A stretch of 64,000 nt of DNA from NCBI RefSeq assembly GCF_000264995.1, contig NW_006767447.1, positions 498,268-562,267 of the forward strand, in the 5' to 3' direction. The notes under the pieces were generated by a model that was not told where the DNA came from, did no database searches, and was given only the letters and a program-made list of their open reading frames with translations. Source of the DNA: Punctularia strigosozonata HHB-11173 SS5. Lineage: Eukaryota > Basidiomycota > Agaricomycetes > Corticiales > Punctulariaceae. This document shows, in pieces, positions 1 to 64,000 of this stretch. Every line of letters begins with the position of its first letter. The stretch's first letter is position 1. The translations under genes and the position numbers were made by a program.

Positions 1-709
1 GCGTAGCCAATACAAGAAGGATAAGCTGCCAGAGGCTGAAAATCCTGAAACCGTCTGGAGGAGAAACATTTTTGGCGGTTTGGTAGGTCTCGAATGCGTC
101 GTGCGTGGATAGCGGTTCGACTTCTTCGCCCTTGATGAGGCTGAGAAGGGCCAATATAATCGCCTGCGTCCCCGAGCCGTCCACGAGCGCGTGTGAGACG
201 GAGAGCCCGACGATCGTCGCGTCATCGAAGCAGGTTACATGAAGGGCCGCGACGGGCGCATCCTTGTTCAGTAGCGCGTCGGCGGAACAGCGAGAGGGAT
301 GAGAGTAGAAGTGATGCGGAATATCGAGAGATACGCATGAGATTGTTTCCGTGGGCTTCGGGTATTGGAAATGGGTCGACACCGGTCCGAGCACGGTACA
401 TGTCGTGAAGCCACTCCCTGCGACGATCGCGGACTGCTCGGGCACATGAAACTCCAGGTCGCCAGTCTGCACCAAACTTCAGCGCACCGCCGTCGATAAG
501 AGAGCTGCAAAGGGGCTTACGCGAGCGTTCTTCTTGAGCCTGGACGATAAAATGGGCCAAACATGATTCAATCGACACCACGCTTTTTCCAAGTTGGCGA
601 CGTTTAAAGGAGTGTCCACAAGCCAGCCGTTGTTCGAGATGATATTGTTCGTGGGGTTGGCCGCATCGAGACGTCCGATGGGAATTACGTGGACAGTAGT
701 GGTCGGCAT
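1..709 (-). CDS. BAHD-like acyltransferase, C-terminus beyond window
   Basis: Acyl-CoA-dependent O/N-acyltransferase of the BAHD / fungal transferase type (PF02458-like); substrate unknown. Exon 1 (521-709) opens with MPTTTVHVIPIGRLDAANPT; a 54-bp GT-AG intron (467-520) is followed by a second exon open to the window edge. The hallmark HxxxDG motif is present as SHALVDGSGT. The protein is roughly three-quarters identical by eye to the complete copy at 29551-31040 and shares its first intron position, so the two are clear paralogues. ATG at 709 is chosen because it aligns with the paralogue start; an in-frame extension upstream lacks similarity. No lesion is seen in the visible part. The C-terminal half, with the second BAHD motif region, lies outside the window. 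Confidence 0.85.
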
Positions 710-2330
710 TGCTAGGGAAAGGGTTAATAGAGCGACTTCAGGTACAACTGGGACGACAACGTCCACAGATGAAAGGTGAGCGCGTCTCAAGCCCCCCACC
801 TCCCTTCACAGTGATACATACGCATAGCTTTGCCATGCACACGCGACCTCTTCGAGCAGGACGATTACTCCCCGACTCGAAATTGCGGAAAGACGTGGAC
901 CGCGTGCCCTGCGCGGCGCTGCGGCACCAGACGTAGAGGTTGGGCAACGAAGCTGCCTTTGTTGATTTCAATGCGCGCACGTTGAACATAGCCCTTTAAT
1001 ATCTTGAGATAGCCCACCGGGTGAGGATAGCGTCGCACCAATATCTCAGGATTGGGAATACCCGACCCATACGCCAGCGGAGACCGGTCAGTGATCCGTT
1101 TCGAACGTTTCGATAGGTCGCTTCCAGAGCTATTGCCACAACAAACAATGATTGATGAGCATTCATATCCATCATTGCAGATCCGCGCGTTCACAAGAAC
1201 TGGACGAAAGCGGAGAGCGCTGCTCTGTTCCGGAGGCGTTGTCGAGGCGCGCGGCAGATTCACAGCAGAATCTTCCAAAGTTCGATATATCTGCGGTATC
1301 CTCGTGGAGTCTACTAGAAGATAGCAATCGTCGTGCAACATTCAGCGACATTCAGCCTCCAAAGCAAGACATGAAGTTTCGACAACGAGACGTTCGCGCG
1401 TGGTCCGGAGGTCGCACCATTGCCCAGTGATTGCACTGAAACTGCCCCTATCAATGCATCACGAAGGTGAGAACATACAGTAATCTCACGCCGCCGTGGC
1501 CGTACTCTAGTAAGTATATAAAAACCTCGCGCTCAACCGTTTTCCTGCTAAATCATGTGTCCGTCCAACATCTGAACCGCCAATTTCGGTGCAGCTTTGT
1601 CCTGATGGCGTTTTTCGAGTGGGCGGAGGCAGGCGCGTCTCTCGGGGCTGCGCTCACTAGAGCGAGTCTTTCCCCCCCGTGAGCTGAGTCCGCCCTTCCC
1701 GGGCGTCGATTCGCTTGCGGATGGACAGGACACGTATCCTCGCGGCGTCATATTCCTCGACCTGCCGTACCCGCTCATCCTCTCGGGGATGGGTTGTTTC
1801 TATGTAACTCTGACGGTGTGGTTAGGCAACAATAACCATGGCGCATACATCTTTGCTTTACTTTACATGTTTCCTTTCGTAATAAATCAATGGCGTATGC
1901 TCGTGTTTACATCGTCCGAATACATTTCCGTTCCCTGGGTTGCACAATGTTGCGCGGTGTCGAGCGTGGACAGGATAGCTACGGTCCGTGGGCGATTGGT
2001 CACAAGAACATACGAGAACACCACGGACCGTTCTGTTGGAGCGTAATATGCGCGCACCCCTCAATGTCAATCGAATCATGTTCAGCGACTACCGATTATT
2101 ATACCATGGCCGCACAACCTAGTCTACACCCGCAAGCGGAAGGAACTACAGAAACATAAATATACAACCCTGTAAAGAACGTGGAGGGTGACTAGGAATA
2201 CAGCCGGAACCAACGCCGGATCATGTTAGCAGCACATCTATGGGGTACGAGATGGATGGGTGGATGACTCGGAAAAGAGGGTAGAGGCACGCAATGGCGC
2301 ATGATTGAATGTCCCGGGTGCAAGTGTCCA
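710..2330. other. intergenic, no confident gene
   Basis: No gene I can support. An open plus-strand stretch around 1605-2046 has a somewhat protein-like segment but no start, splice partner or family I recognise. The rest has only short shadow frames. Confidence 0.5.
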
Positions 2331-3727
2331 TTACGAGCGCGAATTCGACGAGCTCGCGGGCGAGTGCGGTTCGTCAGACGCCTTGACATCCTCCGGCTTG
2401 AGCACGACGGCAGGCCCAGCCTCGAGGATGATGTCTTCCTCATCATCGAGGAAACCGTCGAACTCGTCGTCGTCGTCGTCGTCGAGCATGACCAGCTCCC
2501 CGGTAGGCACGCCCTTGTCTTTCGCGCCGACGATCCTCGGGCCTTCCTGCACGATCCTGTCTCTGCCCTCATCGCCGTCTTCGTACACCAGCCGTTCGCC
2601 GGCCTCCTCGTCGACGGCGGCGTCGAGCAGCTCGCCTTCGACCTCCGCCTCCGCCTCGACGGCCTGCACGCTCTCCACCTCCGCGCGGAAGTAATACCTG
2701 AGCGCGACGGGGATGAGCACGCCGACGACGACGGCGCCCAGCCCGAGCCCGTTCTTCCACGAGATGAGGTGGAAGTCCGCGGCGGAGGTCATGTCGTCCA
2801 GCCCGCCGCCGATCGTGGTGTGGATCACGGTCACGCCGAAGATGCCGAGGAAGGTCGAGGCCCAGAAGGGCGCGATGCCGATCCCGAGGTGCGGCGCGAG
2901 GACGTTGACGACCCAGTGCGGCGGGAGGGGCGCGATGCGGAGGACGATGAGGAAGGACATCAGGTTGTCGCGCTGCGCGGCGATCTTGGTCGACCAGGTG
3001 TGGAAGCGGGCGTGCCAGGAGGGCAGCGCCAGCAAGGCGGGCCCGAGGGCGGCGGAGAGGAGGTAGCAGAGGGTGGCGCCGGTGGCGACGCAGGCGCAGC
3101 ATAATGGCAACGCTCGCGGAACACCCCAGACGGCGCCGCCGAGGATGGACAGGTACATCGAGCCGGGTAGGGAGAAAGCTTGTAGGCTAAGTTGGTCGAA
3201 GTCAGCATGCGATCGGGATCTGAAACATGGAATATATGCACGTACAAGAGGTAGGTGGTGACGAAGCATATGAAGATACGATAGGGATAGATATCTCGGT
3301 ACTTCTTGAGGAGGGCATTCAGGGCTTGCAATTGAGCAAAAGACTTTGGTATCCGAAGGTTCGGCCGGTCCTCCCTAGAGCGGCACTCAGTCCCGGGCTG
3401 ACGCAGAGAAAACGCGACAGATGCTTACGGATCCAGTGTGGGTAAGGCGAGCCACAGCGTGCCCCCGAGCAGAATCGTGCCAGCGAGGAAGATGGCGGCC
3501 AGTTTCACGCCCGACGTGAGCAGCAGCCTCCGTCGTGACTGGCGGGGGGCGAGTGGTAGATGCGGGGGCAGCTCCGTCGTTCCATATGAAGGGCTGCTCG
3601 GCGAGAGCAGCTGCGACCGCTCCGACACGGGCGAGCGCGGCGGCGAGTGTATGTCCACGGTGGCCAGCGTGTATTCTGATCTATTCTGATGGTGTGTTCC
3701 GCCAACGTCGATGAGAGGCGACGGCAT
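2331..3727 (-). CDS. TMEM41/VTT-domain (DedA/SNARE-associated) membrane protein
   Basis: Predicted 427-residue ER/Golgi multi-pass protein of the TMEM41-VMP1-DedA (VTT, PF09335) family, whose animal members are lipid scramblases. Three exons: 3429-3727, 3246-3374 and 2331-3186, joined by introns of 54 and 59 bp in frame. Joined text reads LDPEDRPNLRIPKSFAQLQ then TYLFLQAFSLPGSMYLSILG, the family hallmark, followed by GTFLG-like and IGGG turns. One hydrophobic helix in exon 1 precedes the VTT core. The C-terminal ~110 residues are strongly acidic, with a run of seven Asp, and are probably cytosolic. The start is the ATG at 3727 (MPSPLIDV). It is divergent from the Zn2Cys6 gene. Identification is firm; activity is inferred from the family. 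Confidence 0.88.
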
Positions 3728-4025
3728 TGCGTACAAAACGAAAGGAACGGTGGCTAGTGTGGTACGGGGAGTATACGGAACCGGAAGTCGCAGGCACTGG
3801 TGGGGCGCCCAGACGCGCATCTCCCCCAAATTCCGATTATCTCATCCAGACCTTTTCCCAGCTCCCCGCTGCGGCAGCCATAGCATTCCCGGGCCTGCCG
3901 ACTGCTTGCAGACTCCGCCCTAGCCCCGGTCCGGCGTCCTATCGGGGGGTGGCGCCGCCCGACGCATGCCCCCCCGCTCCCAAGGGCCAAGGGTCGACCA
4001 CCAAGTCCCGTCGTCGTCGCCGACG
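3728..4025. promoter_or_regulatory. divergent promoter, TMEM41-like / Zn2Cys6 genes
   Basis: About 300 bp separate the two start codons and must carry both promoters and 5' leaders. The part next to the regulator is C/pyrimidine-rich and has no TATA box. An upstream in-frame ATG at 3966 would lengthen the regulator by 20 residues. Confidence 0.45.
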
Positions 4026-7000
4026 ATGACCCATATCGTCCCGCCCCACGAGGACCTCGGCCTCGCGCCCGCCACCTCCTTCCACCCCCCGCCGATGGAT
4101 CCCGCCCTTCATCAGCAACAGCCGCAGCAGTTGCCCCCACCGCACGACGGCGCCGCCAGCGCGGGCCCATTCCCACCAGGCCCGGCGTCGAAGAAACGCA
4201 GAAAGGCGACGACCGAGGACGGCAGCGAACCGCACACACCCGCCGAGCCCCGCCGCCTGCGGCGCTCGCACGAAGCCTGCGCCCGATGCAGGAGCAAGAA
4301 AATCAAGGCAAGTGCCGTGACCCGCCCCTCGGTCATCCCCGAGAGATCCTGGGGCAATCTCCGTAGCGCGCCGCTCACCCGCCCCTGTCCCGCCAGTGCG
4401 ACTCGAAGCACCCCCGCTGCACCGCGTGCGCCACCGCCGGCACCGTCTGCCACCAAGAGGACCGCCATCGTCAGACGCTCACCCCCCGCGGCCACACCGA
4501 GCGCATCGAGCGCCAGCTCCTCCAGTGCGACGCCCTCCTCAAGCGCCACATCCCCGGCTTTTCTCTCGACGCGCTCGACGAGATCATCGCCGCTCAGGGC
4601 ATCAAGATCGAGCCCGAGGCGTACCAGAACCCGGCCCAATACCTCGCTGCCAACTCCACTTTCCAGTTTGGCCCCTTCGCGCACGCGCCGCCCTCTGGCT
4701 TGAACCCGTTCCCGTATGTTAAGACCGAGGACGTCAAGCCTCCCGTTGGGCAGGCGTACACACAAGGTGGACCGTCGTCGCCTGTCGCCCAAGGCTACCC
4801 GCCCAACGCCAGCCCCTCGTACGGACCCGGCTACCCAATGGGTCACCATTATGCCATGGGAAACCAATATCCCTCTCAAAGTCCAGCCCAAGCTGGTCGT
4901 CCAATTGGCCCCGCCGACCAGGAAGTCCGCGGGCAGGACCCGCAGAACTACGACATATCCAACACCCAGGTTCGTCGCTGATCCCAATGACATGCTTTGC
5001 ATCGCGTGTTCATCCTCGCCCGCTACACAGGCCCTCGCCAAATCTTTCGGCGTTTCACCCTCCCTCATGACCGACATCAAGCTCGTTCGCCCCGGTCAAG
5101 ACGACAGGGAAGACCTGGCGGTCGGCTCCTCCGGCCTCTCCTCCGGGCGCGACCGCTCCATCTCGGAGGCCGCCCTGCCTCCTCGCGACCCCGCCAAATG
5201 GGTATCCGTCGCCATGCGCCGCCGCGACTCCCTCGCCGCACCTCCCCCTCCGAACGCCCAACCATACGCGCCCCCTCAGAACTCGGTTGCCATCTGGCTG
5301 CCCCGAGACCGCGCGATGGTCCGCCGAATCCTCGACGTCTACTTCGACAGGCTCAACTACCACCGGCCCGTGTACCCTCGGCGTGAATTCGAGGCGACCC
5401 TCGAAGCGCTCTACGAAGGACAGAACGTGGCGCACGATCCGGGCCTCGTCTGCTCGTTCTACCTCATGCTCGCCCTCGGCACGCTCTCCGAGCTCAACCA
5501 GCTCAATCACATCCGCGACAACAACGGCAATGGGAACGGCATGGGTGTGAATGGGCACAACGGCAATGGCAATGGGAACGGCAAACTGCATAACCTTGGG
5601 CTGCCTGCCGATTGGCCGGAGCATGAGGAGTTCTTTGAACGCGCTCTGGCGGTGAAGCCTGAACTTCGGGTCACGCTGAGCAGCTTGCAGGCCCTCATCC
5701 TTCTGCACTGGTACCTATACACAGAGGTGGGTTACAGAGATATCCCTTCTGAACATCCTAGACTTACTCAGTTGTTCCCCAGCGCCAAGGCAGGACATTG
5801 TGGCGCCTCGTTGGCTCGCTCGTCCGACTTGGCATCGAGCTTGGTTTGCACCACGACCCGACGCTGCAGCACGACACGTTCTCCGAGGAAGAGTGTCAGT
5901 TGCGAATCCGGCTCTGGGGCATCGTGATGATGCACGACCGCGGAACGTCCCTCCTGCTCGGCCGTCCTCTTGCGATCGCTCCTTTCGACTCGAACACTCC
6001 CCGGCCGTCGCGCCCGAAGAAGGGTCAGCTGTTGGACGACTTCTCGGAACACTTCCTGCTCTCGCACCCGATCGTCGAGATCCAGGCGGACATCATCAAT
6101 TCCCTCTACACGCCCACTCGCCAGACGGGCGACGCCATCATGCGCCACGCCACGCGCATCATGAAGAGCATGGCCGAAGTCCGCCGTCAGCTGCCGGAGC
6201 ACTACAAGTGGTACTTTTCCGGCACCGAGGACTGGCCGCTCGACCGTCGGAGCAAGCTCGTGCAGGACATCACCGAGGACCAGGGCCTGACGCTGCTCAA
6301 GATCGGGATCACGCGCATCCTCCTCCTTCGCGCCCTCTTCTCCTCCAAGGAGCTCCAGTACCCGCAGCGCCACCGTGCGCTCCTCGACGCGATCGTCACC
6401 TCGCACAACATCATCATCGTCCACAACCAGCTCATCCGCTTCCCCGATGCGACGTTCTTCGTGTCCCACATCCCGCTCCACATCGCGGCGATGGTCATCC
6501 TCTACGGCCACATGTCGCGGTGCGAACGCCTCCCGCGCCAGGTCGCGCTCGAGGACGTCTGGATGGCGCTCGACATGCTCCCCCGCTTCCGCTGGCGCTG
6601 GGACGCGAAGGCGGACCTCACCGGCGGCCACCCGCTCATCGCCAAGCTCGCCGAGCGCGTGCTCAACGTGAACCTGCACCAGGTGGGCCCGCCGAGCCAG
6701 CCGGTGCTCATCAGCGAGGACGAGTACGAGCCGGGGATGATGAGCCCCACACAGGCCGCGGGCGGCGGTGGCGTCGCGCAAGGCGGCGTCAGCGGGCCCG
6801 GAGTGCCGGGGCAGAGCCCGATGCAAGGTGGCTCGGCACCCCAGACGCCGCACATGGCGTACGGGCCCGCGCCGTACGGCGGGCACCACGGGCATGTCGT
6901 CGCGGGCGGACCTCCCGGCGGCGATCATATGAACCGTGGGCAACCGCTGACGCCGAAGGAGGGCAAGCTGGCCGAGGTGGATAACGCGCTGTTTTACCCG

Positions 7001-7314
7001 TTCCTGCCCGAGCAGGCGCAGACTATCGGCACCAACGGGCACGGCGGCGCGGGTGCGCACAGCATGGCAGGCCAGGATTATTCGCGCCTGTTGGCGGAGG
7101 TGCAGCATCCCGCTGGTCCGTACGGGTACGCGCAGAGCCAAGAGGCGTATATGTTAGAGGAAAAGGACGTCAGCGCAGCGCCGACTATGTGGATGGCGGT
7201 GAGTTATGTTTGAGGGATTTCAGTGGACGGCGGGAGCTGATGGTGGTCCTTTCATAGCATGAACAGAAGTACGATCCGAGGGCTATCCCACAGTCGCATG
7301 GCATGCACTCCTGA
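4026..7314 (+). CDS. Zn(II)2Cys6 transcription factor with fungal_trans domain
   Basis: Nuclear DNA-binding regulator of about 1007 residues. The binuclear cluster CARCRSKKIKCDSKHPRC then CATAGTVC fits CX2CX6CX6CX2CX6C and is split by an 89-bp intron (4308-4396) whose donor is GC, not GT. Further introns lie at 4970-5030, 5727-5782 and 7199-7257. A Q/P-rich N-terminus, an acidic linker and an Asn-Gly run (near 5520-5585) precede the fungal_trans / middle homology region, with YLYTERQGRTLWRLVG spanning an exon join, then a Gly/Pro-rich tail. The last exon (ending HGMHS) depends on the 7199 intron; without it the frame stops at 7213. Start ATG 4026 has an alternative at 3966. The target pathway cannot be told from sequence alone. 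Confidence 0.88.
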
Positions 7315-8193
7315 ACAGTTACAAGTATCGGCACAGTTATTGACCTCTCCCACCTCTGTCCTCACATCGGTTATAATCTTGCGAATTACCTTCTCCGTTG
7401 TCATTAGATCCTCCCTCTCGCTGGTCGCGGCTATACAGTGCACCTCGTCTCGCTGTACTATGTGCTCCCGTCGCTCGACCCCCGCGTATATACTCCCGAT
7501 TATGTGTTAAGCTATCGTTGTTGTAACGAATATCAACTGGGTGCGGCGAACTGCATATATATTCAGACAAACCTTCGCTGGTCACTGTCCTTCTAGTATC
7601 CCCAAGTATCGCGTTGCGGGGGTAGCGCGTGACGCGTTGCAAGGGGGACGAGCAATACTATCGATCCACCTGATGTGAAACATCCGTTTCGCTTCTGTCC
7701 GCTCTCCTTCAATTCTTGCTCAAACCTTTATTGGCTTCACACATAGATAGCCATGTACATGTTCAGTCATATTCTGAAGCCATTGAGAGCACGGTGCAAA
7801 AGTTATTCTGCCAGAGGGATGCCGGTCAGAAATCTATTAATAAGCATTGTGTATCGGCCTGTTCGATTTGCGTAGACTGCTCCTCTCACTCAGATGATTA
7901 AACATCTCAGATATATTGAGATGATACCCCTACTATGTGTACCAAGTATTAAATTATCAGAGGTGCTGTGGGATGCTTGAGGCGGGCAAGAAAGGTGTTT
8001 CACATCAGGTGAAAGTCGCCAAAATGTTTCATATCAGGTGGGTCCATAGTACGTCCAAACGCGAACAAATATTCGAGACTACACGGTATAGCTACACGCT
8101 TGCTTTGCTACATACCCATCGCAGGCATAAGCGGGGTTGCGTGTGTTGCAGAATATCGTGCAAGCATTTCGAGCCTGTCCAATCGCGCTGCTC
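7315..8193. other. intergenic with a short TIR element
   Basis: Between the convergent ends of the Zn2Cys6 and NmrA-like genes. AT-richer than its neighbours and without coding potential. It contains the TA-flanked TIR element at 7658-8049. Confidence 0.6.
7658..8049. mobile_element. 392-bp MITE-like element, TA target site (Tc1/mariner-like)
   Basis: Imperfect inverted repeats of about 26 bp: left end CTATCGATCCACCTGATG continuing TGAAACAT, right end (reverse complement) CTATGGACCCACCTGATA continuing TGAAACAT, three mismatches. TA lies directly outside each end (7656-7657 and 8050-8051). A third, partial copy of the repeat lies just inside the right end (about 7996-8012). No open frame is present, so it is non-autonomous. 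Assignment to Tc1/mariner rests on the TA duplication and length only. Confidence 0.6.
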
Positions 8194-9172
8194 CTAGGCT
8201 TCTCCAGACACCTTCAGCCCTTCGCCCTCATCCAGGACCCAGGTCTCCTTTCCATCAACGGTTGCCAGCCGGTCCCTCTTGACACCCAAGATACGATAGA
8301 TACCGGGTGCACCGCGATCGAGGATAAGACGCGCCAGATAAGCCGCTAGGTGAAAGCGTGTGGTTTCGAAAGGGGGAGACCCCTTCGGCGTCTCTGGCGT
8401 GCAATCCGGCAACGAACTACGGGGTCTGCAAAAGAAGGTGTTTGCTCTTTGAGCCCAGGAGTCCAATCTCATGAACGGACGTACGGCTCGATTTTGGGGA
8501 ATGAACCCTACGCATGCGAACGTGGTTTAGCAGAGCAAAGCAGCGGCATCGCGACAGTCCTACCGTGTAAAGAAGCAAACTACATTCATCGCGTAAATGG
8601 CAATACTACAGAGGAGGTGCATGAAGTACACACTAAGGTATCTGAAGCTCGTTCAAAGTATCTAAGAACAATCGCTTTCCGACGAGGAAGTGCGATGCAT
8701 CTGGATCAATTGTATGAGTAGGATAGCCGTACTCTCTTGAGTCAGGCATGACGATGAGTGACGATGATAGAAGATTGGCGACGAGAACGTACGCAGGAAC
8801 GAAGAGAGAGATGCCGGCGGTCTTGGCCGCACGGGCAACCTTCTCTTGAGCCTGAAAGCCAGGGAGATGACCTGTGTGGGGCACATCCTTGGACCCGAGT
8901 CCAGAGTCATCGCCCACCACGCTAACGACGACCTCAACGCCGCGAAGCGCATTGGCGAGCTGCGCATCGACATCGTCGGAGTCGTAATCGATGGTGTACG
9001 TCGAGAGGTTGAGCCAAGGGAGTTTTCCGTCGAGGGCGATGGTGGAATTGCGGGTGAGCACGCGTAATTCGAGTTCGCTAAAACGAGGATGCAAGGCTAG
9101 AGCCGCTAGGAGCTCTTGACCGACGTTTCCAGACGCGCCCAGGATTGCGATGGACCTGTAGGTTGCAGACAT
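8194..9172 (-). CDS. NmrA-like NAD(P)-binding (isoflavone reductase-type) protein
   Basis: Rossmann-fold NAD(P)-binding protein of the NmrA/isoflavone-reductase-like group, 269 residues. The N-terminus has the dinucleotide motif ILGASGNVGQELL. Four exons: 8634-9172, 8564-8579 (16 nt), 8485-8507 (23 nt) and 8194-8425, with introns of 54, 56 and 59 bp. They join as LQIPYLLLYTGSFPKIEP then PRSSLPDCTPETPKG, with the YTG stretch expected after the central strand. Without the two small exons the protein would stop after LQIP, so the join is well supported by frame and family pattern. Substrate unknown; members range from redox sensors to reductases. Start ATG 9172 sits just before the first beta strand. 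Confidence 0.8.
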
Positions 9173-10349
9173 GGGGAGGGAGATGTGACTGTAGTTCTAC
9201 TGGAAGCCGACCGAGCGCGTCAACTCATATGTTAGGCACTTGAGTACGTTGCTAGCGACTTTTGGCAATAGCGGAACAACTGGTTGCCGCGCTGCCCGTA
9301 CACGATTCGTGCAGTCGCAAGCAGGACGAGTCTTCCAGCTTCCAGGACGATGGCACTTGCATCAGTGCACATAAACCCGGCATCTTAATCAGGTTCGCCG
9401 CTGATTTTGATAGGGACCCCGCTCGGCGGAACCAACACTTGTTGCTACACGCCCAACCAGCTGTTTGATGGAATCCACGGAAATTTGGCGCCGGGTTGAT
9501 CCCAGGGGCGCGCGTGACGGATATCGGCCTTGAATGCAATGGAATCCAGCGGCAGGGACGCGAGATGGAATGAAGGCGATAGTTTCACTGGATCCCAGGG
9601 AGTAAAGCTTGAGTTTGTCGGGACGAGCCAAGGTGCGTCACCTAAACTTGAGGCGCATCTAGATGCACGTGGCACGGACATCACCTTCGATTGAACAGTG
9701 ATGTCGAAAACGAGCAATAATTTTTTCCCCGCAGTATAATGTAACTACCGATGCGTACAGTCTTCTGGTTGTTCTTGCATAGCATAGCGGCGCCTATGGG
9801 ATCATCGGAACGTACAGCCGACGATGACCCTAGTGAGCTGCGGTTTCGCTGAGTTATCATACAGCCACTTCAAGCTGCAACGTTCAACGTTCAAGACCGG
9901 TACGAATGTCCATGTGGGCACATGTATGTGCTACTATGTGCAACACTTACATTGCCTAGGGCCTGCTCTCGTCGCCCGGCGATTGTCAAGACGACTGGAA
10001 ATCGGTGTTATACATTTAGGCACGGGGTTGATTCGCCTCCCTCTTGTTAGGTTGATTGCGACGCGGCGCAGCAAGCCTGCCAAAGGACCCGATATCATAC
10101 CGGCATCATCACAGCATCACGGCTCGTGGGACTTGAAGACAAGAACACCCTCTAAATCCATATGGAAAGTCCTCCAGTAGGTGGTAGCAGTCTGCTCGAG
10201 GCATAAGTCCCTGAAAATGAATGGCCCGTCTGTAGGTATAAAAGGCATCCCGCTGTCCTCATCCATCCTCAGAATTCCGAGCTTTCTCGCTCCAGTTCTA
10301 TCTCTGAGTCCACCTTCTTACGAGACATTCACCATCTACCCCTTTCGAC
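9173..10349. other. intergenic
   Basis: Divergent promoter region for the NmrA-like gene and the secreted protein at 10350. Short frames on both strands have no recognisable family or splice partners. Confidence 0.5.
10237..10244 (+). promoter_or_regulatory. TATA box of secreted-protein gene
   Basis: TATAAAAG about 106 bp before the ATG at 10350, followed by pyrimidine-rich sequence. Spacing fits a TATA-driven fungal gene. Confidence 0.6.
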
Positions 10350-11184
10350 ATGTTCAAGTCTCTGGCTATCACCATCTCCCTCGCCGTCGGGTCGTTTTCA
10401 TTGGTCACGCCCATCGTTCCTCATGAGGTAGGGACTCGCGATATTCTCCGATTTCTCATGGTATTGACATGATCCGTAGGGCGCGTATTCCGTGAACAAC
10501 CTTGACGGTCTTACGGCCGAACCCACCGACCTCACGACAGAGATTGCCACCCAGCTCCTGGACATCCTCGAGAAGTATGACCTCACCTCGGTGCGCACTG
10601 GCTCACTCGATTTTTCTTCGCTCTGTCTCATCATTTTTCGGTGATCAGGCTTTTGGTGTGGTCGGCGTGCATAACCACATGACCCTCGCGCCGGGACAGG
10701 TTGCGTTCCAGACGGGAAACGCCACGGCCACGCACGTCGAGATCGCTGAGTACAGCGCGGTCAAGTCTGAAGGGGTTCCGTACAACTACCGCATCACGCC
10801 GACGGGTGACCTTCTCCCGCTCGACCTCGGCTCCGCCACGAGCGACGCGCTCGCCGCTCGTACCGCCCTCGGCGCGGCCACCTCCTCTGGCTCGTTTCTC
10901 AAGGAGTTTGCACAAACTGCCGCTGGCCACCTTGCCGGCGTCGCTTACATCCGTCCGCTCGACCGTGCGGCTCTCACCAACGGCGCGATCGTCAAGAACC
11001 ACGTGCGTGACCAGCTTTCTAGTTCTTCACCGGAACCCGGCTGACCGACTCCTAGTACAACGCCGCGAAGACGGAGGGTGTCGCCGCGCCGATTGCGGCC
11101 GTGGACGCCGACCCCGAGGACGCGCCTTCGTTCTGGACGCGCGGTATCAGCAATTCGACAGCACCTGCGGATATCACCATGTGA
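10350..11184 (+). CDS. secreted protein of unknown function
   Basis: 223-residue predicted secreted protein. Exon 1 (10350-10427) encodes the signal peptide MFKSLAITISLAVGSFSLV; further exons are 10480-10590, 10649-11002 and 11056-11184, all in phase 0 with GT-AG introns of 52, 58 and 53 bp. Mature text includes AFGVVGVHNHMTLAPGQVAF and has no Cys-rich or catalytic motif I recognise. A TATA box precedes it. The two-His segment (GVHNHM) could suggest metal binding, but that is speculation. The ORF is intact and the splice pattern regular, so it is very likely a real gene. Confidence 0.75.
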
Positions 11185-13169
11185 GCAGACCGCTTATAGT
11201 CGCGCGTTGGCTTTTGATGCTGATGAGAGATTCAGTCTCTGCTCCATTTGCGGTCACGGCAACCCCTGGGCGGATCGCCGCGCCTTCGCCGGTGATCTCT
11301 GAGCTCCTGCGACCCTGTAACACGGTTCAAGCGCTCGACCATACTCTGTCACTTCAGGTGTGAAGCGGCTTGGGTCTCTGTGACGGTTATGTGAATTAGT
11401 TATTATCATATCGTTACTTGCCCACCTCGGCTTGACCTTTCAGTCCTTACTGCGTAATGCCACTGTTTTCTTTCATCTTGTGAGGTTCAGGAGTCGAACG
11501 CGAGCAAGATATCAAATGGACGCACTTGTGTTGCCATTCCTGAATTATTGATTCCTGTGCTCAAGACTTGACGCTCGACGCTATTCACAATTAATAACGG
11601 CCTCCATCAGACTCTCAAGCAAGAGATTGATAGTGCAGATGGCGCGCGAGCTTTTTCCTAAGGTCAATTTCGTATTCATAGCAAGACGGAGGAAAGCATC
11701 GCGAATATATAGATATATAGCATCGAGCATAAGCAAACGTTAAGACGGTGTTATCCGCTTGCCACAGTGACTAGGCACAGCGCGCGACATGATCGACCGC
11801 ATATATACCCAGACAGTGGTTTAGTCTCACTACGTTCTCACCATCCTTGCAGTGTTCAAGAAATATTGCGTTGGTCGTATTGGGCTGTGTAGCGCACGAC
11901 GCGTCGCGATGGTCACATGCGTAGCGCGGACATCCTCAATCTCTGAACGTGAGTAAGGGGGCGGCAAGCGCCTCATTCCGACTCCCCCGTCCAACCTGAT
12001 TGGTTACATTCGGGCGGAGATTACATCGGATCAGAAGGCATAGGTCACGCGTGGCTCGAAGTTTCAACTATGCACCGTCATTCCTACGTAAGCGCCCATC
12101 CCAAGTCCAAAGACGGAAAGTGTCATTACGCAGAGTCGAAAATGCGCAGTAGAGGTAACAACTACGTAACTGACCAGTATCAACAGAAATGTAACCATCG
12201 GCACCTCGGCGAGCTCCTTGATCAGATTTACAGCTGATCCCAATACATGATCTAAGCACTCTCGCACTCACTTTGTCACGCTGCTGCGGCCAGATTAATT
12301 CGAGCGCCCAGCTGTCCGATTTCCGCGGAGCCATCACGCTTTATCACGCTTTTGTAACGTTTTGGCGGGGTCACAAGGGGTGTCACTGTGACTGAGTCCA
12401 GTACGGAAAAAAAACCAACTCCTTCCCCTTACGGGGGGAGTCGGAATCAATCCAAGCCGCTTTACCAGCACATAGAGTGCGCTCAAAATACCCAGACTTA
12501 TGCCTTGCAAACGCTCGACGGACCAATCGCTCACCAGTTCAAGGCTCATGTCACAACTCGCCTCGTGCGACATTGAAGACCTGCAAGGATCCCTGTTACG
12601 ACTCACGCTGATTCCAAGGCCGGTGCGTAGCGGTGTGTCCGCTTACGCGATCCACGAAAGCCACGAAATTCAGGGCAGTTCATGCATAGGGATCGTGCTC
12701 GGCAAAATGCCTACCTACATACCAAGCCGAATTTTATCATCACCGTGTCCAAAGCGTGCAATGTTCTCGGGTCGCTGGTCTGCTCCTGAAGCCGATGCAG
12801 AACAAAAAGCTAATGGGAACGGATCTTCACTGAGCTATATCCTTCAGATAAGGTATGCATTCACTGGCCTATTGACTAAACAGTACTCTCTTCATATCCA
12901 TGACTTTTCCGTCGTCTGATTCGGAGAGACCCGATGCGGACGCGATGGACTCCTTGCCCGCATCCACCATTACCTCCTCCCATTGTCATCACAGTACCTC
13001 GTATCGAGCCATCCTGTAGCGGGATGATCGTTCGGCCACCGTCCGATACGATCCCACTACGAATGCGAGATACTGGAAGAAGCAGCCCGGAGCAACGCGA
13101 GCGAGGCGTTTCCCCCCAACCGATCGTAATCCAACCGCAACCTGACAATACCATATACCAGCGCATTGA
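11185..13169. other. intergenic, no confident gene
   Basis: Mostly non-coding. On the minus strand 12064-12606 has two short protein-like pieces, one with a hydrophobic stretch (FLLILVSYVVV), but I could not join them into a supported gene. There is a short AT-rich TATAGATATATAG tract near 11708. Confidence 0.45.
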
Positions 13170-13830
13170 GCCCAGTATCCGATGCTCCTTGCCACCACCC
13201 GTCTTAACCATGCGCGAGGGCCTTGCTACAACTCGCCCGCACCTGGCCCATTCCCTCAGGCGACCTCGAAGGTGCCGCGAGAATGGGGGGTAGACGATCT
13301 CGCAGCGTTCAACATCCAGTTAGTGGAACAGGACGCTAGTACCTTCCATGGCCCCGATATGGAGCTCGCGCCGACTGCGAACGTGCCGCCTCAGTGACCG
13401 CCGAGACATCCCGCGACGCCGTGGATCCTGAAAGCAAGCGCTTGCTCCGGTATGTGGAGTACGCGTGCTCGATGAACATCGAGCACGGCGCTTGCCCGAT
13501 GTTCCTCCTGCGCCTCCTCGAGGCCATGGGCTGTCCGCAGGTTGTGGGCGACGGCGCTATCTTCGTGTACGAACCTGAATACATGAATACACTTCGACGA
13601 TGCATAGACAACGCTTCACCGGAAGCTGCGCCATGTCCATAGATGTGGGCCAGGGCCATTACCCCGTCATAGTGCATTCGAGGACGATGCCCACCCCTCT
13701 GCGCCCGCCCGTTCCACACGCGAAGTTCGTGGCCAGGCCATCGCCGACTATCAGCACCAGACGGATCCGGGTGCGCCGTTGGGGCAAGACCTCGTCCTTA
13801 AGTACTCAGCAACATATCCGCTCGTCCATG
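13170..13830 (+). pseudogene. relic of an unidentified host gene
   Basis: Two adjacent protein-like blocks in different frames: one ending REWGVDDLAAFNIQLVEQDA ... ANVPPQ at 13397, the other from 13394 with SKRLLRYVEYACSMNIEHGA and FLLRLLEAMGCPQVV. The frames change exactly where the text should continue, and a third fragment follows near 13690-13820. No splice site explains the change. It resembles a decayed member of a fungal family I cannot name with confidence. An unusual multi-exon gene is the alternative. Confidence 0.35.
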
Positions 13831-14207
13831 ACGGGACCTGAATGCAAGCGGGCGCATACCTATCGAATCTCGATGATGATGGCACTCCGACAATGGAACC
13901 AGCCATCGCGAACGTTCGCTTCCGATACCGAGGGGAAGACAGTACCGCCAACTATTCATGTACACGTGAACTCATTCTGTGCAAAAATCGCATTCGTATA
14001 ACGAGACTGGAACGAATGTATCGAACAGAACAATTCCTGGCGGCCTACCTTTGGCAATGCGTTTCCAGACGAAGACGAGTCCATCTAACCAGGCATGAAC
14101 CCTGCCTCGCATCCTCAATCCCCGTTGTACGCTGCCCACGAGGAAACGTACTTATACTGGAGCATTGGTTCGCTATGCCCCCCATTATACGCACGAATTC
14201 GGCTATA

Positions 14208-15284
14208 ATGAAGGTCACTCCGGTCCTCCTAGCGCTTGCGCTCGCCGTCGGTGTCACCATCGCTGCCGGCTCAGACACCGTTGCGTCTCTCTCCAAGCCA
14301 GAGGTTAACCCGCCGCTCTCGCTCATCCACCCCGGGCCTGCTGTCGTCGCCCGCCCCGCCTTCCCGCGCACCAATATCGAGCGACTTGCGCAGGGCAGGC
14401 CACTCAAGAAGCCCCGCCGCGCATCCCCCACTCTGCGTTCGTCTTGTCCCGCCCACTCCGACGCCAACACCCAAAGGTCGAGACCTGACGTGTGGTTCTT
14501 ACTGCAGAGGCGAAGCGTCAGGGGTCGTCGGTGTCCTATGCGATCCGTGTGGACAACGCTGCCAATGGTGACGTGCTCGGATACGTCGGGTCGACGTTGA
14601 ACGTGTATGGAGAGTATGGAGTCACGTCCGACCCCGCCGAAGCTCTCGCAATGATCGGTAGCCCGGCAGAAATCAACGAGTATTCTAATATTGCGATCGC
14701 CGTACGTACTTTCTGCTTACCACACCCCACTCAAATTCGCGTCCCCGCTCTTTCTGTGCATTGTTAGCTGAAATTTCCAAGGGGCTCTTCCCTTACCTCG
14801 GTGGTGTCCTTGGCTACGCCTCCACCTCACCTGACTTTGCCCTGGGCTCATATAATTATGCATACCTCGGTGGTGTCTTCATCGGATCTGGCAATGGAAC
14901 GAACTCGGTCACCGAGGCGACTGGGCTCCCCCCGACCCTCTTTCAGAGCCCCATTTGGACGTACGACTACCTCACGGGCCTGCTCACAGCGCAATGGAGC
15001 AACACTAATCACAGTAAGTAATGTTCCCGGTCTCATGCCGCCTGCGTCGTCATCCTCCGTTGCAATCCACTTTTTGGGTACAGGCGAGCCCACTACGGAG
15101 ATCGTGTACTACCTGACCGATGACGCCATTATCCTGACGGGCGACTCGGGCGTCTTTGATGAAACCTTCGGCAACTCTTTTCGCATCGTGAGCGCCGCCC
15201 CTCTTGGTGACCGTTCTACTTCATCGTCGCTCAACACACGTTCAATAGGCACTTCAAATCGTCCAGATTCCCGACACCCCTTAA
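14208..15284 (+). CDS. secreted basidiomycete protein (RTN-ERLAQG family)
   Basis: 270-residue secreted protein of a family common in agaricomycetes with no known activity. Signal peptide MKVTPVLLALALAVGVTIAAG is followed by the typical FPRTNIERLAQGRP basic segment. Later comes a core ending in SPIWTYDYLTGLLTAQWSN and YYLTDDAIILTGDSG, as in other members. Five exons: 14208-14436, 14508-14705, 14768-15013, 15084-15187 and 15249-15284. The 14705/14768 junction has an alternative (GTACGT donor at 14702 with a later acceptor). Frame is kept throughout and the last exon adds ALQIVQIPDTP. Function is unknown; a cell-wall or secretome role is only an inference from the signal peptide. Confidence 0.75.
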
Positions 15285-15507
15285 GCGCAGCAGAGGGCTA
15301 GCCATTGCTAGATAGTGGTCTTCTGTTTTGCCTGACTCTCTTTCCCTCTTCTTGATACTTCCACTACTGTCCGACAGCCAGGTCTCGGTATCCACTACTC
15401 TCTGTCTGTGGGTACTAGTTGTATTATCGTCGCTCCTTCCCTGAGCGTGCAGTGTCGGTATCTGTACCGTGGTCCGTGTACACGCTTGTCATTGCGTCAT
15501 TTTAGGC
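15285..15507. other. short intergenic gap
   Basis: Downstream of the secreted-protein gene; should hold the missing upstream part of the DUF4246 gene, but no trace of it is visible. Confidence 0.4.
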
Positions 15508-16164
15508 ATGAAGAACGAAAGCATCGTCGCCTCCTTCGTATACGTGAGCCTCGCTCTTCTTAAGACGCGTCTGCGCAGCTAAGGGCTCATTCGCAAGTAC
15601 TACGACTGCGAGAACATCACACAATCTCGCCTTGCTTTTAGGAATGCAACATCGGAACCGGCGGAGCATCAGAATGGCGACGTTTCATGCATGCGCGTAC
15701 TGTACGGTTACAGCCAGTGCGTGTCCTTCTAAACGATTCGCGGTATCACTGGTCATCCACACGCTATCCAGATGGGAAGCTACCTCTCAGGAGATCGGCG
15801 AGGTTCCGACGAAGCAAGGGCGCGCCGTCGCGTTTCCGAATATCTACCAGCACCGCGTAGGGGACTTTGAGCTCATCGACCGAACGAAGCCGGGCTACCG
15901 CAAGATCTTGGTTTTCTTCCTTGTCGACCCCACCGTAACCGTGCCGAGCGCTTCCACGATCCCCGTACAGAGGAAGGACTGGATACACCGCGTCGTCAGG
16001 AGGGCTGCGACAGACCCGAGGTCGCTGTGGGGGAGGCTGCCCGTCGAATCATCCACATAATTTTGGACTACAGCCATGCGATAGCGCCAGAGGACGCGGA
16101 GCGGATTCGGGAGGAGCTCATGGATGAGCGCACTCAATTCGTTGGGGTGATCGAGGGCGAATGA
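15508..16164 (+). pseudogene. DUF4246 protein, 5'-truncated and frameshifted relic
   Basis: Matches only the C-terminal third of the large fungal DUF4246 family. Pieces read MKNESIVASFVY, then after a GT-AG intron YYDCENITQSRLAFR, then after another intron (weak GTGTCC donor) QGRAVAFPNIYQHRV and TKPGYRKILVFFLVDPT, all diagnostic. Near 16047 the frame changes: the first frame stops at 16060 while the family text continues in another as HIILDYSHAIAPEDAERIRE to ELMDERTQFVG, ending at 16164. Several hundred upstream codons are missing. The combination of a missing 5' part and a frameshift indicates a dead fragment. Confidence 0.7.
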
Positions 16165-16544
16165 TTCGATCTCTATGGTGAGTACGATTGTCGCCGTATT
16201 GACTGTCATTCAACGCCAGTCAATGACGAGCATTAATCGTGCGAGGATTTGACCTGCGGGTCACCATATGCCCAATCCGTGAACAATTATATAATTAAGA
16301 CGAGACAAGTCGATACCCTCGGTATCATGCGTGTATACGAATAAGACATACATATGGAACTACGAAACGAGCACGAACAAGAGCAGTGGTGTGCATATAT
16401 ACGCTACGGAAAAGTCTATAAAATCTATGCTAGCAGTACATATGTTGCTGATCGTGAGTGACCATAGATTAATAGATGAGACCCCCAAAGAGAGAACCTG
16501 CAAGTTGAGAAGAGTGAGCAAGCCAACGGGGAAGACACCGCCCT
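16165..16544. other. intergenic gap
   Basis: AT-rich 3'-flanking sequence of the convergent DUF4246 relic and J-protein gene. A short (ATCT)n run overlaps the J-protein stop codon at 16545-16558. Confidence 0.5.
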
Positions 16545-17744
16545 CTATCTATCTATCTGGGGTAGCACGTTTTCCATGCGCTCGAGCACGACGGCCATCG
16601 CGCGGATTAGGCGATTCAACTTCCTTGGAAGCAGCAGCGCACCCTCGTCGACCGCGCCCTGGTCCGCGTCACCGTTCGCGTCCAGTCGGTCGTGGCGCTG
16701 ACCCCGCCGACGTTCCTGCTGCAGCGCCGTCTCGAGCGCGATGGGGAGCGTAAGAGTGACGCGGGCAAGCTCGAGGCTGAGACGCGAGCGCCGGCGGATC
16801 TCGAGGTAGCCGAGTTTGCGGAAGGCGTATTGGATGTCGAGCAGCTTGGAGAGCTCGGTGTGGAGGGCAAGGACGAGGATGCGGCATGTGAGCGCGCGCT
16901 TGCGGATGGAGTGCAGCGATTCGAGAACGGCGTCGATGCTGTCTTCACCGAGGCGCAGGCCTGGGTTGAGGTCGTTGACGGATTCTGTAAGGTGATGAGA
17001 AAGTTAGGGTGGAAGGGAATCGGTCTGGTAGGGGGAAGTGGCTTACTGAGGAGGGTGCGGACCATTTCCAGGTCCCCGTCGAGAAATTCGTTGAACACAC
17101 CGACGACTACGCTCCGGAACGTCTGGTCTGCATGGCCGTACGGTCGGGTGGCGAAAAAGTCGTAATCGGCGGAAGGCGGGCGGGCGTCGTATATCCGTTT
17201 CGAGGACGGCTTCGAGAGAACGTCGTATGCAACGGACACCTTTTGAAACGCCTGTGTCGCCTCAGGGTTGTCCGGGAACTTGCTATGCAAGCACAGATGC
17301 GTGAGTCCTGCTTATTTTCTTGTGATAAACGACTCACTCGGGATGACAGGCTTTACTTCGAGATAAATATGCTCTGCGTAGTGTGATTTTGTCAATATCA
17401 GCCGTCCGAGGCAGGCCGAGGATCTTGTAACTGCAATCGAACGATATGAGCGAAACGTGTCATGGTCCGATAGCTGAGCACTTACAGATCGTGTTCAGAG
17501 TTGACCTGGTTTATGATCGCGTGTTCCTCCTTCAACGATTGTGGTCGTTTTGCGCCCATGACAGGTTCATTGGCTGGCGCCCAGGATATCCGCCTTGAGT
17601 GCGCCGGGACGAAGTTGTCATCCTCCTCGTCGTTATCAGGGAGGTAGGAGAAGTACGAGGTTGCTGCGTGAGCCGTCAGTACGATTTCCCTCGACGCGGC
17701 TTGCCGAGCGCACCAGAGTTGAAGACGTAGGAAAGCATGGTCAT
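16545..17744 (-). CDS. J-domain (DnaJ/Hsp40) protein
   Basis: 325-residue co-chaperone with a single N-terminal J domain. Five exons: 17714-17744, 17486-17663, 17338-17430, 17047-17282 and 16545-16984. The J domain runs from YKILGLPRTADIDKITLRRA to FQKVSVAYDVLSKPSSKRIY. The essential HPD tripeptide is encoded across an intron: CAT CCC GA at the end of exon 3 plus C from exon 4, giving CHPDKFPD. The C-terminal half is charged and helical with no G/F or zinc region, so it is a class C J protein; it probably stimulates an Hsp70, site unknown. Start ATG 17744 is the first in frame; the first exon has only 31 nt, so the N-terminus is the least certain part. Confidence 0.82.
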
Positions 17745-17996
17745 CGTGCCCGACGACGAGCAAGAGACAATGCCGACGACGAAAAGCTGAGGACAAGAGA
17801 AACAGATTGGCTTGTGATTTTTGCCTCCCGCTGTGATCAACGGGCGTGGAAAAACATCATCTCGCTTCCTGGTGCCTGACCACCTTATCTAGAGTCTGGG
17901 CACGGAAATAGTCTAAGACTTGTCGGAGGCATACAACTCAACTGTACAAGCACTGAGCGATCTAGATATACAACCGCGATACGAATATTGTGCATT

Positions 17997-19303
17997 CTAC
18001 ACAAGATCGGCTTCTAGAGCGGCCGCGAGCTTGCGTGAAGCGCGCTTCACCTCGCCCCGTTCGCCCATGACGGTCAATTTCACGATGACGCCAGCTTCGC
18101 GATCAGTAGTGGTAGTGTCATCCTTCATCAAGATGAGATCATATCGCCCGAATGCCCAATTCAAGATGTGCCGGCCGCTTTCGAGGAGAACGAAGCCCTT
18201 CACGCGCCAGACCGTCTCTTTGGACACCGAGGACAACGCGTCCAACAGCGTCTTCTCGCTCAGGGAAGCACGAGAACCCACTGCGCGGCCTTCCGCTTCC
18301 GAAGCTGTGGCCGAACAGCTGCACTGGTCGTCGTGCTGGTGCGCGTGTCCCGGGAGATTGGAGGCGTCGCCGCGATAGATCGTCACGGTCTCGACTTCGT
18401 CGTTGTGGGTGGCCTCCATCGCGAACGGCGTCTTTTGGCTCTCGGTTTCGGAGAACAGCTTGGTGTCGAGACCAAAAATCAGGTTGGGGTCCACGGATCG
18501 GCCCACGGTGCGGATTTTCGGCGTGAGGTCGTTGAGCGTGTGGAGGTAGTCCATCACGATGTCCAGTTGCCGCTCGGAGACGTGCTCGGACTTGTTCTGC
18601 CAGAATCGATATCAACATACGAACGTGCACATATGCGAGGAGAAGAATCGAAAGTGACGTACGACGAGAATCACGTCCGTGTAGCTCGCCTGCATCTTCG
18701 CGGTCGGCGAGGTATCTTCGTATCCGACGAAATTTTCGGCATCGATGACAGTCACGATCGCGTCGAGTTTGAGGTCGCCTTCCGTTTCCCTTTCTAGTTC
18801 ACGTATCTGGAAGGCCAGGGTCGCAGGGAAGGCAGAACCGCTGAACCGACAAGAACGGGGCAATGTGAGTTTTCTCTCCCTCCAGGAGGAGTGCAAGAAC
18901 GGACGGACGAGCATTCTATGATGATCCGGTCGGGGCGGTACTTCTCTGTTCAAGAGTGTGAAATATAAGCATATGTATGGCTTCGTAAACTGATTGCTGC
19001 GTACCCCGTATCTCCAGCAAGGCCGTCTTCATCTGGCCGACGAGGACACAGCACCTGCAACGTGCATCAAGCCAGCTCCGAGTACATCTTAGAGTAGCAA
19101 GCTCACATACAGCCATTGGTGATCTCGCTAACCGCAAGCAGGCTCGATTGCTTCGCGAGCTCGCTGTCGACCTGGACATCGCCGAACTCGTTCTTGAGGA
19201 GGACGAGCTTGTAATCCGGCGGCAGCTGCTTTGCGATGCCGGTGATGATGCTCGTCTTCCCTGCGCCGAGAAAGCCGGTAAAGACCGTGATTGGGATGGG
19301 CAT
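17997..19303 (-). CDS. CobW/COG0523 GTPase, putative metal chaperone
   Basis: G3E-family P-loop GTPase of the CobW/CBWD group, 353 residues; relatives deliver zinc to client proteins. MPIPITVFTGFLGAGKTSII holds the Walker A; NEFGDVQVDSELAKQ follows; the metal-binding CxCC motif is present as GCMCC, assembled across the first intron. RPDRIIIECSGSAFPAT, then VTVIDAENF, then VNKSEHV supply the later G motifs. The C-terminal domain has a His-rich run with two Cys (GHAHQHDDQCSC), a plausible metal site. Five exons: 19107-19303, 19005-19054, 18909-18945, 18663-18840 and 17997-18596, all in frame. It is transcribed away from the NPC2-like gene. Zinc specificity is inferred from the family. Confidence 0.87.
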
Positions 19304-19945
19304 GCTATACGATTACACTGTCCCTCTGGAAGATAGATGGATGGCGCGAGTACTGGGAGGTGCAAGCGCGGAAGCCTGAAGATGATATTCACACGGTTAT
19401 GTCTTTCTGTCCTTTGCCAATGACGATGACTGGGAATGATCTTCGCTGGCAAGTCTCGCGGCAAGCACGACGGTGAATGTTGTAGACTCGTATTCAGCGT
19501 TAGCAACACTTAGGTCTGTTCCAATGAAGTTCTTCTCATGATCGCCATACTGACTGAGAACGACCTTCCGAGATTCACCGGTTTCAAGCACGCTGTATCG
19601 CCGTCCGCTCCTTGTCCCATCTTCGGCGTGGCTGTTGCTCTTGCAGTATATTCGCGCGTGGTCATACTGTCGAGTTCGCTGCGATAATACCATGAAACGC
19701 TATCGCGACCTGTTGTTCGCAGCCAGATTCTAAAAATGCAGCCAACGAGCGTCCTCTATCTGATGTCTATACTGATGACAGTACTGTCCCCATGGTTGGT
19801 CGAATCACAGGTCTCAGCGCTCGACGCTCAACACGATCCAACGGGACTGCGCAGTGTGATGCGGCACATGTGTAGGCCGAATGTGAACGATAGTGACGTT
19901 GTTCTAGCCTCAAACGGCAGAGGGCCATCTTATCTCTGAACCACC
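19304..19945. promoter_or_regulatory. divergent intergenic region, CobW-like / NPC2-like
   Basis: 642 bp between two outward-facing genes. No TATA box near either start. The minus-strand frame 19397-19693 is open but has no partner exons or known domain; I treat it as chance. Confidence 0.4.
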
Positions 19946-20722
19946 ATGCCCCGGCTCGCTTTACTCGCACTAGCGATGTTTTTCATGGGGCTCGCCTGCT
20001 CTGCGAATGCGACACTTGCTGAGCAGACGATCCTCACATCCGTTAAGCAGGAGAGTTTGTCTGCCACCGTCGTCCGGGCGAAGACCAGCTGGCGCTGGCT
20101 AGACTGCGGTACGCTGTCAAGAATACCTTATCAAACTCCATGTACCATGCTTACTACAAAGATGAAGGCTCATCTACCGATGTCGTAAGAATCGAATCAA
20201 TCGAGGTATCTCCCGATCCTCCGGAGAAAGGAAAGGATCTTTCCATCGAGGTCACCGGGAATGCAGGGGAAGTTGTTGAGGTTAGCCCAATATGTGCGAT
20301 CTCGTTTCCAGTGTATCAGATTGAATGACGTACATCTTAGGACGGAGCTTTTGCAGATGTGACGGTGAAGATTGGCCCCCTTAGAGTCTTGCAGAAGCGC
20401 TACGATTTATGCGAGGAAGCGCAAGTCACTCACGATCTCATGATTTCCCGATGCCAATCTCATCCTGGCTCAGTAGGAATGCCAACGCCTCTATTCAGTG
20501 TCCCATCGATGAAGGCCGGCATATTGTCAACCAAACTGTGACTCTTCCGAAAGAGATACCCAATGGTGAGTCTCGGCCACCGCTCCGGCTTACTAGCATT
20601 CTCACTATAACATAGCGCTCTATCGCATCAATGTCCGAGGTTATACCATGAATGACGAAGACATGGTCTGCATAGACCTCGATGTGGATTTCAGGAACCG
20701 TCCTTTCCCGGACGTTGAGTGA
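19946..20722 (+). CDS. NPC2: ML-domain (NPC2/phosphatidylglycerol transfer-like) lipid-binding protein
   Basis: 186-residue secreted or vacuolar-lumen lipid carrier of the ML/NPC2 family. Signal peptide LALLALAMFFMGLACSANA; mature core starts WRWLDC, then VVRIESIEVSPDPPEKGKDL, ADVTVKIGPLRVLQKRYDLC, SIQCPIDEGRHIVNQTVTLP and RINVRGYTMNDEDMVCIDLD, with the Cys pairs expected for the fold. Five exons: 19946-20108, 20162-20280, 20341-20420, 20474-20565 and 20616-20722. The third intron (20421-20473) starts GCAAGT, a GC-AG intron; no GT donor nearby keeps the frame. ATG 19946 is in CCACC context. It probably shuttles sterol or phospholipid; the ligand is inferred. Confidence 0.87.
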
Positions 20723-21325
20723 ACACTTTATACCTGGTACTCCCTTCAGGCTAAACACACGAGTCATGAGGAAACCGTCTAGAATCCTACTCGTGGTGAA
20801 TACTATATCATTGACTACGTGAACAGATCCTGACGATTTTGTAGATTCGATGAGTTCGTGGAGCAGGTGTTTGCGGGGTGACCGCTTGATTTCCTCGAGG
20901 TTCCACTTCGGTCATACATAGATGTTCCCGCACTGTCTCAGTCACAATTGAGGAAACATTGGCGCGAAGTGCGAAGAGCTGTACACTTTCTCCGAATCCG
21001 CAGTGATGCGTGTTCCCGCGCTGCCTTCGCGGTATCCCATAAAGCAGCCGATGAGACCGGTGCAAAGGAGACACCGGGATCCAGTCCCAAGGTATCGATT
21101 CAGGCCACGGCGTTTCCATCTTATACCACCTCGGAGACCGTTCGCTGGCAGATCCACCACCTCCGCCATCGAGGAGCCAGGAGCTATCGACTCCTAACAC
21201 GCATCTAAACTCTCGACGACCGCAATATCGAAAGAGTACACCATATCTACTATCATTGGCACGTTGCTGTGCTGTATTGACATTGCCACTCGCTCATTTG
21301 GAGTGTTTTCCACTGCAGATATGTT
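20723..21325. other. intergenic, one open frame of unknown meaning
   Basis: A plus-strand frame is open from about 20886 to 21208 (near 107 codons) and looks weakly protein-like, but it has no start codon in context and no family I know. Other frames here are also open, so chance is likely. Confidence 0.3.
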
Positions 21326-22213
21326 ATGATGACCACGCTTCCTCCCGAGCTTTTCATCGAAGTCGTCCGCAATCTCCATAACGCCGTATATTTTCCGGAT
21401 CCACCGACACGCCGCGCTCTCCTGTCTCTGTGCTTGACGTCGCATTACCTTCACGAGCTCGCTGTTCCCTTGCTTTACTCCTCAATCCGGATCGACTTAC
21501 CTGGCGCATGCGAAGAACTATCTCGCTCTCCATATGTATCGCAGCATCTCCGGAGCATTTCCGTGGGTTACCACAAGACATGGGATCCACGCTTCCTCGA
21601 GCACATACCTGTTCTTTGCTCCCTCCTCGATAACGCCCGACAGAACTTACGCACCATCATTCTGGATCTGTCGCTACGTTGGGTATGGCCAGAGGAAGAC
21701 CCTCGAGATGTCAAACAATTCCTTCGACGCGCACTTGAGAATATCCCAAATATAGAGACAGCGGTGAGCTGTCAAGACGAATTATTCCTACATCGGGAGG
21801 ACGAAACAGGTACATCATTTCAGGTCACCTGGTCGCAATGGACTTCACTTCGCCGTGTTTCGTTCTACAACCGATCGTTCGATACCAACTTAGCCGACAT
21901 ATGCTTATCCCTTCCCTCCCTGGAAATTGTCATCAATCACAACGCCGACCATCAACGTCATTTGGTGGGCTTAACTAGGATAGTGACATCCACCAATGTG
22001 TCGGGATTAAGGCTCCAAATCGTCTACATTTGTGACTACCCGCACGTACTCGAGCGGATCGACCTCCGCCCCATACACCAACTAGCTAGTCAAAATGCAA
22101 ACCTCCGCATCGTACCGACGCCGCTTCAATACACGGGTGATATCAATGAATCACAGACTTGGGTTAGAGAGTTGGCGGAAACTGGGAAACTATGGGACTT
22201 GCGGCCAGAGTGA
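21326..22213 (+). CDS. F-box-like protein, paralogue 1
   Basis: 295-residue, single-exon protein. The N-terminus TLPPELFIEVVRNLHNAV is an F-box-like motif; it is followed by LSLCLTSHYLHELAVPLLYS, the usual post-F-box helix of basidiomycete F-box proteins, then leucine-rich segments. The C-terminus WVRELAETGKLWDL is shared with the copies at 23291 and 27020. Relatives act as substrate adaptors of SCF ubiquitin ligases, but no substrate can be named. It is the shortest of the three, lacking the tail after WDL. No intron, unlike most genes here. Confidence 0.75.
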   Translation: MMTTLPPELFIEVVRNLHNAVYFPDPPTRRALLSLCLTSHYLHELAVPLLYSSIRIDLPGACEELSRSPYVSQHLRSISVGYHKTWDPRFLEHIPVLCSLLDNARQNLRTIILDLSLRWVWPEEDPRDVKQFLRRALENIPNIETAVSCQDELFLHREDETGTSFQVTWSQWTSLRRVSFYNRSFDTNLADICLSLPSLEIVINHNADHQRHLVGLTRIVTSTNVSGLRLQIVYICDYPHVLERIDLRPIHQLASQNANLRIVPTPLQYTGDINESQTWVRELAETGKLWDLRPE

Positions 22214-23290
22214 AAACAAAGGTCCGAAGGCGGTTTTGGCCGATCATTGGGTCGGTGCGTGGCATGCTTCTGACTCGGGCAGATGGGCTAATGACCATGC
22301 CTTGATTAAAGGAGATTGCAATAAGCTGTCGTTGCCCTGCGTGTAGTTCTTCCGTTGTTGCACTTGATCGCCTCGTACTTTGTATTCGCGAACGAGTGAA
22401 GAAGGATTTGGTATTATTAATACCTTGTGTGCCATGTTTTCCCAATGAACATTATGCAAGGAGGCGCTGCTCCTTAGCCAGCGCATTTCTCTATGATTTG
22501 GAGATGGAGGTACGTGGCATGCAGTAGAATTACTTACAGGTTAACGACTCTGTTTAGAGGGATGGACACTGTTCTTGACAATCCCTTCTCATGGTGCAAA
22601 ATAAAGCAATTCCCCGTGGCAGGTCGTTATCGTTTCTTATATAGTAGTCAAATCAAGCCCTGAGGACGTACACATTTTTAAGAAGGGAAACATTCCCAAC
22701 GGAGTAGTGAGCAAGTGCGCCTGGGATGATGTCAGCGCCCGTGTATCACACTGTCGCCGGCGCGATGAATTGATCTTACCGTCCGGTATTTCCTTCGGCG
22801 CGGTCCATGCTGGGTCTCGCGCTCGCCAAATATACGTGCAAGCCCATACTCAGCCAGCAGAGATTGCGACGAGATGTCGTTTCCCCGTTGACGTGTATCA
22901 ATCCAGGTACTATTGTCATTAAAGTCCGTTGCATCGTGCCTTGCGTTCGTGAACAAGCGAAAAAGACGTTCACGATCCGGTGATATGATGATTTCTGTAC
23001 GGTATTTTTTCCGCAAGAGCAGGGTCTAGTGATCCGTCAGCATATCGATTAGGCAGCACAGATCTCACTGTCATTTGGCGCTTGAACGGCCTGCGGATCT
23101 CCGTAATCTCACGCTAACCGATGCTTGATTAGCTGTGCGTGCGACTTCAAGCTAGCAACCACCAGCGTTGTTCGATACCACGTTAAATAACTGTGAGTTG
23201 GACGAGCGGCCACTTTTTGAGACTGTCTCCAATCGCTCTCACTAGATACAGAAACACCGCCGCACGCGCGCGCTCGCCCTGCTTCACAGG
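22214..23290. other. intergenic between F-box paralogues
   Basis: AT-richer spacer of 1.1 kb; no coding signal, no repeat ends recognised. Confidence 0.5.
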
Positions 23291-24256
23291 ATGACGAGAC
23301 TACCTCCGGAGCTCATAATAGAGATCGTGAGGGCCGTCCATGACGGCACTTTCATCCCCGACCCTCTCACACGATCTACTCTGGCCTCTCTATGCACAAC
23401 GTCACGCTTTGTCTCCGACTTGGCCATCTCATTGCTGTACTCCTCCATTCGCGTGGTTTTACCCAGAACCTGCGTCGATAGTCTCGTTCGGTCCCCGCAC
23501 GTATCAAAGCATCTCAGGACCATAACCATATCCGAGCGCTGTGAACATTTGGACCAGTTCCTCAAGGAGATCCTCGGCGTGAGTGAACTTCTTGTTCACG
23601 CACGGGAGACGTTACGGACCGTCATCTTGGATGTACCCCTGGATCTAACAAGAGAGCTGTATGGCGATCGCTTGGAATTGCGAAATTTGCGCAATGCTCT
23701 CGACGACCTCCCGTCTATCGAGACCATCGTCAGTTGCCAGGATTCGCTCAATTTCCCCGAAACCCACAGCACAGACAGGGTATGTCAAAGTTTGGAAAGT
23801 GCACCCTGGTCTGGAGTCCGACGTCTTTCGCTGCGATATGCCTCAATTCAGGCACAATTCGCGAACGTTTGTCTGGCCCATCCATCGCTCGAGGTGTTAT
23901 TTCTTCGCACCCCCAAATTTGGTCTGCCATTGAATTTCACGGCTTTGGGAGAGTTGGTCCGGAAGAACTCCCGCGCCATCGACATCTACCTTTGCGATTC
24001 CCCAGAGGTTTTATCCAGCGAATGGATGCAGCCCGTGCGGGACTTGGCCATATCGCACGCGAACCTTCGCCTCATCGAGCTTCCGAAGGAGTTCAACGAC
24101 CGAGTTACGGGGCAAGTTTGGGTCAGAGAGATGGCGGAGGGCGGGATGCTATGGCACCTTCCGGAGGGAGCAGTGGCATGGAATGACCAGCATGCTGAGG
24201 AGTTTCCGAGTCCCTGGCTGCGTCTGGTGCCTACTGGAACCTGCTCGCTGCAGTAG
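23291..24256 (+). CDS. F-box-like protein, paralogue 2
   Basis: 321-residue, single-exon protein starting MTRLPPELIIEIVRAVHDGT, an F-box-like motif. LASLCTTSRFVSDLAISLLY and IRVVLPRTC follow as in the other copies, and VWVREMAEGGMLWHLPEG near the end matches paralogue 3 more closely than paralogue 1. Leucine-rich in the middle, no other domain. Same orientation as paralogue 1, 1.1 kb downstream of it. Tandem duplication is the simplest origin. The SCF adaptor role is inferred from the motif only. Confidence 0.75.
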   Translation: MTRLPPELIIEIVRAVHDGTFIPDPLTRSTLASLCTTSRFVSDLAISLLYSSIRVVLPRTCVDSLVRSPHVSKHLRTITISERCEHLDQFLKEILGVSELLVHARETLRTVILDVPLDLTRELYGDRLELRNLRNALDDLPSIETIVSCQDSLNFPETHSTDRVCQSLESAPWSGVRRLSLRYASIQAQFANVCLAHPSLEVLFLRTPKFGLPLNFTALGELVRKNSRAIDIYLCDSPEVLSSEWMQPVRDLAISHANLRLIELPKEFNDRVTGQVWVREMAEGGMLWHLPEGAVAWNDQHAEEFPSPWLRLVPTGTCSLQ

Positions 24257-24714
24257 CCCACGAACTCCACGAGCTTAGCCGGATGATGAGCTGTATTTCG
24301 TAGCATGACATCCATGTATGTCCTTTAAACGCCGCGTACGTTGTATTGGTACGGTTTCTGTAGTTCCTTTAAGTATGTCCTTGTTAAATGAGATGAAAAG
24401 CGGACACGCCATCGCAGGATTCAGTCCTGAGATGCCTATGCAAGAGCGTCCGTGGCTTATCCTTCCGGCGACGAAAGACGAGGCGGTGAGAGTTCGTTAC
24501 GGCCGCGCGAATGAATTCTAGCGCACGGCGTTGGTCGGGCCCGGCAGGCTCGGACGCAAGCAGCAGATGGTCGACGGATCATAGATGTCGTAAAGGGTGG
24601 GGGAAAGCGGAACGCGTTCTTCCCACGGTCGTGTGCATTTTGGGTCCCGAAGTACCCCGCCTTGCGGTCATCGACTCTCGACTCTGTTCTCTTCCATCCC
24701 GACCACATCCAGCC
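24257..24714. promoter_or_regulatory. upstream region of citrate synthase
   Basis: Holds the 3' flank of F-box paralogue 2 and the promoter and leader of citrate synthase. No TATA box; pyrimidine-rich stretch (TCTTCCATCCC) just before the start codon. Confidence 0.45.
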
Positions 24715-26543
24715 ATGGCTGCCCTCCGCTCCGCCGTCCAAAAGGTACGGGTCGCTACGCTCTCTAGACTGTGTGCACGGTAGCGGGGAATATAGGCTAA
24801 CCCGTCTCTCGATCACACACAGTCTGTTGCGCGGTCCGGCATCGCATCTTCTCGCCGTGGGTTCGCGTCCACCGCGCCGGCCTTGAAGGCTGCCACTCTC
24901 AAAGAGAGGCTTGCGGAGCTCATTCCCAAGGAGCTTGAGAATGTAAGAATGCATCCTGAATGTGCAGGGGAATGTCGTCCTCATACGTCGCGTCACAGGT
25001 CAAAGCCGCTCGCGCGGAACACGGCAAGAAGTCTTTTGGCCCCGTTCTCGTTGATCAACTCTACGGGTGACCTCAATAAAATACTACCTCCTGTGCCGTG
25101 GATACTGACGTTTGTCAGTGGTATGCGTGGACTTCCCGCCCTGATTTGGGACGGTTCCGTGCTTGACGCTGGTTCGTGTGCTTCTATCTACCCCGCACGA
25201 TTCATAAGTCCTTATCTGATATGACGCAGAGGAGGGTATTCGCTTCCGTGGCAAGACCATCCCCGAAATTCAAGAAGCCCTCCCCAAGGCCCCCGGCGGA
25301 CAGGAGCCTCTCCCTGAGGGTCTCTTCTGGCTTCTCGTTACCGGCGAGATCCCGACCGCGGAGCAGGTCACTGAACTCTCCAAGGACTGGGCTGCCCGCG
25401 CCGCCATTCCCGACTTCGTCGAAGACATCATTGACCGCTGCCCTCCTACCCTTCACCCCATGAGCCAGTTCAGCATGGCTGTCACTGCGGTGGGTTTGCT
25501 CGCATGCTCAACTCATCACCGAGTACGTACTGATGGCTATTTGTTCACAGCTCAACCACAACTCCGCGTTCGCGAAAGCCTATCAGAACGGCATCTCCAA
25601 GAAGGAGTACTGGGGACCCACCTTCGAGGATGCCATGGACCTGTATGTTTATACACGAAACTGTCTTGGTGCTGTAGTTAACGCGGCTGTTTAGCATTGC
25701 CAAGCTTCCGAACATCGCCGGCCGCATCTTCCGTAATGTCTATGGTGGCGGCAAGCTCCCTGCGATCGACCCCACCAAGGATTACTCGCACAACCTCGCC
25801 ACCCTCCTCGGCTTCGATGACAAGCCGGGCTTCATCGAGCTCCTCCGTCTCTACATCACCATCCACAGCGACCACGAAGGTGGTAACGTCTCCGCGCACA
25901 CCGGCAAGCTCGTCGGCTCCGCGCTCTCCGACCCCTTCCTCGCCTTCGGTGCCTCGCTGAACGGTCTCGCCGGCCCGCTCCACGGCCTCGCGAACCAGGA
26001 GGTGCTCATCTGGCTCCGCAAGATGCAGAGCAAGATTGGCGAGAACGCGACCGACGAGGCGGTGAAGGAGTACGTGTGGTCGACGCTCAAGGGCGGCCAG
26101 GTCGTGCCCGGCTACGGCCACGCCGTCCTCCGCAAGACGGACCCGCGCTACACCGCCCAGCGCGAGTTCGCGCTCAAGCACCTGCCGGACGACCCGTTGT
26201 TCAAGCTCGTCGCCCAGATCTACAACATCGTCCCCGGCGTCCTGCTCGAGGCCGGCAAGGCGAAGAACCCGTGGCCGAACGTCGACGCGCACTCGGGTGT
26301 GCTCCTCACCTACTACGGTATGGACCAGATGAACTTCTACACCGTCCTGTTCGGCGTGTCGCGTGCGTTCGGTGTCGCGTCCCAGCTTATCTGGGATCGT
26401 GCGCTCGGTGCTCGTACGTATCTTCTCACTTTGTGGCTTCGGGTTTCGATCACTAATGGACGCGCTTCTTTGCAGCTCTCGAGCGCCCGAAGTCGTACTC
26501 GACCGAGGCCATCAAAAAGATCTTCGCGAACAAGTCGGCATAA
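24715..26543 (+). CDS. CIT1: citrate synthase, mitochondrial
   Basis: Condenses acetyl-CoA and oxaloacetate to citrate in the TCA cycle; 469 residues, normal for fungal mitochondrial enzymes. An Arg/Ser-rich presequence ([17 protein letters not shown]) targets the matrix. Catalytic elements are all visible: [24 protein letters not shown] and NVDAHSGV, carrying the two His and the Asp. Eight exons: 24715-24744, 24823-24942, 24999-25066, 25119-25171, 25230-25489, 25551-25642, 25695-26413 and 26476-26543, all in frame. The small 5' exons and one 719-nt exon are typical of basidiomycetes. The C-terminus IFANKSA is not a peroxisomal SKL, which fits mitochondria. Very secure. Confidence 0.97.
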
Positions 26544-27019
26544 GAGACTTGTCTGGGGAGAGACGGGGTTCGGACTTGACGTATCCTACTGCCGCTGCAT
26601 GTTTTTTGTTGGTTCTCGTGAATTTATTATGCGTGAATACACAGAGATATGCGAGGAGCCGTATCGCGGACTGAGTGCAAAAGGACTATCGGTCCATCCT
26701 CGTGGATATCGTGCTAACTTCTACTATCGTCACCGATCTGTCGCATCCTGCGATAGCGGCGGCGAGACTGCGGTGCTGCTCCTTGATGTCCGTCAAATTG
26801 CTGACCAGGATAGGTGATGTTGCTGCCATGGCTTCGTCATACTAGAAGCGAATGGGCGTACGACCCCGAATCTGCATTTGATGTTGCTGCTGAGAGATTC
26901 GAGATTTATACACCTCGATTTATATCCGCGAGACGCGTCGGTATATATACAATCTGACCCGACTACTTGGTATTACATTTGCCTGAGTCTCTTGGAAGCT
27001 GAAGCTGAACAAAAGCGAT
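26544..27019. other. intergenic, convergent gene ends
   Basis: Shared 3' flank of citrate synthase and F-box paralogue 3. Contains AT-rich motifs such as GGTATATATAC near 26940. No coding signal beyond shadow frames. Confidence 0.5.
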
Positions 27020-27979
27020 TCAGATCAGCCACACAGGCTTGACGTGGTCGTAATTCCAGACGATGTCTGTAGCGGGCAACTGCCACAACATCCCTGACTC
27101 CGCCATTTCTCTGACCCAGACCCTTGCTGGGTGCATGTCCGTGTCTTCGGTTATCAGACGCGTTTCAGCTTGTAAATTGATAATGCGGAGGTTGTCGTGC
27201 TGTTTCGCCAAATCCTGCGCCCTTTCCACGTCAAAGCGGACACGTTCGGTACCGGTTATGCAGATGTAGACTACGATTGCAGGTGACCGTGACGGTTTGG
27301 TCGCCCTGACCAACCTGGTCAGCGCCGGGAGAGCATCCCAATTAAGGCCAGAGTAGACGTTGTGAAGGAACAGTGTCTCTAGGTGAGGAAGGGACAAGCA
27401 CGCGGTGACGAAAGGCTCGTCGAGGACGACACTGCCCGGCGAGAGCCGTCGAAGCCCCTTCCATGAGGGAGATAGGATGCACCGAGCGATTCCGTTTGTC
27501 CAATCTTCGTCGTCGATCAGGAAACCGTCCCGGCAGACGACTACCGTCTCGATGGAAGTGAGGCTCTCGAGCGCACAGCGGAAGGGCAGGAGCTGCTCGA
27601 CGGTGCACCATTGTCCGCTCCAGGACTCGCGGACAGGTATGTAGAGCGTGACGGAACGCAGCGTGTTTCGCGCGTGCGTCAGGAGAGAGCTGAAGACAGG
27701 TATGTCCGCGATGAATTCCCTCATGGGCCTGCGATGCTCAAGGATAGAGACGGTCTTCAGGTACTTCGCGACGTGGGCCGATTGAGCGAGGTGTTCACAA
27801 GCACCCGGCAGTACCACGCGTATGGCGGAGTAGAGCAACGGCATCGATAACTCGTGCAGAAAGTGCGACGTTAAGCACAGAGAGGCGAGGGTGAAATGTG
27901 TCTGCTGGTCTGGGATGGTTAACCCATCATGTAGCGCGTCGACGACGCCGATGAGGAGTTCTGGGGGAAGCCTGGCCAT
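27020..27979 (-). CDS. F-box-like protein, paralogue 3
   Basis: 319-residue, single-exon protein on the opposite strand to its two paralogues. Starts MARLPPELLIGVVDALHDGL, then LASLCLTSHFLHELSMPLLY and IRVVLPGACEHLAQSAHV; ends VWVREMAESGMLWQLP. The start is set at ATG 27979, where the alignment with the other copies begins, although the frame is open further upstream. Leucine-rich centre. Inverted relative to the other two across the citrate synthase gene, so duplication involved an inversion or a separate insertion. Probable SCF adaptor by motif only. Confidence 0.77.
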   Translation of the reverse strand: MARLPPELLIGVVDALHDGLTIPDQQTHFTLASLCLTSHFLHELSMPLLYSAIRVVLPGACEHLAQSAHVAKYLKTVSILEHRRPMREFIADIPVFSSLLTHARNTLRSVTLYIPVRESWSGQWCTVEQLLPFRCALESLTSIETVVVCRDGFLIDDEDWTNGIARCILSPSWKGLRRLSPGSVVLDEPFVTACLSLPHLETLFLHNVYSGLNWDALPALTRLVRATKPSRSPAIVVYICITGTERVRFDVERAQDLAKQHDNLRIINLQAETRLITEDTDMHPARVWVREMAESGMLWQLPATDIVWNYDHVKPVWLI

Positions 27980-28243
27980 CCTTGTACTGCGAATCGCGAT
28001 GAACAACGCGAGCGTGTCAGCCTGAGTCCGTTTCGGTCGTAGGGTCAACGGGCCTGTACGTACTACTCCCTTCGTCAAGGAACGCGTGAGAAATTGTTTC
28101 AGAACGCAATGCTCTTGGCTCCTGCTGAGAAGGTTGATGCAGATGACGGTAATCCTGCAGCAAACCCGATGGTTCGATGTAGCGACCGGAGCTGCTTCAG
28201 TGGGCGGCACTCTTTGGTCACTTCGCACACAGCTTGCATCTGG
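27980..28243. other. short intergenic gap
   Basis: Upstream flank of F-box paralogue 3; no TATA box seen. Confidence 0.4.
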
Positions 28244-28910
28244 TGGGGGTTGGGCAACGCCTACGAAGTAGGCGTAACCAATCCCACGGTTACACTGCCA
28301 CACATCTACTTGATGTGCACGTTGTTGGGTGTCCATCCCCATTCCTCGACCTTTCTCCCAAGTCATAAATTCGGCAAAGCTCTACAAAATAAACGAAATG
28401 ACATATCTTACTATCTTATCAATTTTGAACTCCATTGGTTCCTGCAAACTACGTGCTCCCTCCTACAGAGCACCGTGAAGTGGCTGTGCTGGAATCTGGT
28501 GGCTGACTCGCGATGCTCAAACTCCCGCAACAAGAGTTCTTCTTGCATCAAGTGCCGTACCTTCCACAAAGGTTCTAAAATTGCACAACCCTTCTAGAAT
28601 ATTCTTTAGGATGCCAATAGAGAATATGTCGAGGATAGGATTTTATTTTTGGTCCATTTTGGCCCATTTAATCGGTGCTGATGTTAGTTTATGCTCTTCC
28701 GAGGACAAAGAAAGAAATTCTATTCTCAACATTCTCTCAAGAATCAAATTTAAGCGGTAGTCTCTCTACCATTCTAGACGTCAGCTGGCATGGTTGACTG
28801 CATAACCTGGTCGGACAAGACACTTTGTCCGGTACCCTTCATTGTCATGGCAGTGCTATACGTGGGAAGTTATGTCGGAGTCGAATTTTTGGCTGGGCGT
28901 TGCCCATCCC
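28244..28910 (+). mobile_element. TIR element copy 1, ~667 bp, non-autonomous
   Basis: Left end TGGGGGTTGGGCAACGCC and right end GGGCGTTGCCCATCCC are inverted repeats. Just inside the left end lies the small palindrome GCCTACGAAGTAGGC. The whole body is repeated in reverse orientation at 49607-50262, clearly similar by eye over its length with small indels. No transposase frame, so it depends on another element. No clear target duplication remains around this copy, which suggests it is older or its edges have eroded. The DNA-transposon class is inferred from the TIRs; the superfamily is not assigned. Confidence 0.75.
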
Positions 28911-29550
28911 GAAGGAAGGTGCCGGTGCCCTAAGTCAGTGGCACCCATGCCGTCATTGCTAAACCAGCACATCAATTTCCAAGCCAGTGTCATTTTACCA
29001 ACTTAACTTCCACGTTCTTGATCTCGAAGGCCCTGATCTCAGAAACGGACTACTGAGAGCGTGCTCTGTTCCTTTCCAAGAACGGACGGAGGCGGGTTTA
29101 GCCGGTTGCTGTCGACGGCCGTTTCGTCGAAGTGATGTTTCTGGCCGTGTAGATGTCCAAGCTCATACGCCATGGGGATCTCGAACAGAATAGGCCATCC
29201 ATCGTGGCGAAGAGTTCTATCAGATCGGAGATGCAGCAACTCCCATTGGCTCGCTCGGCCTCGCTCTACCACAGAGGCCAACTCGACTTCCAATCTGACT
29301 TCGTTCTCCCAGCGCCCTGTCGCCGCTTCACTTCGCTCCACCCTTCAGAACAGTATTTGCCTGCTTTTGTGCGCTCGCAGGTCGCTAATCGGGCAGCCCT
29401 CTTTCTACAAGGAGGCAACATGAACATGGAGCCTTGGTCAGCAGTCCGCTTCAGCGCCTACGTCGTGCTCAGGCTTGCTGGTCTGTGCCCGCTCGTGGGT
29501 AGCCCAGAACAAAACACGACGATGCTCGTAGGGGAACCCAGCTTACAACC
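28911..29550. other. intergenic, upstream of acyltransferase copy 2
   Basis: Frames here are open but out of phase with the gene and without known domains. No TATA box found. Confidence 0.4.
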
Positions 29551-31040
29551 ATGGCGCTCTGTAACAGCCGCGCAGTGCTACCTATCGGACGTCTCGATGC
29601 GGCCAACCCGACGAATAACATCATCTCGAACAATGGCTGGCTCGTCGATGTTCCTCTGGATGTCTTGAAACTCAAGATGGCATGGACTCAATTGAACCAA
29701 GCTTGGCCCATCCTCTCTTACAGACTCAAGAAGAACGGACGCGTAAGCCCCCTTCACGTTCTCATCCGTAACACCGAACTGAAGATTGCGTTGAAATAGA
29801 CAGGAGACCTCGAGTTTCATATGATCGAGCAATCTGCGATTGTATTGGGCAGCGGCTTCACGACCGCCACAGTCGCTGGACCGGTAGCGTCTCGTTTCGA
29901 CTACCCGAAGCCCACCGACTCGATCTCATGCGTCCCTCTCGATATCCCGCACCATTTCTTCTCTCATCCTTCCCGCTGCTCCGCCAATGCGCTCTTGAAC
30001 AAGGACGTGCCCGTCGCGGCCCTCCACGTCACCCGTTTCGATGACGCTACCATCGTCGGACTCTCTGTCTCACACGCTCTGGTGGACGGGTCTGGAACGA
30101 AGGCAATCGTGCTGGCTCTCCTCGGTATCCTCAAGGGAGAAGAGGTTCTACCTCTAGCAACCCACGACGCTTTCGAGACGTATCCATGTGCAGAGGACGT
30201 TCCCCCGCCGACCGGATTCAGGGTGTTTAGTCTGTGGCAGATGCTGACACTCGTGCTCGTCACGATATGGGACTGGTTGCGATCACCGAGAGGCGGCCTT
30301 CGTGTGGTATATATTCCCGCGAAGGATGTTGCGCGCATTAAAGCGCAGGCTATGGCCGACATTGCTGCAAAAGAAAGCGAGAAGAGCGGAGAGTGGATCA
30401 GCACGAGCGATTCCATAGTAGCCTTCTTGCTCAAGGTACGCGCTTCTTTCTCGTCAGAGATATCAAGTGTGCGTGTTAAATGCCATCCTCATGATAGTGC
30501 ATGTTCGCTTCCGAAACGAGACACAGGCCTGTCGGCGTTGCGTACCTCGTCAACATCCGCAAGCACTTCTCGTCCATCATCCCGCCGACTTACATCCGCA
30601 ACGCCAACGCGGGCGTCTCCATCGCGATGCCCGACGCAGCGGCGATTCCCACCACCTCACTCGGGACGCTTTCGCTCCTCGTGCGGCGCACGCTGCAAAC
30701 GCAGACGCAGCAAGCAGCTCTGGTCCACTACATCCAGTGGCGCATCGCTAAGCCGAAGCAAATGCCGATGTTCATGGAGCCGACCGGGGCGTGGGCCGCG
30801 TTCACGAACTGGCGCGAGATGGACTTTATGAAGATCGACTGGACGCCGGCGGCGCTCGATCCGGGCTCGAAGCGGGCGACGTGCCTATATCTGCACTCGT
30901 TCGGATACGGGCCGTTGAACCTGAGGAACGCGTTCGTGATCGGGCCCGACGACCCGTCTGGTGGTATCTGGGCACTCGGTGCCTTGTCGGACTCGGTGTG
31001 GAAGGATGTTAACGGCTTCGGGCGATATCAGCGCAAGTGA
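29551..31040 (+). CDS. BAHD-like acyltransferase, complete paralogue
   Basis: 456-residue acyl-CoA-dependent acyltransferase. Exons 29551-29742, 29800-30435 and 30498-31040, all phase 0. N-terminal LPIGRLDAANPTNNIISNN; catalytic HxxxDG as SHALVDGSGTKA; C-terminal WREMDFMKIDW corresponds in place to the DFGWG region of BAHD enzymes but does not match it, a feature of the divergent fungal subgroup. It shares its first intron position and most residues with the partial copy at 1-709. Likely cytosolic. Substrate unknown: fungal relatives acylate small metabolites, but no cluster enzymes lie nearby. Confidence 0.87.
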
Positions 31041-32103
31041 CGGGCCAGACCAACATCGTCGACTCGGAGATGACTGGGTTCCAGGGGTAAGTATCCCCGA
31101 CTCTCCGTCGAGTGAATGTTTCCTTGATTTCAAGTTGCACCTGCAGTGTGCTGCGACATCTGTACTTGAGATATGGCGCGCGAGAGAGGAACATATATTC
31201 CAGATTTGCTCAGTTATATTGAAGTAATTCGTCCTGGTTTATTCAAAGTCTTCGAAGGTGCGAGATGAGTAGCGAACGGCAGTAAATAACTCCTTCTTGC
31301 ATGGGGTCCTCGGCAAGTCTCGGCATGCCACGCGTCGGCGCTACTCACGGCATCGCCTTTGCAAGCCCTCTCGGCGCTACTCTGCCCCCCTCCATGACAA
31401 CCTTATGATAACACCGCTATTCCTTGTATTCTGCTCTCCCTCTTACCCCGAATGATAATCAGTTTCCCCGCTCCGTGAAGGTGAAAGCTATCGAACAATC
31501 GTTCATTCGTCGCGCCGAGCTTCCAGGGCGGGCAGTGTTGCGACTCGCAACTGCGATGACCTGGCCAACTGCGACCCTACACGGACCGGATGGCGTCTTT
31601 CCGATAGGTGTTCCGGAGATAATGCTGTCTATTACAGAAGGCCTATGATATGTTGGGTCATCTACCGCACTTGTGCATAGTCAACCGGTGCAGGTGCTGG
31701 CAAATTACTCAAGCCTCATTGTTACGGTACGTACTAAGCGAGGACTGCCTTTGATTCCATTCCCCGCGACTGACCCGCTCTTCCCCGCGATAGCTCATTG
31801 ACATCCGTGCCCCGCTGCGCCTAACCGTCATTCGTCGACTCCGAATGATTCCATTCCGGACAGCTTTGCTGTCCGCCGACTGCATCGTCATTTAACCTCA
31901 GTTGGGTACCCTGAGCTGATTTCCCGCCCGCCCTTTGACTTCGATAATGACCTTGCGAGGCTTGCCGTCCTGCATGCCCTACCGAGAAAATGCCGCCTAG
32001 CCGTGTACAGCTCTGTAGTATAGCAAGCTGCGCCAGTCAGCAGGAAACGTCAGGGCCACCGGCTCGTACACGATGATCTCACGATCCACATTACGCGGAC
32101 TAG
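31041..32103. other. intergenic
   Basis: About 1 kb without confident coding. Some protein-like text upstream of 32100 may belong to the 5' end of the next gene, but I could not splice it in frame. Confidence 0.45.
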
Positions 32104-33658
32104 CAAGGGATCGTCGAACACGTCCTCTCCCTGTCTCGCGCATTCGTTCAAGCCTCCTCCTCTGACACGACCGGCACGACGCGCTTCATACCCCTGTTGA
32201 TGAATTTGGTTAGCGAGCGGGAGCACTCAACGCTACGGAATCCGGAAGAACTCTTCGAAGGACTCGAGTTCGAACCTCACTCCGTGAGCATTGTGCGTTC
32301 CCGATGACGAGTTGTATTCCTAACGTGGTGCATAGGGAAACGACGACGACTTCCAGGTCATCCTTGAACGCGCTCAAACTATCACCCGAGTCCACTGGCG
32401 TGAACCCGACGACCTCCACCTCACGTCCTACCTCCTGAATGCGTCGCTTCTATGTGCAAATCATTACCCCACCCGCGATATACTTCCTCATACTACGTCT
32501 TTTTTCGCTTCGTGCATCACGGATTTTGGCGTCCATGCCGTTAGCTTGTGGCTCTCGGCTGCTCTTACATCCCTCACCCTTGTTCTTGATTGCAACGTGA
32601 GCTCCCGGGCTTTCGTGCAGCTCTTGGCGATGATCAGGAGGCGGGTTCCTTACCTTGACTATCTGTCCATTCAGTGGAATACTCGTTACGTTGGCCCGCA
32701 GGATCGTCAATCCGCTCGCGGTGCGCTCCAGGCATTCCTACAGGGGATACACCCTGTAACCTCCCTCCTACTTGAATTTCCCGCCTCTCTGCGTGTACTG
32801 CGCGTCCCGCTTGACCTCGTCGCACCATCTGACGGCGTGTGGGACGCGATCACGAGTTTGCAAGATCTGGAGGAGTTAACACTGTTTACGAGGAGGAATC
32901 ATGCTTGGACCCGGAACACGTGGCCTCGAAGAGGATATAGGGAGCAAGTCTTCCCGGTGCTTAGGACGCTCAGGATATCTGCCATGCTGTACGAGGCTGT
33001 GGAGATTGTCCAGGCTACTTCGCGGCGCCTCGCGGCTCTCCATTTGGCCGTCCCGCGACTCACCTCCGGGGACGAGCTCCGCGATGCCTTGAATGCAATC
33101 GCGCGCTTTTGCCCGGGTCTCATATGCTTCACGATCCTGGTGGCCTCGGTGCATTCGCAGCAAACGGGCGCGTGGTTAGACGTGTCACCTCTCCTCTCCC
33201 TTAACCGTCTGGAGCATCTGATCATACGCTGCCCCGCGCCTCTCCCACTTACGGACGACAACGTCGACACGATGCTGCGCGCCTGGCCGCGTATTCGTCA
33301 CCTCGCGCTCAACCCGATGCCTTCCACTGCCGCACTTGAGTCGTACGGTGGCACGCTGCCCACGTTGTACTCTGTCATCAGAGCCGCCGAAACTTGTCAC
33401 TATCTGCAGCATCTCGGGTTGTGCATTGGCGCTTGTACCTATACGCCGGGAACTCAGGTGCGGAATGCACCACTGACGTCCTTGGACTTGGGCATGTCCA
33501 CGGGTCGAGGGGACGCAGATGGACGTCGTACGGCAGAAATCCTGCTTCAGACGTTTCCTTCAGGACTTCGGCTGCTCACGATTGGCCGCTCGTCGTGGGT
33601 ACAGGAAGTGTCTTCGAGGCTACAGGACTCACTGGAGAACCTCCGAGGCTCATTCTAG
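32104..33658 (+). CDS. leucine-rich (F-box/LRR-like) protein, 5' end unresolved
   Basis: Main exon 32336-33658 (441 codons including stop) joined through a 52-bp GT-AG intron to an upstream exon ending at 32283 and open back to about 32104. Text such as YLDYLSIQW, LEELTLF, LAALHLAVPRL, LEHLIIRCPAPL and LQHLGLCIGA has the regular Leu spacing of LRR parts of agaricomycete F-box proteins. An F-box itself is not visible, because the start lies upstream of what I can splice. No start codon is claimed. It is unlike the three F-box-like paralogues nearby. Could be a gene that has lost its 5' end. Confidence 0.6.
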
Positions 33659-36038
33659 TCCTATTCATTACGTACCTCCTCGCATTGGATGGGGGCCGTG
33701 ATGCTCCAGCGTTCTGCTATTCCTTCAAGCTCCTGTGTGTCTCGGTTTCTTTGTTCAGATTCGTCACGCGGACAACTTGGCTTTCTCTAGCGCGATTCTA
33801 CTGTATCGATAGCATGACTCCGATTTGACCACCTGGCGACGCGCGTGCTGCTGACTGCATCGATGACGCCACAAATGGTAAACCATGACACAGAAGATAT
33901 TGAATACCGCCGTCGAAGAGCTGGGGCGCTCAAGATTGATTCTGATCACAGATTCACGAAGCAACCGAAAGTTAAAACCTTCAGAGCGCACTTGCAAAGC
34001 AGTGGTTTCGTGAGCGACCCATTGTAGGCCTCGTGCTCATTTCAGCGAGCAGCTAGATGGAAACTTCACGTTATTATGCCTCGAGACCTCCACTCGGCCG
34101 GGTTCCAGAACTTCGCTCCGGAGGCGGAAAAGCGTCATTCATGGCTTACTTCGGCAATGCCCTCGCTGTATTCATCCTATCTCATCTCCGCGTACGTTTA
34201 CTCGTTTGAGGCTAGAACCGCATCCCCGAGGTGTGCGTGCTCTTGGCGCCTCGGACAGGTCTGACATCATCGAGGAACTACTATCAAGCTCAAAGCGCAA
34301 AATCACCGAGGACGATTCATTGAGCTTCGGGTTCTATGACCTGACAAGATTACCTTCGATGCTTGAGTAATAGAACAGCATAAAAGCAAAAATCATGCAT
34401 GGAGCGAAGGAACGGGTCTGACGAATGAGCGGTCTGGCAGGGCCCAGAGTAGGTGGTCACCACCTGGAATGCGCAGACGCTGCGAGAAATCCATGCGATG
34501 ATGTGGAGCGTATGATGGATAGTATACTGTTCGCGCATCTCAAAAAGAAGCGGCTTCGATAGCTCATTCCTCAAAGTGATCTAGATCGAAGGAGTGTTAC
34601 TGGAGTCGCATGACAGGTGTGAGAGCGCCTCCTCAGGAACATTACCGATGGTCCGACGTGACCGAGAGCACAGCTCGTTTGGAGGGGATTGGATGGACCA
34701 AAGTGATCGAGGCGTTCATTGATACGGTAACTTCATATCCACTTTGTGGATGAACATCATGGTAAAGGCGCAGATACTGATGACCCTGTCGATCATTCAT
34801 AAATATGCGGGGTCCTATGGATCCCGCACAGTGGAGCCGATGTCGAACGCGCATTGGGTGCATTTGACGTAGGAAAACATGGTTTTGAGAGGAAGACGCA
34901 GTGAAAGAGCTCAAAACCAGCAGCTGATATGTGAATGCATCGAACTATTCATCAAGTGGTGATCCGGCCTGTACGGACACTCTGACCAAGCATCTAACCT
35001 GTCCAGTGTAACACGATGAAGTCGGGCCCCCTTCTTGGTCAGAGAACTCAAGAACAGGAGAAGGCGGCAAGAACAGAAAGGGGGGGAAGAACGTCAATTG
35101 AATAGATCTGTAAATCTCAGGATAAGCTTGGAGCTCCCATTTTTGAAACTTGCCTATACTTTCTGGTCGTCGTCACTGATGGTCATTGGCGGTAGTCTTG
35201 CCTGGTTCCGTGTCTGGCGACACGGGATCGTGGAGTGGTACATATAACCAGCACGAGTTTTCCCGGCGCAAGCGCACCTTCCAGACGAAACTGATGCCCG
35301 GCGAATGTACCTTGTCCTGTCATCGCTTGGCACAACTAGAAACCGAGAGCAGGTTGCCACAAGCGTCGGTCAGCTGCGGGAGTCGGGTCTGTTTGATTAG
35401 AATGACGCGCCCATCTCTTGCTTCCACACCCAATCTTTGGCGTAGCGGACTCACCTATCAGCCTTTCGGCCCGCGGGCAATATCTGATATTACGACATCA
35501 CGATATTGCGACGTCAGACGTCCGAGTCACTTGCCAAGTGTACTTGCGCAATGATGATTCAGTCACCTGGGCAATCTTCCGGACCTATGAACCGAATTCA
35601 ACGATAGTCTGGGTTGGCTGACCGTGCGTACACAAAAGCATTCTTTTCGCAAGTGGGCCGTAATTCCATCAGCTTTATGGCCAGTTTTCTGGCTCCATCG
35701 TCGCATGACGACCTTTGGCGCGCTGCTGGAGTTCGAAAACGAGACTGGACGATCACATCGGCACGTAAAGAGACGTGTTGCGCCCTGCATCATGGCAATT
35801 TTATCAATTCACTCGGTGAGTGCATCAGTCCGACGTGAGCACGAGACTACGGTGAGATTCGCAGTACGGACCCTCCGCCCGGGTTCACTTTGCAACGCTC
35901 AAAATATCAGCAGTTTCATATTCAATGAATGACGGCAACCCTCCCCAACCTCAATTTGACCGTTCTTGGTGACCGCATACGCTTTATTCCCTTCAGGACC
36001 AGCTTACACATTGCTATTCAGTAGGCAGGGGAGAGTTG
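33659..36038. other. long intergenic region
   Basis: 2.4 kb with only short frames. A plus-strand segment near 35470-35621 is mildly protein-like but has no splice partner. No repeat ends recognised. The right end is the hydrophobin promoter. Confidence 0.45.
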
Positions 36039-36046
36039 TATAAAAG
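36039..36046 (+). promoter_or_regulatory. TATA box of hydrophobin 1
   Basis: TATAAAAG 88 bp before the ATG at 36127, in line with the strong TATA-driven expression usual for hydrophobin genes. Confidence 0.65.
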
Positions 36047-36126
36047 CACGAACCGCGAACGTCCTCTCTTCAGTGGAACGACCAAGTTCAACAGAGCCCC
36101 TGACCTCCATACAGTACTCGCACAAC

Positions 36127-36670
36127 ATGTTCGCTCGTCTTCCAGTCTCCATCGTCGCCATGCCCGTGCTTTTTGTCCTTGCGGCCGCCGCGCCTCACGC
36201 CCCGGTGACCACAGTCACGGTTGTAGGTGTCCCATCTAGATGCGTACCGTCACCCGCTGACCTGTATTTCCCCCACAGACTGCTCCGGCAGCGAGTGCTA
36301 CCTCTGTGACTGTTAGCCAGTGCAACACCAGCTCCATTCAGTGCTGCAACAGTGTCCAAAGCGTTAGCGCCGTCTCCAATGCGATTACACGCTCAACTGA
36401 CAATCCGTTTGCGATGCTAGTCATCTTCCCAATCCTCCGACTTGCTCCTAGGTCTTCTTGGGATTGTCCTTGACACCGTCGACGGTCTGATCGGCATCGG
36501 CTGCAGCCCCATCTCGGTACTCGGTCTCGGCAACGGCGGATGCAATGCCTCACCGGTCTGCTGTGAGAACAACAGTTTTGTAAGTGTCTAGCGCTCTCGT
36601 TACCACGATTCCACTCACGATTTTGCAGGGTGGCTTGATTTCGATCGGTTGTGTCGTCATACAACTTTGA
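36127..36670 (+). CDS. class I hydrophobin
   Basis: 126-residue secreted surface-active protein that self-assembles at air-water interfaces. Exons 36127-36222, 36279-36362, 36421-36579 and 36629-36670. Signal peptide MFARLPVSIVAMPVLFVLAA. The eight-Cys pattern is complete: QCNTSSIQCCNS, then SSDLLLGLLGIVLD, CSPISVLGLG, CNASPVCCENNS and ISIGC. Acceptor at 36420 is chosen over a later one because it restores the SSDLLLGLLGI text shared with the 38887 copy. Loop lengths fit class I. It heads a row of three hydrophobin genes or relics in one direction. Confidence 0.93.
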
Positions 36671-36944
36671 GTTCTGTTAATCGCACTCTGACTCGCATGT
36701 GAGCACCCTGCGCAGAGAGGTTGTAGTGTACTGTAACGGTTACGACTTACTATCTCGGTAGCTGCTGTTCCATGATAGATCACTGTTGCTTTCTCGTCGG
36801 TTCCCAATCTGTAAATTATCCGTGTGAGCAGAAGCCACAAGATTCTATTCGGCATGAAAATATGCACCAATCAATAAAGGCCCGTAGTTTCAGAGCTGCT
36901 GCAGACACCATCGGTGAAGACCGTGATGAGTCGATTTGATCATC

Positions 36945-37202
36945 AGGCACCCCCGAGGTGACCACTCTGCTCGAGAACATACAGGAAATAGTCGTTGAGG
37001 CCGTCGACGTCCTCGTCGGCGTCGACTGCAGCCCAATGACGATGCTCGCCAGTGGCGAGGCCACCTGCAGTGCCAACCCTGCCTGCTGCGAGGAAATCTC
37101 GGCCTGTTGAGCACCATGGCCAAGTCGAGACTTATCATTAGGCTATAACCCAGGATAACGGTGTGATCGGCATTGGCTGAGTCCCCGTTGACCTGTCTCT
37201 TT
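36945..37202 (+). pseudogene. hydrophobin relic
   Basis: C-terminal part of a third hydrophobin between two intact ones. VTTLLENIQEIVVEAVDVLV then DCSPMTMLASGEATC and SANPACCEE carry Cys 4 to Cys 7. Directly after, the old frame runs into a stop. The last exon, after a putative intron, reads NGVIGIG followed by TGA at 37178-37180 where the eighth Cys codon (TGC) should be, then VPVDL. The signal peptide and first three Cys are not found upstream. Looks dead, but the Cys loop is well kept, so loss is probably recent. Confidence 0.75.
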
Positions 37203-38886
37203 GAACAGCTGCGTGCCAGTCGTGGTGTTCATGGTTGCTCCATGCGAGCGTGGTACATTCGAGAAATGCGATCCTGATTGGCCCCATGCATGCGCAGTTC
37301 TGTCAAATAGTTATATCTTGCGCCCGGACAATCATACCCATTATTGTTTCAAACCGAGAGAGGGCCTTCAGAGAGTAATGAACGAACACTAGGTTGAATG
37401 TGATGCATATGGCGACTTGGACCGTATCGGACTTGTGATTGCAAGCAAGTTGAGACCCCTCTCATCTTTTCCCCATAAGAGACACTTCCGATCGACTGCG
37501 AATGAGTAGCTTCATTGTGGCCGAATCGAGGGACCCAGTATGTACGCTGTCTCCGTTTGGAACGCGGCGATACGGTGACAGGAGCGAGAACCGCGGAGGA
37601 ATAGAGCAGACGAGATCGACTGACTACAAACCTGGAAACCAGGGCCTGGCCGGCTTAGCGTAGGGTGTACAGTGGAGCGATGGGAGTTTTTCGTACTATC
37701 AGGTTGGTTGACTTTACGCCTTCTTCGACGAAACAAGCGCCTCCGCCCATGACATACTTATCCTAAGGAAATCCGCATATGCGGCGGGTCATCGTGCGTT
37801 GATCCCCATACAGCACGTACGTCACAGGTACTCTTTCTCGCCAGCTGATGATCCGCATCAGACTCGTAGCTGACAACCACAGCCTCTAAAGCTCTCGCTG
37901 CGATTCATTAGGGAGACCATCAGGAGGACCCCACATAAGTAACTTAGGGCCGCTCTGTATCGCAGCGCGGTGATCAGTCAAGTCAAGATGGCGTATATGT
38001 AGGGGCCCCGGTTACGGTTGGATATTCGAGACAGCACAATGCTCCAGCGGGTGGCGGAGGCCGTCGAATCAATCTTGCAACGCCGAGTGGGAGTTCCATT
38101 TGACAGGAAACGTGTTTGCACGAATGAGTGCCGCGGGCGATCCCTGTGCAGCGATCCGGAATCCACCGGTGGCAAGCAACTAAACTGCCAATTAGTGTCC
38201 GTAGCAGCCAGCAAGATATATCTTCTATCGACGAGAGCCTTCGTGCAATCCAATGAGCGCAGCGTCAAGTTGAGGGAGACAAGATCCGCGCGTGCGAATG
38301 TTTGCAAGCCGTCCCCCTGAATCACCATATGTGGCTCACCTGTACTTATGCTCTGACGTGGCGCTTTGGAATCATCCAGCAAGACCGGACGGGTTTCCTC
38401 TCTCGACTTGAGATTGCCTGGGGATACCGAACGTACTGCCAGCGATACGTTACTTGGCGCTCCCGATTCACTTTGCAGCTTCCAGGAATCGCCGGCCCCG
38501 CGAGTTCGACCAAAAGGTGGACTAACATCTTCGCTAGCGTCGTTAGCTGGAACAGAGGAAACGGCGCAGATGATGCTATCCACGTCTTGGTAGAAGATTC
38601 GCGCCCCCGCGCCGCATCATGCAGATCCGTCAAGCTTGATGCTGAACTATGGGTCCTTGTTCCCCCGAGCTTCGCATGGTTACCGCCTCACGTCAGTGTA
38701 GTCTGCATCTAGACTGATTAGATGGCGGAGACGATGGCGGTCCTTTTTGTCACTGGATCTTGGCGAGGGGCTGGATTGCAGTTATGACTGTCCATGAAAA
38801 GTAGAAAACGGAAGCATCGAACTCGCTCATTCCACAGTGCATCGGCATCCTCGTTCACTGAGTCTCCTGATATCCAACTAGCCACC
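37203..38886. other. intergenic with one long orphan frame
   Basis: A 201-codon minus-strand frame (37978-38583) starting MDSIICAVSSVPANDASED is the only long open frame. It has no recognised domain, signal peptide or clear introns. A fragment such as ALVDRRYILLAATDT looks protein-like, so a relic is possible. The remainder is non-coding. Confidence 0.3.
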
Positions 38887-39761
38887 ATGTTTTCTCCTTC
38901 GTCGTCCGCCTTCGTTATGCTATCCACGCTGCTCGTCTTTTCAGCCGCGGCCCCTGGTCTATCTCCCGTAGAGACGACGACAGTTACAGTTGTAGGCACT
39001 TTTCACTTTCCCCAGCTACTCGCAGCCTCTGACATAGCTCCTCGTAGACCGTTGACACGTGCGCCACCTCAACCGTCGCGGGCTCTCTGCCCACTAGCGT
39101 TGGTACCTTGTCCAGCGCTACCGATGGCGTTTCCAGCACTACTGGTCTCGTGTCGAGCGTTGCTAGTAGCGCCGTATCAAGCGTTACTAGTGTCGTGTCG
39201 AGCGCTGCCGGTGGATCTGTGTCAAGCGCCGCTAGTGTTGCGTCGAGCGCTGCTAGTGTCGTGTCGAGCGCCGCTAATTCCGCGACGAGCGTTGCTGGCT
39301 CGGCGACGACTGGTGATGGCGCTCTGCCGACCAGCGTCCTGTCCAGTGCCATCGGTGCTTCGACGACGGTGACTGTCTCCGCACCGACTGCGACTGCTAT
39401 CCCCGCAAGCCAATGCGATACAGGATCTCTTCAATGCTGTAACACCGTCATGAACGTCAGTACAATACCTCCTTGCGATATCATACTCCACTCATAAACT
39501 TTACCATCGCAGGCATCGTCACCTTCCGCCGACTTGCTTCTGGGCCTGCTCGGCATCGTCGTCAACGGTCTCGACGTCCTCCTGGGTGTTCAATGCAGCC
39601 CTATCTCAATCCTCGGGCTTGGAACCGCCAGCTGCAGCGCACAGACTGTCTGCTGCGAGGACAACTCGGTAAGCATCTTGTGATAGATCATTGACCTACG
39701 AGACTGATTCTCCCTACAGAACAGCTTGATCTCCATCGGCTGCATCGCCATCATTTTGTAG
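38887..39761 (+). CDS. class I hydrophobin with Ser/Ala-rich N-terminal extension
   Basis: 236 residues, nearly twice the usual hydrophobin length. Exons 38887-38991, 39048-39455, 39513-39668 and 39720-39761; intron positions match hydrophobin 1. After the signal peptide (FVMLSTLLVFSAAAPG) exon 2 encodes about 110 residues of Ser/Ala/Val/Thr-rich repeat before the first canonical Cys. The hydrophobin core is complete: QCDTGSLQCCNT, SADLLLGLLGIVVNG, CSPISILGLG, CSAQTVCCEDNS and ISIGC. One extra Cys (TVDTCATS) lies at the start of the extension, giving nine in the mature protein. The insert may act as an O-glycosylated stalk; that is inference. ATG 38887 is in GCCACC context. Confidence 0.9.
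39108..39330 (+). repeat. coding degenerate Ser-repeat in hydrophobin 2
   Basis: Imperfect tandem units of roughly 15-30 bp built on GTGTCGAGCGCTGCTAGT. They encode runs such as SSAASVASSAASVVSS. Unit length varies but always keeps frame. Confidence 0.7.
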
Positions 39762-41321
39762 CTCATGATAGCCCACTACTTGCTACGTGACACGAACGGA
39801 GCGTCGAACAATTGTATATATACGGCCATTCATAAGTAGCCTACCGCTTTCGCTCGGACAGTTATGATTAAGCTGTGCCACTCAATGTGATCGTCGATAA
39901 GTACTTCAGTTAATGTGCAAACCGCGCGGCGCGGACGCCTCGCTGAAAGGGAGCATCAATCATCGCAGACTCTTTTTTGACTGGTCGGGCGAGACGCGTC
40001 GACGTTCTTAGACCTTCGTTTTCGTCCATCATGCATCAACTTTCAACTCTCAGATCTCAGCGTTCATACGCTGCTACCCCGTCGCGCTTCTCTTTCGAAG
40101 TCAAGGATGTTCAGTCTATGCGACTGCACTGATTCCGCAGACTATGTGGGCTCTGTTGCTTTGTGCAGGGGCGACCAAGAGAACGAGAACGAGCCCAACA
40201 GTCGAAAGCATAGAATGCGGACGCTGCCTCCTAAGGGTATCGTACGAGAGCGGGATTCAACGGAGTAGCACTACGGATCCATACAACGTGTATGCCTTCG
40301 TTGGTTTGCGCCGCTCCTCTTTGACCATATAAACAGCTCCTGGTGTGAAGGCGAAAGAATTGACGTGCCATTGGTGGTGAGGCGCTGCTTCCTGTAGTCC
40401 ACGCGATGATGACAACCACATTACCGGCCCACCATCATGCGTAATGTCCCGAGCTTCTCGTACTCGACGACTCGTGGCCCTCGAGGATAACCACCCTCTT
40501 GTTCAGCTATGTTGATGCTGAGTCAACGCCGCGGTAACCGCGCCTGAGCAATCCGCCCGTAGCGTTGCTGGGAAAAAGTCTGTGCTGCCGTCCTCCGGTA
40601 ACGTCACAATTTGTGCCTTCTGGGATGGCATAGCTGACTCTAGCTCAACCGAAGTGATATATGCCGTACGATATCTCGCCAGGGCAAACTTCTCCACGAT
40701 GACGCATGAGGAAATCATGCCAACCCATCCTCCGCGATATATCGAGCCATCGAATGCACCCTTGTAGGCATATTAGAGCTGGAGGCGACATATCTCGGTT
40801 CATGGAACGGCCTGCTTGCGATACGGATCGATCATGAGGACAGATATTGGGATTTTATCAAGAACACCCGTCGATGTCCCGTTGATCTCGCATGGTCTCA
40901 ATATCGACCGTTGTCGTTGCTTGCTGTGCACCGCTGGGCATGCGATCTATTCGCATTGGCACCGACGTACGGGATGCTTACGCGTCCTCCCCCGGCGCGT
41001 CTACAGGCCCTCTCACGGTGCGCGGGGGTCGCTCTGTGAATCACCCTTCTGCTGCCTTCTTCCTACTGCCATCCGCCGCCGTGCATCAATTAGCAATTGC
41101 GCGCAACAAGCTCAAATGGACAACATCACCTTACCTTTGTACCGCTGTGTCACCCGCCCTTACCTCATACAGCTCGAGTTCCCATGCACGCGGCAAATGT
41201 ACTGCGCACGAAGGGAGCATGAGCCTATTCAAACCTCCGCCATCGCAGCATTCATAAGCCTCGCGAGTTGCGACCCTGCGCGCAAGTTCGTCCAGCAATC
41301 GAATCTGTCACTTTCAGCACC
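39762..41321. other. intergenic
   Basis: 3' flank of hydrophobin 2 with an AT-rich TTGTATATATACGG near 39812, then non-coding sequence. Overlapping short frames at 40503-40767 on both strands are not supported by splice signals. Confidence 0.45.
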
Positions 41322-42272
41322 ATGTCCACTCCGGAACGTCTGTCAGTCGCCGTCTGCGTGTACGAGCATGTCACCACCCTAGACTATCAATAAGTGTCTC
41401 CTCGTTAAAGTGGGTTACCGTAAACGCTGATATCCCTTTGCACAGGTCCACTGGACTTTCTTGGATTTGTTGAGACATTGTCGCAAAGCGGAGGAGCACC
41501 GCATACGCCGAAGTATGTGTTTGATATCGATGTTCTGAGGTATGTGCCGGTTTCTTGCTTCGTTTGAACCCAGCAGTGACTGAGGCGCGCATAGCAAATC
41601 TTTGGAACCGGTGAAGCCCTTTGGGGCCGGTCCCCGTGTTTCTCCTACCTCCACGTACGGAGCGGCATTGGGATCGGATGGCAAGCAATACGATATCATT
41701 GTCATTCCTGCAGGTGGGTGTATCCAGCAGTGGTGTATAAGCTTGCGATAACCTTGGACGTCGGCACACAGGATCATCATGGATCGGCGCTCAGGAACAG
41801 GAGGCCGTTGACTTCATCACCAAACAGGGAGCCAAAGCCAAGTACGTGTTGTCCGTGTGCCTTGGCAGCGGCATCCTCGCGGCGTCCGGCCTATTAGATG
41901 GGAAACGCGCAACGTCGAACAAGATGTTTTTCAAAGAGGTCGCAGGAGTTTTCCCGAAGGTGCCGTCAGCCATGATACGATCTGCGAGTGGATGCTGACT
42001 CGTAGAGGCTAGGTCAACTGGGTCCCCAAGGCCCGTTGGGTCGTAGACGGAAAGTTCTGGACAGGGTCTGGCGTGACGGCAGGGTTCGATATGGCCTATG
42101 CTTTCGCCAGCGAGTTGCTCGGCAAGGTGTGTCAAACTTCAATGGTGATAATCCTGGCACTTAGCATTGGCGCGGACAGGAATGGGCGGACAAGTTGGCT
42201 GCCTTTATCGAGTACAAGCCTGCCACAGATCCGGAGGATGACGAGTTCGCTGCTGTGTATGGATTGGTGTAG
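41322..42272 (+). CDS. DJ-1/PfpI-like (class I glutamine amidotransferase-like) protein with an AT-AC intron
   Basis: 230-residue protein of the DJ-1/ThiJ/PfpI superfamily, intracellular; relatives are deglycases, hydratases or isomerases. Starts LSVAVCVYEHVTTLDYQ and continues GPLDFLGFVETLSQSG. The nucleophile elbow is VLSVCLGSGILAASGLL with the conserved Cys, and RWVVDGKFWTGSGVTAGFD follows. Exons 41322-41389, 41444-41539, 41595-41713, 41772-41959, 42013-42126 and 42165-42272. The first intron has no usable GT donor. Splicing at ATAAGT and CAC (41390-41443) restores Gln-Gly-Pro and keeps the whole frame, so it is read as an AT-AC intron. All other introns are GT-AG. Substrate unknown. Confidence 0.85.
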
Positions 42273-43033
42273 AACAATGCTAAGGATCGAGGAACGTATG
42301 TGGATGAATAAACCTCGCGGATCTCGTAACATCAGGGTCAGGGATTGAGAGCCGAACCAGGTAATGCGGGCGCGGGCTCGGGTCAGCGATCAGCCTGACC
42401 AACCATGGCGTCGAATGTACCGCTAGCCAGGATCTGATCAGTCATGGAGAACACCGGTGATCCAACATGCATCGTCCAGGCGTCAGGTTTCCCGTCAATA
42501 TGAGGATCCTCATTACTTCGTCATTCCGAGCAATGAACCATGGAGTAGTCGGGCATTCTGGTGTGCAAGGTTGTTCAGAGATTCGTCAAGTAGCAATGGT
42601 TCTTGAGATCGGAAATCATACGTCTACGCTATTATTGTGCACGATTTTGATTCAGTAGTGCTGTCTCGTTTGCTGCGCCAGGATCAGACACCATGCAGCT
42701 CTGTAACAGTATGACATTCAAAGGAGTAACGGCAAGTACTCCCGAAACCTGCCCGCTAGACGCCCGTCTATAGCTGTCACCAACGAGCTCTTCATAAAGT
42801 GCCGCACGACCGTTGACGCAGTTGATAGCGCATGCTTGTTGACCTCTTTTCCGGTCCGAGCGGCAGTTCGCAACGACCGGAGGCTAAGTAGAATCTGGGA
42901 CATTCGACGGTTTGTGCCAGAGAGGGCCGTGGCATCAACCGCCAGCCTTGATACCTGACTGGCACCTATACTGGACAAGGCGTACGGATAGAATGTCCTC
43001 TCCAAAGGCGGCGTTGGGTTTAGTTGCAGCCGC
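42273..43033. other. intergenic, convergent ends
   Basis: 3' flanks of the DJ-1-like and ZNF830-like genes. A 95-codon minus frame (42718-43005) has no supporting features. Confidence 0.45.
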
Positions 43034-44038
43034 TCACGTCTTCGTATGGGCTTTCGCTGCTCGCGCGGCTTCGCGTTTCTTCTTTAACGCAGCTAACCTG
43101 TCCTTCAGGCTTTGTGCGCGCTGTAATTCAAGTCATTCAGCATGGGCGCCTTCTAGGTCGCGAAGCCCCGGCTACATACCATGTCAGCCTCCTCCTGCGC
43201 TTGCTCCTCCTCCATCAAACGGTCCATGATCAATTCCCTCTCCTCCTGCTCCTTTCGCTTCCATTTCGTCTCCTCGTCCTCTTCCTCCTCGACCACCTGC
43301 GCCTCGTCCTCGCCCTGCGTCGGCATGCCGGCGTCCACGACATTCAGCACCGGCTCGGCGACGATCGTCGCCTGCTGGAACGCCTCGTGCGATACCTCCT
43401 TCTTGTCGGGGGCGAGCACGAACTTTTGGAATTCTTCCCATTCCTCGTCCACTGGCCCTTTCTTCTGTTCCCCAGTAACGTCTGGCTTTTGTTGTGCCGC
43501 GTCCGCGTCTTCGTCTTCGTCGTCAGATAGGGATTTGGGTGGTGGTGCGCGTGATGGATCGGAGAAGAAGTCCGCAGGGAAACCGCCACTTTGTCCTGGT
43601 ATGCCAGCGTATGCGGATCCAGATTCGTCGTCTTCGCCTTCATCATCTGATGCAGCGTCGACGAGCTTAGCTTTCTTTCCACCAGCACCAGCCGTTTCAT
43701 CGTCCGCTTTCCGCTTCCCTCTTGCCTGCTCGGCCCTCAACCGCGCCTCCTCCCTCGCCCTCTCCTCTTCTCTCTTCCGCTCTTCCTCTTTCAGTCGGAG
43801 CACATTCGTGCGGTGCGCCTTGCTCCCGAGGTGGCCTGCGCATTCGACGCGTCGGTGAGGCTATATGGTATAATCGACAGGAACGCATGCGCGGCGTACC
43901 TTCCCAAGCGGAGGCGTGCTTCACGGCGGTCCCGCAAACCGTACAGCGCAGCTGCCCCGCGGAGTTGTACGTCGCGAGCGGATGAGTTATCCGGACCTCC
44001 TGTCGCTTGGCTTTGAGGAGAGCCCGAGCGTCGGCCAT
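43034..44038 (-). CDS. ZNF830/CCDC16-like C2H2 zinc-finger coiled-coil protein
   Basis: 293-residue nuclear protein. An N-terminal C2H2 finger of the U1-type/matrin kind, LRCTVCGTAVKHASAWEGH then LGSKAHRTNV, is followed by a Glu/Arg coiled coil (EEERKREEERAREEARLRAE), a basic segment (ARGKRKADDE), a GGFPADFF motif and acidic stretches. It ends in a second coiled coil, LKDRLAALKKKREAARAAK. Exons 43900-44038, 43180-43835 and 43034-43120; the finger is split by the first intron. Animal ZNF830 associates with spliceosomal proteins; a splicing or DNA-repair role here is inferred. Length and architecture match the family. Confidence 0.85.
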
Positions 44039-45458
44039 GGCGCCGGAGGCTTGCAGCAGTATGCAGTGTATGTAACAATGTCGGCGGTAACTTAGGTCGT
44101 AATTCGTTTCTGCCGTCCAAAAGTCCTCAGTCTTTGCACTGTGGCACGAGCTATGTGGGCGGAGAACAGCCGTGCCGATTGTCAGAGGATGCGGGGGAGG
44201 GTGGCAAACGAGAAATAGACAGCGCGACCGGGGGCATGAACCTCTTCTACGTACTCTTTCTCTTCGTTCACCTGGGTTCGACTGATCTCCACTCATACAT
44301 CGTCACATCACAAATCCTGCCTGCCCAGCAACGACATGTGCATATATACCGCCATGTCCTGCACGTGTATAAGCGCCTCGCTCCGGATGTACGCCCAGGA
44401 GTGTTCACCGGATCCTCCGCGCCTTGGATCAAGAATTCGCCCTGTACGAAACGGGATCACCAACTCGGCTCGAACATATCGAGGATGATGGCTGCATATC
44501 AATCAGTGCGCAATGGGTACGTGGATATGGACTCGACGCTTTCCTGGCCTACAGGCGGTGGGTCAAACGGCTGGGCATGCTGTTCTGGCGAGTTTTGCTC
44601 GACCCGCAATCCATCGCATACCATCTCCAAGCTTATTGACGATACCTCAACTTTCCGTTCATGAATATCATCGCCGCAGGTGTGTAAACCATTTTTGGCT
44701 CACATATGCCGTGATACAGATACTCAACGGGGATATTGGCAGAATAGCCGCATCATGGAGAGCAACTGCTCAGTACACTCTGCGCTCGAGCAACGGAGCA
44801 AATAGCAGCGAAGCTTGGCCGGGACTGTGAACTGCGAGGACGTGTGACGAATGCATATGGCGTCCATGTCCGGTGAAGGCCGGTGGGCCCCGCGCATTAG
44901 GGTATCTGCGAATTGGGGATGAAGGAAGCAAGATGCACCGCTGGGCTACGATGTTCTCCGGGATTGCTTCTATGACTGCGAACGGTATGCACGGTGACAT
45001 CTCACCGAGTGAGAGAACCGGTATTCAATGGGCTTCTGTTTTACCAGGACGTTCACGATGCGAAGCAGTCGCAAGCTCGTCCAATAAGTGGCTACCAAGC
45101 AGCGATCAGTCGTAGGGTGCCGGCATCTCATGGACCCATCCATGTCCTATCGGATCCTGTGCGCACAGACGCCACCGCTTGGGGCTGGCAGTCACAAACG
45201 CGGTGCTATATTCGCGGACTTGTTAGTGTTCATTTGACGCACTCACGGAGCTGCTCACGGGTTCGACGCTCCAGGCGCTACTCTCATTTCACCTCGGGAT
45301 GTCTATCTTCCTTGCTGACAAAGTGATGGTGCCATCGACTTCCATCGCGTCTGACCAATCCATGACCAATCAAGAGATGAGGTGAGCATCTCATGTGTTT
45401 GAATAAAAGTCCCGTCTCATCTCTTTTACCCTCGATAAGATCCCTTTTGTTACACGAT
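44039..45458. other. intergenic, divergent flanks
   Basis: 1.4 kb between outward-facing genes. A 176-codon plus frame (44134-44664) is not supported by start context, domain or introns. No TATA box close to the SDR start. Confidence 0.45.
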
Positions 45459-46564
45459 ATGCCGGACAAACTCCAAGGCAAACGCATCGTCATCGTCGGT
45501 GGTACCAGTGGTCTCGGTAGGTTCCCCTGAGTCTTAGCCCACTGCATGCATATATGCTAACGGGTCACTTTGAAGGCTTCGCAGTCGCCAAGGCCGCTTT
45601 GTATGCTGGGGCCTCCGTGATAGTCTCCTCTTCGAATCAGGGAAGGGTTGACGCGGCCGCGAAGAAACTTTCGGACCTCGGCACTGGTCAGTCCGTGGAA
45701 GGTCGCGTATACGACGTCAAGGCCGGCGAAAGCGCCAGCAAGGAGTTCTTTGAAGCGTTGCCCGAGTTCGACCATTTAGGTAGGGACCTCCACATCTTCA
45801 TCCCTTCGCTGAGCGTTTGACACTAATCCGCTCGGCAGTCTGGACGGCGGGAGATCTCCTCCCGTTAGGCTATCCTGATCATGATTTAGCCAACATTCAT
45901 GGTCGGTCTTGGTCTCCGTGCATGCATTTCAAATATGTCGCTCATCTCTCCTTCATGCGATATAGATGCATTTGTGACGCGGACCACGGGTCCCATTTAC
46001 GCCGGCAAGTACGCTCCCCCGCGTATGCCCAAGAACTCAGACTCCTCGATCACATTCACGATCGGCTTGGCCACCCGAAAGCCGCCGAAGGGATGGGCGC
46101 TAGTAACCGCCGTTGGTGGCGCCACCGAGCGTTTCACGAAGGGACTGGCGGTTGAGATCGCGCCGATCAGAGTTAACGTCGTCAGCCCGGGCTTGGTCAT
46201 CACGGAGGTGAGGAGCGATCTCGACTTACGTATTCACAACTATTCTCATCGCCGTGATACGACATCGCGCAGTTCTTGGACCATCTGCCGGCGGAGGATG
46301 TGAAGGCCATGATTGATCACCAGACCATGGCGCTCCCGGTGAAGCACGTTGCCGATGCTGATGAGGTGCGCCTCACTTATTCTGCGATGAAGTCGATCTG
46401 AACGCATCTTGCACCCCTCTCCCCAGGCGGCTGAGGCTTATCTGTACTTGCTGGTATGAATCGGAGATCTTCATCCATGCGCATGTGCTGACGAGTTGTT
46501 ACAGAGGTGTGCGTATGTCACAGGGGAAACCCTGAACGTCGACGGTGGAGCCGTCCTGGTATGA
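45459..46564 (+). CDS. short-chain dehydrogenase/reductase, atypical
   Basis: 248-residue SDR. Cofactor motif IVIVGGTSGLGFAVAKAALY near the N-terminus; later VWTAGDLLP in place of NNAG, and RVNVVSPGLVITE and LNVDGGAVLV as in classical SDRs. Seven exons: 45459-45516, 45576-45779, 45839-45901, 45966-46207, 46273-46365, 46427-46453 and 46505-46564, all in frame. The usual active-site YxxxK is absent; the region reads PKGWALVTAVGGATERFTKG. The same replacement is familiar in an SDR subgroup with RPxxGW-type text, so this is a family trait rather than decay. Substrate unknown; catalysis by the standard Tyr mechanism is unlikely. Confidence 0.82.
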
Positions 46565-49500
46565 ATCATTGACTGCACCCATAAAAATGGACGGCGACGA
46601 GAATATGTCATGTTATGTATGTGCTACATCCCTAGCACAATCCGTCTTGACGCGAGAACTGCTCGAAGAACGCTACCGCATCTTCGGGGGTCTCGACGGC
46701 ATCAATCTGCCTCTGCCTCTCCACGACCGTTGGATGAGGCTGACAATCCCGCTCCGACTCGGTCTTGGGTCGCTTCGGCGAGGGTACATCGGGTGCCCCC
46801 GCGCGTACCGCGAGACTATCGTCTTCGCGCTTCCGCTTCAGCGACGTCGACGGGTCGGGTGAGGGCACGACCTTCGGGGCGGGTTCGGCGGGCTGCACCG
46901 CGATGAGCTTGTCATTCTTGCTGGCGACGGACGGCTTGCGCTTGAGGATAGACGCAGCTTTCGCCTTGGGAGTGGCCTTGGCCTTGTTAGTCAGTGGCTT
47001 TGCCGTGGCCGGCGGAGCGGGCGTTGGCGTTGAGACGCTAGGGCCGGGAGTCGAAGTAGATGCAGCGGTGGAGGGCGGCGTGCGCACGGAGGCGGCCGTG
47101 AGATTCGGCGGGAGATGCGTCGCTGTTTCCTTACCCGCGGTGGCCGGTGAGTTCATCGATGCCTGCGGTGGCCGTTGAAGCACAGCTTGCGGCGCTTGTG
47201 GTTGGATCTGCGGATGCTGCTGCTGGTGAAAGCCTTGCTGAGCTGACACCGGCCTTTGCCCAGGTATCATCGGTCATCCTTAGGGCGGAATCATGCCGTG
47301 AAGAACTGGTGGTTGCACGACGTGCTGCTACTGCTGTTGTGCATTTTGACTAGCTTGTCAGAGCTAAGAGGTTCTTGAAGACCTCCTCGGCAGTTTGGGC
47401 TTGTGATATCATCGACTTCACTGTGTTGAGGTCCCTTTGTACTTCGGCGTCGCAGAGGACATCAGGATTTCCTGTTGATGTGCAAGGAGAGTCTACACGA
47501 GCACGATTCAATTGTTGCGGGAAAAATTAGAACGTCGGAGAATACTCACAATGACAACTAGCTTGCGAAGAGTGGGCTCGTCCCTTAGAATGGCAGCGTA
47601 CCACGGCAGTCTGGGATCCAGGTCACTGGCAATGCGGAGGAGGTGCTCAAACGCTTGAAAATACTCCAGTCACTGCTCGTCCGGTAGGATCAGTTGCTGG
47701 ACCCTAGCCGGATCCCGGTTAGCGATGAAATCCTGCTTGAACTTCTGTACGATCTTGACCGCGTTCTGCGCTTGAACCTGCATCGGCGGCATGATTGCTT
47801 GGCGCTGCGAAGACTGCTGTGATGTTGATTTTTAGAATCCCCGATTTGCCAGGCCAAACGTTGGGTCGGGCAGTCACCGGGTAGGTTGAGGGATGTCCTT
47901 ATTTTATCCAAATGGGTGTACCGCAGTTTGTAGCCTAATGGATAAGAATCCGGGCGAGAGGTCTCGGGTCTGGGAGCGTGGGAAGGCTCAACCAGGGCAA
48001 GAAAACGGGATGCAGCGGAAGGGCGTCAACTCGGGACGCTTATATATCGTAGATACGTAATAGAGGGACATTGACTCCGGTCTGGGAGAATGCGCTAGAC
48101 GTGTTGAAGTGTCGGGGAGGAGATATGTTGATATTCACTCGAATCACACTTAGGAACTTAGGGACTCAACCAACTGATGTGGGAGAATTAAGATGCATTG
48201 CTGAGGACTGAAGAGCCTCTTTCATAGATGGTACAAGGCTAAGGCTACGGCCGAAACGAGGTACCTAAGCCCGAAACCATCGAGAGTGAAAATAAATGGG
48301 GGCTGAGAGAAGAGGATGAAGCGATTCTGGAAAGCTCTAGGACGGCCTTGAAGTCGTCTGGAGCGGTGGAGATCTCAAAATAAGAAACAGGAACAAGGAG
48401 GAATAGTTGGAGCGGCGTCATTGCATATGCATCGAGCGGCGGCTTCCTGTTTTCGAGGTAAATCTCAATTTTAGAGAGTTAAAACGTATTTCCTGGGCCT
48501 TGCAGACGGGTTGTAACTGGCCGAATGGTCGAAACACATCGGGAAAGGCACTGCTTGAAGTGTGGAAGCGGTTTGAGGGTGTTCTGAAGCCTCTAGAATC
48601 CGTGGATCCCGATACGAGGGGCGGACGCAGGCGATTACCCGAAAAGGGAATTCACACGCCCAAAAGGGCAAGGGGCTGTGTCGAGCCGCCCTGCTCCTGC
48701 TCACGGGAATTGCTGACTTGAGGCTCGCTCGCTCACTCTGCTGGTCGGGCTCTTCGTATCTCGTAGTGTGTATTATCTTGCTATTCTACTCAGATACGGG
48801 CCTGCGGCATGACACTGCTGCTGCTACTGTTGGCCATGCTGTCCGAGATGAACGAACATTTCTTGTCCTTGCTGCTCGTTGGTCTGCCGAGACATCCCGA
48901 ATGGATGCTGTTGCTGTTGTGGCATCTCCGCGGGGTCGTTGTCGCGCGGCGGGTGCCCAAACCTGTGGCTGCTGAGTCGCAACGGGAACAGGGAAGTTGG
49001 GCTGTTGGGGTTGTTGAAGCATGGCTGCGCCACGATGACGTATCGACTCGTACTTCTCTTGTATTTTGCTCGTTACAAGCAAACGTTATTTACCGCTGCC
49101 TGTGTATCGATCCGTATTTATAAGGCGACGTGACAACATGGATAATACAACCAAAGCCAGGCAAGAACTTTTACGGAGGAAGTAAGCAGAGATCTCTCGG
49201 GACGGACGAGTCTTATCCGTGCATATATGTATGGCGTGATGGAGGATCACAGGTTTGCTCCGCCGCCGAGTCCCTTCCGGATCTGCGCCCGCTATTGCTC
49301 GTTCACGCCCTGAGTCTTGTCGAATACGGCATTTGCGCCCGCTGCTGCTCGCTCTGCTGCAGCTGGGTACGGTGCCGTTCGATGAGCGCGATGAGCTCCT
49401 CCTGCAAGCCGGCAGCGCGCATCTGCTGCACGGTTGAGTGCGCGTGCTGCAGCATGAGCTGCATCGTCGCTACATCTGCGGGCCGCTGAGCCGGCCTCAC

Positions 49501-49606
49501 CGATTGACCGTTCGCGGCCATGCCCGGACGCTGTTGCAATTGTAGACCTTGCGCGCGCCGTTACTTAACCTGTTCTGGTCGCGTGACCTGTTCTGGTTGT
49601 AGTACG

Positions 49607-50262
49607 TGGGGATGGGCAACGCCCAGCCAAAAATTCGACTCCGACATAACTTCCCACACATAGCACTGCCACGATAATGAAGGTACCGGACACAGTGTCA
49701 TGTCCGACCAGTCTCTGCAGTCAACCGTGCCAGCTGACATTTAGGACTGTAGAGAGACTACCAATGAAATTTGATTCTCGAGAGAATGTTCAAAAAAGAA
49801 TTTCTTTCCTTGTCCTCTGAGTAGTGTAAACTGATATCAGCACCGCTTAAAAGGGCCAAACATGAAAATCTATCCTCAACATATTGTCTATTGGCACCCA
49901 AAAGAATATTATAGAACGGTTTTGCAATTTTAGAACCTTTGTGGAAGGTACGGCACTTGGTGCAAGAAGATCTCTTTTTGCGGGAGTTTGAGCGTCGAGA
50001 GTCAGCCACTAAACTCCGCACAGCCACTTGGCGGTGCTCTGTAAGAGGGAGCGCGTAGTTTGCAGCAACCAAGGGTGTTTAAATTTGATTAGATAGTAAG
50101 ATATGTCAGTTTATCTATTTTTGAAAGCTTCGCAGAATTTATGACTTGGGAGAAAGGTCGAGGAATGAGGTTGGACACACAACAACGCGCACATCAAGTA
50201 AATGCGTGGCAGTGTAACCGTGGGATTGGTTACGCCTACTTCGTAGGCGTTGCCCATCCCCA
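49607..50262 (-). mobile_element. TIR element copy 2, 656 bp, inside the ARID gene
   Basis: Ends TGGGGATGGGCAACGCC and, inverted, GGCGTTGCCCATCCCCA. Flanked by a perfect 7-bp duplication TAGTACG at 49600-49606 and 50263-50269. The body matches copy 1 (28244-28910) in reverse orientation, including the small palindrome near one end. No transposase frame. The crisp target duplication indicates a younger insertion than copy 1. Class is DNA transposon; a 7-bp duplication does not fit hAT (8 bp) neatly, so no superfamily is given. Confidence 0.85.
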
Positions 50263-50604
50263 TAGTACGCTAGCTCGAACTCGAGCAGGTACGTGTCAAT
50301 GTCATAGCAGGCCTGCAGGCCTTGAGCTGCTCCTGGTGCACATTTGGCGGGCTCGTGCCCGTTTCCGGGGAAAGCGACAAAGCCCAGACGTCCACCGATG
50401 ACGGGCCACAACTCTTTCTGCGTCACCTACGACTATGAGTCAGAAAATGCGGGTGAAGGATCGGAGGGTCGACTACACCTGTTTCCGACCACCTTCTCGC
50501 ATAACCTCATAATGGTCGACCGGTCGATGGTCAATCTCCATCAACCGCTTGTCATGCTGAATGGCCTTCTGGTTGCATTTCGTGCGATACGCAGTCGAGA
50601 ACTT

Positions 50605-50644
50605 GATCTGGTCCACCGGCGGAGGCATGACCCACTGTATCTGA
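50605..50644 (-). repeat. 40-bp direct repeat, unit A
   Basis: Matches 51563-51602 with three mismatches; both encode QWVMPPxVDQI on the minus strand. A duplicated piece of the ARID gene rather than a transposon. Confidence 0.7.
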
Positions 50645-51562
50645 TCCATATGGGTCGCGCCCATCATCGGCTGGGCACTAGCAATGGGTTGACTAACGAT
50701 GGGTTGAGGAGGGATGAGGTTCGGGTGCGGGGTCGTTCGAGCGGATATCTGCGGCGGCGACTGCAGCTGAGGGTGGGGAGGAATCTGCCTAGGGCTGGGT
50801 TGCATGTTAGGCAGGTGCGGCTGGCTCATGCCCTGAAAGTGCGGAGTAGGCTGACGCTGCGTCGGCTGACCGGGAAAGGGCTGCTGGGAGCCAGGCGGAG
50901 ACCATCCGGGTTGACCCACGTTCGCCGACCGTGGGTGAAGCGGTGGCGAAGACGAATGAGGGCTGGCTCGCGATGGTCAGGATAAAGTCTTCATAGGAAG
51001 CATGATTGAGGACTCACGGTATCGATTGACCCATTGTCGGGTTCATTGCGTTGACCAGCGTGCTCGGCATCTGTTGCGTATGCTGCGAGCGGAGTTTGTT
51101 GATACGCGCTGCAAGTTGTTGCACCATCGCCCTCTGCCGCTGTATGGCATCCTGGAGCTGGGATAATCGGCTGAGGGAGAATTTATCGGACATGCCTGCG
51201 CGAGCATCATGCAGCTGGTTGAGTTGGCCCTCTAAATCATGCATGTGTGCCCGGACCCGCTGGGCCTGTTCGATGGTCTGCATATTGACCGGAGCGCCTG
51301 GGTTGAGCATGCCAGGCTGAGGGAGCTGATTACCCTGCGGCATGGCGAGGTGGTTGCCAGCCTGCTGCTGACCGTCCATGCCACCATGCATGGGGGCAGC
51401 GGGATTGAACGCGTTCTGGGGGTGATGAGCGCCCGTGCTGGGCTGGACCATGCCGTTTCCAGTGTTGAGGGATCCGGCTTGCAGCTCGTGAAGGCCGCCG
51501 GGCTGCTGATGCTGCTGTTGGCCCCCCATCGTGGGAAGGTTGAGTTGACGCGTTTGGAACCT

Positions 51563-51602
51563 GATCTGGTCCACCAGCGGAGGCATAACCCACTGCATCT
51601 GA
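51563..51602 (-). repeat. 40-bp direct repeat, unit B
   Basis: Partner of 50605-50644. It lies 43 bp from the kinase stop codon and forms the very first codons of the ARID gene that I can see, so it may mark a rearrangement point. Confidence 0.6.
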
Positions 51603-51644
51603 GTGTAGCACTGTAAGTAGATGCTTACCGCCGGTATGAAGACG

Positions 51645-52978
51645 TTATACCCTAATTTTTTTGATTTGAGCCAGGGCCTGAGATGCGGTAGGACGGTAGT
51701 TGCCCCAGCAAGCCTGAATGATGTCCCATATACCTTCATCAGGTACAGAAACAATGCAGTCATCCGGCTGTGGGCGATTCAGGCGTTCTCCCTTGAGCAG
51801 GCAAGCGATCACAGAACAATCACGGGGAATTTCATAGAATGGAGGCTTCAGGGTGATTATCTGGAAGAACACCTCTTCAGATCAAGCTCACGATCAAAGA
51901 TGAATAGAAGTGACCTCAAGACACAGGCATCCAAAAGAGTACATATCGGTTGAAAAGGTGCGCTTGAAGTCGGACTCGAAGAGCTCGGGGGCCGTCCATC
52001 GTGGATTCCCACGACCTTTTGTGGATTTGTCGTGGATTTGATCCAGTAAAGATATCAAGCCAAAGTCTGAGATGTATGCTCGACCATTTTCATCCAATAG
52101 TATGTTTACCTGGAAGGGTTTATGCTCCTTTGAGATCTGCGAATATTTAGAGTAGCACTGCGTGAACGCACTGCACGCAGGTCACCATGGACGTAATGTT
52201 GTCCATGCAAATAGCAAAGCCCCTCCAGAATGTCACGAATCTACTTGATTCATCAGCGCATTCGGGAGGCTGAACATTGCTTGATACTACGCACGACAGG
52301 AAGGAGATGTAATCTCTCGCGTTCGCGCTCTGCATGCGTGGACAGATTTCCACCCCGCATACATGGAGATATCATGCACACGGAGCTGCGTAGATCGCAA
52401 TCTTGATACAACCCGAGGAATGGAACGATACACGGATGCCGGAGCTGACGCCATGCAAGTGCCTCTCGACAAAGCATCTGCGCATCATGAGCATAAGCAG
52501 GCGAAGGATTCACACAGCAACGACTGAATGCTGACCTTCTGATGGGCTTCGGGGTTTAAGGTGCCTTCGAATATGCGCAATCGTTTCAATACCACGGGCC
52601 GGTCCTCATATGTTCCCCCAAATACATCGGCAAAACCACCGGTTCCAATTAGCCGATCGGAGGATGATTGGACCTTTTTCAGGAAGAGGGATGACGGTAT
52701 GACACCGCTTTTGTCAGAAAGCGTACGCAGCATACCGCAAGCAATGCGCCGAAGATCAGAATAATCGGGACACACGGTGATATCTTTTACTATATCAATG
52801 TGAGAGAATGGTCCGGAGCGATCCAAAAACTGCGCGAGCATAGGGTCAGGATCCGTCCGTAATTAGTATGTGTGGGGGAGCGCACCTCTTGGAGCAAGTT
52901 GAGGAAGGAGTCGGCCTCGTTATCACGAAGCACGTATATGGCGCTATGCCACTCTTGATACCTGATTACGATGCACAT
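51645..52978 (-). CDS. TKL-type protein kinase
   Basis: Protein kinase of the expanded agaricomycete tyrosine-kinase-like group, at least 352 residues. Six exons: 52886-52978, 52536-52829, 52298-52477, 52172-52240, 51915-52109 and 51645-51872, all in frame. Kinase landmarks are complete: IGTGGFADVFGGTY (Gly loop), VVLKRL (Lys), LRHPCIVPFLGLYQ, YVHGDLRAVNILLDENG (catalytic loop with HGD for HRD), ISDFGL, RWTAPELF and FSTDMYSFGCLCLE. HGDL is common in fungal TKL kinases, so it should be active. ATG 52978 is the first in frame, but the frame is open further upstream, so more N-terminal sequence is possible. Substrate unknown. It sits directly upstream of the ARID relic on the same strand. Confidence 0.85.
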
Positions 52979-53498
52979 ACGGCGAATGACTTCTAGTTCG
53001 TCCGCAGTGGCCGAAGCCTTGATTAGAGCATTTTGTCCGAGCCCTAGTTGAAAGCTCAGCTAAAGTCGGTTCGAATTCAGTACCTGGTCGACGAAGATGT
53101 CCAATATGTACGCACAGACAACAGCCACGTTTGGAATCGATGATAATGAACCAGGCAAAAGAGGAGGTATTGCGAGTCACTCTCTTGGCTGTACTCCTTA
53201 ACCTGAAGTAGATGCCTATCTTCCCTCGTGTCATGGAAGGGCGCATATATAGAGGAGGAAACATGTACGTGACAAGCTTGGCATCAGTCGTTTCATCGTC
53301 TTGGAACGCGCTAACTTCTGTACTGAGAGCGACAGCAAGGTTCTGTGCATATGTATATATATTCGATTTAGTGCCACAATCGAAGAGGACAGATGACGAG
53401 AGGTGGGTTGCTCACAAAGGAGGCTCGATTTTGGTTACAACAATGCGAGAGGGCATCGAGGATCTCTTCCTTCGTACTTCGGCTAGCTATCTTGGAGG

Positions 53499-53964
53499 TC
53501 AGTTTGAGCATCGCGTGTATTCTATGTGATTACACTGGAATTGAATCGCGAGGTCCCTATCTTCGGCGTCCACGTCCGGCTTCACTCCGACAGCATCCGG
53601 CCAAAGGTATGCTGGATAGTGATGGGGATCCGCGCCGGGAATGGATTCGTCGGTGGGATCTTTCCAGAGACCATCTGACAGTTCGAGATCATGAGCAAGA
53701 GAGTATTGAGTCAGACAATTAGCCTTGCTCCGCACCGAGAAGATCAGGCCCGATGTCTATCGGTTCATCCTTGACTTTCGCCTGCAGGTCTACCGGTCCA
53801 TCTCTCGAGCGCTTTCCAGATCGTTCTCCTTCGGGGAACTGGCCGTTGGGACTGCGATGGCGCTTTCCAAGCGACGAGGATACGAGAAGTGTAGACATTC
53901 CGGAGATGGGGCAGAGAATCGGGACGGGAAGGGAGAGATGGATCACGCGAGAGCCGTGCTGCAT
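53499..53964 (-). CDS. small basic/acidic protein of unknown function
   Basis: About 134 residues from two exons (53736-53964 and 53499-53674) joined by a 61-bp GT-AG intron. The joined text KVKDEPIDIGPDLLDGLWKD runs across the splice, which supports it. The first half is Lys/Arg/Ser-rich with a nuclear-localisation look (GKRHRSPNGQ, SGKRSRDGP); the second is acidic (ESIPGADPHHYPAYLWPDAV). KxEP-type VKDEP could be a SUMO site. Starts at ATG 53964 or 53898. An alternative 3' splice (donor 53509 region) would change the last dozen residues. No family recognised. Confidence 0.5.
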
Positions 53965-54205
53965 ACCCAGAGGCAAAGCTATTCATCATCGGCGCCAATC
54001 GTGAGACGCACATTAGGGCAGGAAGCGCCCATTAGTCAGCACGTCAGCCTCGGTAACTTGGCCTAGTATGGGATGAGTTGGGGATGAGATCCGTCGCCGA
54101 CATTGTGATGGACCGCGATGACATGCATGTTCCCAGCTCATGACACGCTTCACAATCGTACTTATAGCTCAACCAACACCATCATACCAAAAAACTGACG
54201 AAGCT
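53965..54205. other. short gap
   Basis: Promoter of the small gene and 3' flank of the next SDR; nothing distinct. Confidence 0.4.
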
Positions 54206-55243
54206 CACCACTGGCATTCCTTGCCGCTATGATCCCGAAACTGCCCGCCAGCATCGTCGCGCTTCGCTTCTTCCACCAGTTTAGCGATCCGTCGTCCCAC
54301 CTCGTCTGCGGATAGGACATCAGGCGAAACCGATGTGGAATCTATGAGGGCCCCAGCACCAGTGACTGCGCGACGTGCGATGAACGTTCGTCCATTGAAA
54401 CGTTCATCGTGATACTACTCACACAGGTCTGTCATGACGGGACCAGGTGCGATGGAGAAGGACACTGCGGAGCAACAGCGTTTACGTCAACCTTTGGTGC
54501 GAAGACCGGACGGCTGGCCACTCGCCTAGCCCGTCGCTGGCGTACTCGACGTGTAATCTCTTCGAGAGGTAGTTGACGGCGGCCTTCGACATTCCGTACG
54601 GGAGGAAACCTAAGGGGACCTCGGTTCCCCTCGCGATGCTCCCCGCTATGGAGGATATGATGGCGAACTTGGGATCCGCGGTGCTAGCTTTCAGGAGGGG
54701 AAAGGCCGTCTGGAATAGCACCAGAGGTCCGATCGAGTTGACCTACAGAGCGCCCGTTGCCCGTGGCGTAAGGCCTGTCCAGCATCTCGGCTCACTTCGA
54801 AATGACGCGAAACTTCAGAAGCGGGCGCTTCGGCGCTCGGATCGGCCCAAGTCAGGATACCTGCGCGCCGTCTTCCGTGAGTGATTGTAACAAAGGCTCG
54901 TAAATCCCCGCCTACCAGCGATAGCGATGACCGCATCGAGGCGCGTCCGACTTGGTCCTTGATCTCACCAATGGCGCGCTCGTTGTTCGCCTTGTCGGCA
55001 GAAACGAGCTGCACGACGTGCAGTTTCCCGGGATGTTGTGCTCCCAGATCTTTGAGCGCGTCCGCGGATGATAGGTCGCGCACGCCGGCGAAGACCGCGA
55101 CGTCGTCGCGAGCCACCAGAGCGGCGATGATACCCAAACCTTGTTCAACATCAGCATACACGTCGTCGCGAGGGGAGCCTTACGTGCCCAGACTCACCAA
55201 TGCCGCGGTTAGCTCCGGAGACGAGATAAACGACAGGTGCCAT
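54206..55243 (-). CDS. short-chain dehydrogenase/reductase with an apparent frameshift
   Basis: Classical SDR by text: VYLVSGANRGIGLGIIAALV across intron 1, VFAGVRDLSSADALKDL, SRHFEVNSIGPLVLFQTAFP, IISSIAGS and YGMSKAAVNYLSKRLHVEY with Ser-Tyr-Lys catalytic residues, SIAPGPVMTDL, and a C-terminus GGQFRDHSGKECQW. At about 54940-54945 the reading frame changes within a few bases, between EIKDQVGR and LDAVIAIAG (either two extra bases or one missing), with no room for an intron. An intron at 54465-54525 has a GC donor (GCGAGT). If the frameshift is real the protein is truncated and the gene is a young pseudogene; a base-call error is the alternative. Confidence 0.7.
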
Positions 55244-56219
55244 GTTAGGATGTGAACTGCAAAGCAGAATGTCTGGAAATTCCCGTAGCCCGTGCGTCGA
55301 GTATACATCTCGACTTCGGTCGGATGAACGGGTCACGGCGGTCGCTACGTATACGTCGTATAGTGTCTTGCTAAGCTACTTGCTTAGCAAGACCGTTGGA
55401 GAACCGTTGATATTTCACCAGATCCGTATCAGGGCCGAAGGCCTGGTCCTATCCCCGGTAACCTCGCAAGGAGATACAACAGCATGAAGTACCAGAGAAA
55501 ACAGATGTCAGAGATGTACATTATGATCTTCTCGTCCAGCCCAGTCCGAGAAACGACAAGTCCAATGGCAGGTCCAGATGACAGTAGGCTTTGTCGTCTC
55601 AGGCTTGAAGCCCGAAACGTCGTGTGAGCGAGCTTGCTTGACTCTGCGACTTGCTGGGTTGACCTCATACGTATGCGTATAACTCCACAATCATCCGCTT
55701 TTCCGGCGAGTGCATCGGAGGAGCTGTATTTATACCATGCGGGTGCCTGTGTTCGACGTCTAGCATCCTTGTCGAACATCTAAGGATAGCTGGCACGGCG
55801 AATCAGCTGCGAGATTGGATGCTGGACCGACGCAGATAGATCCATTCAACACCCATTTGGCCAGGCGGTGAGACCGGATGTGTGAGTATAAGCTGAGACT
55901 GAGAACCAGGCCGGATGAAAAGGGCTGGATGAATTGATCTGACTTTGTGATCGTCGCGCCGGTCAGCTCGTGGCCCGCCGCACGACCGTTTCCTTCACGC
56001 CACTTCGAGGGGGGCTCGTTCCGCCCGCCCTGCCTCCCTTGACGCAGCATGGCGTGCGGCTAAAGTGGCCGACCCTCTAGAAGGCCTTCGTCACAGCCCC
56101 CCCCTTCGAGACCATACATAAGACGGCCTTGGCACGATGTTTCACCCCAGGTTGTCTGTTCCCCCGACTACCTCGACCCCGTCCGCATCACGAACCCGTT
56201 CACGACCACGAAATCCGCG
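55244..56219. other. intergenic, divergent flanks
   Basis: About 1 kb without coding. Promoters of the SDR and of the secreted protein at 56220. A minus frame at 55429-55779 has no support. Confidence 0.45.
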
Positions 56220-56883
56220 ATGCTCTCTCTGCAAATCTTCACCGCCCTGATCGCGCTCTTGGTGTCGCCTTTTTTGGCGAGCGCAAGGCCCGCCGCTCGC
56301 CGGAACGTGAACAACTTCTTCCTGGTGGCCACGCCGACCAAGACCGCCCACCCGACCACCTCGACGGGCCTCAACCTGATCGACCCCTTCCACCAGGAGC
56401 AGTTCTTCCTGCGCGCCCAGGAGGACGCGGCATCGTACTCGGAGTTCAACCTGACCAAGTGAGCCTCGTCGACGTTATATACATACCCGCCCCGTGTACG
56501 CGACGAAACTGATCTGTGTTTCCGAAAGGGGGACGCTGGAGACGCTCGCCATGCCCCCGAACCTCTTCACCCTGGAGACGTACGAGTCCAACATCGACAC
56601 GGACTCTGGCGAGTTCTTCTTCCTTCCCGAAAGCGGCACGCCCGGCTTGTTCTCCTTCCACGGTCAATGGCTAGCCTTCAACGGGTCCACGTCCGGCTTT
56701 ACGATCTGCGAGCCTTCCAATGCCATCGAAAATCCCGTCGTAAGCGCTGTACGCGATCCTGCTCTCATGCGGTGACTCTCATATGTCACTTTTCCTCAGG
56801 TGTATTGGAAGGGTACCGACTCGACTTGCGTGGACACGTTCATATTCAGGACCACGACCGATCCCGCCTCGACATCGACATAG
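56220..56883 (+). CDS. small secreted protein of unknown function
   Basis: 177 residues from exons 56220-56458, 56529-56739 and 56800-56883. Clear signal peptide MLSLQIFTALIALLVSPFLA, then a basic processing-like stretch (RPAARRN). Mature text LNLIDPFHQEQFFLRAQED, SGFTICEPSNAIENP and STCVDTFIFRTTT has two Cys that could pair. Resembles common fungal hypothetical secreted proteins (small, all-beta-looking). No catalytic motif. Intact and well spliced. Confidence 0.75.
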
Positions 56884-57210
56884 GCGCGCGTCACGCGGCG
56901 AGGTTTTACCTGATGAGGATGTGTGTCATAAGGACACGGTAACGATAGCTCGCCCGTAATCTTAACGCTGCTTGTACGACATGAAAACGGACTTGCCGGC
57001 TCGCGGGAGAGAATGTCATCATGCACGATGTCACGAAAATCCTCGCGTCCCGCGCGAATTATCGTAGAGTATCGAACGGCAGGCAAATGGGCAGTCTCAG
57101 TCGATGTATCCACCACTCAAACCCTCCGCAACCGCGAAGGTATTGAGAAGAATGTCACTCCGCAACAGCCGGCGATCTATTGGAAGCGGTAGGCTATACA
57201 TCATTTTTGC
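56884..57210. other. intergenic, convergent ends
   Basis: 3' flanks only; no coding signal. Confidence 0.5.
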
Positions 57211-57813
57211 TCAGGGCTCCAAACTAGAGGGGGGAACGAGCATTCGTGAGCACACCAAAGAGTCGACGTAGGACGGGACGTACCTGGCGGGGAAGGTGCC
57301 GTTCTCGCGCTGCTCGTCCCACTTCGTGATCTGCGGTAAACAGAATTAGGCAGTCGTTGGGCAAACGTGACGGGGTCATAGGACTTACCCATTCATCTGA
57401 GACGCGAATGATCAGTATAGGAGAAAGGGATCATGTGAGATAGAAGACGCACTGGGGCAGAGCGAGTTGTACGCCCTCTTGAACTGCTTGCACGGGGCGA
57501 AGTCCTCGCCCTTGGCGGCGATGCACTTGAAGTAGTCCGTGTAGTTCTGGAAGCTGCGGAAATCGGTCAAGGAAACGCTACGTAGCGAGGACGGTGAGTG
57601 CGTACCAGTGACGGGTCTGGTTGGTGTTGGGGAACCGGGCTGAGAGGGGGGGGAAGGGGTGATCGTCAGTCCCTGTACCCGGAGGAGGGAGAAATAAGCC
57701 AGCGCATACCGTCGAAGCCAGCGGTCTGGAGGACGTATTTGCTGGGCGGAAAAAGTGAGACAAAACGCCTAATATTGGACTGGCGTAGACTACCTCGAGA
57801 GATCTTCAGACAT
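57211..57813 (-). CDS. COX12: cytochrome c oxidase subunit VIb
   Basis: 84-residue subunit of respiratory complex IV, intermembrane-space side, at the dimer interface. It has the twin motif CFQNYTDYFKC (CX9C) and CKQFKRAYNSLC (CX10C) used for Mia40 import, with ARFPNTNQTRH before and NEWITKWDEQRENGTFPA after, and ends SLEP. Seven exons of 20, 32, 34, 101, 8, 47 and 13 nt: 57794-57813, 57710-57741, 57606-57639, 57453-57553, 57389-57396, 57284-57330 and 57211-57223. The 8-nt exon supplies Asn-Glu-Trp across two splices. Total 255 nt, exactly in frame. Length equals the family norm. Confidence 0.96.
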
Positions 57814-58032
57814 GATGGCGGAGCACAGAGGAGAAGGGGCGGTTGAAGTCGGTTGGGCAAACGCGACGAGCGGCAGCGGTCGGGACGAATTACGTAACCA
57901 AACGCAGCCCCCCTTTTGGACCTTCACCTCGACCGCGGTTGGGTTACACGCCTGGAACTTCACGTGGGGCTATATCTTTCTACAGTCATACTCTGGGCCT
58001 GCTCTATCTCTCAACTCATTCGGGCGAGGAGT
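57814..58032. promoter_or_regulatory. 219-bp divergent promoter, COX12 / PRP18
   Basis: The two start codons are only 219 bp apart on opposite strands. No TATA box; G-rich next to COX12. Confidence 0.5.
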
Positions 58033-59388
58033 ATGGAAGCGCTCAAAGCTGAGATCGCTGCCAAGAGGAAAGCGCTCGAGACGGACCCGGTGAAGGATGC
58101 GCGGCCGACGAAGTATCTGCGCAGAGGCGAAGTCGAGCGACTGAGGGAAGAACAATTGCGCAAGGAGAAGGAGGAGAAGGAGGCCGCAGCGCGCGCGGAA
58201 GCCGAGCGTAAAGCAGAGGAAGAGGCGGCGAAGGCGAGACAGAAAGTGAGCGGCCGTATGCGCTATCTCTACCCGGCTTCATCGTAGGCTAACGTGTGGA
58301 TGGAGGATAGGCCCAGTCGCGGACCGCTAGTCACTCTCCCATGCCCGAGGATGGCGCTGACGGCGTGAAGTCGGAGGCGTTCAACATCTCCGCGGAGGAG
58401 ACCGTACGGCGTTTGCGAGCCAAGGGCCAGCCTATCCGCCTCTTCGGCGAGTCGGATAAGGAGCGCAGGCTACGATTACGTGCATTGGAGCTTATTGAGG
58501 AGAAGGAACATGATAAGCATGGCGGGCAGAATGACTTCCGAAAGGCGTTAGAGGAGGTGGAGAGTCGGGATAGGGAACTCAAAGCGAAGGAGGGCGAAAC
58601 GAAGGACAAGAAGAAGACGGAAGCGGAGGCGGCAGCGTCGGCCGTTCTGGACTTGGGTCTCGTCAAGACAGACCCAAAGAAGTTGTACCCTATCATCTAC
58701 CATGCGCTCAAGCGGATGCTCAAGGATTGGGAAGAGGCCATGGATGAGCGGCCTGGCAAGTGCCTCACATGGAACGCGGCGATTCCGCATACTTACCAAA
58801 CTCTGCAGAATCCGTCAAGCGAACGCATCAGGGCAAGCTCGCCGCGGCGACACAAAAGCAATCAGCCGAGTATCTCAAGCCTCTTTTCAAGATATTACGT
58901 CAGAGGGTGAGACCCCTCCATGCTGTTGGAACCGCCTGGACATATCAAGTCTAATGTACGCTGGGCGACTTAGGAGTTACCCGACGACGTGTTAGCGCGC
59001 CTCGCGGAGATCGTGCACTATACCCAGAAACGGCAATACCAGAAAGCTAATGACGCGTACTTGCGACTCTCCATCGGCAACGCACCATGGCCTATTGGAG
59101 TTACCATGGTTGGGTACGCCGATCCAGCTCGCCTCCAACGCGGTGCATACCGGGACGCGCTAAACTCTTCATAGTATCCACGAACGGTCGGCACGCGAAA
59201 AGATTTCGGCAGACCAGGTCGCCCATGTGCTCAACGACGAAGTCAGCAGGAAGTACATCCAGAGCTTAAAACGGTGCGCGCTCCTTATGGTCTGGCTCGT
59301 CGCGACTGCTTGCTAACGGCAATGTAGTTTGATCACCTTCTCCCAAACCAAATACCCGCCCGAGGATGTCTCGCAGCTCATGGGATAG
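58033..59388 (+). CDS. PRP18: pre-mRNA splicing factor 18
   Basis: 351-residue second-step splicing factor. The N-terminal coiled coil ([16 protein letters not shown]...) leads to the PRP4-like motif [19 protein letters not shown]. The C-terminal Prp18 domain includes [54 protein letters not shown] and [16 protein letters not shown]. Six exons: 58033-58245, 58311-58755, 58809-58906, 58974-59113, 59175-59273 and 59328-59388. The second intron (58756-58808) begins GCAAGT, a GC-AG intron, and needs it to restore [12 protein letters not shown]. It acts at exon ligation with Slu7 in the spliceosome. Confidence 0.95.
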
Positions 59389-59525
59389 CTCGCGTTTCCG
59401 GCTGTACCAATTTGTATTTCTAGATCTGAGGGATGCTTGCTTCACGCGAAGGTTCGGAATCACAGGGACGCCACCCCCAACGTTCAGGGTTGTTCGTGGA
59501 AACGTGTCAGAGCGCGCGTCTCCGC

Positions 59526-61974
59526 TCATCGCTTGCTTTTGCCCTTCTGGCTCCGTCCGTTCAGCGGAGCGGCGGCCGCGTGGCCTGTTTCCCGTACGTG
59601 CGCGAAGAGTTTCGTCTTGCTCGGGAACTCTTCCCGGCACACATTGCACTTCTGCAAAGTTCTGATTAACGAAGGCCAGCGCGGATCAGCCCATCTTGGG
59701 CCAACTCTTACCACCGCTTGGTCAGGACCTCCTTCCTCCTCTTCTTTCGCTTTCTTCGCAGCTTCCCGTGCTCGCCTTTTCTCGCGCTTGGACGGCTCGG
59801 GTTTCGCGTTGGTGGTATTCGGGTCCGCATCTGCTATCGTACCCGCCTGTGCTGCACCAGGGGCTGGGTGATCGTCGCCGTCGTCTTCTGTGGGTGTGAC
59901 GCCGTGTCGCTGAGCCGATTTCGTCGCGCCGTCGCCTTCGCGGTCGCTTGGCGACACGCCTTCCTTTTCGAACGTTTGCAGCCTCCTCGCTCGTCGTTCG
60001 CTCTTGCTGAGCACCTCGGCATCTTGTTTGCTTTGCGGTATGGGCTTGCCGCGTTTTTTCTTCCTGCTCGTGCGGTTTGGATCATGACCGATCTCTGTTT
60101 CATCGTCCTCGTCGTCAGGTAAGGAGGGCGGTGGCGACGATGCCGCTGCGCGCAACGTCGCAGCACCGTTCGGCGAGCTTTCCTTTGCCCTCCCCGTTCT
60201 GGATTCCCAGTCAGGCTCAGGAAGACCGTCCGGCCTGGACGGGCCTTTGGGCGTTTCATTCTCTGTCTCGGCGTTCTGGCCGGTTTCGAGATCGCCGTCA
60301 TCGGAGATCTCGCCCCCGGCGATGCTTCCCCCGTTCTGCCTTGCGTCCGCGTTCTCGCCCTCTCCGTGCTCATCACCCGCGAGACCCAGCTGCTCGTCGT
60401 CCATCTCCATTTCGCGCTTCAAACGCTCGATCTCCCGGAGATGTTTCTTGCTGCGCTCGTGGCTGTCCCACGCGGCCTCCGTCCGGAAGGACTTGCCGCA
60501 CGCGACGCACTCCCACTCCTCCTCGTCCACGCCCTCCGCGACGGCCCACTCGAGGTCCGCGTGGAGCCGCGTCTGCGCGTCGTCGATCTTCTGCCAGTCC
60601 TGCTCGACGTAGTCCGGCGGCGATTGGGCGTGACGTGACGACGGCGTGGCCGCGCCTGATCCGGGGCCTGACCGGGCAACGGCCGACGCTCGGACCTGTG
60701 ATATCGCCGCCTGCTGTGCGAGGTGGGCCTTGTATCGCGGGTCACGTTTCCGGACGAACTGCGCAAGGGTCTGTTTGGGGGTGGAGTAGAGGGGCAAAAC
60801 CCGAAAAAAAAAAAGATGTATCAGCGGTTTTATTACATACACGATAACGAGGCTGAGCGATGGGATCAGTAGAGGATCGCTTACGCGAACGGTGTCGTTG
60901 TATTCCCTCCGGGCGTCGTCCCGGGCTTTCTTGTTGTCCTTCTCCATCATCCTGTGAGTCCATTTCGGAAGGGTTTGTCGTTTAGAGTTTCAGGGCCGGG
61001 TCGATCATCGAGGAAGCACGGACCTGCGCACGCGGCGATCGGGAGCCTCGTTGAGATTCCATTGCTCCACCCAAGCAAAGTCCTTCTCGGTGGCGAAGTT
61101 CATCCAGTACGCGTAGAAGGACCTCGCGTTCTGTGTGTCGTGTTTGTCGGAGGGGGTCCACGGCCAGTTGGCGTAGCCGAAAGAAGGGAGGACGGCATCA
61201 TTGTACTGTGACTCGTCGTGCGCGAGCCTCTGGAAGAGATTGCGGTAGATCGTGAAAAAGCCCTGAACGTAGGACGAAGAAATGTCAGATCAAAGTATAT
61301 ATAAAAATATAAAAAAATGTTTGATCGAACGGCCAAAAAGGGGGAGATGTTGCGCGTACGTTCTCACTGTCATCGAGATGGGTCCAGATAGAGGCATCGA
61401 AGAATGGAGCGAGATGGCGGACGGTGAGACCTCTGTCGCGTGATCGCGGTGGGGGCGCGCCCCTCTTGATGTCCTCGAAGACGGCGTTCGCATCGGGCTC
61501 CGGTACGAGGGACGCGCGATGGCCGTCGTACCAAGCCCTTTCTTGCTCGTCGCTGAGGACCTAGCGGCGCTAACGTCAAGTTCGCATCAAAAACCGCGAG
61601 ACCATCAACAAAAAGCCTATCCGTCTCTTTCGTACCTACCTCGTACGCCTGCTGCAGCGCCGCGAAGCGCTTGGTCGCGGCCTCGTTGTCGTTCGGGTTC
61701 TTGTCCGGGTGGTGGATCAGGGCCAGTCGGCGGAAGGATCGCTGCAGAGATTCGTCTTATCGTCTGGTTTCGGAAGATGCGACGGGCTGTTGCACACCTT
61801 GATCTCGTCTGCGGTCGCGGTTTCCTCGACCTGTGACACAAAGTGTACATGAGGTTTTTGCACGGGTGCGCCGATGATATTTCTCTTCACCTCCAGCAAG
61901 GCATAGTAATCCTGGACTTGCTCAATTTCCCCGCCTGGACCCTCATCGTTCGCGGTCGACTCGCGATTGCCCAT
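59526..61974 (-). CDS. JJJ1: J protein of ribosome biogenesis (DNAJC21/Jjj1-like)
   Basis: About 640 residues. The N-terminal J domain starts [20 protein letters not shown] and has HPD as LIHHPDKNP. It continues through the conserved linker ([40 protein letters not shown]) into a basic coiled coil and a charged middle. Two C2H2 fingers: [20 protein letters not shown] and [20 protein letters not shown]. Yeast Jjj1 recruits Hsp70 to release Arx1 from pre-60S subunits; the same role is inferred. Multiple exons with short introns; two introns near 60780 and 62590-like positions have A/T homopolymers. Start ATG 61974 ([12 protein letters not shown]). Convergent with PRP18, 137 bp apart, and divergent from U1-70K. 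Confidence 0.92.
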
Positions 61975-62299
61975 AATCAAAGCCGTGCGTTGGTCTCTCC
62001 CAAAGGGGTGCGGAGCAAATGCGAAGCGCTCGGCCGATCCTGCCGTCATGCATTGACTTTGTCTCACGGTCATCAGGCCAGTCCCACGCATAGACTTTCC
62101 ACTCTGACCGAGGTCAGCTGGGACCGAAACCACTGGGAACACGCGCGGTCGGAGTTGTCGCGGGTTCCCACACAGCCTTTTGCTCCCAACCCCCGTCAGG
62201 CCCCTTCCCTCCCCTTGTCGCTCCCAGCTCATGATCCACAACTGAACCCTCCACCTTACCCTACCACACCGCTCGTAATCGCCTTCCGAAAAAAAAAAT
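61975..62299. promoter_or_regulatory. divergent promoter, JJJ1 / U1-70K
   Basis: 325 bp between start codons. Pyrimidine-rich, with a run of nine A just before the U1-70K ATG. No TATA box. Confidence 0.5.
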
Positions 62300-63903
62300 A
62301 TGCCGGGAACACATCTCCTCCCGCCCAACTTGCTCAAGCTCTTCCAGCCGCGCCCACCTTTGCCCTACGCGCGGCCCGTCGACAGGGACATCGACCGCGT
62401 CCGGTCGAAGCACGTGGACGGCGTCGCCGCGCTGCTTTCGCGGCTGCAGGAGGAGTCGCTCAACGCCCAGAACGAGGGGAAGGACTTGGAGGAGGGCGAG
62501 GAGCCCACGTTCACGCACGCGGAGGAGGTGAAGCGCCAGATCTTGAGGGAGGAGAAGAAGAAGGCGAAGACGGACGAGTTCAAGGCTGCGAAAGAGTCTT
62601 GTGCGTTTTTTTTTCTTTCTCATTCATTCATTCTATAATCACATCGCCGTGCACACCTTGTTTCGTCTCAAAAAACCCGGACTGATGGCTCGATGTGATG
62701 CAGACAAACCCCAGGAAGACCCGGAGGCGGTGGGAGACCCGTACAAAACGCTGTTTATCGCCCGTTTGGTACGCTCCTCCGCCCCTCTCCGTCCCCGTCC
62801 CCGGTACCTTCACACTGACGTTTTTTTTTTCACTCTCGTTTGTAGCATAAATCCGCGACGGAGAGCGACCTGCGACGAGAATTCGAGAGCTACGGCACGA
62901 TCGAGCGGGTAAGGATAGTCCGCGATAAGAACGGCCGCTCACGGGGCTACGCGTTCATCGTCTACGAGCGCGAGCGCGACATGAAAGGTTAACCTTCCTC
63001 TTCCCCTGCACGCGAGGGTAAGGCCGCTGACCCCAAAGGGACTATGTGTATTCCAAATCCTTTTGGTATGCATGTTTTCTTCTTTCTGTTTTTTTTTCCT
63101 TCTGCTTGTAGCGGCCTACAAGGACTCGGACGGGCTGCACATCATGGGCAAGCGGATCATGGTCGACGTCGAACGCGGGCGCACCGTGCGCGGCTGGAAG
63201 CCTCGACGACTCGGAGGCGGACTCGGAGGCCGGCCGAAACCGGTGGAGGCGGCGCCGGCGCCCTTCGCGGCACCGGGAGGACGGGGAGGGTTCAGGGGAG
63301 GTATGGGCGGAGGTCGGGGAGGCTTCCGTGGAGGCGGAGGGGGCGGGTTCCGGGGCGGGTTCGGCGGCGGCGGGGACCGGTTCGGCGACAGGGGCGGAGG
63401 AGGAGGAGGGTTCGGAGGCGACCGCGGTGGGTTCCGTGGAGGTCGCGGTGGAGGAGGAGGATTCGGCGGCGGGCCCGGACGAGACGACTTTGGCGGCGGC
63501 GGAGGAGGAGGAGGCAGAGGAGGGTTTGGCGGAGGCGGAGGCGGATTCCGGTACGTCATTTTTTCTTCTTCTTCTGGTGGTGTCTAGACCGACCGCTGAT
63601 CTTCATTATTGCAGAGGAGGTCGCGGCGGCGGCATCGGCTATCAAGGCGGCGGGTTCAACGACCGCGGACCCTCGAACGGGTTCCAATCAAACGGGCCGC
63701 CGCCTGGCTACGGAGCGCCTGTCAATCAGGGGCCGCCAGGGCCGGCAGGGTATGGAGGAGGGCCTCCTGGAGGCCCAGGTGGGTATGGTCCGCCCGGAGG
63801 AGGATATGGCGGCGGCCGCGACGGATACGGAGGCGGACCGCCCGATCTCAAGAGGGGGCCCGGCGGGTTCGACGACCGAGACGCCAAGCGGCCGAGATAC
63901 TAG
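62300..63903 (+). CDS. SNP1: U1 snRNP 70 kDa protein
   Basis: 411-residue U1-specific snRNP protein that binds stem-loop I of U1 RNA for 5' splice-site recognition. The N-terminus has [17 protein letters not shown], the U1-70K signature, then an acidic-basic helix. The RRM carries RNP2 LFIARL and RNP1 RGYAFIVY, with [20 protein letters not shown] and [14 protein letters not shown] after it. The C-terminal half is an RGG/Gly-rich domain (repeated [16 protein letters not shown]) instead of the RS/RE region of animals. Exons 62300-62600, 62704-62768, 62846-62987, 63112-63550 and 63615-63903. Several introns contain T9-T10 runs. Confidence 0.95.
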
Positions 63904-64000
63904 GGGAGACGCTTTCGACGTGATTATTCCTGCGCAAGAGGGTGGATCTGGTGGGTCACGCGCGACGCTGACTTGACGTACGCAGCGTTGCGTGTCCTGG

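Follow-up and report, generated by a model that had tools for sequence, protein, structure and literature searches.

Intron 1 of a DJ-1/PfpI gene in the fungus Punctularia strigosozonata HHB-11173 SS5, which very probably starts with AT and ends with AC, raises the question of how such an intron would be recognized and removed. The gene lies in the window, i.e. the whole stretch of 64,000 nucleotides that we analyzed. Its first exon runs directly into ATAAGTG: positions 41380-41389 read tagactatca and ataagtg starts at 41390, as described in the original prediction. From sequence comparison we propose, with a probability of about 0.9, that 41390-41443 is a functional U2-type AT-AC intron removed by the major spliceosome. 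This reading, already put forward in the original prediction, is consistent with the protein family, a paralog in the same genome, the snRNA genes identified and the pattern of silent changes in exon 1.

The DJ-1/PfpI gene (isonitrile-hydratase-like) occupies 41322-42272 on the plus strand, in sequence that was read on both strands, and has six exons. Its predicted features are the following:

41322-41389, plus strand: exon 1, MSTPERLSVAVCVYEHVTTLDYQ, starting with the ATG at 41322 and ending GAC TAT CA in phase 2 (CA/).
41390-41443, plus strand: putative AT-AC intron 1, ATAAGT...GCAC, 54 nt, placed by the DYQGPLDF protein text and by the C2 paralog with the same ends.
41427-41431, plus strand: putative branch site CTGAT, placed by consensus, its branch A 13 nt from the final intron base.
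41444-41539, plus strand: exon 2, starting with AGGTCC, from the exon model and paralog comparison.
41540-41594, plus strand: intron 2, GT-AG, from the exon model and paralog comparison.
41595-41713, plus strand: exon 3, from the exon model and paralog comparison.
41714-41771, plus strand: intron 3, GT-AG, from the exon model and paralog comparison.
41772-41959, plus strand: exon 4, carrying the SVCLGS nucleophile-elbow text, from the exon model and the PDB alignment.
41960-42012, plus strand: intron 4, GT-AG, from the exon model and paralog comparison.
42013-42126, plus strand: exon 5, from the exon model and paralog comparison.
42127-42179, plus strand: intron 5, GT-AG, from the exon model and paralog comparison.
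42180-42272, plus strand: exon 6 with the stop codon, from the exon model and paralog comparison.

With the AT-AC intron and the four GT-AG introns removed, the window gene has 225 codons plus a stop. The six exons had earlier been said to add up to 231 codons, a number that can be obtained, stop included, by using a TTAG acceptor 15 nt earlier before exon 6. The lower count is favored because a relative of the gene on C10 reads LIGDEYAEKI at the start of exon 6, without the five extra residues. The TTAG acceptor, which ends at 42164, would add the in-frame residues HWRGQ, and the equivalent stretch of the paralog is open too (CWHGQ); alternative splicing at this early acceptor is possible. 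A separate peculiarity of the gene is the donor of intron 4 (GTGCCG at 41960-41965), which is far from GTAAGT and identical in the C2 paralog.

Both the window protein and its C2 paralog match the DJ-1/PfpI profile PF01965 (56.9 and 62.2 bits, respectively; cut-off 26.6). The best PDB relatives of the window protein are ThiJ/PfpI proteins and isonitrile hydratases (3mgk, 6ni4). The Cys of the nucleophile elbow, which has a functional role in the DJ-1/PfpI family, is present: SVCLGS aligns with SVCTGS of 3mgk and of the isonitrile hydratase InhA. The LDxxGP motif and the SVCxGS elbow are common to the window protein, InhA and the ThiJ/PfpI proteins of known structure. InhA and these ThiJ/PfpI proteins are bacterial, whereas the window protein is fungal and its function is predicted from its family. 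Elsewhere in the window are a citrate synthase exon (PF00285, 25678-26814) and a match to the fungal transcription-factor domain PF04082. The latter fits a fungal genome, and the laccase of the genome, whose PDB matches include Coriolopsis gallica laccase and many other basidiomycete proteins, fits a basidiomycete.

We searched the genome of the fungus (32 contigs, 33.6 Mb) for DNA similar to 41322-41640 and obtained two places, the window gene itself and C2:2853228-2853549 (minus strand, 81% identical). The whole paralogous gene spans C2:2852601-2853549 (minus strand) and is 80% identical in DNA to the window gene over 1017 aligned columns, introns included. Their homology extends no further than 47 bases upstream of the ATG and 16 bases past the stop codon, and a comparison of 24 kb surrounding the window gene with 9.9 kb surrounding the C2 copy gave no additional match. 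Since the homology is confined to the gene, the sequences identify the C2 copy as a dispersed DNA-level duplicate of the window gene rather than an allele at the same place. Exon lengths are equal in both genes (68, 96, 119, 188, 114 and 93), the proteins are identical at 187 of 225 positions, and neither gene has a stop or a frameshift over the 225 codons. Intron 1 of the paralog reads GACTACCA/ATAAGCGTCT...GTTGACATCGCTCTGCAC/AGGTCC, i.e. CA/ATAAGC...CTGCAC/AGGT, and is 56 nt long compared with 54 nt in the window.

The third relative (C10:286626-287485, minus strand) shows 46-58% identity across the matched exons and, by our reading of the alignments, lacks three introns that the window gene has (1, 2 and 5). 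At the site of intron 1 it reads GAC TAC CAG GGC CCG without interruption, which is the text expected from the splice. Because this relative is intron-free there, either it has lost intron 1 or the intron was acquired by the ancestor of the window/C2 pair. Other PF01965 matches in the genome (on C6, C1 and C11) gave no usable alignment to the window protein (best E 0.19), and a scan of viral contigs with the window protein gave two pattern matches and no relative.

Where does intron 1 begin and end? Exon 1 ends with ...GACTATCA, followed by ATAAGT...TTTGCAC (41390-41443) and then by aggtccactggac. Removal of the 54 nt joins CA to AGGTCCACTGGAC and yields Asp-Tyr-Gln-Gly-Pro-Leu-Asp (DYQGPLDF), as had been predicted. 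Retention of the intron produces CAA TAA, a stop at codon 24 in both copies, and the downstream GT donors at 41394 and 41396 keep this in-frame TAA. We listed all cuts of at least 30 nt between exon 1 and exon 2 that keep the frame of the whole gene and are free of stops. There are 2550 such cuts in the window copy and 3318 in the C2 paralog, 2534 of them at places common to both. DYQGPLDF results from only two in each copy, the AT-AC cut and its 1-base slide, TA-CA. The original prediction had also stated that no GT donor keeps the frame. This does not hold as worded, as the window copy has 13 GT-AG and 5 GC-AG cuts that preserve the frame; all 18, however, start at least 20 bases upstream and remove the conserved LDYQ. 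The frame is also preserved by eight AT-AC cuts per copy, three of which are common to both; of the other two common cuts, one yields DYQLISLCTGPLDF in the window copy (LTSLCT in the paralog) and one loses GPLDF entirely. From protein text and frame together, we infer that the ends of intron 1 are AT and AC.

The alternative that survives best, although it is improbable, is that the same region is cut in another non-standard register, either AA-AG (41392-41445, giving DYQCPLDF) or TA-CA (giving the same protein as AT-AC). With the AA-AG cut, both copies stay in frame and stop-free, and the acceptor, CACAG, is a canonical one; however, this cut alters the Gly of LDxxGP, a residue present in the C10 relative and in the PDB relatives (TLDVFGP, QLDLTGP). 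A pairing between the first and the last intron base is known for AT-AC introns, and it is inapplicable to AA-AG and TA-CA. The predicted cDNA sequences are CAATGTCC for AA-AG and CAAGGTCC for AT-AC or TA-CA, the latter two being inseparable.

Comparison of the two copies bears on whether the gene is intact. By the Nei-Gojobori method, the window and C2 genes differ by 59.3 silent changes per 162.0 sites and 47.7 replacement changes per 513.0 sites, which gives dS 0.503, dN 0.099 and dN/dS 0.20 (Fisher P 3e-14 on rounded counts). Within exon 1, eight of nine differences are silent, compared with a neutral expectation of 28% (P 2.6e-4). These sequence comparisons show that exon 1 and the complete reading frame have both been under purifying selection. 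The two first introns are identical at 42 of 54 aligned bases (78%) and differ by a 2-base gap, so both copies are in frame only with intron 1 removed. The match of the four end bases between the copies provides weak support, given that the introns are 78% identical overall, and the weight lies on the reading frames, which argue strongly that both copies have evolved as intact coding sequences with the AT-AC intron present. As both copies have AT-AC ends, their common ancestor most simply had these ends already, the 20% divergence having come afterwards.

Slightly less probable than a different register is a donor broken in a dying gene, or a normal GT-AG intron that was misassembled. The site does resemble CAAG/GTAAGT minus two G, and an ordinary CACAG/GT acceptor remains two bases downstream. 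Nevertheless, a separate C2 copy that has diverged by 20% carries the same ends, and the same sequencing error is not expected twice. The mutated donor in a dying gene, which the original prediction had named as its alternative, is contradicted by 225 open codons in both copies with AT-AC ends and by the dN/dS of 0.20; with eight of the nine exon 1 changes silent, exon 1 has stayed coding and in frame with exon 2 in both copies, which argues against a sequencing error as well as against a dying gene.

The second part of the question is which spliceosome would remove the AT-AC intron. Positions +2 to +6 of the donor match the U2-type TAAGT at five of five bases in the window copy and at four of five in the paralog. 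The words fitting YTRAY are CTGAT in the window copy and TTGAC in the paralog, assigned by consensus, with the A 13 nt from the last intron base in both. For comparison, CTGAC occurs in intron 4 of both genes, its A at 14, and a strict YTRAY is absent from the other six of their eight GT-AG introns, so that the motif has limited weight as a local standard. The U12 consensus is RTATCCTTT at the donor and TTCCTTRAY at a branch site close to the 3' end. Against it, the donors match at four of nine (window) and five of nine (paralog) positions and the best branch match is six of nine in each copy, too few for a U12 donor or a U12 branch site in either gene. Another report gives the U12 donor as ATATCC and the branch as CCTTAAC (PMC3033335).

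The snRNA genes were searched for as well. The genome contains four matches each to U2 and U6, and two of three U4 matches are above the cut-off. The genome search for U12 and U6atac components that the original prediction had called for yielded none: U12, U4atac and U6atac each had zero matches among 42 to 48 first-look candidates scored for each, in a search that covered these three minor snRNAs and was run without a positive control genome. A strict U12 donor-plus-branch pattern matched once in the whole genome (reversed-pattern control, zero), about one match being expected by chance under uniform base use. We judged this single match, which by eye is not a clear intron, to be a chance occurrence. 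Minor introns are completely absent from Dikarya according to a survey that covered over 3000 eukaryotic genomes (PMC10639083). What counts against the step to "no minor spliceosome" is another survey, in which minor-spliceosome RNA genes were detected in a single fungus, Cutaneotrichosporon oleaginosum (PMC7072748). This species is a basidiomycete.

A U12-type intron spliced by the minor spliceosome is thus very unlikely here. AT-AC ends are usual in the U12 class, but the donor and branch site do not fit it, no U12, U4atac or U6atac gene was found (again without a positive control), the strict U12 pattern occurs once against about one expected, and a survey reports no minor introns in Dikarya (PMC10639083).

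Two other kinds of frame-keeping cut are stop-free and found in both copies, but they can be dismissed almost entirely. One is a GT-AG intron from an upstream GT, e.g. the 108-nt intron that would join GTCTGT at -52 to the CACAG acceptor. It would delete the LDYQG motif together with the first strand, and in the deleted stretch six of six differences are silent in the exon 1 frame, so that this stretch is coding. The other is a shorter AT-AC intron that uses the same donor as intron 1 and measures 36 nt in the window and 38 nt in the paralog. It would leave six extra residues, LISLCT or LTSLCT, inserted after LDYQ and before GP, which the C10 and PDB relatives do not have.

The U2-type AT-AC reading is supported by a donor and a likely branch signal of the U2 type. 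According to it, the major spliceosome would recognize UAAGU at +2 to +6 and the branch site CUGAU, whose A would serve as the branch point, with A at +1 and C at the last position replacing the usual G and G. The 54 nt would be excised between CA/ and /AGG, the presumed cut sites in the RNA, in a reaction presumably carried out by U1, U2, U4, U5 and U6. The intron would most simply have been AT-AC before the gene duplication and have been kept in both copies.

The original papers on U2-type AT-AC introns are reportedly those of Wu and Krainer (1997) and Dietrich et al. (1997). Features of the class include a U2-type donor, an ordinary branch motif and the lack of U12 signals. The window intron shares with it the AT and AC ends, donor AAGT at +3 to +6, an ordinary short branch motif and the absence of U12 signals; it differs in being fungal and 54/56 nt long, and its putative U2 dependence is read from sequence signals. 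U2-type (type II) AT-AC introns have been described as a known minor class, and the same survey found that fungi have far fewer AT-AC introns than animals and plants do (PMC7072748). In C. elegans, where minor snRNAs are seemingly missing, a study of many species noted no fewer than 42 AT-AC introns that look real (PMC3033335).

Two zf-C4pol genes were identified in the genome of P. strigosozonata, and none of their 6 and 14 sense-strand ATAAG/ATATC words, the only words considered, stands at an exon end when the frames are read by eye. This gene family contains an AT-AC intron in the wood-decay mushroom Ganoderma lingzhi (chr6g0094801), which is likewise fungal but lies in a different gene (zf-C4pol rather than DJ-1/PfpI). 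The study of that species reports confirmation of the chr6g0094801 intron by PCR and Sanger sequencing and 13 AT-AC sites (0.014%) by manual curation (PMC11590231). For Coriolopsis trogii (Polyporales), which has introns of the same class, the figure given is 0.0235% AT-AC sites, with AT-AC among the types picked for PCR checks (PMC13395996). Extrapolating from the rates in these two species, a handful to some tens of AT-AC introns per genome would be expected in such a fungus, and at 0.014-0.024% none should be expected in a sample covering a few hundred kb.

How the AT-AC state arose can be addressed tentatively. One possible route from GT-AG to AT-AC is a single step, the loss of GG at the donor of an ordinary intron: the present sequence equals CAAG/GTAAGT...CACAG/GTCC minus GG. 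In the new register, CA/ATAAGT...CAC/AGGTCC, both ends would turn into AT and AC together, and the exon would regain the lost AG from the acceptor, so the protein would be unchanged. Such a step would avoid poorly spliced one-sided intermediates. If this route is true, U2-type AT-AC introns should often be followed directly by AG. The AC/AGGT context fits in both copies, but the support from it is weak, because Gln-Gly codons alone make AG about a one-in-two event. Alternatively, a phase-2 intron could have undergone two substitutions.

AT-AC introns in fungi have already been published; what this analysis adds is this gene pair and evidence for an AT-AC state that would have outlasted a duplication. 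A gene finder restricted to GT-AG and GC-AG is expected to truncate or split such genes, and here the first exon of two paralogs would be lost. In this fungus, where the searches for U12, U4atac and U6atac gave no match, the splicing would fall to the major spliceosome. The paralog pair offers a natural test case, in which an AT-AC intron has most simply persisted since before a duplication and despite substantial silent divergence, and relatives could reveal how GT-AG introns turn into AT-AC introns.
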